Below, one piece after another: positions 1 through 64,000 of a stretch of DNA of 64,000 nucleotides (positions within the stretch are counted from its first letter, which is position 1; the number at the start of each line of letters is the position of its first letter). Below the pieces are notes generated by a model. It ran no database searches and was not told where the DNA came from. It saw only the letters and a list, made by a program, of their open reading frames with translations. This stretch comes from Arthrobacter beigongshangensis (GTDB taxonomy: Bacteria > Bacillota > Bacilli > Bacillales_A > Planococcaceae): contig NZ_JADHDX010000004.1 of the NCBI RefSeq assembly GCF_016820585.1, positions 62,001-126,000 on the forward strand, given 5' to 3'. The translations under genes and the position numbers were made by a program.

Positions 1-908
1 TTACATCATTGCATGAGCATATTGGGTTTGGTTTGCCAGGTTGCGACTTAGACACACAATGGTGGAAAAAACCGGATGAAGCGTTTGAAGTAACAATTGC
101 GAAGTTACGTCGCTTCCGTGAACATGGTGGTAAAACATTTGTGGATTGTACAGGTATTGGCAACGGGCGTGATCTTGAGTATTTTCAAGTGTTATCACGC
201 AGAACTGGCGTTCATATTGTTGCTGTAACTGGCTTCGTAGCCGGAGACTCCGCATTAGCTTACTTCCGTGAGAAATCAGTTGACTATTTAACAGATTTAT
301 TCGTCCAGGAAGTAACAGTTGGTATTGCGGGTACGAGTGCAAAAGCGGGTGCCATTAAAGTTGGCGTTAGTCGCGGCGGTAAGTTAAGCGAACTAGATAA
401 AAAGATTTACCGAGCAGCTGCGCGTGCCGCAGTGAAAACAGGTGCTCCAATCATTACACATTTAACAACAGACCCAGACACAGCTATTGAAATTTTTGAA
501 TCGGAAAATCTTCCATTAAATCGAGTATTAATGGGGCATGCCGATGTAGGTCAAGACGTAGATGAAGTGCGTGATTCTGTCATCGCAAACCTGGGCGGCT
601 ATGTTGGTTTCGATACAATTGGTTATGACTTAGATATGGAGAATCCACCGTATTGGGGACGTTATCGTAAAGATCGTGTGGACCATTTCATGCGATTTCT
701 TGAAAAAGGATTTTTAGAAAAAGCGGTAATCGCAGCTGATGCGAACTGCTGTGCATTAGGATGGCCGGGATTAAAAGGACATTCTGTAAATTATTTATTT
801 GAAGAATTTTTACCAGATATTCGTAAAGCGGGTGTAACAGAAGAGCAAATTGAACAGCTTTTAGTCCACACACCTGCAACATTCTTAACGATGCAAGAAC
901 CTCGTTAA
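1..908 (+). CDS. Phosphotriesterase-family metal-dependent hydrolase (5' end outside window)
   Basis: The product is a binuclear-metal TIM-barrel hydrolase of the phosphotriesterase (PTE) family, whose members hydrolyse lactones, carboxyl esters or phosphotriesters in the cytoplasm. The reading frame is open to the left edge. The first residues are the family's N-terminal metal ligand motif His-Glu-His, which normally lies some 20 residues inside the protein, so the true start is upstream of the window. The AGAIKVG segment fits the bridging carboxylated lysine. THLTTD and MGHADVG give the two further His ligands, and the Asp in IAADAN is the expected last ligand. About 300 residues are visible, near full family length. 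It is followed by a thiolase-like gene and ester hydrolases, so a lactonase or esterase role in a catabolic route is more likely than organophosphate hydrolysis. Substrate unknown. Confidence 0.85.
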   Translation, partial: TSLHEHIGFGLPGCDLDTQWWKKPDEAFEVTIAKLRRFREHGGKTFVDCTGIGNGRDLEYFQVLSRRTGVHIVAVTGFVAGDSALAYFREKSVDYLTDLFVQEVTVGIAGTSAKAGAIKVGVSRGGKLSELDKKIYRAAARAAVKTGAPIITHLTTDPDTAIEIFESENLPLNRVLMGHADVGQDVDEVRDSVIANLGGYVGFDTIGYDLDMENPPYWGRYRKDRVDHFMRFLEKGFLEKAVIAADANCCALGWPGLKGHSVNYLFEEFLPDIRKAGVTEEQIEQLLVHTPATFLTMQEPR

Positions 909-926
909 TGCGAAAAGTCATCACGT

Positions 927-1025
927 TATATATGTTGAACTAAAGAATCCTACTAACAACGCTTGACTACCCCAGTTAGACGCCTTCGCTGGAGAGTCGA
1001 TGGCATCATTAGTTCAAAATATATA
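927..1025. repeat. 99-bp MITE-like element with 17-bp terminal inverted repeats
   Basis: TATATATGTTGAACTAA at 927-943 is matched in inverse orientation at 1009-1025 with one mismatch. Between them lies a second imperfect stem around 963-1000. There is no T-run, so it is not a standard terminator, and it fills the gap between two catabolic genes. Confidence 0.5.
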
Positions 1026-1085
1026 GATGTCGATTGCAGAGGTAAGATAAGTGGTTGAACGAGATTAGCGAGGAGGTTAGGGCAG

Positions 1086-2249
1086 ATGAGCATAAGAGGA
1101 ATGGCTTATATTGCGGGTGCGTTTGAGCACCCATTACGTAAAGCTCCCGATACATCTGTTGCAGCGCTACATGCAGAATGTGCGAAAGGAGCACTAAAAG
1201 ATGCGGGGCTCACATTTCAAGATGTAGATGGCTACTTTTGTGCGGGTGATGCTCCTGGCGGTGTCCTGTCTATGGTCGATTACTTGGGTCTGAACGTACG
1301 CCATCTAGATTCTACTGAAATTGGTGGTTCATCATACATTGCGCAAGTTTCACATGCCGCGCAGGCAATCGCGGCAGGTAAATGCAGAGTCGCCTTGATT
1401 ACAATGGCAGGTCGTCCACGTTCAGAAGGCAGAAGTGGCGTTAAACAGAAGGTTGTTGGTGCGAATGTACCCGACGCACCGTTCGAGCTACCTTTTGGGC
1501 CGACTGCTGTGAATGAGTATGCGATGGCTGCGATGCGTCATATGCATGAATTCGGTACGACTAGTGAACAACTTGCATGGGTTAAAGTTGCAGCCTCACA
1601 TCATGCACAATACAATCCAAACGCAATGCTACGAGATGTGGTAACAGTAGAAGATGTTCTTGCCTCTCCTATCATTGCGGATCCGTTACATCTTATGGAT
1701 TGCTGTGTAGTGAGCGACGGGGGCGGCGCGTTAGTTGTAGTAAGCCCTGAGATTGCCAAAAGTCTGAAGCGTCCACTTGTCCGCGTAATGGGTGGTGGCG
1801 AAGCACCTAAGGGCCAGATGGGTGGCAAAGTGGATCTTACTTATACGGGAGCCGTTTGGTCAGGACCTGCGGCTTTTGAAGAAGCTGGGATTAAGCCGGA
1901 TGATGTTAAATATGCCTCTATTTATGATAGCTTCACAATTACTGTGTTAATGCAACTTGAGGATTTAGGTTTTTGTAAGAAAGGCGAAGGTGGTAAGTTT
2001 GTCGCTGATGGGAACCTAATTTCAGGAGTTGGCAAGCTCCCTATCAATACGGATGGTGGCGGTTTGAATAACAATCATCCAGCGGGTCGGGGCGGCATCA
2101 TAAAAGTAATAGAGGCAGTTCGCCAGTTGCGCGGGGAAGCAAACCCACAAGTACAGGTGGAAAATTGTGACATTGCATTAGTTCACGGTACTGGCGGCGG
2201 GCTCGGAAGCCGTCATGGTAGTGCAACACTTATCTTGGAGAGGGTGTAA
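1086..2249 (+). CDS. Thiolase-fold protein of the SCP-x/lipid-transfer type, partner of DUF35 protein
   Basis: A 387-residue thiolase-superfamily protein, with an AGGAGG 9 bases before the ATG. It resembles the SCP-x/lipid-transfer thiolases that act on acyl-CoA together with a DUF35 protein, here the next gene 3 bases downstream. The usual N-terminal nucleophile motif (Cys-Ala-Ser/Thr-Gly) is not there: the equivalent stretch, residues 78-84, reads EIGGSSY with no Cys. The C-terminal part has HPAGRGG (about 325) and VHGTGGG (about 370). A thiolase fold lacking the nucleophilic Cys and paired with DUF35 is what is known for steroid side-chain retro-aldolases (Ltp2 with ChsH2-DUF35). I therefore infer a retro-aldol or Claisen-type cleavage of a CoA thioester rather than a plain thiolase. 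Substrate not determinable. Confidence 0.8.
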   Translation: MSIRGMAYIAGAFEHPLRKAPDTSVAALHAECAKGALKDAGLTFQDVDGYFCAGDAPGGVLSMVDYLGLNVRHLDSTEIGGSSYIAQVSHAAQAIAAGKCRVALITMAGRPRSEGRSGVKQKVVGANVPDAPFELPFGPTAVNEYAMAAMRHMHEFGTTSEQLAWVKVAASHHAQYNPNAMLRDVVTVEDVLASPIIADPLHLMDCCVVSDGGGALVVVSPEIAKSLKRPLVRVMGGGEAPKGQMGGKVDLTYTGAVWSGPAAFEEAGIKPDDVKYASIYDSFTITVLMQLEDLGFCKKGEGGKFVADGNLISGVGKLPINTDGGGLNNNHPAGRGGIIKVIEAVRQLRGEANPQVQVENCDIALVHGTGGGLGSRHGSATLILERV

Positions 2250-2252
2250 AGC

Positions 2253-2666
2253 ATGGCAACTCCGTATCAAGACAGAACGATGGCAGTCCCCGAAATTCAT
2301 CCGGAATACAAGGAATATTGGGACGCCACCGCAGAAGGTAAACTATTGATAAAACAGTGTGATTCTTGTGAGGAATACCATTACTATCCACGCGTGCTAT
2401 GCCCCTATTGCATGAGTGATAAGACGTCGTGGATCGAAGCGAAGGGTACTGGCAGTATTTACACGTACAGTGTCATGCGACGGGGTGTACCATATGCCAT
2501 CGCCTACGTTACGCTCGATGAAGGTCCGAAAATGATGACAAATATTGTCGATTGCGACCTAGATGAGGTGCGCATAAATCAAAGGGCAAAAGTAGTATTC
2601 AAGCAAAGCGGAGATCAAGAAAATCCAGGTTCTTTTATACCGTGCTTCACACGAGTTGAGGAGTAG
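2253..2666 (+). CDS. DUF35 zinc-ribbon/OB-fold protein, acyl-CoA-binding partner
   Basis: A 137-residue protein with an N-terminal rubredoxin-like zinc ribbon (Cys36, Cys39, Cys50, Cys53) followed by an OB-fold domain, the standard DUF35 layout. DUF35 proteins form complexes with thiolase-like enzymes and bind the CoA thioester substrate. It starts 3 bases after the thiolase-fold gene stop, so the two are almost certainly co-translated. It has no catalytic residues of its own that I can see. Confidence 0.85.
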   Translation: MATPYQDRTMAVPEIHPEYKEYWDATAEGKLLIKQCDSCEEYHYYPRVLCPYCMSDKTSWIEAKGTGSIYTYSVMRRGVPYAIAYVTLDEGPKMMTNIVDCDLDEVRINQRAKVVFKQSGDQENPGSFIPCFTRVEE

Positions 2667-2708
2667 CGGGAATATTGTCAGAAGGATTTAAGGGAGGAGC
2701 AAATTTAC

Positions 2709-4418
2709 ATGATAATTACGAAGGATGAACGCATTGAAATGCGTGACGGTGTACATATTGCTGCAGATATTTACCGTCCTAAGGGCTCGGGAAAGGTACC
2801 TGCATTACTTGCGATTAGTCCATACGGTAAAGAACTACAAGCACAAGCACTTACGTTACCTCCACAAGCACGCCCAAGCCATCTTTGGAACGGCGCAATT
2901 GAAGCTGGGGATATTACGGAAGTAGTGTCGCGTGGTTATGCTCATATTATCGCAGATACGCGAGGTACAGGTGGCTCTGAAGGACAAATGTGTGGTAACT
3001 ATAACTCTGGTGGTCATGGCGATGGCAAGGACATTTATGACCTCGTTGAATGGTTAGCAGAACAGGATTGGTGCGATGGCAATATTGGGATGATTGGTAT
3101 TTCATATTTTGCTTCCGTTCAACTGTTAGGGGCAGCAGAAAAACCGCCACATTTGAAAGCGATTTTCGCAAATGGGGGTCACTTCGACCTTTATGAGCTT
3201 TGTTATCACGGCGGAATTATGTGGTTAATGCCACGTGCTTCTCGTGAGGGACGCGGCGGTGACAGTGGTAATGCATTTAATAACGTAGCAAGTAAGAGCT
3301 CGAAAGTATTCACGCCAGAAAAGCTTAAACAAAAAACGCAAGAACGTTTAAACGATCCAGATATTGCGCATTGGTCAGACTTTGTTCACCTCTTACATTA
3401 TCAGGATCGTCACGAACTGTGGATGGATTACTTACTAAATCCACTAGATGGTCCGTTCTGGCAGGAAAACAGTGCAATTGAGGTAGCCCATAAAGTGGAT
3501 ATTCCGGTTTATTTCCAAGCGAAGTGGGGGCGTGGTTGGAATGTGGAGGGGACATTAGAAGGATTCCATAAAGTATCCGGTATTAAAAAGCTCGATATCC
3601 AAGCGCTTCCGCCGATGTTAGAGCGCCCATTCCATGAAAATCATGACGAAATGTTCCGTTGGTATGATTACTGGCTAAAAGGTATTGATACAGGCATTAT
3701 GGATGAACCGTCCGTTCAGTTCTCGGTAGAGGGCTCCTACAAATGGCGCGGTGAAGATCAATGGCCGCTACCTTATGAAGAAAAGAAAGAGTTCTACTTA
3801 CGTCCACGCCATAAAATGAGCGAGAAACCAGAGCCACTAGCTTCTCAATATGCACATCCGGATGGTTTCTATCAAGCTCCATTAACGGTCACAACTAAAT
3901 CTGAAACGATTAAGTGGACGAGTGATAAATTCATAGAACCTGTAGAAATGACAGGTACAGGAGCATTATATATTCATGCAGAAATCGATACAGATGATAC
4001 GAATTTCATCTCGAAGCTCTATGATGTAGATCCTAGTGGAAAACGGACATTAATGACATCGGGTTATTTAAAAGCATCCCACCGTGAACTAGACGAAGAA
4101 AAATCAACATACGGTGAGCCTTGGCATCCACACAACCGTGTGGTACCCGTAATTCCTGGTGAAATTAATGAGTATGCGATTCGCCTATATCCCTTCTCAT
4201 TTTTAATCAAACCAGGGCATCGCATTGAATTGGAACTTGCCTGTAACGAACCACTGGATGGAGAAGATGCAAAATTATTACCACCGGATAGCTACCACTT
4301 ACCAAGTGGACGTGCGACAATGCACAAAATTTATCGAGACAAGGATCATCCATCTCGTTTAGTGTTACCGGTTATTCCAAAAGAGTTCAACGTGCTGAAT
4401 AAGGAGAATGAAAAGTAA
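2709..4418 (+). CDS. CocE/NonD-family serine hydrolase (X-Pro dipeptidyl-peptidase S15 fold)
   Basis: A 569-residue acyl esterase of the CocE/S15 class. The N-terminal alpha/beta hydrolase domain has the oxyanion-region TRGTGGSEG (about 80-88) and the nucleophile elbow GISYFA (about 130), with Ser in G-x-S-Y. The C-terminal half is the jelly-roll domain typical of the family, starting near residue 320. CocE relatives cleave ester or amide bonds of bulky substrates, including cocaine in the namesake; cephalosporin acylases are also related. There is no signal peptide, so it acts in the cytoplasm. In this cluster it probably hydrolyses an ester of the pathway substrate. Full length; no defects seen. 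Confidence 0.85.
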   Translation: MIITKDERIEMRDGVHIAADIYRPKGSGKVPALLAISPYGKELQAQALTLPPQARPSHLWNGAIEAGDITEVVSRGYAHIIADTRGTGGSEGQMCGNYNSGGHGDGKDIYDLVEWLAEQDWCDGNIGMIGISYFASVQLLGAAEKPPHLKAIFANGGHFDLYELCYHGGIMWLMPRASREGRGGDSGNAFNNVASKSSKVFTPEKLKQKTQERLNDPDIAHWSDFVHLLHYQDRHELWMDYLLNPLDGPFWQENSAIEVAHKVDIPVYFQAKWGRGWNVEGTLEGFHKVSGIKKLDIQALPPMLERPFHENHDEMFRWYDYWLKGIDTGIMDEPSVQFSVEGSYKWRGEDQWPLPYEEKKEFYLRPRHKMSEKPEPLASQYAHPDGFYQAPLTVTTKSETIKWTSDKFIEPVEMTGTGALYIHAEIDTDDTNFISKLYDVDPSGKRTLMTSGYLKASHRELDEEKSTYGEPWHPHNRVVPVIPGEINEYAIRLYPFSFLIKPGHRIELELACNEPLDGEDAKLLPPDSYHLPSGRATMHKIYRDKDHPSRLVLPVIPKEFNVLNKENEK

Positions 4419-4489
4419 TAGCGTGCCGAGCTGGCTGAATCTCTTAAATTAAGCATTGTAGAAGCAACTTGATGAGAGGAGTGAACAAC

Positions 4490-5443
4490 TTGACAAATTC
4501 AGTGCGCGTTATTCCGATTGAATGTAAATTTGGTCCGACCTCAGCGTATGCCTACTACATCGACGCGCCAGAGCCGGTACTGATTGATACAGGTATTGCA
4601 TCATCAGCTTCACAAGAAATTGAGACAGTTCTTGCTGAAAATGGTTTAAGTATTGGAGCTATTCGTTGGATTCTTTTAACCCACGGTCACGTAGACCATC
4701 TTGGCGGCGCCAGAGCAGTTTGGGAGAAAACAAATGGCCGTGCTGAGGTTGTGATTCCCCAAAAGGAAGCCTATTTACTACGTAATCGAAGTGCACATCT
4801 AACAGACTACAAACAGCTTCAAGGAAAATATGTCGATGCCGAGATTCAGGAAAAGCATGTAGCGATGCTGATGAACGATATTGGAGAAGACCTCGTACCG
4901 ACAGTTGAAGTGGTTGGTGGTGACCGTTTATCATTTGGTGGTGACGTATCGATGACTGTAGTGGAAACGCCAGGGCATTCAATTGGGTCAGTGACCTATG
5001 TTCTTGAAGGTGTTCAGTGGGCATTTGCAGCCGATGCTGTGCAAATGTATGGTGGTGCGCTGAGTGGGATTCCTGTAATTGAGCAACCAACGCTCTATCG
5101 CAAAAGTTTACAACATCTCCTAGAGGAAGTGCGTCCAAATCGTTTATATTTGGGACATCATTTTCGAGATGCAACGGGTGTGATTATTAGCCCAGAAGTT
5201 GAAGGGGATGCAGTTTCTGCTATGCTTCAAGCGAGTCTTGAGATGGATGCGAAGTTAGTGGATATTGTCGGGCGTCACCTATCCAAAGATGTACAGTCCA
5301 CCGAAAGTGATAGCCTATATGGACCGTTTGGATCGATTGCTGATGAAATTGGCTATACAGGTGATCCACGGAACTTACCTTGTGCCTTCTTTGTAACGAT
5401 GAATGCCTATAAAGAAGAACTTATTGGTGAAAAGGATAAATGA
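4490..5443 (+). CDS. MBL-fold metal-dependent hydrolase
   Basis: The metallo-beta-lactamase fold is shown by LLTHGHVDHLGG (HxHxDH, about residues 62-73), a downstream TPGHS His ligand, the Asp in FAADAVQ, and LGHH near residue 225. I take the TTG at 4490 as the start because GAGAGGA lies 9 bases before it. An ATG at 4472 would sit upstream of that site. Length 317 residues. Close relatives act on thioesters, lactones or glutathione adducts. Placed between a CocE esterase and CoA-transferase genes, it may hydrolyse a CoA thioester or lactone. The next gene follows closely with its own site. Confidence 0.8.
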   Translation: MTNSVRVIPIECKFGPTSAYAYYIDAPEPVLIDTGIASSASQEIETVLAENGLSIGAIRWILLTHGHVDHLGGARAVWEKTNGRAEVVIPQKEAYLLRNRSAHLTDYKQLQGKYVDAEIQEKHVAMLMNDIGEDLVPTVEVVGGDRLSFGGDVSMTVVETPGHSIGSVTYVLEGVQWAFAADAVQMYGGALSGIPVIEQPTLYRKSLQHLLEEVRPNRLYLGHHFRDATGVIISPEVEGDAVSAMLQASLEMDAKLVDIVGRHLSKDVQSTESDSLYGPFGSIADEIGYTGDPRNLPCAFFVTMNAYKEELIGEKDK

Positions 5444-5459
5444 GAGGAGGGAAATCCAA

Positions 5460-6155
5460 ATGATTCAGAAAAAGTTTGAAAGTACAGCTCAAGCTGTCGC
5501 CGATATGCAGGATGGCGCAACATTGCTCGTTGGCGGATTTGGCGGAAGCGGACTACCCTCACATCTCGTAGCTGCTCTAGTAGAGCAGGGAGCTAAGGAT
5601 TTGACGGTTGTATCCAATAATATTGGTGCGGTTAGTGATGGTGTTGCGGCACTCATCAGCAATAATCAAGTACGAAAGATTATTTGTTCTTTCCCTGTTG
5701 GTCCACATGCTGATGAGCTAATCGAGCGTCTTCAGAATGGAACGATCGAGTTAGAAATCGCCCCACAAGGAACATTAGCGGAGCGTATTCGTGCAGGAGG
5801 AGCGGGCATACCGGCGTTTTACACGCCAACAGCAGCCCACACTGAGCTGGGAGAAGGCAAGGAAACACGAGCGTACAATGGCCGTTTACATGTCTTGGAA
5901 AATGCAATCACAGGTGATTACGCTTTTATCAAGGGACATCAGGCGGACCGCTGGGGGAATCTTGTTTACCGAAAAACACAGCGTAACTTTAACCCGGTGA
6001 TGGCGACGGCTGCAAAAATAACAATCGCCGAAGTGGACGAAATCGTAGAAGTCGGGGAAATCGATCCCGAATCAATCGTAACACCGAGCATCTATGTACA
6101 TCGTTTAGTACAAGTTGAGTCGCAGCACGAAGGGAGGATGTTAGTGAATGAGTAA
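5460..6155 (+). CDS. CoA-transferase subunit A (3-oxoacid/SCOT family I)
   Basis: Alpha subunit of a family I CoA-transferase, 231 residues. The N-terminal part has the glycine-rich GGFGGSGLPS signature (about 22-31) of these subunits. The start is the ATG at 5460 after GAGAGGAGGG. A longer frame begins inside the preceding gene but has no site. It overlaps subunit B by 8 bases, which indicates translational coupling. The pair moves CoA from succinyl- or acetyl-CoA to a carboxylic or 3-oxo acid, the activation step needed before the thiolase-fold enzyme encoded upstream. The acid used cannot be read from the sequence. Confidence 0.88.
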   Translation: MIQKKFESTAQAVADMQDGATLLVGGFGGSGLPSHLVAALVEQGAKDLTVVSNNIGAVSDGVAALISNNQVRKIICSFPVGPHADELIERLQNGTIELEIAPQGTLAERIRAGGAGIPAFYTPTAAHTELGEGKETRAYNGRLHVLENAITGDYAFIKGHQADRWGNLVYRKTQRNFNPVMATAAKITIAEVDEIVEVGEIDPESIVTPSIYVHRLVQVESQHEGRMLVNE

Positions 6156-6837
6156 AGACCAACAACAAGCTATTGGATGGGCAATGCCAGACTTAGCTTC
6201 AAGAGTAGCTCTTGACCTAGAAGATGGATGGTTCGTGAACCTGGGGATTGGCTTACCGACACTTGTAGCTGATTTTATTCCTGAAGGTCGGGAAATCATT
6301 TTGCATAGTGAGAACGGTCTGCTCGGACTAGGTCCGAAACCTGAACCGGGTGAAGAAGATCCAGACCTTGTCAATGCAGGAAAAGAACCCATTACATTAA
6401 AATCAGGCGGCTCCTACTTCTCACAATCAGAATCTTTTGCAATGATCCGTGGTGGACATCTCGATGCAACAGTGCTTGGCGCATTCCAAGTCTCGCAGTA
6501 TGGTGATCTTGCCAGCTGGAAGCTGCCAAACGCCACCCTTGGACGTGTTGGGGGTGCAATGGACTTAACGGTAGGTAGTAAGCGCGTTTTCCTGTTTATG
6601 CAACACACGAGTAAGCAGGGACCAAAAATTGTAGATGAATGCACGTATCCGTTAACGGCTCCTCGTTGTGTGGATCGTATCTATACAAACCTTGCAATAA
6701 TCGATGTAACAGATACTGGACTTGTTGTTCGTGAACTTGCTCCGGGTGTGACGTTTGAATACGTACAAGAACATACGGCGGCACCACTTAAGCTACATGC
6801 TGACGTACAAAAAGAAACTATAGGAGTAGAGCAATGA
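6148..6837 (+). CDS. CoA-transferase subunit B (3-oxoacid/SCOT family I)
   Basis: Beta subunit of the CoA-transferase, 229 residues. It carries the catalytic glutamate in SENGLLGLGP (Glu about residue 53), which forms the glutamyl-CoA intermediate, and the FVNLGIGLPT entrance motif. Its start overlaps the end of subunit A by 8 bases and its stop overlaps the following regulator in ATGA. All three are therefore one transcription unit with coupled translation. Confidence 0.9.
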   Translation: MSKDQQQAIGWAMPDLASRVALDLEDGWFVNLGIGLPTLVADFIPEGREIILHSENGLLGLGPKPEPGEEDPDLVNAGKEPITLKSGGSYFSQSESFAMIRGGHLDATVLGAFQVSQYGDLASWKLPNATLGRVGGAMDLTVGSKRVFLFMQHTSKQGPKIVDECTYPLTAPRCVDRIYTNLAIIDVTDTGLVVRELAPGVTFEYVQEHTAAPLKLHADVQKETIGVEQ

Positions 6838-7589
6838 CTAGACACGCACTAAAACATACCATTGATCGCCAATCGCCGATTCCATTATATAAACAAATCA
6901 AGGAAATATTGATTAGAGAGCTACAGGCCGCTGCAATTGAGACGGGTCGTCCCTTCAGCACCGAGCATGAGCTAGTTGAGCGTTTCCACGTGAGCCGGGC
7001 GCCTGTTCGTCAGGCACTAAAGGAGCTTGTCGATGAGGGCTATGTTTACAGAGAACGAGCAAAGGGCACCTTCCCTGTTCAAGAACTGCCGGTAAGACCT
7101 CTAGGGCTTGAGTTAGGAGGGCTAGTTGGTTTTCTACGCGAGCAAGGGATGGATTGTAAGTCAAAAATATTAAGTGTTGATCGGGTATTACCGACAGAAA
7201 ATCTGTGTGAGATTCTCCATATTGATCCGAGTGAGGAAGTTTTGAGAATCTCTCGTTTAATTTTGCTCAAAGGGAAGCCGCTCGTATGGGCGCAGACCTA
7301 CCTGCTCGTCTCAGAGGATTTTCAACCGACTACACGGGAGCTTGAGGAAGCTGAAAGTGTCTTTATGCTGCTTGAGAGGGAACAAGGTATTTTCATTTCT
7401 CGAGGTGATCACCAAATCCATGCATCTGGTGCAAGCCAGATGGAGGCAGAGGTTTTGGGTATTAAAGATAGAGGCCCCGTTCTTGTAACCGAAACCAAAT
7501 TATATACCCGTAATGATAGGCTAATAGGCTGGAGAAAGGCTATCCATATAGCCGATGATTACAAGTTATCTTTTTCAGTGAATCGTTGA
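6834..7589 (+). CDS. GntR-family transcriptional regulator with UTRA ligand domain
   Basis: A 251-residue regulator. Residues 12-75 form the GntR winged helix-turn-helix (PLYKQI, then STEHELVERFHVSRAPVRQALKEL), and residues 95-245 a UTRA (HutC-type) small-molecule domain. It is coupled to CoA-transferase subunit B by an ATGA overlap, so it probably senses a pathway intermediate and controls this cluster. UTRA regulators usually repress and are released by a carboxylic acid or sugar derivative. The ligand here is unknown and I found no convincing palindromic operator near it. Confidence 0.85.
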   Translation: MTRHALKHTIDRQSPIPLYKQIKEILIRELQAAAIETGRPFSTEHELVERFHVSRAPVRQALKELVDEGYVYRERAKGTFPVQELPVRPLGLELGGLVGFLREQGMDCKSKILSVDRVLPTENLCEILHIDPSEEVLRISRLILLKGKPLVWAQTYLLVSEDFQPTTRELEEAESVFMLLEREQGIFISRGDHQIHASGASQMEAEVLGIKDRGPVLVTETKLYTRNDRLIGWRKAIHIADDYKLSFSVNR

Positions 7590-7618
7590 GATAGAGTGAG
7601 GTTTAGAAGTTCATAGTT

Positions 7619-7632
7619 ATGTAAGCGCATTA
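7619..7632 (+). promoter_or_regulatory. cre-like catabolite control site
   Basis: ATGTAAGCGCATTA fits the CcpA consensus WTGNAANCGNWNNCW at all but one fixed position. It lies between the GntR gene and the monooxygenase gene, 30 bases before the latter. Carbon catabolite control of the downstream genes is inferred. Confidence 0.5.
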
Positions 7633-7661
7633 AAACAAAACCAAACTGGGGGGAAATGTTT

Positions 7662-8774
7662 ATGAAATCAAAAGGGGAATTAAGGATTGCAATTATTGGC
7701 GGGGGTATTGCAGGCGCATCAGTTGCCAACGCATTGAAAGCAAAAGGGATTCGAGCAGATGTCTATGAACAAGCAACGTCGTTTGGCGAGGTAGGCGCCG
7801 GTATTGGTGTCCGACCACCAAGTGTAAGATGCTTTAAAGAGTGGGGTCTTTACGAAGCACTAGAGAAAGTAACAACAAGAAGTAATCATATGGAAATCAT
7901 TGCTGGAGATGACCATCTCCTCATTAAAGAAGCATGGCCAGTATTAACAGATGACAAAACAGAAGCATATGCCCGTTTGGTTCATCGTGCAGATTTATTA
8001 GATACGCTCATAAATGGTATTCCAGTTGATCAACTTCACCTAGATCATCGTTGTGAGTCTGTCATCGATCATGGTGATTATGCAGAAGTGAAGTTTGCGA
8101 ACGGAAAAACAATCGAAGCTGATATCGTCGTTGCAGCAGACGGTATTCGTTCACCTATTCGTAATCAGGTATTCGAGTCTGTTGAACCGGTATACTCTGG
8201 TTATCTTGCACACCGTGTACTCATCGATTTCGATCAAGCCCTTGGTATGGCTTCAGATGAAAACATCCTACGTATTTACGTAGACGGCGACAATTCATGT
8301 TATTTCTTGCCACTTCAAGACCGTAACCAAGTATCTGTAGACATTACAGTGCCGGGTGAGTTCGCATGGCGTCCAGAATTAACGAAAGAAGAAATTATGG
8401 AGAGTATGAAAGGCTTCGGCCCAACAATTCAAAAGGTTGTTGACAATATCAAGTTAGAAGATATTGTAACTCGTCCTTTATGTGATCTTGATCCAATTAA
8501 CAAGTGGACAACGAATACAGTAACGTTAATTGGTGATTCTGCTCACGCAATGCTTCACAACCAAGGCCAAGGTGCTAACATGGCAATGCAAGATGCTGAA
8601 GTGCTGGCAAAAGCAATCGTTGAGTCTGAAACAGTCGCTGAGGCTTTAAAAAAGTACGAAGAGCAGCGTAAGCCAATTACGAAGCTTTACCAAGAATTAT
8701 CTCGTTTATTCCCATCAGATCAAGCAGAAACGGCCTTCCCAGAAAAAGCGCACTTGGAAGCTGGCAACATGTAA
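7662..8774 (+). CDS. FAD-dependent aromatic-type monooxygenase
   Basis: A 370-residue group A flavoprotein monooxygenase (PHBH/salicylate hydroxylase fold). It has the N-terminal dinucleotide motif GGGIAGASVA (about 12-21), the ADGIRS segment (DG motif, about 160), and GDSAHAM (about 288) that binds the FAD ribityl chain. These enzymes use NAD(P)H and O2 to hydroxylate an aromatic or cyclic substrate. The ATG at 7662 has GGGGGG 8 bases upstream; an ATG at 7656 is too close to that site. A cre-like site precedes it. The gene opens the second half of the catabolic cluster and is followed by an esterase. Confidence 0.85.
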   Translation: MKSKGELRIAIIGGGIAGASVANALKAKGIRADVYEQATSFGEVGAGIGVRPPSVRCFKEWGLYEALEKVTTRSNHMEIIAGDDHLLIKEAWPVLTDDKTEAYARLVHRADLLDTLINGIPVDQLHLDHRCESVIDHGDYAEVKFANGKTIEADIVVAADGIRSPIRNQVFESVEPVYSGYLAHRVLIDFDQALGMASDENILRIYVDGDNSCYFLPLQDRNQVSVDITVPGEFAWRPELTKEEIMESMKGFGPTIQKVVDNIKLEDIVTRPLCDLDPINKWTTNTVTLIGDSAHAMLHNQGQGANMAMQDAEVLAKAIVESETVAEALKKYEEQRKPITKLYQELSRLFPSDQAETAFPEKAHLEAGNM

Positions 8775-8831
8775 AAAAACAGCTTGAACTGCCAAAATTT
8801 TAAAAGGAATGAAAAAAGGAGGTTCTTACAG

Positions 8832-9770
8832 ATGCCTGTGCATCCAGAGATAAAAAAGATTTTAGATTCGATTCCACCATATAACCCTAATCATAAAGTC
8901 ATTCCAGAAGAGCATCGGAAAATGTTCGATGCACCGATTTTACCTGTTGAACAACGCGTGCAAGTTTATGCTGTTGAAGATAAAATCGTTTCTACACCTG
9001 AAGCGGATGTACCAGTGAGAATTTATACGCCAGGGGAAAGTGACTCGTATCCCGTTCTCCTCTTTTTCCACGGTGGTGCATTCTTCTCGGGAAGTTTAGA
9101 AAGTCATGACGAAGTGATTCGTCCGATTTGTATGGAGTCTGGCTATAAAGTAGTTTCAGTTGGTTTCCGCTTGGCGCCTGAGCATCCGTTCCCAGCGGCA
9201 TTAAATGATTGCTACAATGTCACAAAATGGGTAACAGAACATAAGGGCGAATTACAATGGGATGGGCGGAACCTCGCTCTTGCAGGGGATAGCTCTGGCG
9301 GTAACTTAGTTGCTGCAGTTTCGCTAATGGCACGTGAAAAAAAAGAATTTACGCTCACGAAGCAGGTGCTGCTCTATCCGTCGTTAGATCTCGATTTCAG
9401 TAAATTCCGCTACCCATCATTAACAGAAAATGGAACTGGCTATTTCGTAGAAAGTGCCCAATTAGCTAAACTGAACGGCTTTTATTTACGGGGCAATGTG
9501 GATACGGATCATCCGCTTGTTTCACCAATTCGAGAGGATCGATTGGAAAATCTTCCGACAGCATTCGTCCTCACAGCGGAATACGATCCATTCCGAGATG
9601 AAGGTGAACTATTTGCCGAGAATTTATCAAAATGTGGCGTACACGTTGAAACAAAACGATACGAAGGGATTACGCATGGCTTCTTAGGTAAGTTTACGCA
9701 TCTCGATGAATATAAAGATGTTTACAAGCGTATTGGTAACTTTTTGAAAAAAAGCGTTGTAAGAAGTTGA
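8832..9770 (+). CDS. Alpha/beta hydrolase, hormone-sensitive-lipase family esterase
   Basis: A 312-residue family IV (HSL-type) carboxylesterase. FFHGGAFFSGS (about 78-88) is the oxyanion-hole HGG motif and GDSSGGNLV (about 153) the nucleophile elbow. YDPFRDE supplies the catalytic Asp and THGFLG the catalytic His. The start follows AAAGGAGG at 8816-8822; an upstream in-frame ATG at 8784 has no site. It lies 57 bases after the monooxygenase and is probably co-transcribed with it. HSL esterases prefer short acyl esters, so this may remove an acyl group or open a lactone made by the monooxygenase. Confidence 0.87.
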   Translation: MPVHPEIKKILDSIPPYNPNHKVIPEEHRKMFDAPILPVEQRVQVYAVEDKIVSTPEADVPVRIYTPGESDSYPVLLFFHGGAFFSGSLESHDEVIRPICMESGYKVVSVGFRLAPEHPFPAALNDCYNVTKWVTEHKGELQWDGRNLALAGDSSGGNLVAAVSLMAREKKEFTLTKQVLLYPSLDLDFSKFRYPSLTENGTGYFVESAQLAKLNGFYLRGNVDTDHPLVSPIREDRLENLPTAFVLTAEYDPFRDEGELFAENLSKCGVHVETKRYEGITHGFLGKFTHLDEYKDVYKRIGNFLKKSVVRS

Positions 9771-9923
9771 GGCTCATCTGAAAAAGAAATCGTTCGCCAA
9801 GATCTGTATAGAAATGCAAAGAGTTTTACGATAGGTCATTTGAAATGAAGTGAATGAAACTGTTTAAAATTCAATTGTCATAATAATATACAGATGTTGG
9901 ACGGCGATTCTTTGGAGTCATTT

Positions 9924-9949
9924 AGGCTGTCGATACTTTTCGACAGCCT
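9924..9949 (+). terminator. Stem-loop after esterase gene
   Basis: A perfect 10-bp stem AGGCTGTCGA/TCGACAGCCT with a 6-base loop, downstream of the monooxygenase-esterase unit. The following bases are only weakly T-rich, so termination may be partial. The rest of the 9771-10041 gap shows nothing else I can name. Confidence 0.5.
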
Positions 9950-10041
9950 ATTTGGCTACTAAACTAGTTGACGTAGTAATTATTGAAAGGGGGTGTTCAC
10001 GTAGTTGTAAATAACTAAATATTCAGAGGAGGATGATATTA

Positions 10042-11085
10042 TTGGAAGGTAAAAAATCGAGTCTTTTAGTATTCACGGTTGTTTTGTCGATGTTCTTTCT
10101 ATTTGGTTGTGGCGGTGACAATGAAAAGACAACAGGAGAAGCATCAGGTCAAGATATTTCAAATGAACAAGAAGCAGTGGCTGGTACAGCGGACAAAACG
10201 GAAACGTACAGTCCCAAGGTAGCACCTGTAAGAGAAATTCCTGATGGATTTAGAGTGACTACAGTCGGGATAGGCTCTCCGTCAACTTATAATACAAAAA
10301 CTTGGTCATCTACACTGGTTGAATACAAAGATAAAAAGTTCCTCGTTGATTGTGGCTCTGGGTGTACAAATGGACTGGCAAGAGCGGGTGTGCAACCTTC
10401 GGAAGTGAGTAATATTTTATTTACTCATCATCATGCGGATCATAATACAGATTTCTTAACGATTTTAATTGCTGGATGGGCAACGCATGCACCAAGACCC
10501 GAATTAAATTTGATCGGCACAGAGGGTACAAAAAAATTCTATGATTTCGCGATGGATTTTTATGGGGAGGATATTCAATACCGTATTGATGCTGGATTTA
10601 CAAGTCCAAAAGGGATTATTGAAGACGTGGAGATCACGGAAGTATCCGGCGGAGAGGAATTTGAACTGGACGGCGTGAAAATTTCCACGCTGAATGTCCC
10701 TCATACAATCAAAACGGTAGCCTACAAATTTGAGGCTGATGGTAAGACGGTGGTTATTACATCAGACACTTTGTACAATGAACCTCTGATTGAATTCTCG
10801 AAAAATGCGGATCTTGTTGTCATGGATGGGATGCTTACGGAAGTAAAAGAAGGTGATCCGAATTATGGGATGTTTAATAAATTGAAGCCTAATTTGGAGA
10901 AAGGGCATTTAAGTTTGGAGGAGGTCGGTAAAACGGCAGCACAGGGAAATTATAAAAAGATGTTACTCGTTCATTTATTTAATGGGGAAATGGATGAAGA
11001 GCTTACTACTGAAATATTGCGAGAGCAAGGTTATGAGGGGGAAGTGATTATTGCGGAATCCCTAAAGTCATATGACATTGAATGA
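10042..11085 (+). CDS. Lipid-anchored MBL-fold hydrolase
   Basis: A 347-residue surface lipoprotein with a metallo-beta-lactamase domain. The N-terminal hydrophobic segment ends in the lipobox LFGC (Cys about residue 23), followed by a Ser/Glu/Thr-rich linker. FTHHHADHN (about 131-139) is the zinc motif, with further ligands in NVPHT and ITSDT. The TTG at 10042 is preferred because AGAGGAGG ends 9 bases before it and abuts the ATG at 10033. An extracytoplasmic MBL hydrolase beside a transporter gene suggests that substrate processing begins outside the membrane. Relatives include arylsulfatase- and tRNase Z-like MBLs. Confidence 0.8.
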   Translation: MEGKKSSLLVFTVVLSMFFLFGCGGDNEKTTGEASGQDISNEQEAVAGTADKTETYSPKVAPVREIPDGFRVTTVGIGSPSTYNTKTWSSTLVEYKDKKFLVDCGSGCTNGLARAGVQPSEVSNILFTHHHADHNTDFLTILIAGWATHAPRPELNLIGTEGTKKFYDFAMDFYGEDIQYRIDAGFTSPKGIIEDVEITEVSGGEEFELDGVKISTLNVPHTIKTVAYKFEADGKTVVITSDTLYNEPLIEFSKNADLVVMDGMLTEVKEGDPNYGMFNKLKPNLEKGHLSLEEVGKTAAQGNYKKMLLVHLFNGEMDEELTTEILREQGYEGEVIIAESLKSYDIE

Positions 11086-11099
11086 ATCGAAGTTCAAAA

Positions 11100-11114
11100 T
11101 TGTAAGCGCTATAC
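11100..11114 (+). promoter_or_regulatory. cre-like catabolite control site
   Basis: TTGTAAGCGCTATAC matches the CcpA consensus except at the second-last position. It lies just before the MFS transporter gene. Functional status is inferred from sequence only. Confidence 0.45.
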
Positions 11115-11176
11115 TTCGGAGAAATCGATAAAAAGTATCCTGATTAAAAGGATAAACTTGAAGGGGTGTTGAGAGT

Positions 11177-12430
11177 ATGGAAAAGAAAAAATTTTGGAAT
11201 TATGAAAATAAGTTAGTCATCATTTTCTTCTTCACGATTGGGTTCGTATTCTTTGACCGTTTGGCGATTAACTATTTATTTCCAATGATTTCTGTAGACC
11301 TTGGATTAAACTATACGCATTTAGGTTTACTAGGAGCAGGTCTTGCATTAACTTGGTCAATTTCCGGTCCTTTGGGCGGATTCATCTCGGATAAAGTGAA
11401 AAGTAAAAAAACAATGCTTGCATTCTTAGTCATTGCATTCTCTATCATTTCGCTATTACATGGTTTTGCACAAACATTTGCGATGCTATTTGTGCTCCGT
11501 CTATTAATGGGTATCGTAGAAGGTCCAATGATTCCCCAAACACAATCCATTTTAGCAATGGAATCATCGGAAAATCGTCGCGGATTTAACCTAGGTTTCA
11601 CGATGAACACAAGTAATGCTTTATTTGGTAGTATTTTAGCGCCTGTATTACTCGTTGCATTAGCCACAAAGTTTGACTGGCATATGGCATTCTATTTAAC
11701 GATTATTCCAGGGATTATTCTAAGTTTATTCATCTTGAAAACAGTGAAAAATCCAGATTCAAAGAAATTCCATGCGATGCATGCTGTCAAATCCACTGAA
11801 AAAGTCAAAGTGAAAGATATTCTTAAACACCGAAATATTTGGCTATCAATTGTTGTTTTCAGCTTAGTAATGACAACACTTATGGCATTCCAAATTTTCG
11901 GTCCAACCTATTTAGTACAGGCAAAAGGTTTGTCTGGTACAACAATGAGTTTTGTAATGGCTTCTTTCGGTGTTGGTTATGCAATCTTTGGGTTCTTAAT
12001 CCCAACTATTTCAGAGAGAACGGGGCGTAAACCCGCTTCTGCATTTTCGGGTTTGTTATTAATTCTTGTACCCTTATCAATCGTATTCGTGGATTCAATT
12101 CCATTAATGATGATTCTTTTATTCATCGGTTCGGCTGGTTCAGGTGTCATTGGTATGTCGATGTCAGTCATTCCGGTTGAATCTGTTCCATTACAATATT
12201 CCGGTCTTGCAATTGGTTTAACAATCGGTATTGGCGAGCTTGTCGGCGGCTTCTTAAATCCAATGATAAATGGTGCTTTAGCAGACATGTACGGCATACA
12301 AACACCTTTATTTGTTGCCGCGGGGGCTGCAGTGCTTGCATTTATCTTCACGTTATTCTTTAAAGAAACTGTACCAGCTAAGCTTGCAACGAGCCCAGAA
12401 GTAAATAATGAAGTAGAAAACCTTGCTTAA
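11177..12430 (+). CDS. MFS transporter
   Basis: A 417-residue major facilitator with about 12 hydrophobic segments and a charged central loop near residues 195-215 (SKKFHAMHAVKSTEKVKVKD). The cytoplasmic loop 2-3 signature region reads GGFISDKVKSKK. Its composition resembles organic-anion importers of the ACS/glucarate-type families. As the last gene of the catabolic cluster, it is the best candidate for the substrate importer. A cre-like site lies in its leader. Confidence 0.82.
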   Translation: MEKKKFWNYENKLVIIFFFTIGFVFFDRLAINYLFPMISVDLGLNYTHLGLLGAGLALTWSISGPLGGFISDKVKSKKTMLAFLVIAFSIISLLHGFAQTFAMLFVLRLLMGIVEGPMIPQTQSILAMESSENRRGFNLGFTMNTSNALFGSILAPVLLVALATKFDWHMAFYLTIIPGIILSLFILKTVKNPDSKKFHAMHAVKSTEKVKVKDILKHRNIWLSIVVFSLVMTTLMAFQIFGPTYLVQAKGLSGTTMSFVMASFGVGYAIFGFLIPTISERTGRKPASAFSGLLLILVPLSIVFVDSIPLMMILLFIGSAGSGVIGMSMSVIPVESVPLQYSGLAIGLTIGIGELVGGFLNPMINGALADMYGIQTPLFVAAGAAVLAFIFTLFFKETVPAKLATSPEVNNEVENLA

Positions 12431-12511
12431 ATGTATTTTGGTAGGAGTGTAATTAATTGAGGAAGGTGATGATTATCACCGTGTTTTCAAAAAGGATAGG
12501 TCAATCCGCTG

Positions 12512-12568
12512 AAAAAAAAGACGTCTTCTATAATGTATAACTGCGCTAACAGTCATACAGAAGACGCC
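12512..12568 (-). terminator. Orphan hairpin with T-run on the minus strand
   Basis: A long imperfect stem (outer GTCTTCT/AGAAGAC, inner near TATAACTG/CAGTCATA) is followed on the minus strand by eight T residues. No minus-strand gene feeds it, so it may belong to a lost gene. Confidence 0.4.
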
Positions 12569-12658
12569 CTTAAAAACAACCATGATAATTCTATCAGATT
12601 ACAGACAGATTGAAAACAAAATAGCTGGGATTTTATAAATCTAGTTTGTAAGAAATGA

Positions 12659-12706
12659 CTTAGTTCACCTCTCAAGTAGAGAAGTGGACTAAGGTATTTT
12701 ATTTTG
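12659..12706 (+). terminator. Rho-independent terminator
   Basis: A 15-bp stem with one mismatch (12659-12673 with 12679-12693), a 5-base loop and a T-rich tail. It ends read-through from the catabolic cluster. It is the main feature of the 12431-12748 gap, together with the orphan hairpin. Confidence 0.75.
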
Positions 12707-12748
12707 AAAACCAATTTTTATTAATAAAAAATAAAGAAGGTGCATTAC

Positions 12749-13588
12749 ATGTCAAAAAAGCTTCAAGAAATTATAAACAATGTAGAACTTATTCAAATGT
12801 CGTTTACCGAGCCCACTACTGTAAACATAACAGATACTGAGAAGTTTCTTGTCCAGCGATTAGCCAGTTTTGATACGTTAGAAATTCCTGTCGGTACCCC
12901 AATTGAAGGTTTTTTGACCCAGCCTATGGAAGAATCACTAAAAACGGGTAAGGTGAATAGTTTAGAATTTAAAACAGATGATGAAAAAAGTCCACCCTTA
13001 ATTATTACCTGGAATCCAATTATAGAAAATCAACAAGTGGTCGGTTTACTCATTACAGCTACTTCTACGGAAAAAATAGATAACTTAAGAAAGATCGCAT
13101 CGTATTTAACAGAGGCAGTTGGGAAAATGATTGATACGACAGAAGAGCTGGTAGAGGTTTCGAATGTCATCGCTGCTAAAACGCATGAAATCTCGAGTGA
13201 TTCAGCCTTTGTCATGAACCTGATCAAGGAGGCCAATCAGGTCATCCAGTCCATTCAAAATACCGCCAACCACTCAAAGATTTTAGGTTTAAATGCATCT
13301 ATTGAAGCAGCTAGAGCCGGAGAGTACGGGAAAGGTTTCTCGGTTGTTGCGCATGAAATTGGAAGGATGGCGGACCAAAGCAAAGTGTCGGCTGTCAATA
13401 TCATCGACTATCTTGAAAATGTCACTGCTGCAATAAATAAAAACAATAATTCCATCCAAGAAATTGGTGCAACTGCCGAAGAGCATTCCGCAAGCGTTCA
13501 AGAGTTGAAAGATTCCTTTACGTTAATTGATACAACGGCTGAAGAACTGATGAATTCCACAAGGGTAGCAGCACTAAACTCGAACTAA
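12749..13588 (+). CDS. Soluble methyl-accepting chemotaxis-type signalling protein
   Basis: A 279-residue protein without membrane segments. Residues about 20-110 form a small sensory domain, PAS-like in feel (IITWNPIIENQQVVGLLITAT). Residues 115-275 form a coiled-coil MCP signalling domain with the conserved hairpin tip LGLNASIEAARAGEYGKGFSVVA. That tip contacts CheW and CheA. A cytosolic receptor would report an internal signal to the chemotaxis machinery. The ATG at 12749 has AAGAAGG 8 bases upstream. It stands alone between two terminators; the ligand is unknown. Confidence 0.82.
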   Translation: MSKKLQEIINNVELIQMSFTEPTTVNITDTEKFLVQRLASFDTLEIPVGTPIEGFLTQPMEESLKTGKVNSLEFKTDDEKSPPLIITWNPIIENQQVVGLLITATSTEKIDNLRKIASYLTEAVGKMIDTTEELVEVSNVIAAKTHEISSDSAFVMNLIKEANQVIQSIQNTANHSKILGLNASIEAARAGEYGKGFSVVAHEIGRMADQSKVSAVNIIDYLENVTAAINKNNNSIQEIGATAEEHSASVQELKDSFTLIDTTAEELMNSTRVAALNSN

Positions 13589-13613
13589 TTGACTCAATGA
13601 CATTGGGAATCAC

Positions 13614-13656
13614 AAAGTCCTCGAATCTCGTATGATCTGAGGACTTTTTATTTTTA
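13614..13656 (+). terminator. Rho-independent terminator
   Basis: AAAGTCCTC pairs with GAGGACTTT, followed by a T-rich tail. It ends the chemoreceptor gene. Confidence 0.8.
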
Positions 13657-13737
13657 TAGAAGTGGAGAGACTTGAGGGGAGTCCATCGATGAGGATGCCT
13701 GAAATATGAAAGCAAGTATTTTCAGAAAGAAAAAGTG

Positions 13738-13790
13738 TTGACTTATAGAGATTTTTTTTGCTATTATGATAAACAGACCGGTTGGTATGG
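13738..13790 (+). promoter_or_regulatory. SigA promoter with TetR-type operator
   Basis: TTGACT (13738-13743) and TATTAT (13762-13767) are 18 bp apart. A palindrome centred on ACCGGT (ACAGACCGGTTGGT, about 13773-13786) covers the expected transcription start. It lies directly before a TetR gene, so autorepression is likely. Confidence 0.6.
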
Positions 13791-13808
13791 TGGAGGTGTG
13801 CTACGGAA

Positions 13809-14369
13809 ATGGATACAAAATCGCTGATAATCGACATCGCGACAACGCTTTTTCAACAAAAAGGATATAGAGGCGTAGGACTAAACGAAATTATTAAAGC
13901 ATGTGGGATTTCAAAAGGTGCGCTCTATCATCATTTTTCGAATGGAAAAGAAGAATTACTAATCGCTTGCCTTCAATCTCTGAATGAAGCGATTACTGAG
14001 GATATCGTGGAAATTTTTGAACGGTATCCGAGTACGCAAGAAGCTACACATGCAATGGTTTCAAAATTAATCGTTAATTTTGAAACAGAAGGAACGATTA
14101 CGGGGTACACAATTAGCAGTATGGTTAGCGAAATGGCCTCGCTAAGTGATCCAGTTCGAATGGCATGCGCTCAGCTGTATCAAAAAATGCAAGATATTTA
14201 TTTTCAAAAGTTAGTAGCGGACGGATTTTCAAAAGATGCGGCTTATTCAATAGCACTTATGATGACCGCTTCTATCGAAGGTGGAATAATGCTTTGTTTA
14301 ACACAAAAAGCAAGCGAGCCACTAAAAACTATTTCGCATATGCTATCAAAATTATTGAAGGAGTTTTAA
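13809..14369 (+). CDS. TetR-family repressor (LmrA/YxaF-like)
   Basis: A 186-residue TetR-type regulator. The HTH spans about residues 20-50 (GYRGVGLNEIIKACGISKGALYHHF). The C-terminal helices form the ligand pocket and dimer interface. It precedes a 14-helix multidrug exporter with a 3-base gap, the same order and sizes as lmrA-lmrB of Bacillus. The start is the ATG at 13809 after GGAGG. It presumably represses both genes by binding the ACCGGT palindrome in the promoter and is released by an exported drug. Confidence 0.85.
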   Translation: MDTKSLIIDIATTLFQQKGYRGVGLNEIIKACGISKGALYHHFSNGKEELLIACLQSLNEAITEDIVEIFERYPSTQEATHAMVSKLIVNFETEGTITGYTISSMVSEMASLSDPVRMACAQLYQKMQDIYFQKLVADGFSKDAAYSIALMMTASIEGGIMLCLTQKASEPLKTISHMLSKLLKEF

Positions 14370-14372
14370 TAA

Positions 14373-15800
14373 GTGAATACACAAACCAATACGGCAGCAA
14401 AAACGAAACAACCAATCAAAACAGGACCGATAATGGCGGCTCTTTTAGTAGCTGGCTTTGTCGGGCTTTTTAGTGAAACGGCATTAAATATCGCCTTTGT
14501 AGAATTAAGTCAAATTTTCACGATTGATTCTACAACGGTTCAATGGTTAGCGACAGGTTATTTTTTAACGTTGGGTATTTTAGTTCCCGTAACAGGGATT
14601 CTGATGCAAAAGTTCTCCACGCGTCAAATGTTTATAACCTCTGTATTGCTAATTCTTGTCGGTACAATTATAGCGGCAGTAGCGCCTGTATTTGGTGTAC
14701 TACTCGCGGGACGAGTCGTTCAAGCGGCAGGGCTGGCGATTAGTTTACCTTTAACACAAAATGTTATTTTTACAATTTTCCCTCCCAATAAACGAGGCGC
14801 TGCAATGGGGGTTATGGGGTTAGTGATGTTGGCTGGTCCATCACTAGGTCCAACAATCGCAGGCCTTATTTTAGATACACTATCGTGGCATTGGATTTTC
14901 TGGGTTACAGTACCTTTCTTGCTGTTTTCTCTTATTTTCGGGCTTGTTTATTTACCGAATGTCAATGAGATTCGCAAGGTATCGATTGACGCATTATCTG
15001 TAATTCTTTCGACCATTGGTTTCGGGGGGATTGTCTACGGGTTTAGTGTATCTGGCGTCGCTGGCTGGACCAGTACAACTGTCCTTGGCACAATTATCGT
15101 TGGACTCATAGCACTCATCATTTTTGCGATTCGACAAATGAAAATGGAAGATCCTATGCTGAATTTACGAGCATTCCGCTACCCGCTTTTTGTTATTGGC
15201 GTCATTATGAGCTTCATAACGTTCTTTAATATGTTGTCGATGCTCGTTATTTTGCCAATGTATATGCAAATGGCATTAGTCATTGCCGCTTTTACAACAG
15301 GACTCATCCTACTACCAGGTAGCTTGTTGAACTGTATATTAGCACCAATTATTGGTCGTTTATTTGACAGGTATGGTCCGAAAGCAGTGATTACACCTGG
15401 CACAATTTTGGTGGCCATTGGTTACGTAATGTATGCACAATTTGGTACAGACACAGCTTTATGGGTGATTGTATTATCCTTTGTTATTATGATGTTAGGT
15501 GTAGGGGCGGTGCTCGCTTCTGTCCAAACAAACACGCTGAATTCTCTGCCAAGAAGGTTCTATCCAGATGGAATCGCTATCACTCAAACGATTCAGCAAG
15601 TAGCTGGTGCCGTTGGTATCGCAGTAATGGTGTCACTCTTAACTGCAAAACAAAATAGTTACCTAGAAACTGTTGCGAATGAGCCAGCGCAAGCCGCGGC
15701 TTCGGGATCATCATTGGTCTTTACAATCAGTTTAGCATTAGCGGTGATTAATATTGTACTGTCTTTATTTATGAAAAAGCCTGGCTCAAATATTAAGTGA
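14373..15800 (+). CDS. DHA2-family multidrug exporter (LmrB-like MFS)
   Basis: A 475-residue major facilitator with about 14 hydrophobic segments, typical of the DHA2 (EmrB/QacA) drug:H+ antiporters. Motif C-like sequence GLVMLAGPSLGPTIAG lies near residue 150, and WHWIFWVTVPF, common in this family, follows. The start is GTG at 14373, with its ribosome site inside the end of the repressor gene (GAAGGAG), giving coupled translation. By its pairing with a TetR repressor it likely confers resistance to an amphipathic antibiotic; the drug is unknown. Confidence 0.87.
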   Translation: MNTQTNTAAKTKQPIKTGPIMAALLVAGFVGLFSETALNIAFVELSQIFTIDSTTVQWLATGYFLTLGILVPVTGILMQKFSTRQMFITSVLLILVGTIIAAVAPVFGVLLAGRVVQAAGLAISLPLTQNVIFTIFPPNKRGAAMGVMGLVMLAGPSLGPTIAGLILDTLSWHWIFWVTVPFLLFSLIFGLVYLPNVNEIRKVSIDALSVILSTIGFGGIVYGFSVSGVAGWTSTTVLGTIIVGLIALIIFAIRQMKMEDPMLNLRAFRYPLFVIGVIMSFITFFNMLSMLVILPMYMQMALVIAAFTTGLILLPGSLLNCILAPIIGRLFDRYGPKAVITPGTILVAIGYVMYAQFGTDTALWVIVLSFVIMMLGVGAVLASVQTNTLNSLPRRFYPDGIAITQTIQQVAGAVGIAVMVSLLTAKQNSYLETVANEPAQAAASGSSLVFTISLALAVINIVLSLFMKKPGSNIK

Positions 15801-15824
15801 CTGTCATCGTCACCCTGTATAATG

Positions 15825-15876
15825 AAAAAGACATCAATCACTCAAAAAGTTTGAGTGGTTGATGTCTTTTACTTTT
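15825..15876 (+). terminator. Strong Rho-independent terminator
   Basis: A roughly 20-bp stem (AAAAGACATCAA... with ...TTGATGTCTTTT) and a T-rich tail, ending the efflux operon. The rest of the 15877-16142 gap shows nothing recognisable. Confidence 0.85.
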
Positions 15877-16142
15877 CTTCCACCTTAAAATCGAAAACTT
15901 TGTCTACTGGCTAATTGAGAAGAATTTGGCGAACACAACGTCTATCTCTTTTTGAAAACGTTCTTTTCGTTTGATTTGGTGACCTAATAAACCTGGAAAT
16001 AATGAGATGGTAGCGCTACATATATTCTTTGTATTACTGCTTTCATAGTTAGGAAAGTTTCTAGAACTTTAAAGTACGGAAAAGTATGCGTACCAATGCG
16101 GATTGAAAACTCAGACAACTTTTGTGACCAAATTACATTCTA

Positions 16143-16160
16143 ATTGAAAGCGATTTCAAT
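16143..16160 (+). promoter_or_regulatory. Consensus cre site upstream of sugar operon
   Basis: TTGAAAGCGATTTCA (16144-16158) fits WTGNAANCGNWNNCW at every position and is nearly palindromic. It lies 30 bases before the regulator gene and next to a possible -10 (TATAGT). CcpA repression of the PTS operon is likely. Confidence 0.75.
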
Positions 16161-16188
16161 TATAGTCTAAACAGAGGAGGCACTAAAC

Positions 16189-18237
16189 ATGTTGGAAAGT
16201 AGAAGCTCTAATACATTTCACCAATTAATGCAGTTACAGCCAGTACAACTTCCTTGGTTTATAAATAAATTGAATTTGTCTACACGTCAGTTTCAATATG
16301 ATATTGATAAAATTAATGATTTTCTAATCGATAAGAAATTACCGCCGGTTCAAATTTCGAATGATCGTATTCGGATACCCTTAGAAGTTATTAATGATTG
16401 GAAGAATCATGGTGCAGAATTTGTGGCTAAACAATTTTCTTTCGACCAAGAAGAACGAGTAATCATTATTTTATTATATACATTTATCAGGCGCGAGCCA
16501 CTTTCTAATTTTCATTTTCAAGACTTTTTCGGTATTAGCAAAAACACCGTAAGTGCTGACGTGAAACGAGTCAATCAGTTTAGTACAGATTTTCGCGTGG
16601 AGGTCGGTTATACGCGAGAACGAGGCTATCATTTAAAAGGGTCAGAAGAAGATAAGCGGAATTTGATACTCAAAGCAATTTCGGCGTTAAAGACGAAGCC
16701 GTATGCACACGAGAAACTGACGTTCATTTTTCATGAACAACGGTTTGAAAATCAGTTTGATATTTACCAACAGGTATTGAAGGAGCTTGAACAGCATTAT
16801 TCACTCAAGTTCATCGAAGAGCGCTTGGTAGAATTCATCTATTTACTGCAAATGCTCCATATTCGCCAGCAACAAATGAAATGGGTACTCATTTACCCAG
16901 ACACGGTGACTTATTTAGAAAAGAAACAAGCCTTTGAAATTTCTACGCGCATTCAGGAACGGTTAGGATATACAACCCGACCAGAAGAAATTGCTTTTCT
17001 TACGATTCAATTACTTGGTATATGTCAGGGTGAAGTTAACCCCAAAGGTACAGATGCATTGCTTGCGATTACGGAGCAAATTATTGAGGGCTTTGAACGT
17101 TACGCATATATTCAGTTGGCCGACAAAAGCAAGGCAGTTGAAACGTTATATTTACACTTTAAGCCAGCTTATTATCGAATGCTCTTTAAAATACCCATTA
17201 CGAATTCTTTATTAGTTGAGATTAAAGAAGAGCATCAGGACTTGTTTACCGTAGTGACTGAAATATTAAAACCGATTGAAGAAATATTGAATATTACCAT
17301 TCCGGAGGACGAAATTGGTTTCCTAACCCTTCATTTTGGTGGGTTACTTAAACAAGAAAATGAGAACCACAACAAGGTATTCAGAGCACTAATTGTTTGT
17401 CCAAATGGAATTAGCTCAAGTCTAATGTTGGAAAATCAATTGAAATCGCTTTTCCCGCAATTTCAGTGGACTTCATCATTGTCATCTTATGAATTTCAAC
17501 AACTCGCTGAAGCAGAGTATGATCTTGTATTTTCCACGGTTTTATTAAAAACAAAAAAACCGCTATATATGATTAGACCGATTATGAGTGAAATGGAAAA
17601 AAAGGAACTTGTTCATACGGTCAAAGAGGCTGCATTTCAACGATCCTATCATTCGCCAACTTCAGATGAATTATTGAAGATTATCCGTCAATATGCCGAT
17701 ATCAAGCAACCAGAATTATTAAAGAGCGCATTGCAACGGGCTTTGTTTCAAAGTAATGCCTCGGTTTCAAGGAGGAATCAACCAGTGTTAAAAGATTTAT
17801 TAATCGAAGAAAATATTCAATTTGTAGATGCCTGTGCTGACTGGAAAGAGGCAATTTCTAAAGTAGCGGAACCGTTACTTATAAATGATTCGATTACACA
17901 ACAATATATCGATGTCATGATTGAGAATGTTGAAAAACTTGGGCCGTACATTATCATCGGTGAGCAAGTCGCAATTCCTCATGCACGCCCAGAATTCGGC
18001 GTTAACAAATTAGGAATGAGCTTGCTCAAATTAAAAAAAGCTACACATTTATTAAATAGTGAAGCCAATCAAGTGGAAATATTCATTTGCTTATCGGCAA
18101 TTGACAATCAAACACACTTGAAAGCATTGGCACAATTAACGAGGTTGCTAAGTAATCCAGATAAATTGAAGCTCTTAAAGGAGGCGGAGACAACGCAGGA
18201 TATTCTTTGTTTGGTAGAGGAGTACTCGATTCAATAG
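16189..18237 (+). CDS. BglG/MtlR-type PTS-controlled transcriptional activator with EIIB and EIIA domains
   Basis: A 682-residue regulator. The domains, in order, are N-terminal HTH domains (about 1-125), PRD1 (about 185-275), PRD2 (about 290-385), an EIIB-like domain with the P-loop ALIVCPNGISSS (Cys404) and a mannitol/fructose-type EIIA domain (about 533-680) with active-site His598 in IPHARPE. Such proteins activate their operon when the PRDs are phosphorylated by HPr and the EIIB domain is dephosphorylated by the transporter. AGAGGAGG precedes the ATG. The operon downstream has IIB and IIC but no EIIA gene. An internal AAGGAGG (17769-17775) with GTG at 17785 lies exactly at the EIIA boundary and may yield free EIIA. 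Confidence 0.88.
   Translation: MLESRSSNTFHQLMQLQPVQLPWFINKLNLSTRQFQYDIDKINDFLIDKKLPPVQISNDRIRIPLEVINDWKNHGAEFVAKQFSFDQEERVIIILLYTFIRREPLSNFHFQDFFGISKNTVSADVKRVNQFSTDFRVEVGYTRERGYHLKGSEEDKRNLILKAISALKTKPYAHEKLTFIFHEQRFENQFDIYQQVLKELEQHYSLKFIEERLVEFIYLLQMLHIRQQQMKWVLIYPDTVTYLEKKQAFEISTRIQERLGYTTRPEEIAFLTIQLLGICQGEVNPKGTDALLAITEQIIEGFERYAYIQLADKSKAVETLYLHFKPAYYRMLFKIPITNSLLVEIKEEHQDLFTVVTEILKPIEEILNITIPEDEIGFLTLHFGGLLKQENENHNKVFRALIVCPNGISSSLMLENQLKSLFPQFQWTSSLSSYEFQQLAEAEYDLVFSTVLLKTKKPLYMIRPIMSEMEKKELVHTVKEAAFQRSYHSPTSDELLKIIRQYADIKQPELLKSALQRALFQSNASVSRRNQPVLKDLLIEENIQFVDACADWKEAISKVAEPLLINDSITQQYIDVMIENVEKLGPYIIIGEQVAIPHARPEFGVNKLGMSLLKLKKATHLLNSEANQVEIFICLSAIDNQTHLKALAQLTRLLSNPDKLKLLKEAETTQDILCLVEEYSIQ
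17769..18237 (+). other. Internal ribosome binding site and in-frame GTG giving a possible free EIIA
   Basis: AAGGAGG at 17769-17775 lies 9 bases before an in-frame GTG (17785-17787). Initiation there would make a 150-residue protein (VLKDLLIEEN...) that is precisely the EIIA domain, with its active His in IPHARPE. The spacing is ideal. Whether it is used is inference. Confidence 0.5.
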
Positions 18238-18304
18238 GTGAAGTAATGAAATTAGTTGTTTAGAAATAGAATTAAAAACTACCCAATTATAGGAGGAGAA
18301 GAAA

Positions 18305-18589
18305 ATGAAAATACTAGCAGTGTGTGGATCAGGATTAGGAAGTAGCTTTATGTTATCAATGAATATTCAGGAGGTGTTAAATGATCTTGGAGTCGCTGGG
18401 ATTTCTGTTGAACATATCGATTTAAGCTCAGTTACGCCTGATATGGCCGATTTCTTTGTAATGGGAAGAGATATTGCTGAAGGCGCATTGGGCTTGAAAG
18501 AGAAGACTGTTGTTCTAAATAGTATTATTGATCGGGTTGAATTGGTAGAGCAATTGAAGTTGAAATTAGCGGAATTAGGAAAACTATAA
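18305..18589 (+). CDS. PTS transporter subunit IIB (UlaB/ascorbate-galactitol type)
   Basis: A 94-residue phosphocarrier. MKILAVCGSGLGSSFML carries the phosphorylated Cys7 in the classic CGSGLGSS loop of the ascorbate/galactitol IIB family. It passes phosphate from EIIA to the sugar entering through the IIC encoded next. AGGAGGAG precedes the start. It lies 67 bases after the regulator and 15 bases before the IIC start. Confidence 0.9.
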   Translation: MKILAVCGSGLGSSFMLSMNIQEVLNDLGVAGISVEHIDLSSVTPDMADFFVMGRDIAEGALGLKEKTVVLNSIIDRVELVEQLKLKLAELGKL

Positions 18590-18604
18590 GAGGAGTTGAG
18601 CGGA

Positions 18605-19978
18605 ATGATTAATGAAGTATTAAGATTGTTCATGGATGTTTTAAGCCAGCCTGCTGTGTTAATCGCTTTGATCGCTTTTGTTGGACTAATGATTCAGAAG
18701 AAGCCTGCGAGTGAAGTGATTAAAGGAACGACAAAATCATTTTTAGGATTTATTGTTATCGCTGCGGGTGCTGGGATTCTCGTAGGTTCATTGGAGCCAT
18801 TCGGCAAGATGTTTGAACATGCCTTTAATGTAAATGGTGTAGTACCAAATAACGAAGCGATTGTTGCAATGGCGCTTACGGAATTCGGATCAACCACTGC
18901 TTTAATTATGTTTTTTGGGATGTTGGCGAATATTTTAATTGCTAGATTCACAAACTTGAAATATATCTTTTTAACGGGTCACCACACACTTTATATGGCT
19001 TGTATGATTGCAGTTATTCTGATGGTGGGTGGTTTAGAGGGGACTATGCTTGTATTGATTGGTTCGCTTGCACTGGGGCTAATTATGGCCATCTTCCCTG
19101 CAATTGCGCAACCTTTTATGAAGAAAATCACGGGCACGGACCAAGTTGCATTTGGTCATTTCAGTACACTTGGTTATGCTTTAGCCGGTGTGATTGGGAA
19201 AGCTGTTGGAAAAAAATCGAAATCAACGGAAGAGATTAATTTCCCGAAAGGATTAGCATTTTTGCGAGATAGTTCAGTAAGTATTGCACTAACAATGACA
19301 TTATTGTATGTAATTGTAGCTTTATTTACAGGGGCAAGCTTTATCGAAAGTGAATTAAGTGGCGGTACTCATTTCATTGTTTACTCGGTTATTCAGGCTG
19401 TTACATTTGCGGCTGGTGTGTTCATCATATTATCAGGTGTTCGTCTTGTATTGGCTGAAATTGTTCCTGCATTTAAAGGAATCTCTACGAAGCTTGTGCC
19501 AAATGCGAAGCCTGCACTGGATTGCCCAATTGTATTTCCGTATGCGCCGAACGCTGTGTTAATTGGGTTCTTCTCTAGTTTTTTAGGCGGAATTGTCGGA
19601 ATGTTTGCACTCGGGGCCTTTGGCGGAATCATAATTTTACCAGGTGTCGTGCCACACTTCTTTACGGGGGCAACGGCTGGAGTATTTGGTAATGCAACTG
19701 GTGGGGTACGTGGTGCAACAATCGGTGCCTTTGCCAATGGCTTGTTAATCACATTCCTACCAGTATTCCTAATGCCTGTTCTTGGAGACTTAGGCTTTGC
19801 GAATGCAACGTTCTCTGACGCTGACTTTGCGGCATCTGGAATTTTATTGGGGAATGCTGCAAAATACTTTGGAGCAACTGGTTTAACAATCATCGTAATT
19901 ATCGCGGTACTAATTCCAGTCATTTGGAGTATTGTTCGTAAAAATAAACAAGTTTCTGGGGCGGATGTCTCAGCATAA
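18605..19978 (+). CDS. PTS transporter subunit IIC (UlaA family)
   Basis: A 457-residue integral membrane permease with about 10-11 hydrophobic segments, matching UlaA-type IIC proteins in length and in signatures such as FLTGHHTLYMA and GGIIILPGVVPHFFTGATAGVFGNATGG. It imports and co-phosphorylates its sugar with the IIB. The ATG at 18605 is 9 bases after AGGAG; a TTG at 18596 abuts that site. L-ascorbate is the known UlaA substrate, but none of the ula catabolic enzymes are here, so another pentose-like sugar or polyol is possible. Confidence 0.88.
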   Translation: MINEVLRLFMDVLSQPAVLIALIAFVGLMIQKKPASEVIKGTTKSFLGFIVIAAGAGILVGSLEPFGKMFEHAFNVNGVVPNNEAIVAMALTEFGSTTALIMFFGMLANILIARFTNLKYIFLTGHHTLYMACMIAVILMVGGLEGTMLVLIGSLALGLIMAIFPAIAQPFMKKITGTDQVAFGHFSTLGYALAGVIGKAVGKKSKSTEEINFPKGLAFLRDSSVSIALTMTLLYVIVALFTGASFIESELSGGTHFIVYSVIQAVTFAAGVFIILSGVRLVLAEIVPAFKGISTKLVPNAKPALDCPIVFPYAPNAVLIGFFSSFLGGIVGMFALGAFGGIIILPGVVPHFFTGATAGVFGNATGGVRGATIGAFANGLLITFLPVFLMPVLGDLGFANATFSDADFAASGILLGNAAKYFGATGLTIIVIIAVLIPVIWSIVRKNKQVSGADVSA

Positions 19979-19989
19979 GGAGTAATCAT

Positions 19990-20841
19990 ATGACTAACAT
20001 AGCAGAGCTAACTCATTTTAGGGATCAGATCAGATTATGGACATTAAAAGAGCTTCATCATTTGGGATTCGGTCATTATGGGGGCAGTCTTTCTATCGTG
20101 GAAGCCCTTGCGGTACTCTATGGAGATGTGTTGAATGTTAATCCAAATCAGCCCGATGATCCAGAGCGTGATTACTTTATTTTATCGAAAGGGCACGGGG
20201 GACCAGCATTGTATGCAGCACTCGCGGTGAAGGGATTCTTCGATCGTGATTGGCTCTATACGTTGAATAAAAATGGAACGAATCTTCCGTCCCATCCAGA
20301 CCGTAATAAGACACCTGGGGTAGAAATGACGACAGGCTCACTAGGGCAAGGTATTTCCGTTGCTGCGGGGGTAGCCTTTTCAAACAAACTTGCCAACAAA
20401 AATTCCTATACTTACACAATTGTTGGTGATGGTGAATTAAATGAAGGGCAATGTTGGGAAGCAATCCAGTTTGCTGCCCACAATCAGTTATCCAAGTTTG
20501 TTGTTTTAGTGGATGATAATAAAAAGCAGTTAGACGGACTGACTGTAGATATCTGTAATCCATTTGATTTTGCAGAAAAGTTCCGTGCATTTGGCTTTGA
20601 AGCTACTCACGTTGACGGACGTGATTTGAATGCAATCCGTGAAGCGATTTTGAAAGGGAAGCAACAACATGATAAGCCTGTGGCAATCATTTTAGATACG
20701 GTGAAAGCGCAAGGCGTTCCATTCCTTGAGGAAAAGATGGATAACCATCATGTGCGACCGAACGAGGATGATTTAGCAGCAATTGAAGAAGCAATCGCTC
20801 AACTAGAGGATAAGTTGTCACAAGAGGGGGTATTCTCATGA
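19990..20841 (+). CDS. Transketolase, N-terminal (TPP-binding) subunit
   Basis: The N-terminal half of a split transketolase, 283 residues. It has SKGHGGPALYAAL (about 58), the substrate-side LPSHPDR, and the thiamine diphosphate/Mg motif GDGELNEGQ...NN (GDGELNEG about 148 to VDDNKKQ about 177). With the next gene it forms the full enzyme, moving two-carbon units between sugar phosphates. It starts 11 bases after the IIC gene and overlaps the second subunit in ATGA, showing that it is part of the PTS operon and not the housekeeping copy. Confidence 0.9.
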   Translation: MTNIAELTHFRDQIRLWTLKELHHLGFGHYGGSLSIVEALAVLYGDVLNVNPNQPDDPERDYFILSKGHGGPALYAALAVKGFFDRDWLYTLNKNGTNLPSHPDRNKTPGVEMTTGSLGQGISVAAGVAFSNKLANKNSYTYTIVGDGELNEGQCWEAIQFAAHNQLSKFVVLVDDNKKQLDGLTVDICNPFDFAEKFRAFGFEATHVDGRDLNAIREAILKGKQQHDKPVAIILDTVKAQGVPFLEEKMDNHHVRPNEDDLAAIEEAIAQLEDKLSQEGVFS

Positions 20842-21794
20842 CTCAGACAGAACTATTGCTTGAAACAGATCAAATGGAAATGCGACAAGCGTATGCAGAA
20901 ACACTTTTAGAACTAGCATTGTCGGATGCAAAAGTAATCGCGCTAGAGGCAGACTTAATGAGCTCGATTAGTACAAATAAAATCCAAGAGCAAATCCCAA
21001 ATCAACTTGTCAATATTGGGATTATGGAAGCGAATATGATGGGTGTTGCCGCTGGTCTAGCATTAACAGGTCGAATTCCATTCGTTCATACATTCGCTCA
21101 GTTTGCGACAAGAAGAGCATTTGACCAACTCTTTGTTTCTTGTGGTTATGCCCAACTGAATGTCAAGATTCTTGGGTCAGATGCAGGAGTCACTGCGGAA
21201 CATAACGGTGGGACACATATGTCGTTCGAAGATCTAGGTTTGGTTCGCCTCATTCCAAATGCGACCGTATATGAGGCAAGTGATAGCACAATGCTTAAAG
21301 CGCTTTTAAAACAGTCTTATGAAGAATACGGCGTACATTATATTCGAACAATCCGCAAAAATGCGGTGAAACTGTATGAGGAAGGTGAAACATTCCCGAA
21401 AGGTAAAGGGAAAGTGTTACGTGACGGCAAAGATGTTACACTTGTAGCATCAGGCCTGATGGTAGCAGAGGCGCTAAAAGCTGCTACAGAATTGCAGGAG
21501 CAAGGTATTGATACGATGGTTATTGATATGTATTCGATTAAACCAATTGATACGGATTTACTAGTTCAGGCGGCAAAACAAACAGGTAAAATTATTACGA
21601 TTGAAAATCATAATGTGATTGGTGGACTAGGCAGTGCTGTTGCCGAGGCTTTATCTGAAAATTACCCAGTCCCAGTTAAACGGATGGGAGTGCGTGAGCA
21701 ATTCGGCCAAGTCGGACTTACAGAGTATTTGAAAGAATACTATCAGTTAACTGCATCTGATATTGTCGAGGTTGCACAAACATATTTTAAATAA
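20838..21794 (+). CDS. Transketolase, C-terminal subunit
   Basis: The pyrimidine-binding and C-terminal half of a split transketolase, 318 residues. It has the catalytic Glu region NIGIMEANMMGVAAGLA (about 58) that activates TPP, and FAQFATRRAFDQ. The ATGA overlap with the first subunit shows coupled synthesis in equal amounts. The pairing with a sugar PTS suggests that the imported sugar phosphate enters the pentose phosphate pathway as a ketose phosphate. Confidence 0.9.
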   Translation: MTQTELLLETDQMEMRQAYAETLLELALSDAKVIALEADLMSSISTNKIQEQIPNQLVNIGIMEANMMGVAAGLALTGRIPFVHTFAQFATRRAFDQLFVSCGYAQLNVKILGSDAGVTAEHNGGTHMSFEDLGLVRLIPNATVYEASDSTMLKALLKQSYEEYGVHYIRTIRKNAVKLYEEGETFPKGKGKVLRDGKDVTLVASGLMVAEALKAATELQEQGIDTMVIDMYSIKPIDTDLLVQAAKQTGKIITIENHNVIGGLGSAVAEALSENYPVPVKRMGVREQFGQVGLTEYLKEYYQLTASDIVEVAQTYFK

Positions 21795-21806
21795 CTAGAA
21801 AAGTAG

Positions 21807-21849
21807 GTCAGTCAACACTGTGAAAATGCAGGGGGCTGACTCTTTTCGT
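21807..21849 (+). terminator. Possible weak terminator
   Basis: A 7-bp stem GTCAGTC/GGCTGAC with a 20-base loop and TCTTTT tail lies between the transketolase and PHP genes. It may attenuate rather than stop transcription. Confidence 0.4.
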
Positions 21850-21886
21850 TGTAATGAACAAATTTCAGAAGGAGTGAATAAAGATT

Positions 21887-22681
21887 ATGAAGTATTTACT
21901 TGATTATCATCACCATACAAATCATTCTTTTGATTCGACTGCTACAATGGTCGATGTCTGCAACACCGCAGTTGACAAAGGGATCAAAGAAGTCTGTTTT
22001 ACCGAACATTATTCCGTTAATCCAGTCGCACCAACATATGGGCATATTGTATTTAAAGACTACTTGAAAGAGATTGCTGAGTGCCGAGCACTATTTAACA
22101 ATCAGTTAATCATTAAAGCTGGAATTGAACTTTGTGAACCACATCTGCTCAAAGATCAATATGCCGCAAGTTTGGCACCATTGAATTTAGATTTTATTTT
22201 AGGGTCAATTCATAATCTAAATGAACAAAAGTTAAGAATATATCTTGAAAACCACGGAGAAAAGGTAGCCTACACAAACTATTTTCTAGAAGTTTTGAAT
22301 ATGGTTCGTCATGCAGACATAGATATCATCGCCCACTTGGATCTACTAAAACGTTATGCATTTCCTCTTTATGGTCATTATGTATTTGAGGAATATAAGG
22401 ATATAGTGGCAGCGATTTTAGAAACAGCAATTGAGCGCAACATTGGAGTAGAAATCAATACTTCAGGATGGAGGACTACGTTAAATGCACCACTGCCTTC
22501 GATTGAAATACTTCAGCTATATAGAGATTTAGGCGGAGAACTACTAACGATAGGTTCTGATTCCCACGCTGCCACTACAGTGGGGAGTCATCTTGAGGAA
22601 GCTGTTTTATTGGCAAAGAGTTGCGGATTTAAACATGTGTATAAATATGAAAAAAGAAAGCCGAGTCCCGTGATCTTGTGA
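21887..22681 (+). CDS. PHP-domain phosphatase (histidinol-phosphatase HisJ-like)
   Basis: A 264-residue PHP-fold metal phosphoesterase of the HisJ/HisK type. The ligands appear in order: DYHHHTNHS (5-13), FTEHYS (about 42), GIELCEPH (about 85), GSIHN, IIAHLDLL (about 150) and GSDSHAA (about 224). The family includes histidinol phosphatase, but no his genes are nearby. Following the PTS-transketolase genes it may instead dephosphorylate a sugar phosphate. GAAGGAG precedes the ATG. It is separated from transketolase by a weak hairpin and ended by a strong terminator. Confidence 0.78.
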   Translation: MKYLLDYHHHTNHSFDSTATMVDVCNTAVDKGIKEVCFTEHYSVNPVAPTYGHIVFKDYLKEIAECRALFNNQLIIKAGIELCEPHLLKDQYAASLAPLNLDFILGSIHNLNEQKLRIYLENHGEKVAYTNYFLEVLNMVRHADIDIIAHLDLLKRYAFPLYGHYVFEEYKDIVAAILETAIERNIGVEINTSGWRTTLNAPLPSIEILQLYRDLGGELLTIGSDSHAATTVGSHLEEAVLLAKSCGFKHVYKYEKRKPSPVIL

Positions 22682-22732
22682 AATTTGTTAGTAAATAAAG
22701 AGTTTCTACATACAATTTTGTACACCATATGC

Positions 22733-22773
22733 AAAAGGATTCGACTGCTATAAGCAACGAATCCTTTTTATTT
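22733..22773. terminator. Bidirectional terminator
   Basis: AAAAGGATTCG pairs with CGAATCCTTTT with T-rich flanks on both strands. It serves the PHP gene on the + strand. Confidence 0.8.
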
Positions 22774-22822
22774 AAATCGAGCCTAAAATAGAGCAGGTAG
22801 AAAATTGCGATGACGTACATCA

Positions 22823-22996
22823 TCATTGCTGGCAATTATAAATTTGTCTAATGTCATTTGGAATGTCCCGGAATTCCACTGTTTTAAGAAAACCATTGGA
22901 TTGCATCTTTTGAAGAAACTCCACTAGTTCGATTTTCATTTGATGTAATTGCATATCTCTACAATCAAAATTTAATTGCTCGTTTGCTGTCTCCAT
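22823..22996 (-). CDS. Possible small protein of unknown function
   Basis: A 57-residue frame starting METANEQLNF, with GAAGGGAG about 13 bases upstream; an in-frame ATG at 23029 gives 68 residues but lacks a site. It is mostly helical and charged, and I recognise no family. It has a passing resemblance to short Spo0E-like helical hairpins but lacks the SQELD signature. Coding status uncertain. Confidence 0.3.
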   Translation of the reverse strand: METANEQLNFDCRDMQLHQMKIELVEFLQKMQSNGFLKTVEFRDIPNDIRQIYNCQQ

Positions 22997-23029
22997 GGGT
23001 ACATTCTCACTCCCTTCGAAAGAATTCAT

Positions 23030-23347
23030 ATACGATTTAACACATTAGAAATCACTTTATAATACCCAACCCGCATTTCATTAACGCTACATCAACTAGT
23101 ACTTTTATCTACTCTCTATCCTCGTAGGTTTTCGTAAAATATGTACATTCAATTCGCACGCGAGTGATTCTTTTTTCTTATCAATTATAAACATACCACG
23201 CCTAAAGCTAGAGTTATATTTATTTAGGTTGGGACATTTTTTTCTAAAACAAGCATTATTTTAGTGGTTTCGAAATTAATTTCTCACATTAAAATGGTAT
23301 GATTAGCATTACATATGTACTATGCTATAAAAGAGAGGGATTTACTA
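23030..23347. promoter_or_regulatory. AT-rich leader of the quorum-sensing receptor gene
   Basis: This gap holds no gene. A likely -10 TATGAT is at 23298-23303; a matching -35 is weak (TTAATT, 23276-23281). The -10 is part of TATG-N10-CATA (23298-23315), which recalls, with two extra spacer bases, the PlcR box TATGNAN4TNCATA. It may be an autoregulatory site. Confidence 0.4.
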
Positions 23348-24643
23348 ATGAAAGTTGGTCATTTAATAAGGGCAGAACGAATTAGACAAGACATGAAGCA
23401 ATTAGTACTAGCAAAAGGAATCTGCACGCCTTCTTATCTATCTAAAATTGAACGGAATTTAATTTTCCCTAGTGAGGACATCATTGGTCTATTATTCAAT
23501 CGATTAGGCATAGATTCATCGAAGTTACAAAAGAATGATCAGCAAACTGAAATTGATTTTGAGAAAATGTTAGAGGCTACTTACAAAGAAGTGATTACAA
23601 ATCGGGACGGAAATTTTACTAAACAAAAGCTGGAGTATTTAGAACAGCATAGTCCATTATTTGAAAATCAAACCCTTTACTATACGTATCTTCTAATTAT
23701 GTTAAGGTTTCGGATTATGACGGGGAAAAATTCAGAGGAACTAAAAAAAGAAATTGCTGATCTTGAAGAACTTAGTAAAGACTTTAATCCACGGCAAAGC
23801 TATTTATTTAAATTAAATAAGGCGATGTACTATTATTCTACAGAAAGTCGCAATAAATCGATTGAATATTTAGAAGACGTGTTATTATTAGTTGATGCTA
23901 TTTCATTAGAGGCTTGGGAATTAGCAGAATTGAATTATATGGTAGGGGTGGTTTACACAGCAGACAGTCGTATTTTCGTCTCAATTGAATATACAAGAAG
24001 AGCCCTTGATTATTTTAGAGAAAAATTTTTAATGAAAAGAGTGTTGGAATGTTATATTCTTATTGGGATTACTCAGAAGAAGAGTGAACAATTTCAAGAT
24101 GCGTACGACTCCTACTTTAAGGCAATGCAAATATGCGATGAGTTTAATTTACGTCACGAAAAAGGAATCGTTTACCATAACCTAGGGGCGTTATCTAGTA
24201 TAATGGGCAATAATGAGGATGCAATTTCTTACTATAAACAAAGCATTGACTACAAAACTTATGAAGGGGATCCAGTTATTTCGATATATTGCTTAGTGAT
24301 TGAGTATTCAAAAATGAACGAACGGGAGTTTGTCAATGATTGGTGTGATAAGGGAATTTCATTACTTTTACAGTTAAAAGATAATAACTTCACATCATAT
24401 CACCATCATTTTAAAATTTTTAAATCACTTCATAGTGAACAAGGTTTATCCGAAGAAATTACTGAAGAGGCAATTAAATATTTCATAGCTATACAGGATT
24501 ATAGGTATGTTCACAAATACTATTTAGTACTTGCCGAATGGCATTTTAGTAATCGAAAATACAAACTATCATCGATGTGCTATCAAGAAGCAAATAAGTA
24601 TGAGAGTATTTTCAGGAAAATAAAAAATTGGGAGGATTTATAA
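23348..24643 (+). CDS. RRNPP-family HTH-TPR quorum-sensing receptor (PlcR/NprR-like)
   Basis: A 431-residue regulator. Residues 1-60 are an Xre-type HTH (LIRAERIRQDMKQLVLAKGI, then YLSKIERN), and residues about 75-425 are helical TPR-like repeats (for example CYILIGITQKKSEQFQDAYDSYFKAM and KGIVYHNLGALSSIMGNNEDAISYYKQS). This is the layout of PlcR and NprR, whose TPRs bind a re-imported peptide. The length is closest to NprR (about 420). The ATG at 23348 has GAGAGGG 8 bases upstream; an earlier in-frame ATG at 23315 lacks a site. The gene stop overlaps by one base the start of a secreted propeptide, the standard receptor-pheromone arrangement. Confidence 0.87.
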   Translation: MKVGHLIRAERIRQDMKQLVLAKGICTPSYLSKIERNLIFPSEDIIGLLFNRLGIDSSKLQKNDQQTEIDFEKMLEATYKEVITNRDGNFTKQKLEYLEQHSPLFENQTLYYTYLLIMLRFRIMTGKNSEELKKEIADLEELSKDFNPRQSYLFKLNKAMYYYSTESRNKSIEYLEDVLLLVDAISLEAWELAELNYMVGVVYTADSRIFVSIEYTRRALDYFREKFLMKRVLECYILIGITQKKSEQFQDAYDSYFKAMQICDEFNLRHEKGIVYHNLGALSSIMGNNEDAISYYKQSIDYKTYEGDPVISIYCLVIEYSKMNEREFVNDWCDKGISLLLQLKDNNFTSYHHHFKIFKSLHSEQGLSEEITEEAIKYFIAIQDYRYVHKYYLVLAEWHFSNRKYKLSSMCYQEANKYESIFRKIKNWEDL

Positions 24644-24771
24644 TGAAGAAATTTTTATCTATTCTTTTACTTGTAGTAATTTTGAGTGGGGTTGCAGGTA
24701 ATCAAGCCTTCGCATCCGAAGATAAAGTGCCTAAACTATTCGGAACAACTAGCGTTCCAATTAATTTCTAA
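24643..24771 (+). CDS. Secreted pheromone propeptide (PapR/NprX-like), 42 residues
   Basis: A short gene with GGAGG at 24631-24635, 7 bases before the ATG. The protein opens with a lysine pair and a hydrophobic signal segment (MKKFLSILLLVVILSG), has a plausible signal-peptidase site after AFA at residue 24, and leaves SEDKVPKLFGTTSVPINF. The last seven residues, TSVPINF, follow the pattern of PapR heptapeptides (for example ADLPFEF and NEVPFEF, with Leu/Val-Pro, a hydrophobic residue, an acid or amide, then Phe). By analogy it would be exported, trimmed outside, re-imported by an oligopeptide permease and bound by the TPR receptor encoded immediately upstream. Confidence 0.8.
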   Translation: MKKFLSILLLVVILSGVAGNQAFASEDKVPKLFGTTSVPINF

Positions 24772-24785
24772 CAGTAAGCAAGGAA

Positions 24786-24838
24786 AAGGGCTGTTCAGCA
24801 AGTCAGTGAAAACTGATTTTCTGGACAGCCCTTCTTAG
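24786..24838 (+). terminator. Terminator of the quorum-sensing cassette
   Basis: AAGGGCTGT...ACAGCCCTT forms a long stem with an inner TCAGT/ACTGA helix. It lies 15 bases after the propeptide stop, so receptor and peptide form a closed two-gene unit. Confidence 0.7.
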
Positions 24839-24855
24839 TTCATAGAGCCCCCCAG

Positions 24856-24912
24856 TTGACATCCACTCTATACATGCTATATTAATATATATATGAGTAT
24901 ATGTTCATATAT
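24856..24912 (+). promoter_or_regulatory. czrA promoter and ArsR-type operator
   Basis: TTGACA (24856-24861) and TATATT (24878-24883) are 16 bp apart. Immediately downstream ATATATGA-N8-TCATATAT (24889-24912) is a perfect 8-bp-arm palindrome of the CzrA/ArsR type over the transcription start. Zinc-relieved repression is inferred. Confidence 0.65.
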
Positions 24913-24936
24913 TGGTATTTGGGGGTGAAACAGTAA

Positions 24937-25260
24937 ATGAAGCAAGGAGAAACAATCATCCATCATGAATCCCATTTAGACGAAGAAACACTATTTGTGG
25001 TGTCTCAAACATTTAAGGCGCTAAGTGATCCAACAAGAATACGTATTTTAAACTTATTATGTGCGGAAGAGCACTCCGTTAACGATATAGCAGAAGCTTT
25101 AAATTTGGGCCAGTCTGCCGTCTCTCATCAATTGCGCTTCTTAAAAAATTTACGATTGGTGAAGTTCAGAAGAGAGGGCACGACGATTTATTATTCAAAA
25201 GATGACGATCACGTGATGAATTTGCTTACACAAGCTATTGAGCACGCGGCGCATAACTAG
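24937..25260 (+). CDS. czrA: ArsR/SmtB-family metal-sensing repressor (CzrA-like)
   Basis: A 107-residue winged-helix repressor. [14 protein letters not shown] opens the domain, and [24 protein letters not shown] is the recognition helix. The C-terminal helix [18 protein letters not shown] contains the Asp/His and His/His pairs of the alpha-5 Zn/Co site found in CzrA and NmtR. It lies 15 bases before a zinc exporter gene and behind a palindromic operator. Its expected role is to repress both genes until zinc or cobalt rises. Confidence 0.88.
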
Positions 25261-25275
25261 AGGGGAGGGATTAGC

Positions 25276-26217
25276 ATGGGGCACGACCATGATCATACAC
25301 ATGGCGCCAACAAAAAAGTATTGCTCATCTCATTTTTCATCATCACCAGTTATATGATTGTCGAGGTCATTGGTGGTTTTGTAACAAATAGCTTGGCCCT
25401 CTTATCAGATGCAGGGCATATGTTAAGTGATGCTGTATCACTAGGGATTGCTTTGCTTGCTTTTACATATGGTGCGAAGGTAGCGAGTCAAAGTAAGACA
25501 TTCGGCTATAAACGATTTGAAATATTAGCAGCTGTCTTAAATGGTGTGACGTTAATATTCATTGCCTTGTTCATTTTTTATGAAGCGATCCAACGATTTT
25601 CCAATCCCCCTGAAGTAGCGACAACAGGGATGTTAATCGTCAGTAGTATTGGTTTAGCTGTCAATATTTTGGTTGCGTGGATTATGATGCGTGGTGGGGA
25701 TGTGGAAGATAACCTGAATATGCGAGGGGCATATCTACACGTCATTAGCGATATGCTAGGTTCAGTTGGAGCCATAATTGCCGCACTGCTCATGATGTTC
25801 TTTGACTGGGGCTGGGCGGATCCGTTGGCGAGTGTCATTGTTGCTGCACTTGTTTTACGCAGTGGTTATTATGTGACAAAGTCTGGACTACATGTGCTAA
25901 TGGAAGGTACACCGCAAAATGTAGACATGGACGAAGTAATTCAAACGATTCAACAAACACCAGGCGTAAAAGGTATTCACGATTTACATATTTGGTCAAT
26001 TACGAGTGGTTTAAATGCGTTATCTTGCCATATCGTTGTCGATGATCAAATGACAATTGCCGAAAGCGAATTCTTACTGCGTAAAATTGAACATGATCTT
26101 GAACATAAAAATATTCAGCATGTGACGATCCAACTAGAAACGGCTGCACATCAGCATGACAATTCAATATTGTGTACGGTAAAAGCTGAATCATCGGGGC
26201 ATCATCATCACCACTAA
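25276..26217 (+). CDS. czcD: CDF-family zinc/cobalt/cadmium efflux protein CzcD
   Basis: A 313-residue cation diffusion facilitator with six membrane segments. It has a His-rich N-terminus (MGHDHDHTHG), LLSDAGHMLSDAVSL in TM2 and HVISDMLGSVGA in TM5 that supply the HxxxD/DxxxD transport site, a cytoplasmic C-terminal domain (about 215-300) and a terminal five-His run. It exports divalent metals against protons. AGGGGAGGG precedes the ATG, and it is the second gene of the czrA operon. Confidence 0.92.
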   Translation: MGHDHDHTHGANKKVLLISFFIITSYMIVEVIGGFVTNSLALLSDAGHMLSDAVSLGIALLAFTYGAKVASQSKTFGYKRFEILAAVLNGVTLIFIALFIFYEAIQRFSNPPEVATTGMLIVSSIGLAVNILVAWIMMRGGDVEDNLNMRGAYLHVISDMLGSVGAIIAALLMMFFDWGWADPLASVIVAALVLRSGYYVTKSGLHVLMEGTPQNVDMDEVIQTIQQTPGVKGIHDLHIWSITSGLNALSCHIVVDDQMTIAESEFLLRKIEHDLEHKNIQHVTIQLETAAHQHDNSILCTVKAESSGHHHHH

Positions 26218-26309
26218 TTCATAGTAAGGGGTACCAAGAAATTAACAAGCCGTACGAAGATAGCATAGTCTATATGGATATCAGTTTGATTCGTTACGGA
26301 GGTAAAGGA

Positions 26310-26798
26310 ATGAAAAATTTTCAAGCTTTTAACGGCGTTGTCACGATGATTGATGATTTTTCAGTCGGGCAAAATAATGAAGCAGGTTGTTATAAACTGT
26401 TCTCCGTAGATGACGGGTATGGAGCATCGGTCAATTTCGTCGTAGCACCCACGACTTACTTTGTAGATCATGTCATGATGGAGTTGGGGGATAGGGTGAC
26501 TGGTTTTTATGATGCTGACGCGCCTGTCCCTCTCATCTATCCTCCACAATTTCGAGCACTCGTTATGGCGAGAGACACGGCTTATCAAAGCGTCAAAGTA
26601 GACTATTTTAATCGCCAATTGGAAAGTAGAGACGGTACATTAAGATTAAATATATCACCGTATACTAGGATTCTATTGGAGAATGGGCAAGCCTTTACAG
26701 GCAGTATTGCCAACCGCAATTTAATTGTTGTTTATGGTGCGACGACCAGAAGTATCCCAGCTCAAACGACACCTTCTACAATTATTGTCATGTGCTAG
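26310..26798 (+). CDS. Conserved-looking protein of unknown function
   Basis: A 162-residue protein that I do not recognise. GGAGG lies 7 bases before the ATG at 26310. It is predicted soluble, with no signal peptide, and alternates short beta-strand-like segments (FNGVVTMIDDF, GASVNFVVAPTTYFV, DRVTGFYDA, LIVVYGATTRSIPAQTTPSTIIV), which suggests a small beta-barrel or OB-like fold. The proline-rich VPLIYPPQF lies mid-protein. It stands alone with its own terminator. Confidence 0.65.
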   Translation: MKNFQAFNGVVTMIDDFSVGQNNEAGCYKLFSVDDGYGASVNFVVAPTTYFVDHVMMELGDRVTGFYDADAPVPLIYPPQFRALVMARDTAYQSVKVDYFNRQLESRDGTLRLNISPYTRILLENGQAFTGSIANRNLIVVYGATTRSIPAQTTPSTIIVMC

Positions 26799-26830
26799 GC
26801 GCTCATTAGGTATCCCTGGAAATTGGAAAG

Positions 26831-26866
26831 GTCTCTTGATTAGTGATGAATCAAGGGGCTTTTTCG
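26831..26866 (+). terminator. Rho-independent terminator
   Basis: GTCTCTTGATT pairs with AATCAAGGGGC (two G-U pairs) before TTTTT. Confidence 0.75.
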
Positions 26867-26992
26867 CATTCAATGTGGGATGATTATCTGGACAAGCACA
26901 ATGCCCGAGAATTTTCACCACACATGATAAAATAAGAAGAAATAATTACCGGAGTTATACGAATGGAAATTCATTTAAAAGGAGGGAATGCG

Positions 26993-27940
26993 ATGATTCG
27001 ATTTGACAATGTTTCCAAGCGGTATGATAACGGTCGGCTTGCAGTGAAGTCGTTGAATTTGGAAATTGGCAAAGGGGAGTTCTTTGTTATTATTGGGCCA
27101 AGTGGCTGTGGAAAAACGACTCTGCTTAAAATGATAAATCGGCTAATCCATTTAACAGATGGAACGATTACAATTGAAGGGAAAAGAATAAGCGACTATA
27201 ACTTGCATGAGCTTCGCTGGAATATTGGCTATGTGCTGCAGCAAATTGCGCTTTTTCCGCATATGACAATTGAAGAGAATATTGCCATCGTGCCAGAATT
27301 GAAAAAGTGGAAGCCTGAGCAAATTCAGCATCGAGTGCGTGAGCTGTTGAATATGGTCGGACTGGATGCAGACATCTACCGTCATCGAAAACCGAAAGAG
27401 CTTTCAGGTGGAGAACAACAAAGGGTCGGTGTTATTCGTGCATTAGCAGCAGATCCTGAAGTTATTTTAATGGATGAGCCATTCAGTGCTCTTGACCCAA
27501 TTAGCCGGGCGAAATTACAAGATGACTTACTCGAATTGCAACGAACGATTCGTAAAACGATTGTTTTTGTGTCGCATGATATGCAAGAGGCTTTGAAATT
27601 AGGCGATCGAATCTGTGTGATGAAGGACGGGGAAATTGTTCAATTAGGCACGCCCCAGGAAATTATCCAACATCCGGCGAATGATTTTGTTCGTGAATTT
27701 ATGGGATTGACCAAGGATTTTGATATTCAGCAGGTGATACGACCTGCTGTAATGAAGGAAGGTAATCTTCAGCAGAGTGTGTCTGGTCATGATTCATTAC
27801 AAAGTATATTAAGTAAGTTGGCTCAGCATGATTGTTTAACTGTACTTGAAGAAAATGCGGTAGTAGGGATGATTACTAGGGAATCAGTCATTCAGTTTTT
27901 AGCCAATGACTCTGTGGTAAGAGGTGATAGTCATGACTAA
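26993..27940 (+). CDS. ABC transporter ATPase, OpuCA/glycine-betaine-choline type
   Basis: A 315-residue ATPase. Walker A is GPSGCGKTT (about 38), the signature LSGGEQQRVGV (about 136), Walker B VILMDEPFSALDP (about 156), and SHDMQEAL supplies the switch His. The C-terminal 70 residues include one CBS-like repeat (LTVLEENAVVGMITRESVIQFL), as in OpuCA-type proteins that sense ionic strength. The ATG at 26993 has AAAGGAGGG 7 bases upstream. It overlaps the permease gene by 8 bases. Confidence 0.88.
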   Translation: MIRFDNVSKRYDNGRLAVKSLNLEIGKGEFFVIIGPSGCGKTTLLKMINRLIHLTDGTITIEGKRISDYNLHELRWNIGYVLQQIALFPHMTIEENIAIVPELKKWKPEQIQHRVRELLNMVGLDADIYRHRKPKELSGGEQQRVGVIRALAADPEVILMDEPFSALDPISRAKLQDDLLELQRTIRKTIVFVSHDMQEALKLGDRICVMKDGEIVQLGTPQEIIQHPANDFVREFMGLTKDFDIQQVIRPAVMKEGNLQQSVSGHDSLQSILSKLAQHDCLTVLEENAVVGMITRESVIQFLANDSVVRGDSHD

Positions 27941-29447
27941 CTTATTAACTGCTTTTACTGAACGAAAAGGGCAACTGTTAGCCTCTTTACTTGAACATAT
28001 TCAAATTTCTTTTATTGCACTCTTTTTTGCGGTAGTCATTGCAATCCCTATTGGCATTTATTTGACCAACCAGAAGAAAATAGCGGAAAGTATTATCGGG
28101 ATTAGTGCTGTGCTGCAGACAATACCGTCATTGGCGTTGCTCGGTTTACTCATTCCGTTATTTGGTATAGGAAAAGTACCTGCCATTATTGCATTAGTGG
28201 CTTATGCCTTATTACCGATTTTACGAAATACATATACAGGCATCAATGAAGTGGATTCATCTTTGAAAGAAGCAGCTACAGCGATGGGGATGAATGCGTA
28301 TAAAAGGTTAGTGAAAGTAGAATTACCCCTCGCCATGCCTGTGATGATGGCTGGGATTCGTACGGCGATGGTATTGATTGTTGGAACTGCAACATTGGCT
28401 GCGCTAATTGGGGCAGGGGGATTAGGGGATATCATTTTACTCGGAATCGACCGTAATAATCCAGCGCTTATTGTATTAGGGGCAATACCTGCAGCGTTAT
28501 TGGCATTGCTATTCGATTTCTTATTGAAGAAATTAGAGTCACTGTCCTTTAGAAAAACGATCACTGTATTGGGGGCAGTGAGTGCTACGGCGTTACTCAT
28601 TATTCTTCTTCCCCTTTTCAATAGCGGGGGAAAAGAAGAAATTGTGATAGCGGGAAAATTGGGAGCAGAGCCTGAAATATTGATAAATATGTACAAGTTA
28701 TTGATTGAAAACGAGACGGAATTGGAGGTTCGATTAGAGCCTGGTTTTGGCAAGACAACCTTTGTATTCAACGCACTGAAATCAGGAGATATTGATATCT
28801 ACCCGGAATTTACAGGGACAGCCATTTCCGAGTTTTTAAAAGAACAAGCGATTAATAATGACGCGGAGGATGTCTATGAGCAGGCGCAAGCGGGGATGTT
28901 GGAGGAATTTGGTATGACGATGCTTGGTCCTATGCAATACAACAATACCTATGCATTGGCTGTTTCAAAAGAAATCGCTGATACATATCAATTAACAACT
29001 ATTTCAGATTTACAAGCCATTCAAAAAACGATAAAAGCTGGATTTACATTGGAATTCAATGATCGTGAGGATGGCTATCTTGGCATTCAAAAGCTTTATG
29101 ATATTCACTTTTCGAACGTTGCGACAATGGAGCCAAAGCTGCGCTATCAGGCCATAGCGAGTGGTGATATACAAGTACTGGACGCCTATTCAACAGATAG
29201 CGAAATCCGCCAGTATCAATTGGTTGTTTTGGAGGATGATCGACAGCTATTCCCACCTTATCAGGGCGCACCTTTACTAAGGAAGGAAACGTTGCAACAA
29301 TATCCTGAAATCGCACAAGCACTCAACCAATTAGCTGGTCAAATAACAGATGCTGATATGCGCGAATTAAATTATCAGGTAAATGTCGAGGGCGAAAAAG
29401 CATTAGAAGTAGCACGAGAGTATTTGAAGAAATTAGGTTTGTTGTAG
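27933..29447 (+). CDS. ABC permease fused to substrate-binding domain (OpuC/EgtU type)
   Basis: A 504-residue fusion. Residues 1-215 are a ProW/OpuCB-like permease with the EAA loop (SLKEAATAMGMNAYKRLVKVELPLAMP, about 108-134). A membrane segment near 215-230 leads to an OpuCC/ProX-like binding domain (about 240-500; IVIAGKLGAEPEILINMYKLLIE). Because the binding domain is tethered outside, no separate lipoprotein is needed. The same fused layout is known for choline/betaine importers and for the ergothioneine importer EgtU of streptococci. I cannot separate these without checking the pocket residues. Confidence 0.87.
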   Translation: MTNLLTAFTERKGQLLASLLEHIQISFIALFFAVVIAIPIGIYLTNQKKIAESIIGISAVLQTIPSLALLGLLIPLFGIGKVPAIIALVAYALLPILRNTYTGINEVDSSLKEAATAMGMNAYKRLVKVELPLAMPVMMAGIRTAMVLIVGTATLAALIGAGGLGDIILLGIDRNNPALIVLGAIPAALLALLFDFLLKKLESLSFRKTITVLGAVSATALLIILLPLFNSGGKEEIVIAGKLGAEPEILINMYKLLIENETELEVRLEPGFGKTTFVFNALKSGDIDIYPEFTGTAISEFLKEQAINNDAEDVYEQAQAGMLEEFGMTMLGPMQYNNTYALAVSKEIADTYQLTTISDLQAIQKTIKAGFTLEFNDREDGYLGIQKLYDIHFSNVATMEPKLRYQAIASGDIQVLDAYSTDSEIRQYQLVVLEDDRQLFPPYQGAPLLRKETLQQYPEIAQALNQLAGQITDADMRELNYQVNVEGEKALEVAREYLKKLGLL

Positions 29448-29457
29448 TTATTCGAAT

Positions 29458-29501
29458 CGCCTAGCAAGGGAAGCTATTCCTTGTTAGGCGGTTTTTTATT
29501 T
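29458..29501 (+). terminator. Strong Rho-independent terminator
   Basis: CGCCTAGCAAGG pairs with CCTTGTTAGGCG (one G-U pair), followed by GTTTTTTATTT. It ends the ABC importer operon. Confidence 0.88.
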
Positions 29502-29559
29502 GATTCAATAATGAATTGTGGTTCTTCGACATACTTCTTATGTGGATATATAGCATCTG

Positions 29560-30306
29560 TTATCCGAAGCTTTCACTTAACAGAAAAATCCCTGTACAAA
29601 TCAAAAGAATATATGTAAGTACTCTGAAAATCCGTTGGTTCAACCATTTGAAAATAATTTGCCCTATAAACAAACCAAGAAATACAAGTGGAATGGCATA
29701 GAAGCTGGATTGCCATATGATTTTGTTAGTCCCAGTAAATATAATTTGTGTTAGTAGACTGACGAAATAAATAAAGAGATAAAAAGCTAACGTAGTTGCA
29801 CGTAACTTCCCTTTTTCGGTATCCGTCCCAGTAAAATAAAGTAATAAGGGAGGGCCTGGCATACCGATGCTTGTTGTTAAAATACCCGAAATCCCTCCGA
29901 CTATGAAATCTCGGACTGGCGTTGATTTGATTTTCACATTGGCTATTAACAGCAGAGTCAATAGTAAAAGAAGTATGCCGATGCCTAACTTTAAAGCATT
30001 TATATTCATAGACATAAAAATGAAAATCCCTAATGGCACACCAATCATACTGCCTATAATAAATCTTTTTAATAACACAAAATCAATGTCGTTTCGAATT
30101 TTAAAAATTAATAATAGAGAGATGAGTAACGACAAAATAATATTTATTTGTATAGCTTCCTGTGGTAGGAATAACATAAGTAAAAATGGTGTCGCCATGA
30201 TAGAAAAACCAAAGCCTGTACTTGATTGTAGTATAGAAGCCACTATTATTATGCATATAAAAATTAAGCCAGTCCCCAAAATATACCTCCGATTTAACAC
30301 ATTCAC
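29560..30306 (-). CDS. TauE/SafE (TSUP) family membrane permease
   Basis: A 248-residue membrane protein with about eight hydrophobic segments in two halves. Each half has a family signature: STGFGFSIMATPFLLML near residue 30 and GGISGILTTSIGMPGPPLLLY near 142. TSUP proteins export or import sulfite, sulfonates or other organic anions. The GTG at 30306 has no site, whereas CGGAGG lies 6-7 bases before an in-frame TTG at 30279; that TTG is the more likely start, giving 239 residues. No neighbour hints at the substrate. Confidence 0.8.
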   Translation of the reverse strand: MNVLNRRYILGTGLIFICIIIVASILQSSTGFGFSIMATPFLLMLFLPQEAIQINIILSLLISLLLIFKIRNDIDFVLLKRFIIGSMIGVPLGIFIFMSMNINALKLGIGILLLLLTLLLIANVKIKSTPVRDFIVGGISGILTTSIGMPGPPLLLYFTGTDTEKGKLRATTLAFYLFIYFVSLLTQIIFTGTNKIIWQSSFYAIPLVFLGLFIGQIIFKWLNQRIFRVLTYILLICTGIFLLSESFG

Positions 30307-30498
30307 TTAATCATATTTTATCATTATAGGGGTAGAAAAGCAGTAGTAGCTGTCACTTTTAAAAGGCGGAGAGAATAAGTTATTCAATCTATGCCGACTA
30401 AGTGAAAGGATGTAGTCCAATCCCTCTTTAAGCATCGTAGTGAATTATAAAGATTTTTTATTTCATTTAAATAAAACCTTGAATTCTAGATTTAATTC

Positions 30499-30531
30499 TT
30501 GCAACTCTATCACTTGCGTGGTAAAGTGATA
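30499..30531 (+). promoter_or_regulatory. MarR-type operator with candidate promoter
   Basis: TATCACTT-N8-AAGTGATA (30508-30531) is a perfect 8-bp-arm palindrome lying between a possible -35 (TTGCAA, 30499) and a weak -10 (TAAAGT, 30522). It sits just before a MarR gene, as expected for autorepression. Confidence 0.55.
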
Positions 30532-30561
30532 ATAAGGTTAACAACAAGGAGGCGAAACAAG

Positions 30562-31005
30562 GTGCAGAATCATACGATTGGCTCGCTCATTTGGTTACGC
30601 TTAATGCGTTTTACGAATCAAAGTAACCAGCTGTCAAACGACTTTTTAAAGCGGTTTGATTTAACAACTGCCCAATTTGACGTACTTGTACAAATTCAAA
30701 CATACCAACCCCTTACACAAAGTGAATTAGCTGACAAAGTGATCGTGACGCAAGGTGGAATATCCCGCATGCTTGCTCGACTTGAAAAAGAAGGCTATAT
30801 CGTCCGTAAGCAGGATTGGAAAACAAAAATGATTAGTCTTACGAACAAGGCTGAGATTATTTTAGATGAAGCTATGCCAGCTCAACTAGCATTTCAAACT
30901 TCATTTTTTGAAGATGTATTAACAAGGGATGAAGAGAAAACACTTTATACATTGATGACACGTATCCATAAACATAGTTTGAAAAAAGAATTACCACCCG
31001 AGTGA
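30562..31005 (+). CDS. MarR-family repressor (MhqR-like)
   Basis: A 147-residue MarR-type winged-helix protein; the core helices are [26 protein letters not shown] with the wing [13 protein letters not shown]. The GTG at 30562 has AAGGAGG 9 bases upstream. Its size and its position before a ring-cleaving dioxygenase gene match Bacillus MhqR, which controls quinone and catechol resistance genes. There is no obvious redox Cys, so sensing may be by ligand. It probably represses itself and the three downstream genes. Confidence 0.82.
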
Positions 31006-31058
31006 TTTTTTTACGCCATCACTTGACTAATCAATTAAAAATCCAAGGAGGAATAATC

Positions 31059-32000
31059 ATGTACAAAATACCAGGACACCACCATATTTCAATGATCACA
31101 AAAAATGCAGGGACGAATAACCACTTTTATAGAGAGATATTAGGCTTACGCCGTGTGAAAAAAACGGTGAACCAGGATAGTCCATCAATGTACCACTTAT
31201 TTTATGGAGATTTAACAGGAAGCCCGGGAACAGAGTTATCCTTTTTTGAAATGACGAATGCAGGAAGAACGGTTCGTGGTACAAATGCCATTACCCAAAT
31301 CGGCTTACTTGTGCCATCACTCGAGAGTTTAACGTATTGGAAACAGCGCTTTGAGCAATTAGATGTGATGCACGGGGAGATTACAACGTATGCAGGTAGA
31401 GAGGCATTACCATTTGAGGATTCAGAAGGCTTACGGCTGATTTTATTGAACAATAATGGTGGGGAAACACCTGACTTTTGGGCGACTTGGGAAGGTTCAA
31501 GCGTCGAGCAAGCGCATCGTATTTTAGGGATGGGGCCAACGGAAATCACTGTGCGTCATTTGGAACGAACAGCTAAAACGTTGCGAGATCTATTTGGTTA
31601 TGCAGAAGTGGCCTATTTTGAAGAGGAAGCGATCTATCAATCTGTTGAAGGGCAAGCATTTGGTGAAATCGTTTTGAAGCAGCTTGAGGGACCAAGTGAA
31701 AAACCGGGACGAGGCAGCATTCATCACTTAGCCATACGTGTGAAAAATGAGGAAGAATTACGTTATTGGGACGGAGTTGTGAAGGAGCGCGGCTTTGATT
31801 CATCAGGGGTGATTGATCGCTTTTATTTCCAAAGCTTATACTTCCGCGATGCGAACGGTATTTTATTTGAAATTGCGACAGATGGACCTGGTTTTACAAA
31901 GGACTCCACTGTTGAAGCGTTAGGGACAAAATTAGATTTACCGCCATTTTTAGAAGGTAGACGTGCGGAGATTGAAGCGAAATTACAACCGATTGACTAA
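31059..32000 (+). CDS. VOC-superfamily ring-cleaving dioxygenase (MhqO-like)
   Basis: A 313-residue protein with two vicinal-oxygen-chelate (glyoxalase/extradiol dioxygenase) modules. Metal ligands are visible as His in GHHHISM (residues 5-11), His in SIHHLAIRV (about 222) and Glu in GILFEIATD (about 268). MhqO-type proteins take part in catechol and hydroquinone breakdown. AAGGAGG lies 7 bases before the ATG. It follows the MarR gene closely and is probably under its control. Confidence 0.83.
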   Translation: MYKIPGHHHISMITKNAGTNNHFYREILGLRRVKKTVNQDSPSMYHLFYGDLTGSPGTELSFFEMTNAGRTVRGTNAITQIGLLVPSLESLTYWKQRFEQLDVMHGEITTYAGREALPFEDSEGLRLILLNNNGGETPDFWATWEGSSVEQAHRILGMGPTEITVRHLERTAKTLRDLFGYAEVAYFEEEAIYQSVEGQAFGEIVLKQLEGPSEKPGRGSIHHLAIRVKNEEELRYWDGVVKERGFDSSGVIDRFYFQSLYFRDANGILFEIATDGPGFTKDSTVEALGTKLDLPPFLEGRRAEIEAKLQPID

Positions 32001-32036
32001 GGTCTTAATCAAGAGAGACAAATATCTACGAGCATC

Positions 32037-32183
32037 CTATTTATGACCGTCATGAGTAGGTTTATGCTCGCCATGAGTCGCGTTATGACCGTCATGAGTA
32101 GGTTTATGCTCGCCATGGGCCGTATTATGACCGCCACTGGTTAATTTTTGTAGTGTATAGGAAGTAGCCGAGTTAGTACCTAC
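32037..32183 (-). pseudogene. Remnant of a histidine-rich repeat tail (21/42-bp tandem repeats)
   Basis: The + strand at 32041-32145 carries a 42-bp tandem repeat, 2.4 copies, each of two related 21-bp units. Read on the minus strand the frame is open for 48 codons to a TAG at 32037-32039 and encodes two copies of a 14-residue unit like THGEHKPTHDGHNA, ending DGHK. No start codon or ribosome site is left, so this looks like the C-terminal metal-binding tail of a lost protein. On the + strand a Met-rich frame (32043-32144) is also open but has no ribosome site. Confidence 0.45.
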
Positions 32184-32212
32184 TTAGTTTTATAGAAAAG
32201 GGGAGAGTCATT

Positions 32213-33271
32213 ATGGAGAAATACCGTATTGATACGACTAAAGGGATGGAATTTGGTTTATATTCGATTGGGGATCACTTACTAAACCCTTTCACAGGAA
32301 GTAAAATTAGTGCTGAGCAACGCATTCAGGAGTTAATAGAGGCGAGTAAGCTGGCGGATGAAGCGGGATTGGATGTTTTTGCAGTTGGTGAAAGCCATCA
32401 AACGCATTTTACAACACAAGCACACACGGTCATTTTAGCCGCGATTGCCCAGGCGACAAAAAATATTAAAATTGCGAGTTCAGCTACCGTGTTAAGTGTA
32501 TCGGATCCTGTGCGTATCTATGAAGATTTTGCGACACTGGATTTAATTTCAAAAGGTCGGGCGGAAATAGTTGCGGGGCGTGGCTCACGAGTTGGGGCTT
32601 ATAGCTTGCTTGGTTATGATGTCCATGATTATGAGGAATTATTTGAAGAGAAGTTAGAGCTGCTGATGAAGATTAATGATGAGGACAGCGTAACGTGGCA
32701 AGGACAGTTTCGTGCTCCTTTGAATAATGCGCAAATTTTACCACAGCCACAAAACGGTCATTTACCAATATGGCGTGCGGTCGGTGGACCACCTGCAAGT
32801 GCGATTAAGGCGGGATATGCAGGGATTCCGATGATGCTGACAACATTGGGTGGTCCTGCGGTCAACTTTAAGGTGGCAGTGGATGCCTATCGTGAGGCGG
32901 CGCAACGCAGTGGTTTTGATCCGGCAGTCCTACCCATCGCGACGACGAGCTTATTCTATACAGCTGAAAATTCTCAGGATGCACTGCGTGAATTTTATCC
33001 ACATATCGACACAGGTATGATGGCGTTAAGAGGCGGTGGCTATCCAAAGCAGCAATTCGCACAGGCGACAGATACGCGTGATGCGTTAATGATCGGTAGC
33101 CCGCAGCAAATTATTGAGAAAATGCTTTATCAGTATGAATTATACGGTCAACAACGGTTCATGGCGCAAATCGATTTTGGTGGCGTACCGTTTGATAAAA
33201 TAATGAAAAATATTGAGTTAATTGCCACGGAAATAATGCCGGCGATTAAGAAATACACAACAGAGAAATAA
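32213..33271 (+). CDS. Luciferase-like (LLM) flavin-dependent monooxygenase
   Basis: A 352-residue bacterial-luciferase-fold enzyme. MEFGLYSIGDH starts the first strand, AVGESH and SSATVLSVSDPVRIYEDFATLD follow, and AEIVAGRGSR is the flavin-phosphate region. LLM enzymes use reduced FMN and O2 delivered by a partner reductase, here the next gene, whose start is 13 bases downstream. The pair resembles the CE1758/CE1759-type monooxygenase-reductase systems, by memory only. Its role next to a ring-cleaving dioxygenase may be oxidative detoxification of an aromatic or quinone. Confidence 0.85.
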   Translation: MEKYRIDTTKGMEFGLYSIGDHLLNPFTGSKISAEQRIQELIEASKLADEAGLDVFAVGESHQTHFTTQAHTVILAAIAQATKNIKIASSATVLSVSDPVRIYEDFATLDLISKGRAEIVAGRGSRVGAYSLLGYDVHDYEELFEEKLELLMKINDEDSVTWQGQFRAPLNNAQILPQPQNGHLPIWRAVGGPPASAIKAGYAGIPMMLTTLGGPAVNFKVAVDAYREAAQRSGFDPAVLPIATTSLFYTAENSQDALREFYPHIDTGMMALRGGGYPKQQFAQATDTRDALMIGSPQQIIEKMLYQYELYGQQRFMAQIDFGGVPFDKIMKNIELIATEIMPAIKKYTTEK

Positions 33272-33283
33272 GGAGGCGTCATG

Positions 33284-33850
33284 ATGAAAATCGCATTATT
33301 ATCAGGCTCTAAAGTAGGGTCTAAAACAAGAACAGCGATGGATTATACGCTTAAAATAGCGCAAGAAAAATACCCGGATGCAGAGATTACTTTGCTGGAT
33401 TTGGCTGACTTTGACGTGGTCTTTAGTGACGGGCGTAATTATTTCGACTACGAAGGTGACACGAAATATGTGACGGAAACATTGATGGCGGCGGACGCAA
33501 TTATCATTGGTACACCGACGTTTCAAGCCTCTATTCCGGCTACGCTGAAAAATGTCTTTGATTTATTGCCAGTCAATGCGTTTCGAGATAAAGTAGTCAG
33601 TATGCTGGTTACGGCAGGCAGCGCCAAGCATTATATGATGGTGGAGCAGCAGTTAAAGCCAATTTTAGCGTATATGAAGGCTCATATTGTCCCGACATAT
33701 GTCTTTATAGAAGAAAAAGATTTCAACCGTAAAGAAATCGTCAACGATGACGTTCACTTCCGCATGGAGCGTTTAGTGGAGGACACTGTAATGCTTGTCG
33801 AGGCTTATGCAGGGATTCGGGAAAAGAAAGATGCGGAATATGGGTTTTGA
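33284..33850 (+). CDS. NADPH-dependent FMN reductase
   Basis: A 188-residue flavodoxin-like reductase. LLSGSKVGSKTRTAM is the phosphate loop and GTPTFQASIPATLKNVFDLLP the flavin-contact segment. It likely supplies FMNH2 to the preceding luciferase-like enzyme. Tandem ATGs stand at 33281 and 33284; the second has AAGGAGG at the better 7-base spacing. A strong terminator closes the operon. Confidence 0.87.
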   Translation: MKIALLSGSKVGSKTRTAMDYTLKIAQEKYPDAEITLLDLADFDVVFSDGRNYFDYEGDTKYVTETLMAADAIIIGTPTFQASIPATLKNVFDLLPVNAFRDKVVSMLVTAGSAKHYMMVEQQLKPILAYMKAHIVPTYVFIEEKDFNRKEIVNDDVHFRMERLVEDTVMLVEAYAGIREKKDAEYGF

Positions 33851-33860
33851 TTAAACAAGA

Positions 33861-33899
33861 ACAACACCGTTTAGAGTGATGAACGGTGTTGTTTTTTTG
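33861..33899 (+). terminator. Strong Rho-independent terminator
   Basis: ACAACACCGTT pairs perfectly with AACGGTGTTGT, followed by a T-run. Confidence 0.88.
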
Positions 33900-33936
33900 T
33901 GTTGAATAAATGAATAGAGTGTAGTGGATTATCGAG

Positions 33937-34059
33937 GTAGCTCAGTTTTCCGGGTGCGTATTCGAGTTTCCGTTTTCCGTAGTTCAGTTTCCGGCAAAGG
34001 TAGTCGAGTTTCCCCGAGGTAGCTCAGTTTTCTGGATAGGTAGTCGAGTTTCGCCAAAG
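33937..34059. repeat. Six imperfect ~20-bp tandem repeats
   Basis: Units of 19-21 bp start at 33937, 33958, 33979, 34000, 34019 and 34040, each with a core like GTAG-YTCAG/TCGAG-TTTCC. The units alternate between a CTCAG/TTCAG and a TCGAG form, so the real period may be a dimer near 41 bp. There are no unique spacers, so it is not CRISPR. It fills most of the 33851-34168 gap. The minus strand is open over it but shows no ribosome site. Confidence 0.7.
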
Positions 34060-34112
34060 GAGAGCCCGCTTCCCCACGGGGATAGGCTATCATCGATAGA
34101 ATGATATAGGCA

Positions 34113-34153
34113 AAATCCCACTCGCTTCATATGTGACAAAGAGAGTGGGATTT
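34113..34153. terminator. Bidirectional terminator
   Basis: AAATCCCACTC pairs with GAGTGGGATTT. It lies 15 bases beyond the stop of the minus-strand oxidoreductase gene. Confidence 0.75.
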
Positions 34154-34168
34154 ATAATGATGTAGTCT

Positions 34169-35068
34169 TCAGACAAGTGCCTGTATCACTTTTTCCGCAA
34201 TTACATGCGCGTCCAAATCTCGCTGATAGGATTCAGCCGATACTTTACCATCTTTAACAGCTTCCAAGAAAGCAGCGATGATACCATGAAATCCACGTTT
34301 TTCAAGTGTTGGCTGCCAATCATTACTGCCGTAAGTGAGGCTGTTTTTGTCAATATGAGAAATCACTTCATTGACATCTATGACCTTACGAGTCTCGGTA
34401 GCGCTCATGACTTCCACCTTTTCTTCGGTTGTACCCGCCTCGCGATTCATAATACCAATGGCCGTTCCTTGTGTCGCTTCAAGCTGTAGAACGACGTGAT
34501 GAAGCAAGCCGTTTTCCTGCTTCCCTCGTATACGAATGTTGTCAATCGGATAAGGGAACAAGTAGAGCAGTGTATCAATCACGTGAATAAAATCATCGAA
34601 AACAAACTGTCGCGCTTCGCCTGCGTGATGCCCACGATTTTTCTGCACGACAACCATATTTGGTTCAGCTAATTCCTTTAATTTCATATAAGGGAGTGCG
34701 TATCTCCGGTTGAAGCCAACCATTAAGAGCAACCCTTTACTCTCGGCTTTTTTCAATAAACGTGTCGAGGATTCCAAGTTATTGGTGATAGGTTTATCCA
34801 CATAGACGTGAATGCCGTTGTCGAGTAGCTTATCAATGATGCCTTCGTGGGACTCTGTTGATGAATGAACGAATGCTGCTACGATTCCACTTGCTAGCCA
34901 CTGGTCGATATCCTGATAAAGATGCTGAATCGAATATGTTTCAGCCATATCTCTCAATGTATCCTCATTTCGAGTGCAAACATGGAGTTCAATCCCCTTC
35001 GTTTGCGATAAAACCGGTAAGTAAGCCTTCTTTGCAATATCACCAATACCGATCATTCCGACTTTCAC
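34169..35068 (-). CDS. Gfo/Idh/MocA-family NAD(P)-dependent oxidoreductase
   Basis: A 299-residue oxidoreductase. The Rossmann motif GMIGIGDIAKKAYLP is at residues 4-18, and the EKP-like motif appears as YVDKPITNN (about 90), where the Lys is catalytic. The C-terminal alpha/beta domain begins near residue 125 (VVVQKNRGHHAGEARQFVFDDFIHVID). The family oxidises or reduces sugar or inositol derivatives. The start is GTG with AGGGGTGATT upstream. No sugar genes adjoin, so the substrate is open. Confidence 0.85.
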   Translation of the reverse strand: MKVGMIGIGDIAKKAYLPVLSQTKGIELHVCTRNEDTLRDMAETYSIQHLYQDIDQWLASGIVAAFVHSSTESHEGIIDKLLDNGIHVYVDKPITNNLESSTRLLKKAESKGLLLMVGFNRRYALPYMKLKELAEPNMVVVQKNRGHHAGEARQFVFDDFIHVIDTLLYLFPYPIDNIRIRGKQENGLLHHVVLQLEATQGTAIGIMNREAGTTEEKVEVMSATETRKVIDVNEVISHIDKNSLTYGSNDWQPTLEKRGFHGIIAAFLEAVKDGKVSAESYQRDLDAHVIAEKVIQALV

Positions 35069-35171
35069 ACAATCACCCCTGTTATATTGTTTATCTTCAT
35101 TTTACAGCATAACAAAAATCCTGCACTCTCGTTGAAGTTTCAACAAAAGTACAGGAATCGGTAGGAATTCG

Positions 35172-35420
35172 TTATGAGAGAAGCTTGACCTTTTTCTCGT
35201 TTTTAAACAATAGATAATGAGCATTGCCCACTTTCTCCTCTATATAGTCGAGTGAATAATGCCCATGTGAATCTGCTAAATCTCCAATGGCACGAGATAG
35301 ATTGTCGATTGCAAGATGCAGCGTTTCCAATTGTCTCTGCTCATTACCCCGATTCATCTCATCCATAATTTCATGAGCAAGGTGCTGGATTCGACGCAAG
35401 CGTATTTCCTTAGACTGCAT
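35172..35420 (-). CDS. Small helical protein of unknown function
   Basis: An 82-residue, largely helical and charged protein (MQSKEIRLRRIQHLAHEIMDEMNRG...). GGAGGAGG lies 5-6 bases before the ATG at 35420, a strong site that supports real translation. I recognise no family. There is no membrane segment or signal peptide. Confidence 0.6.
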   Translation of the reverse strand: MQSKEIRLRRIQHLAHEIMDEMNRGNEQRQLETLHLAIDNLSRAIGDLADSHGHYSLDYIEEKVGNAHYLLFKNEKKVKLLS

Positions 35421-35565
35421 GATATCCTCCTCCATCTATCAACTAATACTGCCTAACTATATGGCTGGTGGGGGGTGTTTATGACTGGATGGAAAGGGGT
35501 ATAGAGTACTGTGCACTCTGTCAATTTATATGATAATATAGTGTATATATCTTGGTATACCTACC

Positions 35566-35583
35566 GACTATAAACATATAGTC
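35566..35583. promoter_or_regulatory. Perfect palindrome upstream of toxin-antitoxin-like genes
   Basis: GACTATA-AACA-TATAGTC, 20 bases before the antitoxin-like gene and downstream of an AT-rich promoter-like stretch (GATAATATA near 35532). It could be the autoregulatory operator. Confidence 0.45.
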
Positions 35584-35602
35584 TTTTAAATGAGGTGAGG
35601 GT

Positions 35603-35806
35603 ATGAAGCAAGATAATGATAAGCTATCTGAAAGTACAAATAATGAACAACAGATGGGGGAGGATCATATGGTAGTGGATAATAATAAGTTGAAGGAAAT
35701 GGAAGATCTTCAACGGAAAACAGATAAAGATAAGCTACGTGAAAAACTTCTCCAGGAATCTGTAAAAGAAAATTATGAACTGCTGAAACGACTTTCACGG
35801 ACGTAA
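35603..35806 (+). CDS. Probable antitoxin partner of a Doc-type toxin
   Basis: A 67-residue, very charged protein rich in Lys, Glu, Asp and Asn, probably disordered to helical. It lies 2 bases before a Doc/Fic-type toxin reading frame and behind a palindromic promoter. I do not see a clear DNA-binding fold, so the antitoxin assignment rests on position, size and charge. GAGGTGAGGG precedes the ATG. Confidence 0.5.
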   Translation: MKQDNDKLSESTNNEQQMGEDHMVVDNNKLKEMEDLQRKTDKDKLREKLLQESVKENYELLKRLSRT

Positions 35807-35808
35807 TT

Positions 35809-36222
35809 ATGGTGAACGGGATTATATATTTGGATAAAGAAGATATTTTGATGGCTCATCAGTCGGGTTTTCAGCAATTTGGTGGGACAACAATATACTC
35901 GTTTGAGGATTCATGTGTTGAGAAGCGTGTTGTTGAACCTCAGACATCTTACTGAGGTGCCGAACAGTATCCAGGTTTATTTAGAAAAGCTGCTGTTTAT
36001 TTGTATCGCATTACGATTTCTCATTGCTTTGCGGATGGTAATAAGAGAGCCGCGTTTCTTTGTACAGATTTATTCCTAAAATATAATGGATTTAAGTTTT
36101 CTGCATCTACGGATGAACTCTATGATTTCTGTTTAAGGATAGCAAATCACGAAACAAGACCAGAATTGAAAGTTATTGAAGAATGGATTCAATCACATAC
36201 ACAACCATACAGTATCAACTAG
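35809..36222 (+). pseudogene. Doc/Fic-type death-on-curing toxin, interrupted by one TGA
   Basis: Reading from ATG 35809, 137 codons to TAG stay in one frame except for a TGA at 35953-35955 (codon 49). Before it the protein reads MVNGIIYLDKEDILMAHQ and ends PQTSY; after it, GAEQYPGLFRKAAVYLY leads into the Fic/Doc motif HCFADGNKR, so the catalytic half is intact. Doc phosphorylates EF-Tu in the known systems. The stop falls where relatives often have an aromatic residue, which suggests a TGG-to-TGA change. The product is probably inactive unless the stop is read through or translation re-starts. Confidence 0.8.
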
Positions 36223-36267
36223 GTGAGTAGATAGCCGATAATCATTGAACTTTGTTAATATATAGTG

Positions 36268-36302
36268 AAAACTCAGCCAAGAAGTAAAGCTGAGTTTTTT
36301 TA
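36268..36302 (+). terminator. Rho-independent terminator
   Basis: AAAACTCAGC pairs with GCTGAGTTTT, followed by a T-run. It closes the toxin-antitoxin-like unit. Confidence 0.85.
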
Positions 36303-36313
36303 TAATCCCTGTA

Positions 36314-36476
36314 TTATAAACCCTTCAAAAATCCAATATCCCCATCCATCAACCCTTGTGCTAATGGCAGGTCTGGATTTCCATAAGTCGCGGCACTTCC
36401 TTCGTGATCCCCAGGTGGTTCCTTCAAAATATGATTCATATTGCCCGCAATAAACAGTTCGGTATCTTTATTCGTA
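36314..36476 (-). pseudogene. 3' remnant of an alpha/beta hydrolase gene
   Basis: The minus strand encodes about 54 residues to a TAA at 36314-36316: TELFIAGNMNHILKEPPGDH, then a segment ending PDLPLAQGLMDGDIGFLKGL. GNMNHILK resembles the catalytic-His region of alpha/beta hydrolases. Nothing of the hydrolase exists upstream; its frame runs directly into the stop of the next minus-strand gene. It is a truncated stump. Confidence 0.6.
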
Positions 36477-36866
36477 TTATTTCTTTTCTATTTCCATTGA
36501 TTTGAAATATTCATCGACTATTGGTTTGATATCCGGCTCAGTATGATAATAATTTCCGTTGATTTGGCTTAGTCCAAACTGGAAAGTCTGTTCACCATTT
36601 TGGAAAAAAGTAATGGAATATATAAAGCCATCTCTTTGTTCTTGATTTTCATCAGGGATAAATTTCACATTCTCTAACTGGCTCGTAAAATCTTTAATTA
36701 TGTTATTATCCGTACTAGTTACATGGTAGCCTGTACCACCATCAACAATCTTCATTTCAGTTACTTCATTTAAATTTCCATCATAAAATTCTCGAAGTGT
36801 CTGGGTTTCTAATCTACACGCTGTCAGTAAACATAAACAAACTATCAATAGTAGAATACCTTTCAT
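36477..36866 (-). CDS. Small lipoprotein of unknown function
   Basis: A 129-residue protein with a signal segment ending in the lipobox LTAC (Cys about residue 16), so it is anchored outside the membrane. The rest looks like one small alpha/beta domain (VTEMKIVDGGTGYHVTSTD, then FIYSITFFQNGEQTFQFGL). AGGGGG precedes the ATG. I do not recognise the family. Its stop abuts the hydrolase stump, marking a deletion or recombination joint. Confidence 0.7.
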   Translation of the reverse strand: MKGILLLIVCLCLLTACRLETQTLREFYDGNLNEVTEMKIVDGGTGYHVTSTDNNIIKDFTSQLENVKFIPDENQEQRDGFIYSITFFQNGEQTFQFGLSQINGNYYHTEPDIKPIVDEYFKSMEIEKK

Positions 36867-37099
36867 GAATTTCGCCCCCTATAGACCTAATTGAGTATAT
36901 TTACATTTATTGTATCATCGCTTAGCCAATATAGTTTGGATTTCGGGTGCAATTTCTGTGAAATGGTGTGTGAATTAGAGAATTGGGTTTTCAACATTCA
37001 TTTTTCGAATAGACTCTCATTCATACAATCGAATTTACTTATGATTGAAAGATGAATATGCTAGTCATATAGAGAGTTTGACCGAAAGAAGGATGTCCT

Positions 37100-37834
37100 A
37101 TGGAATACGTTATGCTATATTTTATCGGCTTTGCTGCAACGACGCTTGGTACGTTAGCGGGGGGCGGGGGACTAATCAGTTTGCCAGCCATGCTACTGAT
37201 GGGGTTACCGGTTCACTCCGCGATTGGAGCCAATAAGGTAGCCAACACGGTGAGCTCATTTTCAAGTTTTTTTGTCATTTATAAAAATAAAGAAGTTACG
37301 GTCAAAGAAGCGCTGACGGTTGTCCCGCTCAGCTTAACCGGAGGAATTACCGGTGGAGTGATAGCTTCCTTTTTGAAAGAGGAATGGATGATTGTCATAG
37401 CTGTTGTACTACTAACTTTCGCATTCATCACTTCATTTCTAGGCAAAGCAGATTTTGACGGTAGTGAGCCGTTCCGCGTTACGAAGAAGAGTGCGACCTC
37501 ATTATACGGAATTGGTATTTATGATGGTGTATTTGGTCCCGGAAGTGGAACATTAGCGTTGTATGTCTATGCTCGATTGAAGATCTCTTATTTGAGAGCT
37601 GTTGGACTATCTCGTATCATGATTTTTTCAAGCTGTTTCGGGGCGTCCATAAGTTACATCTCGACTGGGAAAATCATTTGGCCACTAACCATCGCGCTCA
37701 TGCTAGGCTCAATTAGTGGGGCGCAGCTCGGCGTTCGCCTTGCGCGGAAATTAAAAGCGAAGCATGTGAAACCGATTCTGCGGGTTGTGACAGTACTATT
37801 GATTGTGCAAATTGTTGTGGAGTATTTTGGATAA
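37100..37834 (+). CDS. TauE/SafE (TSUP) family membrane permease
   Basis: A 244-residue membrane protein with about seven or eight hydrophobic segments. Both family repeats are visible: GTLAGGGGLISLPAMLLMGLP (about 15-35) and GIYDGVFGPGSGTLALY (about 138-154). It transports an unknown sulfur-containing or organic anion. It is a second, clearly different member from the one at 29.6 kb. GAAGGA precedes the ATG. It converges on a TetR gene across a shared terminator. Confidence 0.85.
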   Translation: MEYVMLYFIGFAATTLGTLAGGGGLISLPAMLLMGLPVHSAIGANKVANTVSSFSSFFVIYKNKEVTVKEALTVVPLSLTGGITGGVIASFLKEEWMIVIAVVLLTFAFITSFLGKADFDGSEPFRVTKKSATSLYGIGIYDGVFGPGSGTLALYVYARLKISYLRAVGLSRIMIFSSCFGASISYISTGKIIWPLTIALMLGSISGAQLGVRLARKLKAKHVKPILRVVTVLLIVQIVVEYFG

Positions 37835-37845
37835 ACTAAAAACAG

Positions 37846-37892
37846 GCTATTTCAAAAGTCGTTTGTCATCGATTTTTGAAATAGCTTTTTTT
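37846..37892. terminator. Bidirectional terminator between convergent genes
   Basis: GCTATTTCAAAA pairs with TTTTTGAAATAGC, with T-runs on both strands. Confidence 0.85.
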
Positions 37893-38724
37893 AGGACTTA
37901 AAATAGTTCCGAAGTAAGTAAGAAATCCATTTACAATGGGGATGACTGCGAATATTTTCAAGCAATCCATTTACAAGCGCAGGGCTTAATGTTGGTTCAA
38001 TCAGCTGTTGCTTGAGTAACAGTAGCGATTCCTTCTCAATCGATTCTTCAATCTCATTGATATTTTTCTCAATGATTTCGAGGATTTGATTTTTTGTCGC
38101 TTCCCCATTCGTAGGTTGTTGACGCATTTGGACTAGTTCAGTTGTAATAAACGGGACTGTGATATGTCTTGCTAGTACATTTGTTTTTTCGACAAGCGAC
38201 CTAGCAAGCAAATCTAAATCTAAAGGTAAGTCATAGAATAAAAATAGCTCCGAATAGGTTTTCATAAAGCCTTTAATACAGTACATGACATCGTGCTTTG
38301 TCTGTTTGACCTCATCGCCATATAAGCGCTCAACCATTGATAAAATTACCTCATCCATCGATAAATCATAGGCACGCATTTTGATGATGAATTCTTCGTT
38401 AAAGGACCGCATTTGTTCTTTGATAAGGATTTTGGCGAAATCAGAATGCTGACGGAAGGAATCAAAAATGGTGTAATAAAATTTTTGTAAAAGATCATCG
38501 TCGTTTTTCGTGTTATTGACCAAGTAGTCAATATCTGAAACAAACTTCATCATAAAGTAGTCGATTAATGCTAAAATCAATTCGTCTTTTGATTTGAATG
38601 ATAGATAGAAAGCGCCTTTTGAAATGCCGCAATGCTCGGTTATTTGTTGTACGGAAGTTGACTCAAAGCCTTTTTCTGCAAAGAGCTCTAAAGCCTTTTC
38701 CATGATTAGTTGTTTTTTTATCAT
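37891..38724 (-). CDS. TetR-family regulator of the divergent RND exporter
   Basis: A 277-residue TetR-type protein, longer than usual (about 190-220). Residues 5-50 are the HTH (EKALELFAEKGFESTSVQQITEHCGISKGAFYLSF, split here only by length). The extra C-terminal 70 residues are helical. It is transcribed away from a large RND efflux gene; the shared region carries a palindrome between -35 and -10. It most likely represses the exporter. Confidence 0.85.
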   Translation of the reverse strand: MIKKQLIMEKALELFAEKGFESTSVQQITEHCGISKGAFYLSFKSKDELILALIDYFMMKFVSDIDYLVNNTKNDDDLLQKFYYTIFDSFRQHSDFAKILIKEQMRSFNEEFIIKMRAYDLSMDEVILSMVERLYGDEVKQTKHDVMYCIKGFMKTYSELFLFYDLPLDLDLLARSLVEKTNVLARHITVPFITTELVQMRQQPTNGEATKNQILEIIEKNINEIEESIEKESLLLLKQQLIEPTLSPALVNGLLENIRSHPHCKWISYLLRNYFKS

Positions 38725-38754
38725 CGCTATAGTATCGCTCCTAGGGTTTATTCA

Positions 38755-38783
38755 TTGACATCTGACTTGTTAGTCATTAGTAT
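38755..38783 (+). promoter_or_regulatory. RND exporter promoter with TetR operator in the spacer
   Basis: TTGACA (38755-38760) and TAGTAT (38778-38783) are 17 bp apart. The spacer contains TGACT-TGTT-AGTCA (38763-38776), a perfect 5-bp-arm palindrome positioned to block RNA polymerase. Confidence 0.65.
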
Positions 38784-38825
38784 AAGAAACTGAATGAGAT
38801 TAGTCAAATAGGGGAAGGTGTAAGA

Positions 38826-41800
38826 GTGAAAGGATTAGTAAATTTTGTCCTAAAGAATAAATTAGCAGTATGGTTGCTGACAATTATCGTCATAGTGTCT
38901 GGTATTTATGCGGGTACTCGCATGAAAACGGAGACTCTTCCAGATATTTCAATTCCGTTTTTAATGGTGATGGATGTGTATCCAGGAGCCACTCCTGAAC
39001 AAGTTATGAATGATGTTTCCATTCCGTTAGAGAAAGCAGTGGAAAATCTAGAACATGTGAAATCTGTTTATTCGAATTCGTATTCAAATATGTCAAATAT
39101 TCAAGTGGAATACGAATATGGTATCGACATGGATGAGGCGAAACGTGCATTGGACTCTGCGCTAGATGCAGTATCTTTACCTGAAGGCGCACAAAAGCCA
39201 ACAATTACAGCAATTAGTATGAATATGATGCCGGTTGTGGCATTGAGCGTCAGTAGTACGACAGAGGATATTGTTGAACTCACATCCACGGTCGAGGAAA
39301 TTTTACTTCCGAAAATCGAGAAGATCAATGGAGTAGCATCCGCTACTATTACAGGTCAGCATATTGAAGAAGTACAACTAACGTATGATGAAGATAAGAT
39401 GGCTGAACTTGGTATCACGCCAGATTCAGTTAAACAAATGATTCAAGCAAGTGATTTAGCAGTCTCTTTGGGTCTTTATGAATTTGAAGAAGGCGAGCAA
39501 GCTGTTGCAGTAGACGGCAAGTTCATGACAGCTGATGAATTAAAGGGAATGCTTATTCCTACTACACCGTCTGAAACAAATCCATTACCATTTGTGAAGC
39601 TTGGCGATATCGCGACAATTGAAGTCGTCGGTAAAGTACAATCGGTTTCACGAACAAATGGTGAAAATGCCATTGCCATTCAAATTATTAAAGGGCAACA
39701 AGCAAACACAGTGGATGTTGTAAATGCTGTGAAGGAATTAATTAAAGATGAAGAGAAAGTAATCGATGGTCTTGTTGTCGATGTATCACTTGACCAAGGT
39801 GCTCCAATTGAAGAATCGGTATCAACGATGGTTGAAAAAGCGTTATTTGGTGGAGGAATTGCGATACTCATCATTCTTCTCTTCCTACGTGATATTAAAT
39901 CAACGATTATTTCAATCGTATCTATCCCGGTTTCTATTTTCATGGCATTACTGTTACTAAACTGGATGGGGATTACGTTAAATATCATGACGCTTGGTGC
40001 GATTACCGTTGCCATCGGTCGTGTTATCGATGACTCGATTGTCGTCGTTGAAAATATTTATCGTCGTTTGCATTTAAAAACAGAGAAATTATCAGGTCGA
40101 GCGCTTGTACGTGAAGCGACGATTGAAATGTTTAAACCTATTATGTCCTCAACATTAGTAACGGTTGCGGTATTCGCGCCACTTATTTTTGTTGGTGGTA
40201 TGGTTGGCGAGTTGTTCATGCCATTCGCTTTAACGATGACGTTTGCGCTAGGCGCCTCGCTACTTGTTGCGATTACAATTGTGCCAGCATTATCTCACTT
40301 CTTATTTAGGAAAAAGCTATATAGTGAGAAGACGACTAGCCGTCATAAAGAGGTTGGTAAACTAGCAACGTGGTATAAGGGTATCTTAGCCTGGACACTC
40401 AACCATAAGTGGATTACTTCAATCCTTTCCGTTATCTTATTAGCTGGAAGTGTGGCGTTGACGCCATTAATTGGGTTTAGTTTCTTGGGTAGTGAAGAAG
40501 AGAAAGTGATGTACTTAACGTATACGCCGGAAACAGGCGAGCTAATGGAAGATACGTTAGCAAACATTGAAGTAGTGGAACAAGAGCTGTTAAAACATGA
40601 AGATATTGATATTGTTCAATTATCGGTTACGGATGCTGGAGATCCAATGGCAGCCATGATGGGTGGAGGCTCAAATGGTGCGTTAATGTATCTGATCTTT
40701 GACCCGGACATGAAGAACTTCCCAGAAGCTCGAACAGAAATTGAAGATTATATCTTCAACATTGAACAAACAGGAGAATGGAAGACCCAAGATTTCAGTT
40801 CGATGGGCATGTCGTCTACTAATGAAGTGAGCTACACGTTCTACAGTGAAAATTTAGATCGACTAAATGAAGCTGTGAAAATGGTAGAAGACGTTATGCA
40901 TGATAACAATCGTCTTGAAGATGTTTCTTCAAGTGCAAAAGATGCATATGTTGAATACAAACTTAAAGTGGAGCAAGATGAATTACTGCAGTATGGGTTA
41001 ACAACAGGGCAAATCGTCATGATGTTAAATCCGATGCGTACGGAAGATGTTTTAACGACAATTGAAAAAGACGGCAATTCATTAAAAGTAATTGTGCAAC
41101 AAGAGGAAGCTGTGCAACCCAAATCAATTGATGATTTATTAGCAACAGAGGTTCCGACAGCGCTAGGCACGACAATGAAACTGTCTGACCTTGTTGAAGT
41201 TGAAGAAGGAACGACGCTGAATGCTCTTTCTCGCAGTAAAGGTGAATACCACGCAACGGTGTCAGGAACAATTGTGGATGCTGATATTTCAAAGGCGACA
41301 TCTGAAATTGATAAAGCAATTGATAAATTAGATTTACCGAAAGGTGTTACTGTCGACGTTGCGGGTGTTGCTGCGGATATGACAGAGACATTTACACAAC
41401 TGATTGTAGCAATGCTTGCGGCTATCGCCATTGTGTACTTCATCCTAGTGGTTACATTCCGTGAGGGTGTCGCACCATTCGCGATCTTAGTGTCATTACC
41501 ATTTGCGGTCATTGGTTCATTCGTGGGTCTATTAATCGCAGGTGAAACGATCTCTGTATCTGTTATGATGGGTCTACTGATGTTAATCGGGATCGTTGTA
41601 ACGAATGCCATCGTACTTGTAGACCGTATCATCCGTATGGAACGTGAAGGTTTGAAAATGCGTGAAGCGGTTCTGGAGGCTGGGGCAACACGTTTGCGTC
41701 CAATCCTGATGACGGCAATCGCGACAATTGGTGCGCTCATTCCATTGGCAATGGGAACAGGCGGCGGTGGCGGCTTGATCTCTAAAGGTCTTGGAATTAC

Positions 41801-41915
41801 CGTAATCGGTGGTTTGATCAGTTCAACGCTATTGACGTTGATTGTTGTACCAATCGTTTATGAGATTCTGTCTAAGCTGTTCAAGAAAAATCGTATTGAA
41901 ATAGAAGAAGATTGA
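38826..41915 (+). CDS. RND-family efflux permease (SwrC/AcrB-like)
   Basis: A 1029-residue resistance-nodulation-division pump with 12 membrane segments and two large extracytoplasmic loops (about 30-330 and 550-840). TM4 carries the proton-relay Asp pair in GRVIDDSIVVVENIYRR (about 400). TM10-12 follow MMGLLMLIGIVVTNAIVLVDR and GTGGGGGLISKGLG. In Gram-positives this class includes SwrC, which exports surfactin and other amphiphiles without an outer-membrane channel. The GTG start has GGGGAAGG 7 bases upstream. No membrane-fusion protein gene is adjacent. Confidence 0.92.
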   Translation: MKGLVNFVLKNKLAVWLLTIIVIVSGIYAGTRMKTETLPDISIPFLMVMDVYPGATPEQVMNDVSIPLEKAVENLEHVKSVYSNSYSNMSNIQVEYEYGIDMDEAKRALDSALDAVSLPEGAQKPTITAISMNMMPVVALSVSSTTEDIVELTSTVEEILLPKIEKINGVASATITGQHIEEVQLTYDEDKMAELGITPDSVKQMIQASDLAVSLGLYEFEEGEQAVAVDGKFMTADELKGMLIPTTPSETNPLPFVKLGDIATIEVVGKVQSVSRTNGENAIAIQIIKGQQANTVDVVNAVKELIKDEEKVIDGLVVDVSLDQGAPIEESVSTMVEKALFGGGIAILIILLFLRDIKSTIISIVSIPVSIFMALLLLNWMGITLNIMTLGAITVAIGRVIDDSIVVVENIYRRLHLKTEKLSGRALVREATIEMFKPIMSSTLVTVAVFAPLIFVGGMVGELFMPFALTMTFALGASLLVAITIVPALSHFLFRKKLYSEKTTSRHKEVGKLATWYKGILAWTLNHKWITSILSVILLAGSVALTPLIGFSFLGSEEEKVMYLTYTPETGELMEDTLANIEVVEQELLKHEDIDIVQLSVTDAGDPMAAMMGGGSNGALMYLIFDPDMKNFPEARTEIEDYIFNIEQTGEWKTQDFSSMGMSSTNEVSYTFYSENLDRLNEAVKMVEDVMHDNNRLEDVSSSAKDAYVEYKLKVEQDELLQYGLTTGQIVMMLNPMRTEDVLTTIEKDGNSLKVIVQQEEAVQPKSIDDLLATEVPTALGTTMKLSDLVEVEEGTTLNALSRSKGEYHATVSGTIVDADISKATSEIDKAIDKLDLPKGVTVDVAGVAADMTETFTQLIVAMLAAIAIVYFILVVTFREGVAPFAILVSLPFAVIGSFVGLLIAGETISVSVMMGLLMLIGIVVTNAIVLVDRIIRMEREGLKMREAVLEAGATRLRPILMTAIATIGALIPLAMGTGGGGGLISKGLGITVIGGLISSTLLTLIVVPIVYEILSKLFKKNRIEIEED

Positions 41916-41921
41916 TTGAAA

Positions 41922-41960
41922 AGCTCTACAAGGAGGTTAGACTCCTTGTAGGGCTATTTT
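41922..41960 (+). terminator. Rho-independent terminator
   Basis: CTACAAGGAG pairs perfectly with CTCCTTGTAG around a 6-base loop; the outer part is extended by G-U pairs, then ATTTT. Confidence 0.8.
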
Positions 41961-42448
41961 CTATAAGCTTGTTGATTAACCACTTAGTTGCAATTACAAC
42001 TAGCAAGCAAGAAATATAAAATGACCTGTTTACTAGACATTTCCGGTTTACTTTCGGCAATAGATGGACGACAGAATAACCGCAGAAGTTGTGTTGTCAG
42101 CAATGACTTCGTCATTACTGACAATACCGTTCTCGATTATCTTGTTGTCTATCATTGCTTGTCGTAAACCTCCAATGCCCAAGTGAAAAATGCAGGCATT
42201 TGGAAAGAAAAGAATAGATGACATTGTTAAAGCGTGTAAGTTCCCGAAGATACAATTTCGGGAACTATTGTGCATGAACAAAGTATTATCTTCTTAATTT
42301 TGCATAACTTTTCTAAGGAAGTAATAAGATCTGGAATAAAAATGGGGAATAGGATTGAGATAGCGGTAGCCGCTAAAATTGCATCTTTGGCGGCTTTTAT
42401 AAAGTTAGAAGACCTCTATTCTTTTATTCCTAAAAAGTATTGGTGTTT
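41961..42448. other. Gene-free stretch with two hairpins
   Basis: I see no supported gene here. A 14-bp hairpin with one mismatch lies at 42094-42124 (TTGTCAGCAATGAC/GTCATTACTGACAA) and another at 42239-42266 (AGTTCCCGAA/TTTCGGGAACT). Neither has a clear T-tail. Short open frames on both strands lack ribosome sites and recognisable products. Confidence 0.4.
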
Positions 42449-42610
42449 TATGTAGTATTTCCTTTGGAAAGCGCCGGATGAACGGCTGCCATACGATTAC
42501 CGAAAAAATGATTGGGGATGTGACCCGGTCACATCCCCAATCATAAAATAGCCCGGCTATTGTATTGTAGCTGTTCATTCCAAAGCATTCCAAAGGGATA
42601 AAATACATTA
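42449..42610. repeat. 162-bp long-hairpin (MITE-like) element
   Basis: The two halves of this stretch are imperfect reverse complements along almost all of their length, for example TTTCCTTTGGAA near 42458 against TTCCAAAGGGATAAA near 42588, and GGATGAACGGCTG near 42476 against CTGTTCATTCC near 42571. The centre is a perfect 17-bp-arm palindrome with a one-base axis (42509-42543). It looks like a folded non-coding mobile repeat. Confidence 0.55.
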
Positions 42611-42671
42611 AGCATCAACTATCTAATTAAGTTGTTCTTGGTTAATCAACAGACGTGGTTTTTTCACATTT

Positions 42672-43490
42672 TTAATTCACTTCATTAGGATGGCGATTTA
42701 CCCGAAGGTTTTGATCTAATGTGGCGATTTTCTCCATGTCTCCTTCGGTCAACTCGAAATCAAAAACGTCAAGATTTTCAATAATTCTTGAAGGTGTTAC
42801 GGATTTAGGAATGGCGATGACGCCCGTTTGTAAATGCCAACGTAGAATGATTTGTGCTGGTGTTTTCTCGTGTTGAGCTGCGATTTCTTGAATGACTTCG
42901 TTTTGTAATGCATCTTTCCCGTTCATAAGAGGACTGTATGCCTCTAGCATGATGGAATGCTTATCGCAAAATGCTTTAAGTTCCTTTTGTTGTAAGTAAG
43001 GATGGCGTTCCACTTGATTCACTGTTGGAACGATTTCGCATTCATCCAAAATTCGTTGTAAGTGTTCAATTTCAAAGTTGCTGACACCGATTGCTTTGAC
43101 GCGTCCATCTTTATAGAGCTTTTCTAATGCTTTATATGTTTCCACATATTTATCATGTAAAGGTGTTGGCCAATGGATGATATACAGATCTACATAATCC
43201 AAGCCGAGTTTTTCGAGGCTCGCATCAAATGCTTGCAATGTACTTTCGTAGCCATGGTCGGCATTCCATAATTTTGTTGTAATGAATAATTCTTCTCTTG
43301 GAATTTTAGTATCCGCAAGCGCTTTTCCGACACCTACTTCATTACGATAAATCATAGCCGTGTCAATCGAACGATACCCTGCTTCCAGTGCGTGTTCAAC
43401 TGTAGTTTTTGCAATTTCATCCGGAACCTTCCATACTCCAAATCCAAGCTGCGGCATTTGTAGACCGTTATTTAGTGTAACATTCTCCAT
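42672..43490 (-). CDS. Aldo/keto reductase (YvgN/YtbE-like)
   Basis: A 272-residue (beta/alpha)8 reductase. The catalytic tetrad is visible as Asp in SIDTAMIYRNE with its Tyr, Lys in FITTKLW, and His in YIIHWP. AIPKSVTPSRIIENL near the C-terminus binds the NADPH 2'-phosphate. The family reduces methylglyoxal and other aldehydes. GGTGAGGATG precedes the ATG. It is monocistronic as far as can be seen. Confidence 0.9.
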   Translation of the reverse strand: MENVTLNNGLQMPQLGFGVWKVPDEIAKTTVEHALEAGYRSIDTAMIYRNEVGVGKALADTKIPREELFITTKLWNADHGYESTLQAFDASLEKLGLDYVDLYIIHWPTPLHDKYVETYKALEKLYKDGRVKAIGVSNFEIEHLQRILDECEIVPTVNQVERHPYLQQKELKAFCDKHSIMLEAYSPLMNGKDALQNEVIQEIAAQHEKTPAQIILRWHLQTGVIAIPKSVTPSRIIENLDVFDFELTEGDMEKIATLDQNLRVNRHPNEVN

Positions 43491-43580
43491 GTCATCCTCA
43501 CCCTTCCGACTATTCTGAATCTAGTTTAGCATACTATTCGATTATTTTTATTGAAAATGAACAGCGTAAATAGAGAGTCA

Positions 43581-43609
43581 TTGTATAAACACCAAGTATT
43601 TGTTATATT
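43581..43609 (+). promoter_or_regulatory. SigA promoter of the proS leader
   Basis: TTGTAT (43581-43586), 17-bp spacer, TATATT (43604-43609). Transcription would begin near 43616, just before the T-box leader. Confidence 0.55.
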
Positions 43610-43616
43610 ATAAGCA

Positions 43617-43862
43617 ATAGACAATCTTTGATGTGACCGAGTAAATAAGAATTGTGAACCAGAGAGTATAGCGATTTGCTGAGAGCTAGACCACCGCTTC
43701 TTATTGAAACCTACCACGGAGATGTTATGCCAACATAACCGAGTCGTTTTCGTTATCAAACGTTTTAGAGGGTTTACCAATTCGGTGAGCTAAACTAAGG
43801 TGGTACCACGTCCATTCAGCACAAAGACGTCCTTAATATGAGGATATCTTTGTGCTTTTCAT
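43617..43862 (+). ncRNA. T-box riboswitch leader
   Basis: The conserved T-box AAGGTGGTACCACG is at 43797-43810, followed by a terminator (43819-43855, GCACAAAG.../...CTTTGTGC, then TTTTC). Upstream is a structured stem I region. Uncharged tRNA binding to the specifier and T-box stabilises the antiterminator and lets proS be transcribed. The downstream gene implies a proline specifier; an ACCTACC stretch near 43711-43717 contains candidate CCU/ACC triplets, but I could not fix the specifier codon. Confidence 0.9.
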
Positions 43863-43882
43863 TATTTTAGGAGGGGAAATAA

Positions 43883-45322
43883 ATGACTAATCTACAAAAA
43901 AGTGATTTTTCGAAATGGTATATCGACACGATTCAAAAGGCGGATTTAATGGATTACACACCAGTTCGCGGGTGTATCGCGTTTAAACCGGATGGCTACG
44001 AAATTTGGGAGCATATTCAAGCGGAGATGGATCGTCGTTTTAAAGAAACAGGGCATCGGAATGCGTATTTTCCGATGTTAATTCCAGAGTCATTTTTCGA
44101 AAAAGAGAAGGATCATATCGAAGGTTTTTCACCAGAGCTTCCTTGGGTAACAGAAGCAGCAGGTGAAAAATTAGAAGAACGTCTAGCATTACGTCCAACT
44201 TCTGAAACGATGATCGGTCATCTTTATTCTGATTGGATTAAAAGTTATCGTGACCTCCCTGTGCTAATTAACCAGTGGGCGAACGTTTTCCGTTGGGAAA
44301 AGAAAACATTACCGTTCATTCGCACATCTGAATTTTTATGGCAAGAAGGGCATACAGCTCACGTAGATGAAGAGGAAGCGCGTGCAGAAACGATGCAAAT
44401 GCTGAACATTTATAAAGAAGTTGTTGAAGAGTTGCTAGCCATTCCAGTATACGATGGTCAAAAAACACCTTCTGAGCGTTTCGCAGGTGCTGTCGATACG
44501 TATTCCATCGAAGCAATGATGAAGGACGGTAAAGCGGTTCAAGCGGGAACTTCACATTACTTGGGCACAAAATTTGCAGAAGCCTTTGATATTAAATATT
44601 TAAATAAAGAAAACAAGCATGAATTTGTTCACACAACTTCATGGGGAACATCTACGCGCTTAATTGGTTCTGTCATTATGACGCACGGTGATGAGCAAGG
44701 TCTTGTATTGCCACCACGTATTGCGCCGACACAAGTTGTGTTAATTCCAGTAGGTCCTTGGAAGAAGAATCCTGCGATTATGGAAAAACTAGATGAGGTT
44801 TTCGCGGCATTAAAAGCACAAGGCATTCGTGTCCGGTTGGATGATTCCGATCAATCTCCAGGCTATAAATTCAATGAGTGGGAACTAAAAGGTGTTCCTG
44901 TTCGCGTTGAACTAGGGCCACGTGATTTGGAGAATAGCCAAGCACTCATCAAAGCACGTGATGAAGGCGAAAAAGAAGCTGTCGAGCTTTCTGCGATTGT
45001 TGCGCGCATTGAAGAAGAATTAGTGGCGATGCAAGCACGTCTACTCGAAAAAGCACGCGCATTCCGTGAACAACATTCGCATACGCATGTTGATTCAATT
45101 GAGCAGTTATCGAGCCATATTGCCGACTCAACTGAAAAAGGGGAAATCCCAGGTTGGGTTCTTGCAGGTTGGTGTGGAGATGATGCTTGTGAGGAACAAG
45201 TGAAAGAAGAAACGAAATTCACAACACGCAACATTCCATTCAACCCACCAGCAGAGAAATCTAGCTGTATCAATTGTGGCAAGGAATCGAAGCATACGGT
45301 GTGGTTTGGCCGCGCTTATTAA
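43883..45322 (+). CDS. proS: Prolyl-tRNA synthetase, short archaeal/eukaryotic-like type
   Basis: A 479-residue class II synthetase that charges tRNA-Pro. Class II motif 2 is seen in VFRWEKKTLPFIRTSEFLWQEGHTAH and motif 3 in the region of LPPRIAP. The short length, lack of the roughly 180-residue bacterial editing insertion and presence of a C-terminal zinc-like domain (CGDDACEEQ and CINCG near residues 430-465, ending in a Tyr) mark the archaeal/eukaryotic-like class, found as an extra or sole ProRS in some Bacilli. AGGAGGGG precedes the ATG. It is controlled by the T-box leader. Confidence 0.93.
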   Translation: MTNLQKSDFSKWYIDTIQKADLMDYTPVRGCIAFKPDGYEIWEHIQAEMDRRFKETGHRNAYFPMLIPESFFEKEKDHIEGFSPELPWVTEAAGEKLEERLALRPTSETMIGHLYSDWIKSYRDLPVLINQWANVFRWEKKTLPFIRTSEFLWQEGHTAHVDEEEARAETMQMLNIYKEVVEELLAIPVYDGQKTPSERFAGAVDTYSIEAMMKDGKAVQAGTSHYLGTKFAEAFDIKYLNKENKHEFVHTTSWGTSTRLIGSVIMTHGDEQGLVLPPRIAPTQVVLIPVGPWKKNPAIMEKLDEVFAALKAQGIRVRLDDSDQSPGYKFNEWELKGVPVRVELGPRDLENSQALIKARDEGEKEAVELSAIVARIEEELVAMQARLLEKARAFREQHSHTHVDSIEQLSSHIADSTEKGEIPGWVLAGWCGDDACEEQVKEETKFTTRNIPFNPPAEKSSCINCGKESKHTVWFGRAY

Positions 45323-45329
45323 GAATAGG

Positions 45330-45368
45330 AAAACGCTCCACTCGGGTAATTGAGTGGGGCGTTTTTCA
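45330..45368 (+). terminator. Rho-independent terminator
   Basis: AAACGCTCCACTC pairs with GAGTGGGGCGTTT (one G-U), followed by TTT. Confidence 0.85.
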
Positions 45369-45436
45369 TATTTGGAAAACATTTTGAAACTTTGAAAGCT
45401 TGGTCAACGTATAGATTTCAAGAGGGGGGATGGAAA

Positions 45437-45919
45437 ATGGTCTCATTTTTACTTTTTTATGCAATCGGCATTCCGGTATCTGTGCTTTTGCATGAAATAG
45501 GTCACGCCATCGGTCTAGTCTTGTTTTCAAAAGAGAGAGCACTAGTTTATCTCGGTCCACCTAACGTATCGAATAGGGAAAACATTCGAATTGGGAGAAT
45601 GCACTTCCATATCCGGTGGTCTTATTCAGGCTTTTGTAAGCGGGGCACAAGAAATACCGATTTCTCAGGCTTTCAAAGTATTATGATGTCAGCAGGTGGA
45701 CCAGTAGCATCTCTTATGTTGGCAGTTACTGCGTTTTTTATTTCAACTGATTTAACGCATCTGGGAGCAAAGAACTTTTTAAATGGAATTCTATTCTATA
45801 ATTTTCTCTTGTTTATCAGTACGAGTATCCCTGTTGTCTATCCGAAATGGATGGGGCCTCTTGCGGGACATCCGTCAGATGGCTATCAGATTTTGAAGGT
45901 ATTCAAAAAAATAAGATAG
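45437..45919 (+). CDS. Membrane protein with HEIGH metalloprotease-like motif
   Basis: A 160-residue protein with about four hydrophobic segments. LLHEIGHAIGLVLFS (about 15-29) is a HExxH zinc-protease motif of the kind seen in M50/site-2-type proteases. A second metal-ligand motif such as NxxPxxPLDG is not clear, although GPLAGHPSDGYQI near the end is reminiscent. It may be a minimal intramembrane protease or an inactive relative. AGGGGGG lies 7 bases before the ATG. Confidence 0.65.
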   Translation: MVSFLLFYAIGIPVSVLLHEIGHAIGLVLFSKERALVYLGPPNVSNRENIRIGRMHFHIRWSYSGFCKRGTRNTDFSGFQSIMMSAGGPVASLMLAVTAFFISTDLTHLGAKNFLNGILFYNFLLFISTSIPVVYPKWMGPLAGHPSDGYQILKVFKKIR

Positions 45920-45942
45920 AGTCATGACTCCATCTTATTTTC
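45910..45942 (+). terminator. Rho-independent terminator overlapping the stop codon
   Basis: AAGATAGAGT pairs with ACTCCATCTT, then ATTTT. The stem includes the preceding gene's stop. Confidence 0.7.
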
Positions 45943-46005
45943 AAATATCCTCATTTGCTTTTTGTTACATCACGTCTAAAATATTATCGATGTGAAAGAC
46001 ATCCA

Positions 46006-47097
46006 TCAGTTGTCTTTCATTATTTCATCAAGTTGTCTGAAGGCATTCCTGATGAACTCCTTTGGTACATCCGTATACAGATCACCTATATTGACCTCAA
46101 AAGCACATGTCGTTTCATCGATTTTTTTTAAATAGCCTGTTATGCCAATACCTGTTAGCTGTTGAACTTTTGTCAGAATAAGTTCCATTTGTTCTTTCGC
46201 TTGATGGATGTGGACATGAAACATATTTGAAACAGGAATGAGAGGTATGGTTGAAATTCCATGGCAGGAGTTAAAAAGCCCAGCTAGCTCCTTTGCATCT
46301 TCATAATACTGCTGCATTTTGTGTGACCGTAGCTCAAAATAATAATTCGCTGAGATGATATAGGGATACAAGCTTATCAAATCACCGCCATAGCGCCTTT
46401 TCCAAGTTGTAGCTTGAGTTATGAAATCTTGATCGCCGGCTAAAATTGCCCCTGCTATCCCTCCAATTCCTTTATATAACGATAGATAGACGCTGTCAAA
46501 AAGGGAACAAACTTCGGCAGCGGACTTTTGGTAATAGGGCAGTACTTCCAATAAGCGAGCACCATCAAGATGCAATCTAATGCCATTATCGCGACAATGC
46601 TTCGAAATTAGTGTAAGTGTTTCAAAGCTTGGCAACTGCCCTCCTATTTCGCGCTGAGGCAATTCCAACAACACACACGCAACGCCTTCTTCCATCTCCA
46701 GGACCTCATCGAGTTCTATTACACGGTTTTTGTCACCGAGCAATACCGTTTCAATGTTATGTAATTCTTTTAACCCGTCTTGTTCGTGAATTTCTAAATG
46801 GCTCAATGGATGATAAGCAACTTTTCTTATTCCTTTTTCGTCACACCAGATGCGTAGAGCGATCTGCTGGGCCATCGTTCCACTAGGGAGAAAAATTGCT
46901 TTCTCTTTTCCTAGTAATAGAGCCATTTTATCTTGAAAATCTTCAATGATCTGTCCTTTTCCATATATATCGCTTTCCAGATGACCCTCCATCTCCTGAA
47001 AAGCTTTTTTTAAAACTTCAATATTGCGTTTTCCGTGATTGGCCAATTGGTATTTACTTTGGCTGTATGCATCTTGTAATGGACTTGTTTGATTCAT
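46006..47097 (-). CDS. PLP-dependent threonine-aldolase/beta-eliminating lyase family protein
   Basis: A 363-residue fold type I PLP enzyme. FLPSGTMAQQIALR (about 69) binds the cofactor phosphate, HLDGARLLE (about 175) supplies the Asp to the pyridine nitrogen, and SLYKGIGGIAGA (about 208) carries the Schiff-base Lys. Relatives are low-specificity threonine aldolases and GntG-type enzymes that cleave beta-hydroxy amino acids. The N-terminal 40 residues are an extension. No neighbours suggest a dedicated pathway. Confidence 0.82.
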   Translation of the reverse strand: MNQTSPLQDAYSQSKYQLANHGKRNIEVLKKAFQEMEGHLESDIYGKGQIIEDFQDKMALLLGKEKAIFLPSGTMAQQIALRIWCDEKGIRKVAYHPLSHLEIHEQDGLKELHNIETVLLGDKNRVIELDEVLEMEEGVACVLLELPQREIGGQLPSFETLTLISKHCRDNGIRLHLDGARLLEVLPYYQKSAAEVCSLFDSVYLSLYKGIGGIAGAILAGDQDFITQATTWKRRYGGDLISLYPYIISANYYFELRSHKMQQYYEDAKELAGLFNSCHGISTIPLIPVSNMFHVHIHQAKEQMELILTKVQQLTGIGITGYLKKIDETTCAFEVNIGDLYTDVPKEFIRNAFRQLDEIMKDN

Positions 47098-47276
47098 AAT
47101 ATGTGCTCTCCCGTCCTATTTCAGAGTACTTGAATTATACTATATACTATCAAATTGCTTAAGACACTTTGGCTGATATGTCAATCGACTTGTGGGAATA
47201 CTTCAATTTTTCCGTAACCAAGTGTACAATGGAAATGATTACATAACGATGTTGTCCGATCCACATACATAATTTC

Positions 47277-47882
47277 ATGAGCAGATGGGAAGTGAAAGAG
47301 TTGCTAAATAATATTTTCCAGAAAAATAAGCAGCAAAATAGAGAGGCAGAACGCATCATTTTTGAACAATACTATAAACGCGTCTATTATGCGGCTTATT
47401 ATGTTATTAAAGATCAGGATTTGGCGGAGGATATTACCCAAGAAACGTTTATGAAAGCATTTAAAAACTTACACACTGTACAGGATGTAGAAAAAATGGG
47501 TGCCTGGTTATCAATAATTGCCACGCGTACGGCAATCGATCATCTTCGTCGTTTGAATAAATGGAATGATTTCACGACTTCGGACGTCTATATAGATACA
47601 GGGGCAGATACGACACGATTGGATTATGTCTCGACGGTGGAAACAGGACTTGAGAAGGCTTATGTGAAGGAGCTGTTACTTGAGGAAATTGATAAGTTAA
47701 AGCCGGATCATAAGGAAGTACTGCTATTGTTCTATCATCATGATTTGACGTATGAGGAAATTGCCGCGATATTGGATGTTCAACTGGCAACAGTGAAATC
47801 CCGAATGTTTCGTGCGAAAAAGAAGTTAAAAGAATCGATTGAACAGCAGCCTGAATTGATGGAGGTGATATCGCATGGCTGA
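47277..47882 (+). CDS. ECF-type RNA polymerase sigma factor
   Basis: A 201-residue sigma-70 family factor of the ECF group. Region 2 runs from IIFEQYYKRVYYAAYYVIKD to DITQETFMKAFKNL, and region 4 contains LTYEEIAAILDVQLATVKSRMFRAKKKL. The ATG at 47277 has no ribosome site; an in-frame TTG at 47301 behind GGGAAGTGA would give 193 residues and a more typical N-terminus. The stop overlaps the next gene by 8 bases, which encodes its anti-sigma partner. Confidence 0.87.
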   Translation: MSRWEVKELLNNIFQKNKQQNREAERIIFEQYYKRVYYAAYYVIKDQDLAEDITQETFMKAFKNLHTVQDVEKMGAWLSIIATRTAIDHLRRLNKWNDFTTSDVYIDTGADTTRLDYVSTVETGLEKAYVKELLLEEIDKLKPDHKEVLLLFYHHDLTYEEIAAILDVQLATVKSRMFRAKKKLKESIEQQPELMEVISHG

Positions 47883-48633
47883 GTCCAAACAGCAGAACTT
47901 AGATCAACTGATAAGGGAAGTGTTAGATGAAAAAATGGAGGAATTTCCGCCACCAAGATTATCTACTTCTGAAGCGTGGCGAAAAATGGAAGATGAGCAT
48001 CAAGTAGCATACGGTATGCCTAAGAAAAATCGTTTTCCAAAAAAGACTATTTTGGCTGTTGCCTCTATCTTCTTGGTACTGATTGTCGCTGCGTATCCGC
48101 GAGAAGGGGGAGCTTATAGTCGGTGGAGTGAGATATATCATAAGGTACAAGGCTCCGTTGTGCAGGTGTTTGGAGGTTCGGGTGAGTATACCGACACTGA
48201 AAACAGTGACTCTGGTATGTTTGTCATTGAGGATTCAGAGCCTATTTTTGGGGAGATGAGCTTAGAAGAAGCACAGAAAGTAACGAGTTTTGCTATTAAT
48301 ATCCCGGAAGTCCCTACAGAGTTTCAATTAGAAAAGGTTATTGTAATGCGAGAAGGCGATCAAATGAGTAACGAAGTTTACTTGAACTATGTTAGTGACG
48401 ATAGGGAATTTGTAGTAGCTGAGAAGAAGCTAGGTGGGCAATATGCTTTTGGAGGAGTAGCAGATAGTGAAGATACTGTGGTAGAAGAAATTTTGATACA
48501 TGGCCAAACAGCAAATATGCTGTCTTTTAAAGATGGTATACGTAGACTAACTTGGCTAACACAAAGTAATTATTTTTACATTGAAGGAATATTGACAAAG
48601 GAAGAAGTCGTGAAAATAGCTGAATCGATGTGA
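47875..48633 (+). CDS. Membrane anti-sigma factor (DUF4367-type)
   Basis: A 252-residue protein with a cytoplasmic N-terminal part (1-58) that would bind the sigma factor, one membrane segment (about 59-75, ILAVASIFLVLIVAAY) and an extracytoplasmic domain with the DUF4367-like run SLEEAQKVTSFAINIPEVPTEFQLEKV. It overlaps the sigma gene by 8 bases. By analogy it holds the sigma factor at the membrane until an envelope signal arrives. Confidence 0.8.
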   Translation: MAESKQQNLDQLIREVLDEKMEEFPPPRLSTSEAWRKMEDEHQVAYGMPKKNRFPKKTILAVASIFLVLIVAAYPREGGAYSRWSEIYHKVQGSVVQVFGGSGEYTDTENSDSGMFVIEDSEPIFGEMSLEEAQKVTSFAINIPEVPTEFQLEKVIVMREGDQMSNEVYLNYVSDDREFVVAEKKLGGQYAFGGVADSEDTVVEEILIHGQTANMLSFKDGIRRLTWLTQSNYFYIEGILTKEEVVKIAESM

Positions 48634-48679
48634 ACGTGCTGTTTCAAAAGATGGATTTACTCCTGAAGTATGCATAATA

Positions 48680-48723
48680 AAAAAATGCCGAAACGTTGAA
48701 TTAACAATGTTTTGGCATTTTTC
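48680..48723 (+). terminator. Rho-independent terminator
   Basis: AAAAATGCCGAAAC pairs with GTTTTGGCATTTTT (G-U pairs included). It ends the sigma/anti-sigma operon. Confidence 0.8.
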
Positions 48724-48770
48724 AATTCGATTAATTTTATTGGAAAAGGGACTTATTAGACAGCGCCGTT

Positions 48771-49280
48771 CTAATTTACATAAATCTGGTTGGATATACT
48801 TGTTAATTTTTCAATAATTCCATTATGGATAGTCTCATGCTGTGCTCTAATCCGATAGGAGTAGCCGCGAATCACTTGAGCTTGCTTAGAGTATGAAACG
48901 GAACTGGAACCATAATTTGTTGCGGGACCGATCGTTAAAACATCTACCCATTTGCTTTGAGAGGGATTCCATTGTTGTAGGTATAGAACCACCTTAATCG
49001 TATTAACAGGAATATAGGCATTGGTACTTCCGCTTACCCTAAGGGTTGACTCCGTAAGAAGTTCCAATAATGAATGGCCGCTCCTGATGTGTTGAGTAGA
49101 AAAAGGTGCGAAATCAATTGGGAAATTTACGAGTCCATCTCCCGAATAGTCTGTTGGAATGACTTTGGGAGGCATAGTAGGTATTGAATCTTTTTCAGCA
49201 GCCAAACTGTCATGTGCGGTCCAGCCCATTGTCACAATTGCAAATAGTAGTAAAAATATTGCCCGATTTAATAATTTCAT
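48771..49280 (-). CDS. Secreted protein of unknown function
   Basis: A 169-residue protein with a signal peptide (MKLLNRAIFLLLFAIVTMGW) and a likely cleavage after SLAA near residue 28. The mature part is mostly beta-strand-like (VVLYLQQWNPSQSKWVDVLTIGPATNYGSSSVSYSKQ), suggesting one Ig-like or jelly-roll domain. No membrane anchor. It resembles a small family of secreted Bacillales proteins (DUF6147-like, from memory). AAAGGAGTGA precedes the ATG. Confidence 0.7.
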   Translation of the reverse strand: MKLLNRAIFLLLFAIVTMGWTAHDSLAAEKDSIPTMPPKVIPTDYSGDGLVNFPIDFAPFSTQHIRSGHSLLELLTESTLRVSGSTNAYIPVNTIKVVLYLQQWNPSQSKWVDVLTIGPATNYGSSSVSYSKQAQVIRGYSYRIRAQHETIHNGIIEKLTSISNQIYVN

Positions 49281-49604
49281 TGCTCTCTCACTCCTTTAAT
49301 TGTTGTTATATAGTTAACGAACAGAATAGAAGAATTGTTCCGAGAATATAATTTGGAATTTGGGAACAATGAACTAAAGTAATCCATCTTTTACATACGA
49401 GGAGCTACGCTTGTTGCTTTTTTGACTTGGGAATAGATGAGATTTTACGAAATAAATTTTCTCAAACAGCCCGCTAGTTATGTGTGGTAGTGTTACTTAT
49501 GAAGCTTATCTTGTGTGCAACTTTAATTTTAGTACCACAAATAATTTGAGACAGCAAAAGCCAGGTTCCGTGTTAAGAACCTGGCTTTTGTCTGATGATC
49601 TACA
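49281..49604. other. Gene-free stretch with a terminator
   Basis: No gene is supported. AAAAGCCAGGTTC (49556-49568) pairs perfectly with GAACCTGGCTTTT (49577-49589). This is a bidirectional terminator serving the minus-strand gene that ends at 49605. I see nothing else. Confidence 0.75.
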
Positions 49605-49847
49605 TTATTTTTTGCTTGGTTTTAATTTTAAGGCTTTGCTCAATTTCTGCGTGAGAAAATAAGAAATGGCGGCTGCTGCAAGAATCGTTAGCACTGGCAT
49701 GAAGGCGCCTAAATTATAGACAACATCATTCTTTACTGAAGTAACATCCGGCTTGTACAGCGTCGTTAAAATGGCTCCTACTGAAACTTGAAGGGCCAAG
49801 TAAAGTACCATGAAAATGACAAGAAAGATTGCGTACTTTTTCAACAT
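49605..49847 (-). CDS. Small two-helix membrane protein
   Basis: An 80-residue protein with two hydrophobic segments (about 6-28 and 48-68) and a basic C-terminus (KLSKALKLKPSKK). GGGGGAAAA precedes the ATG. It lies 21 bases after the purine nucleoside phosphorylase gene on the same strand and may be co-transcribed with it. I do not recognise the family. Confidence 0.7.
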   Translation of the reverse strand: MLKKYAIFLVIFMVLYLALQVSVGAILTTLYKPDVTSVKNDVVYNLGAFMPVLTILAAAAISYFLTQKLSKALKLKPSKK

Positions 49848-49868
49848 AATTTTCCCCCAAGTCTTTGG

Positions 49869-50687
49869 TTAAATTTCTTTCAAAACATTTTTAATCAGAT
49901 GGACAAAAGCATTGCGTGATTTAGCAGCAACGGCAATCACATCTTCATGGCTCAAAGGTTCGTCTAAAATGCCAGAGGCCATATTCGTTAAGCAAGAGAT
50001 TCCCAATACTTTTAGTCCAGCATGAGTTGCGACAACAGCTTCAGGTACTGTTGACATTCCAATCGCGTCTCCACCTAAAATGCGAATCATTCGGATTTCA
50101 GCAGGTGTTTCGTAAACAGGGCCACTCCACCAGCCGTAGACACCTTCACGTAATGTAATATTATGCTCCTGTGCCACCTGCAACGCTGTATTTCTTAACT
50201 CTTTGTTATAAACCTCGGAAGCGTCCGGGAAGCGTGTCCCTAAATCATCATTATTTTTACCAATCAACGGATTGATACCAACTAAATTAAGGTGATCGGT
50301 GATTAACATCAACTCACCTGGATTAAAATCTGTATTAACTGCTCCACAAGCATTCGTAATCACTAGTTTTTCGATGCCTAATGCTTTCATGACGCGTACA
50401 GGGAAGGTTACTTCATCTAACGAATAGCCTTCGTAAAAATGGTAACGCCCTTTCATAGCGACAACAGTTTTTCCTTCCAATTGACCAATCACTAACTCAT
50501 TGGCGTGACCCACAGCATCTGATTTCGAGAAAAAAGGGATGTCTTCGTAGGGAATGACAACACTATTTTCGATTTCATCTGCAAGACTTCCTAATCCAGA
50601 TCCTAAAATAATCCCTATTGCAGGAGTAGCTGTTGTTTTGCTAAGAATATAATTTTTTGCCTCTACAATTTCTTCTGTTTTATGCAC
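49869..50687 (-). CDS. pupG: Purine nucleoside phosphorylase, type I trimeric (PupG/PunA)
   Basis: A 272-residue phosphorylase that splits guanosine/inosine-type nucleosides into base and ribose-1-phosphate. GIILGSGLG (about 25) binds phosphate, GRYHFYEGY (about 80) follows, NACGAVN (about 112) is present, and YETPAE (about 195) holds the Glu that contacts the base. The stretch GWWSGPVYETPAE has a Trp pair unlike the usual sequence at this site. GGAGGC precedes the ATG. Confidence 0.92.
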   Translation of the reverse strand: MHKTEEIVEAKNYILSKTTATPAIGIILGSGLGSLADEIENSVVIPYEDIPFFSKSDAVGHANELVIGQLEGKTVVAMKGRYHFYEGYSLDEVTFPVRVMKALGIEKLVITNACGAVNTDFNPGELMLITDHLNLVGINPLIGKNNDDLGTRFPDASEVYNKELRNTALQVAQEHNITLREGVYGWWSGPVYETPAEIRMIRILGGDAIGMSTVPEAVVATHAGLKVLGISCLTNMASGILDEPLSHEDVIAVAAKSRNAFVHLIKNVLKEI

Positions 50688-50707
50688 GGGAGTGCCTCCT
50701 TTTTATA

Positions 50708-51025
50708 CTACAATAGCCATTGATTGTTTTGCCTACAATCAACTACGTAATCTATATACACAATACCATTTTGAATCTGGTAAATAAGTAGATACCACTT
50801 ACCCATCAAAAGCTTATAGTACTTTCCGGACGGTAGATAAGGATTTTCCAACCGCGGACTTCTTTCTGGCATAGTCTCCAGTGAATTTGCCTGTTTTTGA
50901 AAATCAACAATTAAGTTTAGAGCAGCTTGTTCATTTACTTGGGCTAAAAAGCGAGAGTGGGATACGAGCATTTGCGTGGCGCGTTCCGAGACAATAACAA
51001 TATGTTTCTTGTTATCGTTTTCCAT
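50708..51025 (-). CDS. RelE/ParE-superfamily toxin
   Basis: A 105-residue toxin of a type II system. The small alpha/beta fold is suggested by N-terminal helices (ATQMLVSHSRFLAQVNEQAALNLIVDF) and C-terminal strands ending in YKLLMGKWYLLIYQIQNGIVYIDYVVDCR. It overlaps the antitoxin gene by 14 bases, the antitoxin coming first. Members either cleave mRNA on the ribosome (RelE) or poison gyrase (ParE); the sequence does not tell which. Confidence 0.8.
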   Translation of the reverse strand: MENDNKKHIVIVSERATQMLVSHSRFLAQVNEQAALNLIVDFQKQANSLETMPERSPRLENPYLPSGKYYKLLMGKWYLLIYQIQNGIVYIDYVVDCRQNNQWLL

Positions 51026-51296
51026 CCAACACTTCCTGCACAGCTTTTTTCATCATTAAAGTAACATCATCCACACTATATCCAATTCTACCGGAAAGTC
51101 GATCTTCTTCTACTGCGACCAGATTTTCACGCAGCTTTAACATGCTTTCACGCTTTGCAAAGGCCGTAATGTCCATCACAACAAGATCACCTTCACCATT
51201 TTTTGTAAGATATACAGGTTCTCCAGTCTCTTTACATAGTTCTGAAATTTGGTTGTAGTTTTTGCGAATTGCAGCTGAAGGTTTTATATTCAACAT
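51012..51296 (-). CDS. Phd/YefM-family antitoxin
   Basis: A 94-residue antitoxin. The N-terminal Phd/YefM fold (IKPSAAIRKNYNQISELCKETGEPVYLTKNGEGDLVVMDITAF, given here by its limits 4-46) binds DNA, and the C-terminal helix neutralises the toxin. It precedes and overlaps the toxin gene. Two 11-bp direct repeats lie just upstream and are probably its operator. Confidence 0.85.
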   Translation of the reverse strand: MLNIKPSAAIRKNYNQISELCKETGEPVYLTKNGEGDLVVMDITAFAKRESMLKLRENLVAVEEDRLSGRIGYSVDDVTLMMKKAVQEVLDGKR

Positions 51297-51320
51297 AAGT
51301 CATCACTCCTTTTCGTGGCA

Positions 51321-51342
51321 CTATTGTATACCTATTGTATGC
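51321..51342 (-). promoter_or_regulatory. Tandem operator of the Phd/ParE-type system
   Basis: CTATTGTATAC and CTATTGTATGC stand head to tail, 25 bases upstream of the antitoxin start, where the antitoxin or the complex would autorepress. Confidence 0.55.
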
Positions 51343-51385
51343 TAATTATACCACAATGAATGGTTAATACCTTGTTTTTAAACCT

Positions 51386-52573
51386 TCAGATTACTTGCTC
51401 AACCATTGCCTGTACTAACTCCTCAGCAGTCACTAGCTGTTCCCCCCCACCTTGTACAAATGCATCATTACCGCCGCCTTTTCCGTTAATAAGGGGAAGT
51501 GCAGCAGCTGAAACTTGCTTCATGCTTGTTTCGATGGAAGCTCCGCGTGCGGCAACAAATTGCAGTCGGTCTTCATTATCAGCGACGAGAATTGCTATGA
51601 CATCCTCATCGTCTGTCACCAGCAGTTTAGCAAGCTTTTGTAATTGTTGAACAGTACGTCCTGTAAAGACTGCTTTGACAATGCCTTGCTGCCGGGTATT
51701 CAACAGCTCCTTCGCTTCAAATGTTAACAACGTGTCTTGCGCTTCCTCTAGCGATTTTTCAAGTGAATGATTGGTAGCTAGCAGTTTCTCAATAGCTCCG
51801 GCAACGCCGTCTTCAGGTGCACTTAACAATTGGGAGGCTGCCGTCAGCTGCTGATTTTTTTGATGTAATTGCTGCAACACACGCCCGCCACAAACAAAAT
51901 GCACACGCACTTTGCGCTTTTGCTTTTCTGTCGATAAAATTTTCAGGGCGCTTACTTGCCCCGTGGAACTTGGATGTGTACCACCGCAGCCGTTATCATC
52001 AAAGTTCGGAATGATAACTAACCGAATTTCATCCGTCACAGTCAGCTGCTTCCGAAGTGAATACTGGTCAAGCTCGCCCTCCGTCACCCATTTAGTCTCA
52101 ATGAGCCTGTTTTCAAGGATGATGTCATTCGCCAATCGTTCCGCGGCAGCCAGTTGTTCAGGTGAAACCTCTTCCACGTCCAAATCAATCGAAACCATCT
52201 CTTTTCCTAAATGAAAACTAATCGTTGGAAATCCGAATAACTCGACAAAGGCAGCTGACAAAATATGTTGTCCCGCGTGCTGCTGCATATGGTCAAAGCG
52301 ACGCTCCCAGTCAATAACACCCTCCACTTCACTTGCCGAAGTAAGACTTTCCGCCACCATATGTCGAACCTCACCACCCACCTCTTCTACATGAAGCACC
52401 GAAATGCCATTCAATGTCCCCGTATCAGCGGGCTGGCCCCCACCCTCAGGATAAAAAACTGTATTGTCTAATACGACATAAGGTCGTCCTTGCTCATCTT
52501 GTGCAGCTTTAATAACGTGCGCTGTAAACGATTTACAATAGGCATCTATGTAATACAACCGATTTTTTAACAT
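51386..52573 (-). CDS. alaX: Alanyl-tRNA editing protein AlaX with DHHA1 domain
   Basis: A 395-residue trans-editing factor that hydrolyses Ser- or Gly-tRNA-Ala. The zinc site is formed by HMQQHAGQHIL (HxxxH, about 94-104) and CGGTHPSSTGQ (about 197). YPEGGGQPAD (about 41) is also typical. Residues 260-395 are a helical linker plus DHHA1 domain ending GKGGGNDAFVQGGG, as in the C-terminus of AlaRS. No synthetase core is present. Confidence 0.92.
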   Translation of the reverse strand: MLKNRLYYIDAYCKSFTAHVIKAAQDEQGRPYVVLDNTVFYPEGGGQPADTGTLNGISVLHVEEVGGEVRHMVAESLTSASEVEGVIDWERRFDHMQQHAGQHILSAAFVELFGFPTISFHLGKEMVSIDLDVEEVSPEQLAAAERLANDIILENRLIETKWVTEGELDQYSLRKQLTVTDEIRLVIIPNFDDNGCGGTHPSSTGQVSALKILSTEKQKRKVRVHFVCGGRVLQQLHQKNQQLTAASQLLSAPEDGVAGAIEKLLATNHSLEKSLEEAQDTLLTFEAKELLNTRQQGIVKAVFTGRTVQQLQKLAKLLVTDDEDVIAILVADNEDRLQFVAARGASIETSMKQVSAAALPLINGKGGGNDAFVQGGGEQLVTAEELVQAMVEQVI

Positions 52574-52642
52574 CTCATCGACTCCCGTTAGTTGTTTTGT
52601 TTATTTTACCACGGATGAAAAGATTTGATTCGAAATCATCAT

Positions 52643-52690
52643 AAAAACACATAGCCTTTAGCATGAAGCTTGCTAAGGACTATGTGTTTA
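52643..52690. terminator. Terminator
   Basis: AAACACATAG pairs with CTATGTGTTT with an inner TAGCA/TGCTA helix. It ends the minus-strand membrane protein gene, whose stop lies inside the stem. Confidence 0.7.
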
Positions 52691-53035
52691 GGATGATAGG
52701 CGTTTATTTTTAGAAAAGGAAAGCTTTATGAGTAAGGTCTCATACTTCTCTGGCCACACGTTTTTCATCAGCAGTGTTAAAAATAGGAGGCCTATTAAGA
52801 GCGTAGTAGAGAGGATGCTTATTAATTTAAAGAAAAGTGTTTCTTGAAATCCGCCATAGCTGATGGAGATTATAACGCTACTTATTACAATGAAGGATAG
52901 AACGGGTATTAATTGAAAAAATATGTCACAGTTTTTATTACGGAGAAACTGCATCATATATGGAGAAATTAAAAAAATCAATCCGATATAAAGCAAAACG
53001 ACAAGGACGTCTATGAAAACTATGAATTTGTCCAT
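52688..53035 (-). CDS. Small integral membrane protein of unknown function
   Basis: A 115-residue protein with three hydrophobic segments (about 5-28, 42-62, 72-92) and a basic tail. AAGGAGG lies about 12 bases before the ATG. I recognise no family and neighbours give no hint. Confidence 0.6.
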   Translation of the reverse strand: MDKFIVFIDVLVVLLYIGLIFLISPYMMQFLRNKNCDIFFQLIPVLSFIVISSVIISISYGGFQETLFFKLISILSTTLLIGLLFLTLLMKNVWPEKYETLLIKLSFSKNKRLSS

Positions 53036-53194
53036 TACTCTTCAGTGCCTCCTTCTAGTAAATCATGTACTAAATTTATACCCGTTCATATATGTTATTA
53101 TGCATTCTGCTAGTATTAAATTTGAACATCTGTCAAGCATAAAACTGCCCATGGCGGTTATAAAGCTCTTCATGACAACCGCAGGCGAATTAAT

Positions 53195-53226
53195 AAAGGA
53201 GAGCTGATTAGGTAAGCTCTCCTTTG
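53195..53226. terminator. Rho-independent terminator
   Basis: AAAGGAGAGCT pairs perfectly with AGCTCTCCTTT. It lies 5 bases beyond the anti-sigma gene on the minus strand. Confidence 0.8.
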
Positions 53227-53230
53227 CTTA

Positions 53231-53986
53231 TTATTCAACAATCTCAAAGCTCTTTAGCATATGATGGAATCTTGCACCATGGCCTTCTGCGGCTTCGAGG
53301 AAGTAGTTTTCTGTAATAACGAAACTGCCTTGCTTGCCATTGCTGATGACATAGGCGGTGACGACCTTACTTTTAGCATCGTTACCTGCCAAACCGTGCA
53401 ACCAGAACCCTTGAATCGGTTCAGTCACTGTTTCGACTGCTCGCAGCTCTGGAAAATCTTCTTTCAATTCAGCCTCTATTTTAGTGACGAGGTCTTCAGG
53501 TTTTTCATCTGTAACTTGTTTAATTTCCATCGTTACTTCCGGATACTGTGCTGGAAGTGGCTCGATTGTTGTGATAATGTCGCTATCCTCACCGTTCATC
53601 ATTTTGTAACGCGTTTCATCGAGGTAAATCACGTAATCAGCGTTTGTTCCTTCGTTCAAATGAACGTCGGTTTCTTCATCTTGACCTTCAATGCTTTGAA
53701 TAATCTCTTTTTCAGGAACAAATAAATCTTTAATGCCTTTCATAAATGCTGTTCCCGTATCCGTTGTGAAACTGAATACGATGGCAAGGGCTGCTGCCGC
53801 TGTTAGGATAATCGGAACTATACGATTTTTCTTCTTCATTTTCTTCACATCTCCTCTGTGTACAACAGGCTCTTCGCTGAATAATTTTTGTTCGAGGCTG
53901 TTCCAAATTTCATCTTGCAGGCCATCAGTTTGTTGTTTGGTCTGTTTGTCCAAAGCTTCCTTTGCTTGTTTATCGACAGGATTCAT
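53231..53986 (-). CDS. Membrane anti-sigma factor
   Basis: A 251-residue protein with a cytoplasmic N-terminal region (1-52), one membrane segment (about 54-72, IVPIILTAAAALAIVFSF) and an outer domain. Its ATG overlaps the sigma gene stop in ATGA. This is the second ECF pair in the window, with the same gene order and topology as the pair at 47.3 kb but little sequence likeness. The signal it senses is unknown. Confidence 0.78.
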   Translation of the reverse strand: MNPVDKQAKEALDKQTKQQTDGLQDEIWNSLEQKLFSEEPVVHRGDVKKMKKKNRIVPIILTAAAALAIVFSFTTDTGTAFMKGIKDLFVPEKEIIQSIEGQDEETDVHLNEGTNADYVIYLDETRYKMMNGEDSDIITTIEPLPAQYPEVTMEIKQVTDEKPEDLVTKIEAELKEDFPELRAVETVTEPIQGFWLHGLAGNDAKSKVVTAYVISNGKQGSFVITENYFLEAAEGHGARFHHMLKSFEIVE

Positions 53987-54519
53987 TGTGAATCACCCTC
54001 CTTTTCCGCTAAATTCAACTGTTCTTTTAACCGTTTTCTTCCTTTGAATAACCGCGACTTCACAGTGTTATGATTCAGCTCAAGAATGTCTGCAATTTCT
54101 TTTTCAGTAAAACCCTTGATATATTTTAAAATGAGCGGAATCCGGTGCAGATCATCTAACGATTGAATCGTGTCGTATAAGACAGATAGATGATCGAAGG
54201 ATTGTTCAGCAAGGGCTGGGTCATTTTCTAAATCAGGATGCTCGAACTTGGAAAGAGGTGACTCTTTCTTTAGTAATCGGAGGCATTCATTCGTCAAAAT
54301 CCGGTAAAACCATGGATCGAATGGTAGCTCCGGATTATAGCTATTTATTTGTCGATACACGCGGATGAACGTTTCCTGTACGGCATCTTTCGCCATTTCA
54401 CGGTTGCGGGTCATGGCATAAGCTATTCGAATGGCGTAGTCTGAATAGGCTTCGTAAAAATAGCGGAAGGACTCTTTATCGCCAGCCTGAATGTTACGGA
54501 TCCAGTCGTTGTTTTTCAC
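53983..54519 (-). CDS. ECF-type RNA polymerase sigma factor
   Basis: A 178-residue ECF sigma factor. Region 2 includes FRYFYEAYSDYAIRIAYAMTRNREMAKDAVQETFIRVYRQ (about 15-55), and region 4 FTEKEIADILELNHNTVKSRLFKGRKRL. The GTG at 54519 follows GAAAGGAGTGA at good spacing; a longer frame begins at 54618 but has no site. An ECF-like promoter lies upstream, suggesting autoregulation. Confidence 0.87.
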   Translation of the reverse strand: MKNNDWIRNIQAGDKESFRYFYEAYSDYAIRIAYAMTRNREMAKDAVQETFIRVYRQINSYNPELPFDPWFYRILTNECLRLLKKESPLSKFEHPDLENDPALAEQSFDHLSVLYDTIQSLDDLHRIPLILKYIKGFTEKEIADILELNHNTVKSRLFKGRKRLKEQLNLAEKEGDSQ

Positions 54520-54570
54520 TTTAGCTTCACTCCTTTCAGAACGGCTGTATTTTGCCGCTCTTACTATACA

Positions 54571-54599
54571 TACCCTTATAAGCTTGAAAAAGTTTTCGA
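54571..54599 (-). promoter_or_regulatory. Candidate ECF sigma autoregulatory promoter
   Basis: On the minus strand GAAAACTTTTT is followed 13 bases later by GTATG, similar to the AAC...CGT/GTA pattern of ECF promoters, about 50-80 bases before the sigma gene. Confidence 0.4.
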
Positions 54600-54700
54600 A
54601 GGGGGAATATTTTATCACCTGAGCGTAAAATCGTATGCTAATCGATGAAGTTGTGTAGAATAAAGGTTATGAATAAAAAACTTACAGGGGAGAGATACAT

Positions 54701-55243
54701 ATGAAAATTGTAGCGCTTGTGGGAAGTTTACGAAAAGGTTCATTTAATATGCAGTTAGTGAAAACGATTGAACAGAGATATAGCCATCTGTTTAAGCTAG
54801 AAATTGCGGATATCGGCAGTTTGCCACATTATAATGAGGATGATGAAAAGACTCCATCTGAGGTAGTGAAGCAATTTAAACAGCAGATTGCGGAGGCAGA
54901 TGCTGTTATTATCAGTACACCTGAATTTAACTGGTCTGTGCCAGGAGTGCTACAAAACGCATTGGACTGGACCTCAAGAGTGGACCGTCCGCTTGTTGGA
55001 AAACCAGTTTTACCAATGGGAGCATCCCAAGGAGTGCTAGGTACTGTAAGAGCACAATTGCATTTACGCCAAGTGTTGATGAGCATGGGTGTCAACGCCA
55101 AAATAATGCCACCTGCAGGTAATGAGATTTTCATTGGAGCGGCGGGGCAGAAATTTGCGGATGGTGCACTGACGGATGAACCGACATTACAATTTTTGGA
55201 TCAAGTGATTGATAGATTTGTCGCTTTTGCAAAAGAACAGTAA
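54701..55243 (+). CDS. NADPH-dependent FMN reductase (YhdA/ChrR-like)
   Basis: A 180-residue flavodoxin-fold reductase. GSLRKGSFNMQL (about 8-19) is the FMN phosphate loop, and TPEFNWSVPGVLQNALDW (about 73-90) the isoalloxazine contact. Such enzymes reduce quinones, azo dyes or chromate. AGGGGAGAG precedes the ATG. It converges on a GNAT gene across a terminator. Confidence 0.88.
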   Translation: MKIVALVGSLRKGSFNMQLVKTIEQRYSHLFKLEIADIGSLPHYNEDDEKTPSEVVKQFKQQIAEADAVIISTPEFNWSVPGVLQNALDWTSRVDRPLVGKPVLPMGASQGVLGTVRAQLHLRQVLMSMGVNAKIMPPAGNEIFIGAAGQKFADGALTDEPTLQFLDQVIDRFVAFAKEQ

Positions 55244-55269
55244 GCCAATTGTTTTTTCAATAAATAAGG

Positions 55270-55317
55270 AAAACCGTACTTTGATTTCGAATGACGAAAT
55301 CGAAGTACGGTTTTTGT
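55270..55317. terminator. Bidirectional terminator between convergent genes
   Basis: AAAACCGTACTT and AAGTACGGTTTT frame a second helix GATTTC/GAAATC. Confidence 0.88.
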
Positions 55318-55881
55318 TTAAACCATTTTCACCATATGATGAAACGGCTCACCTATGATTGTCCACGGTGATACGATTTCGTAGCCGAGGCGTTTGTAGA
55401 GACGGATGGCAGGTTCTTTTTGTGTTTCGACATTCAAGGAAAGTTTCCTGATGTCCTTTTGCCTTGCAACGTCTTCCGCATAGGCAAATAGTTGAGAGCC
55501 AATTCCTTCGCCGCGAAACGCAGGATCGATGCAGACCGTGTCGATATACAATTCATCCACCAATGATTCAGCGTCGATTTTAGTGTTCGCAGCACCTTTT
55601 TTAGCAAGCCAATCACTTAAGTTTCGATCGAGTGCAGGGGCGTCTTTACCTGGGTACAAGACTATAATCCCTGCAACTGTACCGCTTAGTTCCGCTATAT
55701 ATGTATAGAGGTAGGAATGCCGATTGTCATTCTGCCTAAATAATTCACATAGCCCTTGCTCTACCAAATCCCATTCCGTTTCACCTGTCATACGTTTTGC
55801 GATATCCCCAATCGCATCGATAATGAGGGGCGCGGCGCTCTTGGCATCGTCTGGCTGTGCTTGTCGTATTGTAATTTTCAA
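55318..55881 (-). CDS. GNAT-family N-acetyltransferase
   Basis: A 187-residue acetyltransferase. Motif A is VDELYIDTVCIDPAFRGEGIGSQL (about 108-131, with the R/Q-x-x-G-x-G/A acetyl-CoA loop as RGEGIG). Motif B is LNVETQKEPAIRLYKRLGYE. The acceptor is unknown. Confidence 0.85.
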   Translation of the reverse strand: MKITIRQAQPDDAKSAAPLIIDAIGDIAKRMTGETEWDLVEQGLCELFRQNDNRHSYLYTYIAELSGTVAGIIVLYPGKDAPALDRNLSDWLAKKGAANTKIDAESLVDELYIDTVCIDPAFRGEGIGSQLFAYAEDVARQKDIRKLSLNVETQKEPAIRLYKRLGYEIVSPWTIIGEPFHHMVKMV

Positions 55882-55943
55882 CTGTAAAATCTCCTTTGTC
55901 TATCATAATTATTGTAACAAAGTGACTGCGTTTGAGAAAAGTA

Positions 55944-55976
55944 AAACAGCCCACCGCAAAATGCAATGGGCTGTTT
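55944..55976. terminator. Rho-independent terminator
   Basis: AAACAGCCCA pairs with TGGGCTGTTT, just beyond the DMT transporter stop on the minus strand. Confidence 0.78.
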
Positions 55977-55978
55977 AG

Positions 55979-56866
55979 CTATCGGGTATATTTCAATCGC
56001 CGCTGTGCCAGTGTTGGTAATGTCATGCCCACCAAGATAACGAGGATGCCGACAACTTGGAGAGCAGTGAGCGTTTCACTCAGTAAAATGACAGAAACAG
56101 TGACAGCTACGGGTAATTCCATTGCGCTTAAAATCGACGTCATCGCTGTGCCTACTTTTGGCACGGCAATGGAGAAGAGGTAAATCGGAATGACAATCCC
56201 GAACAGACCGAGGATCAAACCGTAGATCCATAAGCCCCCGGCGAATAGCGTACCATTCCAAACGATTTCCGGCGTTTGGAAAAAGAAGATAGCAATTGCT
56301 GCAAAGAACGACGTGAACAGCAGTCGGGTTTCAGTGTCCATGCCTTCAATTTGCCGCTGGTTAATCATCACAAATGACGCAAAGCTAACAGCCGAAGCCA
56401 TTCCCCATGCCCAGCCTTGCCACGGAATACCGCTAAGATCTGCATCAATCACACCTGCGGCCAAAATTGTTCCGGCGAAAAGGAACAGCAAGGAAATGAC
56501 TTCAACACGTTTTGGAAGACGTCGCCTCGCAATACAATCGAACAACATGCCAATCCAAGTGAATTGGAATAGCATAACAACAGCAAGTGATGCAGGCATA
56601 TATTCAATCGCTTGCCCATAAACAGTCCCCGTCGTTGCCGTAAATAAACCCGCGAGAAGTAGCGTATAGCCACCTCCGAATTTTGGAACCTTATGTCTAA
56701 CGATCATAAAAACAATAAGAGCTATGAAAAAACCGACGAAGTATTGGCTTGTCACTGCTTCCGCAGCGGTAAAGCCATCTCGGATTGCTAGTTTAATAAT
56801 TGTTGAAAGAATTCCGTAGCAGCTCGCCGCAAAGACGATGAGTAACGGGTACATCCATTGTTTCAT
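55979..56866 (-). CDS. EamA/DMT-family transporter
   Basis: A 295-residue drug/metabolite transporter with ten hydrophobic segments in two EamA repeats (about 8-140 and 155-288). Members export amino acids, nucleotides or drugs. The ATG at 56866 has GGGGGA 5 bases upstream; a longer frame from 56992 adds 42 hydrophilic residues with no site and is rejected. Confidence 0.87.
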   Translation of the reverse strand: MKQWMYPLLIVFAASCYGILSTIIKLAIRDGFTAAEAVTSQYFVGFFIALIVFMIVRHKVPKFGGGYTLLLAGLFTATTGTVYGQAIEYMPASLAVVMLFQFTWIGMLFDCIARRRLPKRVEVISLLFLFAGTILAAGVIDADLSGIPWQGWAWGMASAVSFASFVMINQRQIEGMDTETRLLFTSFFAAIAIFFFQTPEIVWNGTLFAGGLWIYGLILGLFGIVIPIYLFSIAVPKVGTAMTSILSAMELPVAVTVSVILLSETLTALQVVGILVILVGMTLPTLAQRRLKYTR

Positions 56867-57039
56867 AAAAATCCCCCATTCTATTCCATTCGCTAGTATA
56901 GCACGGTTTGGTGAAATTAAGCATGTCTGAAGTCTGACCTCTCTGAAATGGAGCCAACGATGGATTGACCCTTCCTGTAAATCGTGTTCCATGATACGAT
57001 GGGAAAAATGAATTTATCTAAATTCAGCAGATGTATTTG

Positions 57040-57245
57040 TACTGAAAGCGAAGCGTCAGCTACAGAAGGCCCCCACGATCCATAAGTGGCGGGATGAATG
57101 AAAAAAACCTTTCATTCAGCGGGAGTCCAAACAAATGCTGAATCGAGATAAAGCCTCCGGCGGATGTCACGGATTTTTTAGGGTAGCTTTTCGAGCAAGC
57201 TCGAAAAAAATCCGGACGCAATCACGCCGAGGCGTGATTGATAGG
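57040..57245 (+). ncRNA. Highly structured leader with four hairpins upstream of the kinase gene
   Basis: Hairpins in order: CCCCCAC...GTGGCGGG (57070-57093), TGAATGAAA/TTTCATTCA (57095-57118), GGATTTTTT.../...AAAAAATCC (57171-57213) enclosing TTTTCGAGC/GCTCGAAAA, and the perfect CAATCACGCC-GA-GGCGTGATTG (57219-57240). It ends 5 bases before the ribosome site of the PfkB gene. It could be a regulatory leader or the structured end of a degenerate IS200/IS605-like element. The rest of the 56867-57256 gap shows nothing further. Confidence 0.45.
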
Positions 57246-57256
57246 GGAGTATTGTT

Positions 57257-58195
57257 ATGATGGATTCAAAGAAAAAGCATGTATTGATTTACGGCGATGC
57301 GTTTGTTGATTATATAGCAGAGGATCAGTCGAATTCGGCGTTCGTCACATTTCTTGGTGGAGCCACGGTAAATGTAGCGGCGGGCATTTCGAGACTGGGC
57401 GCAGCTTCTGCATTCATTACGGTGACAGGGGATGATGAGACATCGAAGTTTGTGCGGGATGAATTGAGCAAAGAAGGCGTTGATTTGTCATTTGCAAAGC
57501 TGAAAAAAGACAAGCGTGTAAGCGGGGTTTATATACATTTGACGGAAGGCAATGATCGTATTTTCCACACTTATGTTGATGAAACGCCAACTATCCAAAT
57601 AGAACCTTCTGATCTAACTGATCAGGCATTTCAAGAGGCCTCCGTTCTGCATATTTGTTCGGGGACGATGTTTCAACCGACGGCTTTAAAGACGACACGG
57701 GAAGCCGTCCGATTGGCAAAAGCAACAAATCTATTGCTGTCGTTAGATGCGAATATTCGTCCGCTCCGTTGGGAAAGTGAAGCGATGTGTCGTGAAACGA
57801 TTATGTCATTCATCACCGAAGTCGATTTATTGAAATTAACCGATGAAGAACTGTTTTTCTTAACGGAGACAACGACGCTTGAAGCTGGAATTGCTAAACT
57901 GGCAACCTATCAGGTACCGGTTATTCTAATTACAGCTGGGGAAATGGGGACATATGCGGTCATTGATGGTGTTCACACACATGTGGCTGTTGAACCCGTG
58001 GTACCTGTCGATACGACGGGAGCAGGGGACGCTTTCATTGCAGGTATCTTGCGTCAAATCCACTTGAAAGGCAAGCCTGTAAATCATGATGAGTGGATAG
58101 ACTACATTTCATTTGGCAATAAACTTGGTGCACTTTGCACGAGCAAACCAGGCGCTCTATCGGCCATGCCACGGCTTGAAGAAATTGAAGAATGA
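57257..58195 (+). CDS. PfkB-family carbohydrate kinase (fructokinase/ribokinase-like)
   Basis: A 312-residue sugar kinase. GGATVNVAAGISRLGA (about 33-48) is PfkB signature 1, and DTTGAGDAFIAGIL (about 254) is signature 2 with the catalytic Asp in GAGD. It phosphorylates a sugar or nucleoside with ATP. AGGGGAG precedes tandem ATGs at 57257 and 57260. It is preceded by the structured leader and has its own terminator. Confidence 0.87.
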   Translation: MMDSKKKHVLIYGDAFVDYIAEDQSNSAFVTFLGGATVNVAAGISRLGAASAFITVTGDDETSKFVRDELSKEGVDLSFAKLKKDKRVSGVYIHLTEGNDRIFHTYVDETPTIQIEPSDLTDQAFQEASVLHICSGTMFQPTALKTTREAVRLAKATNLLLSLDANIRPLRWESEAMCRETIMSFITEVDLLKLTDEELFFLTETTTLEAGIAKLATYQVPVILITAGEMGTYAVIDGVHTHVAVEPVVPVDTTGAGDAFIAGILRQIHLKGKPVNHDEWIDYISFGNKLGALCTSKPGALSAMPRLEEIEE

Positions 58196-58197
58196 CG

Positions 58198-58227
58198 AAA
58201 ACCTCCCTTTTGCTGGGAGGTTTTTTG
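58198..58227 (+). terminator. Rho-independent terminator
   Basis: AAAACCTCCC pairs perfectly with GGGAGGTTTT, with a T-run. Confidence 0.9.
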
Positions 58228-58263
58228 TGTTACACGATCCTTTTATGTTATTCATATCTATAT

Positions 58264-58298
58264 TTGTTCTATGAAATATAGAACAACTCTGTTATACT
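58264..58298 (+). promoter_or_regulatory. Palindromic operator and -10 upstream of yxlEFG
   Basis: TTGTTCTAT-N5-ATAGAACAA (58264-58286) is a perfect 9-bp-arm palindrome, followed 6 bases later by TATACT (58293-58298). The -35 would lie inside the palindrome. GntR/YtrA-type repressors use such sites for small ABC operons, but no such regulator is in the window. Confidence 0.55.
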
Positions 58299-58334
58299 AG
58301 GGATATAGCAAAATAAAGAAAGGATGTGGAGTGA

Positions 58335-58535
58335 ATGTCTGAACTTGCAAGTATTCCGTGGAATCTCATACTACCGTTAATTGTCCTTCAATTTATCTTG
58401 ATGGTTGTTGCACTCATTGACGTTATCCGTCATCAGCGGACGAATGGACCATTTATCATGTGGATTTTTATCATTGTCCTTGGTAATTTAATAGGGCCCA
58501 TTTTGTACTTTATTTTTGGGAGGCGGCAGGCATGA
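58335..58535 (+). CDS. yxlE: YxlE-like small membrane protein (PLDc_N domain)
   Basis: A 66-residue protein with two membrane helices (about 10-30 and 40-60) and the PLDc_N signature TNGPFIMWIFIIVLGNLIGPILYF. It heads the same three-gene order (small protein, ABC ATPase, ABC permease) as Bacillus yxlE-yxlF-yxlG. Those genes belong to the sigY operon and help to restrain SigY; no sigY is present here. Its stop overlaps the ATPase start in ATGA. Confidence 0.82.
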   Translation: MSELASIPWNLILPLIVLQFILMVVALIDVIRHQRTNGPFIMWIFIIVLGNLIGPILYFIFGRRQA

Positions 58536-59431
58536 CATTTTTGCTTCAAATAGATCACTTGACGAAGAGATACGGGGAATATAAGGCGGTAGATACTGTA
58601 TCTTTTGAGTTGGAAGAACATACATCCACTGCCTTGATAGGACCCAATGGGGCTGGGAAAACGACGACGCTGTCTATGCTTGCAGGTCTAGTATCGCCGA
58701 CAGAAGGAACAATTCAGTTCCAAGGAGATGCCAAGCAAGATATCCGGTCAATCATTGGATTTCTACCACAGTACCCAAAGTTTTTTCCCTGGCTATCTGC
58801 GCTAGAATTTACAGAAATGGCTGCGCGGTTAAGTGGTGTTGCCGCGAAGCAAGCGACAGTGGAAGCGAAAAAGACCTTGGAGTTTGTCGGACTTGGTGAG
58901 GCGATGCATAAGAAAACAGGTACTTTTTCGGGTGGGATGAAGCAACGGCTTGGGCTAGCACAGGCCATTGTTCATAAGCCCAAATTGTTGTTGCTTGATG
59001 AACCTGTATCCGCATTGGATCCAGTGGGACGTCGCCAAGTAATGGACTTACTGAAAGAATTGCAACAGCAAACGACCATTTTGTATTCGACGCATATTTT
59101 GAATGATGCAGAAGAAATGACGGATCAACTGTTGTTTTTACGCCAGGGGAAGTTAGTTGAGCATGGCTCGCTCGATGAAGTGCGTTCCCGCTATGCGGAA
59201 CCACGGCTTGTCATTGAGTTTGAACAGCTGGGGGAATTGCAACGTTTTACAGCCATCGCCAAGTGGCAAATGATTGTAAAAGGGTTAACTGTCTCTATTG
59301 ATATTGGAGCAGAAGGAGTAGATATGTCAGAGATGCTGTCACTGTTAAGTAGTGGAGCATTTTCAGTGCGGAAAGTTGAGCGGCAGACGGCAAGCCTTGA
59401 AGATATCTTTATGAAAGTGGCGGTGATCTGA
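58532..59431 (+). CDS. yxlF: ABC transporter ATPase (YxlF-like)
   Basis: A 299-residue ATPase of the export class. Walker A is GPNGAGKTT (about 36), the signature FSGGMKQRLGLAQ (about 131), and Walker B LLLLDEPVSALDP (about 152). STHILNDAEEM holds the switch His. The C-terminal 80 residues form an accessory domain. It overlaps both neighbours by a few bases, so the three proteins are made together. Confidence 0.88.
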   Translation: MTFLLQIDHLTKRYGEYKAVDTVSFELEEHTSTALIGPNGAGKTTTLSMLAGLVSPTEGTIQFQGDAKQDIRSIIGFLPQYPKFFPWLSALEFTEMAARLSGVAAKQATVEAKKTLEFVGLGEAMHKKTGTFSGGMKQRLGLAQAIVHKPKLLLLDEPVSALDPVGRRQVMDLLKELQQQTTILYSTHILNDAEEMTDQLLFLRQGKLVEHGSLDEVRSRYAEPRLVIEFEQLGELQRFTAIAKWQMIVKGLTVSIDIGAEGVDMSEMLSLLSSGAFSVRKVERQTASLEDIFMKVAVI

Positions 59432-60213
59432 TGACTGGATTTGGCGTATTGTTACGGAAAGAATGGCGCGAACATATACGGAACTTCAAGGTTTTATGGA
59501 TTCCACTCGTCTTTATTATTTTTGGTGTACTGGAACCAATTACTAATCATTTTTTACCGGAAATTATGAAGAGTGTTGGCAATATGCCTGAGGGAATGGA
59601 TTTCCAATGGCCGGAATTTCGAGGCGAGGATATTTTTGCTTCTTTACTTGGTCAGTATCAGTTCATTGGCATTCTTATTATCGTACTAGCTTTCATGGGG
59701 ACAATTTCGGGTGAGCGGAAAAATGGAACAGCAACACTGCTTTACGTTCGTCCCTTATCATTTCTAGCTTACTTTTTAAGTAAATGGATTATCGTTAATG
59801 CACTTGTTCTAGGCAGTGCATGTCTGGGATTCATGGCGTCATGGTATTACATTGACATTCTTTTTAGCGCTGTTGATGTGGGCTCAATATTTGCTTTTAT
59901 TGCAACGTATAGTTTGTGGCTCATCTTCGTTGTCACGGTTGTTTTGGCGTTGAGTGCATGGCTACCAACAGGTGGTGCGGCAGGCTTGGCGATTGTGATT
60001 ACGCTTATTTATCAAGTGATTGATTCACTGATTGGTGCGTATTGGGCGGTGTCGCCATGGAAATTAGCGACTTATGCAACATACTGGTTCCAAGCGGATA
60101 CCGATATGTCAGATTTATGGATGAGTGCTGGTGTAACAGTCGTAGTCATTATTGTACTGATCCTATTTGGCATTTTTATGTCGAAGCGCAATGCAGCAAA
60201 AACAACGGTGTAA
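59431..60213 (+). CDS. yxlG: ABC-2 type permease (YxlG-like)
   Basis: A 260-residue membrane protein with about six hydrophobic segments and the ABC-2 hallmark GERKNGTATLLYVRPLSFLAYFLSKW (about 97-122). It pairs with the ATPase to form an exporter. Start and previous stop overlap in TGATG. The substrate is unknown. Confidence 0.86.
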   Translation: MTGFGVLLRKEWREHIRNFKVLWIPLVFIIFGVLEPITNHFLPEIMKSVGNMPEGMDFQWPEFRGEDIFASLLGQYQFIGILIIVLAFMGTISGERKNGTATLLYVRPLSFLAYFLSKWIIVNALVLGSACLGFMASWYYIDILFSAVDVGSIFAFIATYSLWLIFVVTVVLALSAWLPTGGAAGLAIVITLIYQVIDSLIGAYWAVSPWKLATYATYWFQADTDMSDLWMSAGVTVVVIIVLILFGIFMSKRNAAKTTV

Positions 60214-60268
60214 TCATGCTTCCGTGGTATAATCCGTAAAAAGGACTCTACCGACCGGAGGGATTTTG

Positions 60269-60973
60269 ATGAGTGGACGCAATTCTGATCGTTTCATTAT
60301 CGCATTTAATCGCATTGAAAAATCGTTGGAGAAGATTAGTGGGTTAAGTAGCTATATGCCTTTCTCACGTTTAATTGATAAAACGAAGAATTTGAATGCG
60401 GTTGTGCGTAAGTTTGAAGTGGATTTACGAGAGTGTGCTGATTTACGCAATGCGATTGTCCATCGTCGAACGGATGTCGATTATGCAATTGCTGAACCGC
60501 ATGATAATATAGTTGAACTCATCGAGTATATTGAGCGGGAATTATCAAAGCCTATAATAGTTGGTGATCTGTTCCAAAGAAAAGTGCATACACTACAGGC
60601 TTCCGATACGCTTGCAACAGGCTTGAAACTGATTCATGATAAAAGATTCAACCAAATTCCAATCTATGAAAACCGGAAGTTCGTAGGGTTAATTACAGCG
60701 ACAGGCATTACGTATTGGCTTGCGGATAAAGGGACAGATGAAATCATTTCCCGGGAAATTCCGACGCTCCTCGACATTCATTATCATGAAAAACAAAAGA
60801 ATACGTATCGTTTCGTTGAAAGAACATTATCCGTCTATGAGGCGGAAGAATATTTCAAAAAGGCTGTTGTTGGAGGAAAACGCCTTGAAGCACTTCTGAT
60901 TACGGAGAATGGCAGGTCTGAGGAAAAGCTACTTGGCATTATTACTCCGCTTGATTTGATGAGAATTAATTGA
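60269..60973 (+). CDS. CBS-domain protein with helical N-terminal domain
   Basis: A 234-residue cytoplasmic protein. Residues 1-90 are helical (DRFIIAFNRIEKSLEKISG, then ECADLRNAIVHRR, a HEPN-like helix pair). Residues 95-232 contain two CBS repeats (QIPIYENRKFVGLITATGITYWL and LLITENGRSEEKLLGIITPLDLM) that may bind an adenine nucleotide. CCGGAGGG precedes the ATG at 60269. I infer a nucleotide-sensing role; the partner is unknown. Confidence 0.8.
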   Translation: MSGRNSDRFIIAFNRIEKSLEKISGLSSYMPFSRLIDKTKNLNAVVRKFEVDLRECADLRNAIVHRRTDVDYAIAEPHDNIVELIEYIERELSKPIIVGDLFQRKVHTLQASDTLATGLKLIHDKRFNQIPIYENRKFVGLITATGITYWLADKGTDEIISREIPTLLDIHYHEKQKNTYRFVERTLSVYEAEEYFKKAVVGGKRLEALLITENGRSEEKLLGIITPLDLMRIN

Positions 60974-61022
60974 ACAAAGTAGTGCCCTCGTTCATTATGT
61001 GACGAGGGCACTACTTTGTTTC
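60973..61022 (+). terminator. Very strong terminator
   Basis: A perfect 18-bp stem (AACAAAGTAGTGCCCTCG and its complement) around a 12-base loop, ending in TTT. Confidence 0.88.
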
Positions 61023-61071
61023 AAAAATATTAATTATGAGTAAAGATACGCAAAAATGTCCGAATATTATG

Positions 61072-61077
61072 TATAAT
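61072..61077 (+). promoter_or_regulatory. Extended -10 promoter
   Basis: TGTATAAT with consensus TATAAT at 61072-61077, 38 bases before the next gene. I see no good -35. Confidence 0.45.
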
Positions 61078-61114
61078 AGTGTGGACAAGCTTTCTATATT
61101 TAGGAGGGGTTGGA

Positions 61115-61522
61115 ATGATAAGAAAAGGTCGATTTGCTTTATGGCGGAATAAGGAGTTTGAGCTTATTTCTTACCAGCGCTCTTACTATTTACGGTCAGA
61201 AAATCCGTCCGATAAGGAGTGGGGATTTAGAGGAGTGAAGGGTGATGAGTGTACTTTCATCAAACCGGTTTCAATTGAGGAACTGGAGGATGCATACGAG
61301 GTCATTCCTTACACGATGATTTTGGGTTATCGTTTTGCATTTGCAGGATGTGACGTGGAAACGGGTAAGGCTATACTTGTGACAGTCAATCCGTTTGTAC
61401 AAGATAAAATTGACGTCCGCCCATATGGGAAATTTGAATACATAATTGAAGTTCCTCTTGAGGAAATCAAAATAGAGGAAGATCGAGTTCCGATACTGGG
61501 ATTTGAAGAATCTTACCAATGA
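61115..61522 (+). CDS. Conserved-looking protein of unknown function
   Basis: A 135-residue soluble protein, rich in short beta-strands and charged residues (FALWRNKEFELISYQRSYYLRS, IPYTMILGYRFAFAG). AGGAGGGG lies 6 bases before the ATG at 61115. The size and composition recall immunity proteins of polymorphic toxin systems, but no toxin gene is near, so I leave it unassigned. It has its own promoter and terminator. Confidence 0.6.
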   Translation: MIRKGRFALWRNKEFELISYQRSYYLRSENPSDKEWGFRGVKGDECTFIKPVSIEELEDAYEVIPYTMILGYRFAFAGCDVETGKAILVTVNPFVQDKIDVRPYGKFEYIIEVPLEEIKIEEDRVPILGFEESYQ

Positions 61523-61571
61523 AAAGGACCATTCTATCCATCGCTGATGAGGGATAGAGTGGTCCTTTTCA
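61522..61571 (+). terminator. Rho-independent terminator
   Basis: AAAAGGACCA and TGGTCCTTTT, with an inner TCTATCC/GGATAGA helix. Confidence 0.85.
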
Positions 61572-61768
61572 TTGGCGTAATAGTTGCAAAACTGCATAGC
61601 CTTGTTGCATATGCATGGCGAGCATTTTACAACCCTATTAGTTTTAATAGTTAGTTTTTATATCGGTTATTTCAAAAATAATGAACCAGATATTTAGCTA
61701 TGTTAAAAAGGTTAAGAATGATGGGTATAGTAAGTAAGGAAATGAGCGTTTGAAACGGAGGAAACAGA

Positions 61769-61990
61769 ATGATTGAGAATTTTAACGTTCGGAAAGAGTT
61801 GTTTGAAGACACTCAACATGAAACAGTGCACTTTGGGTTGACATTGGATGGTAGGGAATACCAAGGATATTATAAAGATGGTGAAGTAAATTGGTTTCAA
61901 ATGCAGCCAAACCAAGAAAATCATGAAATGTCGCTGGAGGATTTAGAAGTTGAGGTAAGACGGAAATTTGGAGAATGGACAGTGGAATAA
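61769..61990 (+). CDS. Small conserved-looking protein (DUF5342-like)
   Basis: A 73-residue acidic protein with strands YQGYYKDGEVNWFQM and a C-terminal helix. It resembles the small DUF5342 family of Bacillales by size and the Y-x-G-x-Y-x-D-G-E core, from memory. CGGAGG precedes the ATG. Function unknown. Confidence 0.6.
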   Translation: MIENFNVRKELFEDTQHETVHFGLTLDGREYQGYYKDGEVNWFQMQPNQENHEMSLEDLEVEVRRKFGEWTVE

Positions 61991-61998
61991 GTGATAAG

Positions 61999-62028
61999 CC
62001 ACCTTATTAGAGGTGGTTTTCTTTTTTA
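61999..62028 (+). terminator. Rho-independent terminator
   Basis: CCACCT pairs with AGGTGG, followed by TTTTCTTTTTT. Confidence 0.78.
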
Positions 62029-62079
62029 TTGGACAGCGTATGATGGGATTTAGGTTGTTATAATTTAGGAGGATGGAAA

Positions 62080-62439
62080 ATGAAATCGAAGCGTAAGGTA
62101 GGCACGGACGGCCAATAAAGTGCCCTTTATCGACACAGAAACTCTAGTTACACAGTATTACTCGGAGCTGTATAACATCGGGAAAGGTTTGGACATGTTA
62201 ACGGAAGTAGCAAAGCTATCAGACTACGGCTTATATATTTATTTGGAACCAGATGTGGTATAGGTGAACGATGGTATGCGCGTGCATGGCGATCAGTCCA
62301 TCAGTCCATTCGGGAAGACAATAACCACGAACTCAAGAAAATATTTGATGAAGCAGGTGTCAACTATGTCGTTGTAAGCGATAATTACGAAGAGCGTTTT
62401 GAAACTTGCGGGGCTCTGGTGAAAGGGATTATGAAGTGA
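62080..62439 (+). pseudogene. Decayed NadR-type AAA/ribosylnicotinamide-kinase-like gene
   Basis: A good ribosome site (GGAGG) and ATG lead into only 12 codons. A second frame then reads VPFIDTETLVTQYYSELY and, after a spacer, DYGLYIYLEPDVV, a TAG where relatives have Trp, and VNDGMRVHGDQ. A third frame continues NNHELKKIFDEAGVNYVVVSDNYEERF to TGA at 62439. The D-T-E, EPDV-W-VNDG-R and Y-x-ERF blocks match NadR-type kinases. The P-loop end is missing and there is at least one stop and two frame changes. Confidence 0.65.
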
Positions 62440-62445
62440 ATAGGG

Positions 62446-62478
62446 GAAGCTTTCCGCAAATTGGGAAGCTTCTTTTTT
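62446..62478 (+). terminator. Rho-independent terminator
   Basis: GAAGCTTTCC pairs with GGGAAGCTTC, followed by six T residues. It is still intact behind the decayed gene. Confidence 0.8.
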
Positions 62479-62600
62479 ATGGTCAAAAGTGCATTTTAAC
62501 AGATTGAAAACTATAAAAAAGTCCAATGTTGTATGAAAACTGGTTAAGAATGCCATGCTTTATTCTATGTGAAAGATAGTTATACAAAGGAGGATGAAAG

Positions 62601-63359
62601 ATGGCAGAAGATAAAAAGGGATTGTCAAGGCGGGATTTCCTGAAGACGACTGGGATTGCGACGGGGGCTCTCGTAGGAGGGGGGCTCATTGGGGGACTTG
62701 TCGGTTATAACGTCCAAAAGGAAGGTCAGGTTGCGGGGACAGGTGGACATAAAGGGGCAGGCGGTGAGCCGGCTGCTGTTAACAATCGAGGCTTAATGTT
62801 CTTTACGAATATGGCTGAATTCAATGTATTGGCCCAGGCAGTTGAACGGATATTTCCGGAAGATGATCTTGGTCCGGGTGCTATTGGATTAGGCGTACCA
62901 TACTTTATCGACAATCAATTGGCCGGAAACTACGGGAGCAATGTGAAAGAGTATATGCAAGGTCCCTTTTTTGCGGGCGAATCAACGCAAGGCTATCAAA
63001 GTAGGCTGACGCGTGGAGAGATTTTTAGACAAGGGATGATCAGGATGGATGAGGAGGCGAAGAGACGGTTTGAGAAAAACTTTGTCGACCTTGAGGGACA
63101 GCAAATGGATGAAATCATTACAGCATTCCAAAAAAATGAAGTCGATATGAAAGGAGTATCCTCGGAATTCTTCTTCAAGCTTCTGAGGCAGGCAACATTG
63201 GAAGGCGCCTATGCAGATCCCATTTATAACGGCAATGTGAATATGGATGCCTGGCGCATGAAGGAGTTTCCAGGCAATCAAATGACGTATATCGCCGAAA
63301 TTGAAAATGAAAAGTTTGTGAAATATGAACCAAAATCATTAAGCAGTATGGAACATTAA
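62601..63359 (+). CDS. Gluconate 2-dehydrogenase-type small subunit, Tat-exported
   Basis: A 252-residue protein of the gluconate 2-dehydrogenase subunit 3 family. The N-terminus has a twin-arginine motif LSRRDFLK (residues 8-15) followed by a glycine-rich hydrophobic segment, so the complex is exported folded. The body contains FNVLAQAVERIFPEDDLGPGA, typical of the family. It partners the GMC oxidoreductase encoded 14 bases downstream, which has no signal of its own and would ride along. AAAGGAGG precedes the ATG. Confidence 0.87.
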   Translation: MAEDKKGLSRRDFLKTTGIATGALVGGGLIGGLVGYNVQKEGQVAGTGGHKGAGGEPAAVNNRGLMFFTNMAEFNVLAQAVERIFPEDDLGPGAIGLGVPYFIDNQLAGNYGSNVKEYMQGPFFAGESTQGYQSRLTRGEIFRQGMIRMDEEAKRRFEKNFVDLEGQQMDEIITAFQKNEVDMKGVSSEFFFKLLRQATLEGAYADPIYNGNVNMDAWRMKEFPGNQMTYIAEIENEKFVKYEPKSLSSMEH

Positions 63360-63372
63360 GGGGGAATCACAA

Positions 63373-64000
63373 ATGGTAACCACATTGGATAAGGTAGATG
63401 TCGTGACGGTAGGCGTTGGCTGGACAGGCGGTATTATTGCTGCTGAATGTGCAAAAGCGGGACTGAAGGTCGTCGGATTAGAACGTGGTAAAGACCGTAA
63501 CACGGCCGACTTTTTAATGGTGCATGATGAATATCGATACGCCATGCGCTACGATTTAATGCAGGATTTATCAAAAGAGACGATTACTTTTAGGAATCAT
63601 CGAAAGATGCGGGCATTGCCGATGCGACAAATGGGGTCCTTTCTGCTCGGAGAAGGGCTTGGTGGTGCAGGCACACATTGGAATGGACAAACATGGCGCT
63701 TTTTGCCGTATGATTTTGAAATAAAGTCGATGACAGACAAGAAATATGGCAAGAACAAGCTGTCAGCCGACTACCAGCTTCAAGATTGGGGCATTACGTA
63801 CGATGAGCTGGAGCCTTATTTCGATAAATTCGAGAAGACAGCCGGTTTATCGGGGGAGGATAAAAATCCATTCGCAGGAAAACGCTCTTCTCCTTATCCA
63901 ACACCCGCTATGAAAAAAACACCTATCTTAAAGAAGTTTGAGACGGCGACCAGTAAACTCGGCTATACACCTTTTATGTTACCATCGGCAAATTTGTCAG
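63373..64000 (+). CDS. GMC-family oxidoreductase, large flavoprotein subunit (3' end outside window)
   Basis: The first 209 residues of a GMC flavoprotein, the catalytic subunit of a gluconate- or sorbitol-dehydrogenase-like membrane complex. The FAD motif appears as VGVGWTGGIIAAECAKAGLKVVGLERG (residues 12-38, with G-x-G-x-x-G), and GLGGAGTHWNGQ (about 94-105) is the GMC signature region. AAGGGGGAA precedes the ATG. Electrons likely pass to a cytochrome c, or to quinone, beyond the window. Confidence 0.88.
   Translation, partial: MVTTLDKVDVVTVGVGWTGGIIAAECAKAGLKVVGLERGKDRNTADFLMVHDEYRYAMRYDLMQDLSKETITFRNHRKMRALPMRQMGSFLLGEGLGGAGTHWNGQTWRFLPYDFEIKSMTDKKYGKNKLSADYQLQDWGITYDELEPYFDKFEKTAGLSGEDKNPFAGKRSSPYPTPAMKKTPILKKFETATSKLGYTPFMLPSANLS

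Follow-up and report, generated by a model that had tools for sequence, protein, structure and literature searches.

A receptor gene and a small propeptide gene adjoin each other in the window (the whole stretch of DNA analyzed here, 64,000 nucleotides). The locus raises the question of which part of the propeptide serves as the signal and which gene the receptor controls. An HTH-TPR receptor with a propeptide adjoining is known from PlcR-PapR, and the first-pass annotation had joined a PapR-like peptide tail (TSVPINF) to a receptor of NprR size, adding that what the pair controls is not visible. The close relatives compared here come from Sporosarcina, a genus that includes urease-producing species used for biocement. 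A literature search found no paper joining Sporosarcina with RRNPP, nor with the combination of quorum sensing, peptide and tetratricopeptide. Large surveys, to the extent of their available text, describe many candidate receptor-propeptide pairs (PMC10075063; PMC9765709), and their supplementary tables may hold the Sporosarcina pairs discussed below.

The receptor-propeptide pair

The two genes and the features attached to them are located as follows.

23348..24643, plus strand: receptor gene, 431 aa, with an HTH at residues about 4-53 and nine TPR-type helix pairs at 65-422 (Pfam, AlphaFold2)
24629..24643, plus strand: propeptide ribosome-binding site, TGGGAGGATTTATAATG, which doubles as the receptor's last codons W-E-D-L-stop
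24643..24771, plus strand: propeptide gene, 42 aa, with a signal segment at 1-24, conserved D27..P30-K31 and a variable tail at 36-42
24777..24840, plus strand: hairpin 3' of the propeptide, a probable terminator (folding energy)
Candidate peptides from the propeptide: SEDKVPKLF, VPKLFGTTSVPINF and TSVPINF

The receptor stop codon and the propeptide ATG have one base in common (TAATG). The annotated arrangement of an HTH-TPR receptor overlapped at TAATG by a 42-aa secreted propeptide agrees with these coordinates and with Pfam, which places HTH_3 at receptor residues 7-58 and also finds TPR_12. The signal segment and AFA site that it described are present as a hydrophobic segment followed by AFA/S, and 431 aa is indeed the size of an NprR. 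Its terminator corresponds to a strong hairpin within 24772-24840 (-34.9 kcal/mol, z -7.4, equaled by 0 of 200 shuffles), though a consensus terminator scan made no call on this hairpin, whose T-tract is poor.

For comparison, 60 DNA stretches around related receptors were retrieved. The window and 26 receptors from other Sporosarcina genomes, at an identity of at least 45%, form the set of 27 close receptors used throughout; L060, from another genus, and L061, a second copy in genome G017, lie outside it. L044 was omitted from receptor protein alignments due to a start codon out of frame, which leaves 26 aligned receptors. This receptor carries an extra base after the ATG at the usual place, either a real frameshift or an assembly error.

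Conservation of the peptide frame beside orthologous receptors had been named as one of two checks on the annotation, and a propeptide was found directly 3' of the receptor at all 27. The two genes overlap by 1 nt in 26 of them, the other (L056) having a 4-nt overlap and a TTG start, and W428, E429 and D430 are unchanged across the 26 aligned receptors. Under a strict filter, an adjoining propeptide was found at 43/61 related receptors (the other 18 failing the filter) vs 2/545 control open frames of at least 200 codons from the same loci, and the adjacency is therefore not due to chance. Because the pair is kept in all 27 close receptors, its sequence identifies it as a real RRNPP-type peptide-sensing system. 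No second receptor copy was found in the window's own genome at E up to 1. A mobile origin was considered and rejected: a search gave no phage match and 23 matching plasmid records, with 24.6-30.1% identity among the matches listed (12 of the 23). Receptor residues 100-424 match the phage protein family phrog_5208, whose function is unassigned, at E 2.4e-26; Rap/NprR-like phage receptors may be filed under this family.

An AlphaFold2 model of the receptor, built from 58 sequences, reached a pLDDT of 92. Its top structural match is apo NprR (5dbk; Z 32.6, rmsd 3.2 over 347 residues), followed by several Rap chains (Z 30-31.4) and peptide-bound NprR (28.3). NprR is also the first row of a single-sequence search (E 1e-7), and in a profile search (E 4e-46) it is outranked only by a designed multi-repeat TPR protein. 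NprR-NprX of the Bacillus cereus group is thus the nearest natural system with a solved structure, and it likewise combines an HTH and nine-TPR receptor with an adjoining propeptide gene. Conservation within the family is concentrated in the DNA-binding end, with 34 of 60 HTH residues invariant in the 26 receptors vs 35 of 365 for residues 61-425.

In contrast to this likeness of fold, the residues with which NprR contacts its peptide and Spo0F are mostly replaced in the window receptor. R126, W167, H201, N306 and D309, reported as peptide contacts in the available text of the NprR study (PMC4970707), align to G126, R168, A205, D308 and I311, so that none is kept and the lysine-stacking pair W167, H201 becomes R, A. 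Arginine occupies the NprR-126 place in 6 of the 26 close receptors. The published Spo0F contacts D107, Y118, E188 and Y223 correspond to N107, M118, L192 and F227 (0/4 identical). Among the 26, five have D at the first of these places and one has E at the third, which lies beside a gap where the alignment is unsure. As for the NprR dimer residues, Y410 corresponds to Y412 of the window (Y in 20 and F in 6 of the 26) and N407 to S409. The modeled receptor is therefore NprR-like in fold, with a pocket that is not the classical NprR pocket.

These comparisons bear on the reading that the receptor is a plain NprR, whose apo form blocks Spo0F and whose peptide-bound form activates distant genes, with the divergent gene described below as a passenger. 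The nearest solved fold is that of NprR, and NprR-type receptors are reported from 21 genera in the available text of one survey (PMC9765709). Against it stand the complete lack of identity at the four Spo0F contacts, the replacement of the peptide-stacking pair, and the presence of the divergent gene beside 27/27 receptors although other neighbors change. We regard this reading as unlikely.

Other described systems share some features of the cassette. PlcR-PapR, also from the Bacillus cereus group, pairs an HTH-TPR receptor with a neighboring propeptide, and the window tail fits the pattern x-x-[LV]-P-x-[EN]-F; however, PlcR has about 290 aa (293 aa in the solved chain) and five TPRs, a number taken from the available text of PMC12700828, whereas the window receptor has 431 aa and nine helix pairs. 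Rap-Phr of Bacillus has the nine-TPR fold (Rap chains at Z 30-31) and an exported propeptide nearby, but Rap is described as lacking an HTH in the text available from PMC9765709, while the cassette receptor has a strongly conserved HTH_3 at residues 7-58.

The divergent gene and the shared regulatory region

Upstream of the receptor, a small gene on the opposite strand and the elements lying between the two genes were located.

22823..22996, minus strand: divergent small-protein gene, 57 aa, with an uncertain choice of start codon (the frame opens at 23029); probable output gene
23190..23198, minus strand: extended -10-like box TGGTATGTT of the divergent promoter, TGnTAT in 27/27
23229..23238, plus strand: half-site 1, TTGGGACATT, identical in 27/27
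23278..23286, plus strand: half-site 2, AATTTCTCA, inverted and imperfect in the window
23295..23303, plus strand: extended -10-like box TGGTATGAT of the receptor promoter (from sequence and alignment; no good -35)

The small gene was found beside all 27 close receptors, 26 times by pattern and once (L038) by eye; L038 is absent from the small-protein alignment and from the codon-position count. In the 26 members counted, differences at codon positions 1, 2 and 3 number 3056, 1375 and 5160, and it is on this account that the ORF looks like a selected coding gene. A profile of the small protein matched 28 of 68 Sporosarcina genomes, namely the 27 carriers of a close receptor and one orphan (G058). 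In the carriers the gene is always single, divergent and 216-373 bp from the receptor. The co-occurrence of receptor and small gene is strict (Fisher p 4e-18, with genomes counted without kinship correction) and is owed partly to shared descent. A search of 261 genomes from the family, with matches accepted up to E 0.001, added none. By comparison, among neighbor families of at least 80 aa within 8.5 kb, the commonest reaches 15 of 29 loci and the second commonest 8. L060 and L061 have a receptor and a propeptide without the element or the divergent gene, so not every relative includes this gene. The statement that the target is not visible can thus be revised: a divergent small gene that shares the regulatory region and stands beside 27/27 receptors is the probable target.

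The genes on the other side of the pair were considered and rejected as targets. The ArsR-CzcD genes lie behind the hairpin, have their own promoter match (11/12) and, of 29 loci, are common only to L039. They occupy 24937-26217 on the plus strand, where Pfam finds an ArsR-type regulator next to a cation-transporter-like gene, and have the same place in this sister locus.

The small protein has no convincing relative among the databases searched. Its 26 members gave no convincing match in Pfam, NCBIfam or PHROG (best E 0.003, 0.0054 and 0.015, each in 2/26), none to PDB sequences at E up to 10 and, in a plasmid search, none to plasmids. The predicted structure is mainly one long helix, in a weak model (pLDDT 70) that found no match in a fold search, a result of little weight given the quality of the model. 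Two known kinds of small regulatory protein found no support. For a Spo0E-like phosphatase, no SpoOE-like Pfam match was found in the 26 members at E<=1, and the profile-profile probability against 10 Spo0E proteins from four genomes was 1.3%, where a control comparing halves of the family gave 99.7%. Similarly, a SinI anti-repressor had no SinI Pfam match in the 26 members at E<=1 and a profile-profile probability of 0.4% against 30 SinI/SinR segments (one row of which, L239, is out of frame). The Spo0E result also sets the cassette apart from AloR-AloP of Paenibacillus, which likewise has an HTH-TPR receptor with the propeptide next door. AloR13 is reported to control a small spo0E-like gene within its own locus, but the available text on AloR does not mention a palindrome shared with a divergent gene (PMC7425212), and the cassette's small protein is not Spo0E-like by profile.

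A further small ORF starting with MRIE or MRRIE lies between the element and the small gene, at 23109-23159 (minus strand) in the window. Some loci of the window's branch have it (MRIED...), and it was also seen in L034, L035, L036, L037, L039, L040, L042, L044 and L047. In the window and L039 it has only 16 codons, and the window copy is a remnant.

Between the receptor and the divergent gene lies a palindromic element, TTGGGACATT-N39-AATTTCYCA, in which the inverted half-site AATTTCYCA begins 49 bases on from the start of TTGGGACATT. The first half-site is found 114-132 bp from the receptor start in all 27 loci, and each of its columns carries 2.0 bits vs 0.78 for the preceding 40 columns. 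When the whole element is read on both strands, G044 has at most one mismatch and the window has 0 and 3. A search with TTGGGACATT-N-TTTCYCA and a free gap of 33-53 matched 20 of the 68 Sporosarcina genomes, each with a single match at this promoter and a constant 58-bp span; a backward control of the bipartite pattern gave 1 match. In the remaining 7 of the 27 carriers the second half-site is changed. The spacing toward the divergent gene is nearly constant, with 40 nt from the minus-strand TGnTAT to the AATGTCCCAA half-site in 26 of 27 loci and 39 nt in L059. A sigma-70 scan found no promoter pair at the receptor's extended -10-like box.

The TTGGGACATT decamer occurs 12 times in the window's own genome, vs 3 times for its backward control, an excess that counts against the circuit proposed below. 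Further sites would be expected for a global regulator, yet the other 11 copies lie inside open frames and the copy in the element is the one outside, which argues for a local rather than a global regulator. NprR has a large regulon, which includes the neighboring protease gene nprA, whereas in the cassette it is the divergent small gene that shares the element.

It was also considered that the element and the divergent gene are real but that the element serves another regulator, which controls both genes. This is improbable: the bipartite site occurs once per genome and only at this promoter, as fits a local regulator, and the genomes with the element and the divergent gene are exactly those that carry a close receptor. 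The receptor encoded beside the element therefore remains the preferred candidate to bind it.

The propeptide signal and the mosaic ancestry of the receptor

The propeptides of the 27 close receptors are 42 to 48 aa long and differ in the length and letters of their tails. Six residues are invariant across them (M1, K2, K3, A24, D27 and P30), and D27 and P30 are the sole residues after the cleavage site that never vary. The AxA site itself was not detected by pattern in 5 of the 27. D-x-x-P-[KRE] is present in 27/27 and P-[KR] in 25/27, while the end SVPI[ND]F occurs in only two, the window and L039. The broader end pattern [LV]P-x-[EDN]-F was likewise found in 2/27 close propeptides and in 2/47 examined, and a PapR-type signal was rejected as a feature of the family. 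Conversely, P-x-[ILVMPTA] after residue 18 was found in 47/47 candidate propeptides, of which 20 are distant (mean 25 and maximum 35 in 2000 shuffles); the count includes the 47 of 62 receptors with a candidate propeptide, the other 15 having given none.

The propeptide of one distant receptor (L087:4514-4669, minus strand) carries SEPDHPKIV three times in tandem, the last copy reaching the C-terminus at KIV. Repeated mature peptides are known for NprR-type propeptides in the available text of PMC9765709, and these repeats are a good guide to the mature core. The minimal NprX signal is given as SKPDIVG in the text available from PMC4970707; its core P-D-I-V resembles the P-K-[LIV]-[FV] of the cassette, and the shared P-x-I-V suggests a likeness between the NprX signal and the propeptide core. 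Against this likeness stand the 5 of 27 propeptides in which the AxA pattern was missed and the usual C-terminal place of Phr signals (PMC7425212).

The annotation had proposed testing receptor and tail for covariation. The SVPI[ND]F tail and the receptor tree disagree, a clade of window and L039 being rejected in that tree (AU p 0.002), and this result led to the finding of mosaic ancestry in the receptor. The segment concerned is approximately as follows.

23703..24735, plus strand: segment of different ancestry, covering the TPR domain and the propeptide signal segment and DxxPK (sliding identity, split trees with AU tests, rpoB tree)

In an rpoB comparison of 8 genomes, the sister of the window is G040, the genome of L039 (93.8% identical), and G042, the genome of L034, is at 85.1%. 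In the whole-receptor tree, however, the window groups with L034 and not with L039. Splitting the gene separated two signals. Receptor nt 1-291, the HTH part, place the window with L039 (support 99/98; L034 rejected, p 0.0027), whereas nt 343-1293, the TPR part, place it with L034 (support 100/99.9; L039 rejected, p 0.00007). L039-like sequence makes up the upstream flank, the HTH part, the peptide tail, the hairpin and the downstream genes, and L034-like sequence the TPR domain together with the propeptide signal segment and VPK. The ancestry switches a second time in the propeptide, around the codons that separate VPK from LF. Compared at fourfold sites, the window and L039 show a difference of 0.23 for rpoB, of 0.11 for the HTH part and of 0.45 for the TPR part; the HTH figures here and below rest on small counts (21-27 sites). 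L034 itself, at 83% in the TPR part, was not the donor of this segment, and around nt 960-1080 mixed patches point to a more complex history.

Judged by these trees and identities, the window receptor is a recombinant, with its DNA-binding end, flanks and peptide tail from the sister species and its ligand-binding domain and propeptide front from another lineage. L037 and L040 are likely a second case of in-place domain replacement, with fourfold-site differences of 0.033 in rpoB, 0.17 in the HTH part and 0.43 in the TPR part. Their loci are 96% identical over 10.9 kb, receptor included.

It follows from the ancestry split that TSVPINF did not arrive with the pocket expected to read it. The annotated PapR-like tail is thus not borne out as the signal, given that SVPI[ND]F is found in 2/27 propeptides and D-x-x-P-[KRE] in 27/27, and that tail and ligand-binding domain come from different recombination segments. 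As the tail is rare, the core conserved and the tail in the other segment, the combination of an NprR-sized receptor with a PapR peptide is mostly a coincidence of two sequences.

In a different reading, the mature signal is the tail at the C-terminus, which varies (TSVPINF in the window), as for Phr and PapR; D-x-x-P-K is then only a processing or export motif, and the variation of the tail marks signal types. According to the available text of PMC7425212, most Phr signals come from the C-terminus, and that of AloP13 consists of its last 6 residues. Many sister receptors also have similar tails, such as the YTIQK group and three ending in NPLD, NHLD and NHLK. On the other hand, the tail of the window differs from that of L034, its sister in the receptor tree, the window tail is separated by ancestry from its pocket, and behind the cleavage site it is D27 and P30 alone that never vary. 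Possible but doubtful on this balance, a tail signal is passed over here for one centered on the conserved core.

Proposed circuit

We consider it likely that the locus is a compact RRNPP-type peptide-sensing cassette, in which a divergent small gene, a palindromic operator, a receptor and a propeptide are arranged around one switch and work as proposed here. The propeptide would be exported, cleaved after AFA and then shortened to a small peptide with a D-x-x-P-K-hydrophobic core. This peptide would be re-imported and bind the TPR groove of the receptor, whose HTH would bind the pair of inverted TTGGGAcATT half-sites, spaced by about 50 bp; as with NprR, the bound form may be a tetramer. The bound receptor may set the divergent promoter, in which an extended -10 is accompanied by a half-site near -50, where activators typically bind. 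It may also tune its own promoter, where half-site 2 lies over the -35 region. The output would be the level, up or down, of the small helical protein, which may act by binding another protein. The divergent gene is taken as the main output because the geometry of the element is tied most strictly to the divergent promoter. As to the sign of the response, our guess leans toward activation by the peptide.

If so, the cassette would offer a complete testable circuit within 2 kb, comprising a signal, a sensor, an operator and one candidate output. The chimeric window copy, moreover, would be a natural experiment on which part of the propeptide the receptor reads. A broader proposal, which we hold to be evenly poised, is that the dedicated output is a new family of 50-60 aa helical proteins encoded divergently from a receptor-bridged operator. 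The receptor would diversify by an in-place swap of its ligand-binding domain while the DNA-binding end, operator and output gene stay fixed, and in the window copy, a natural chimera under this proposal, pocket and tail would come from different parents.

A wider regulon was sought with the element. Allowing up to 3 mismatches gave 6-11 matches per genome in 5 genomes (some at the same place on both strands) vs 3-5 for the backward control in four of them and 2 in G044; one such place, near a distant receptor in G044, was inspected, and no further target was taken. One weak element-like match with 3 mismatches lies at L093:3557-3614 (G044 C1:1347556-1347613), where it precedes by about 95 bp a 187-aa protein whose start is signal-like. 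It is close to a distant second receptor-propeptide pair in G044 and, from its sequence, may be a related switch.
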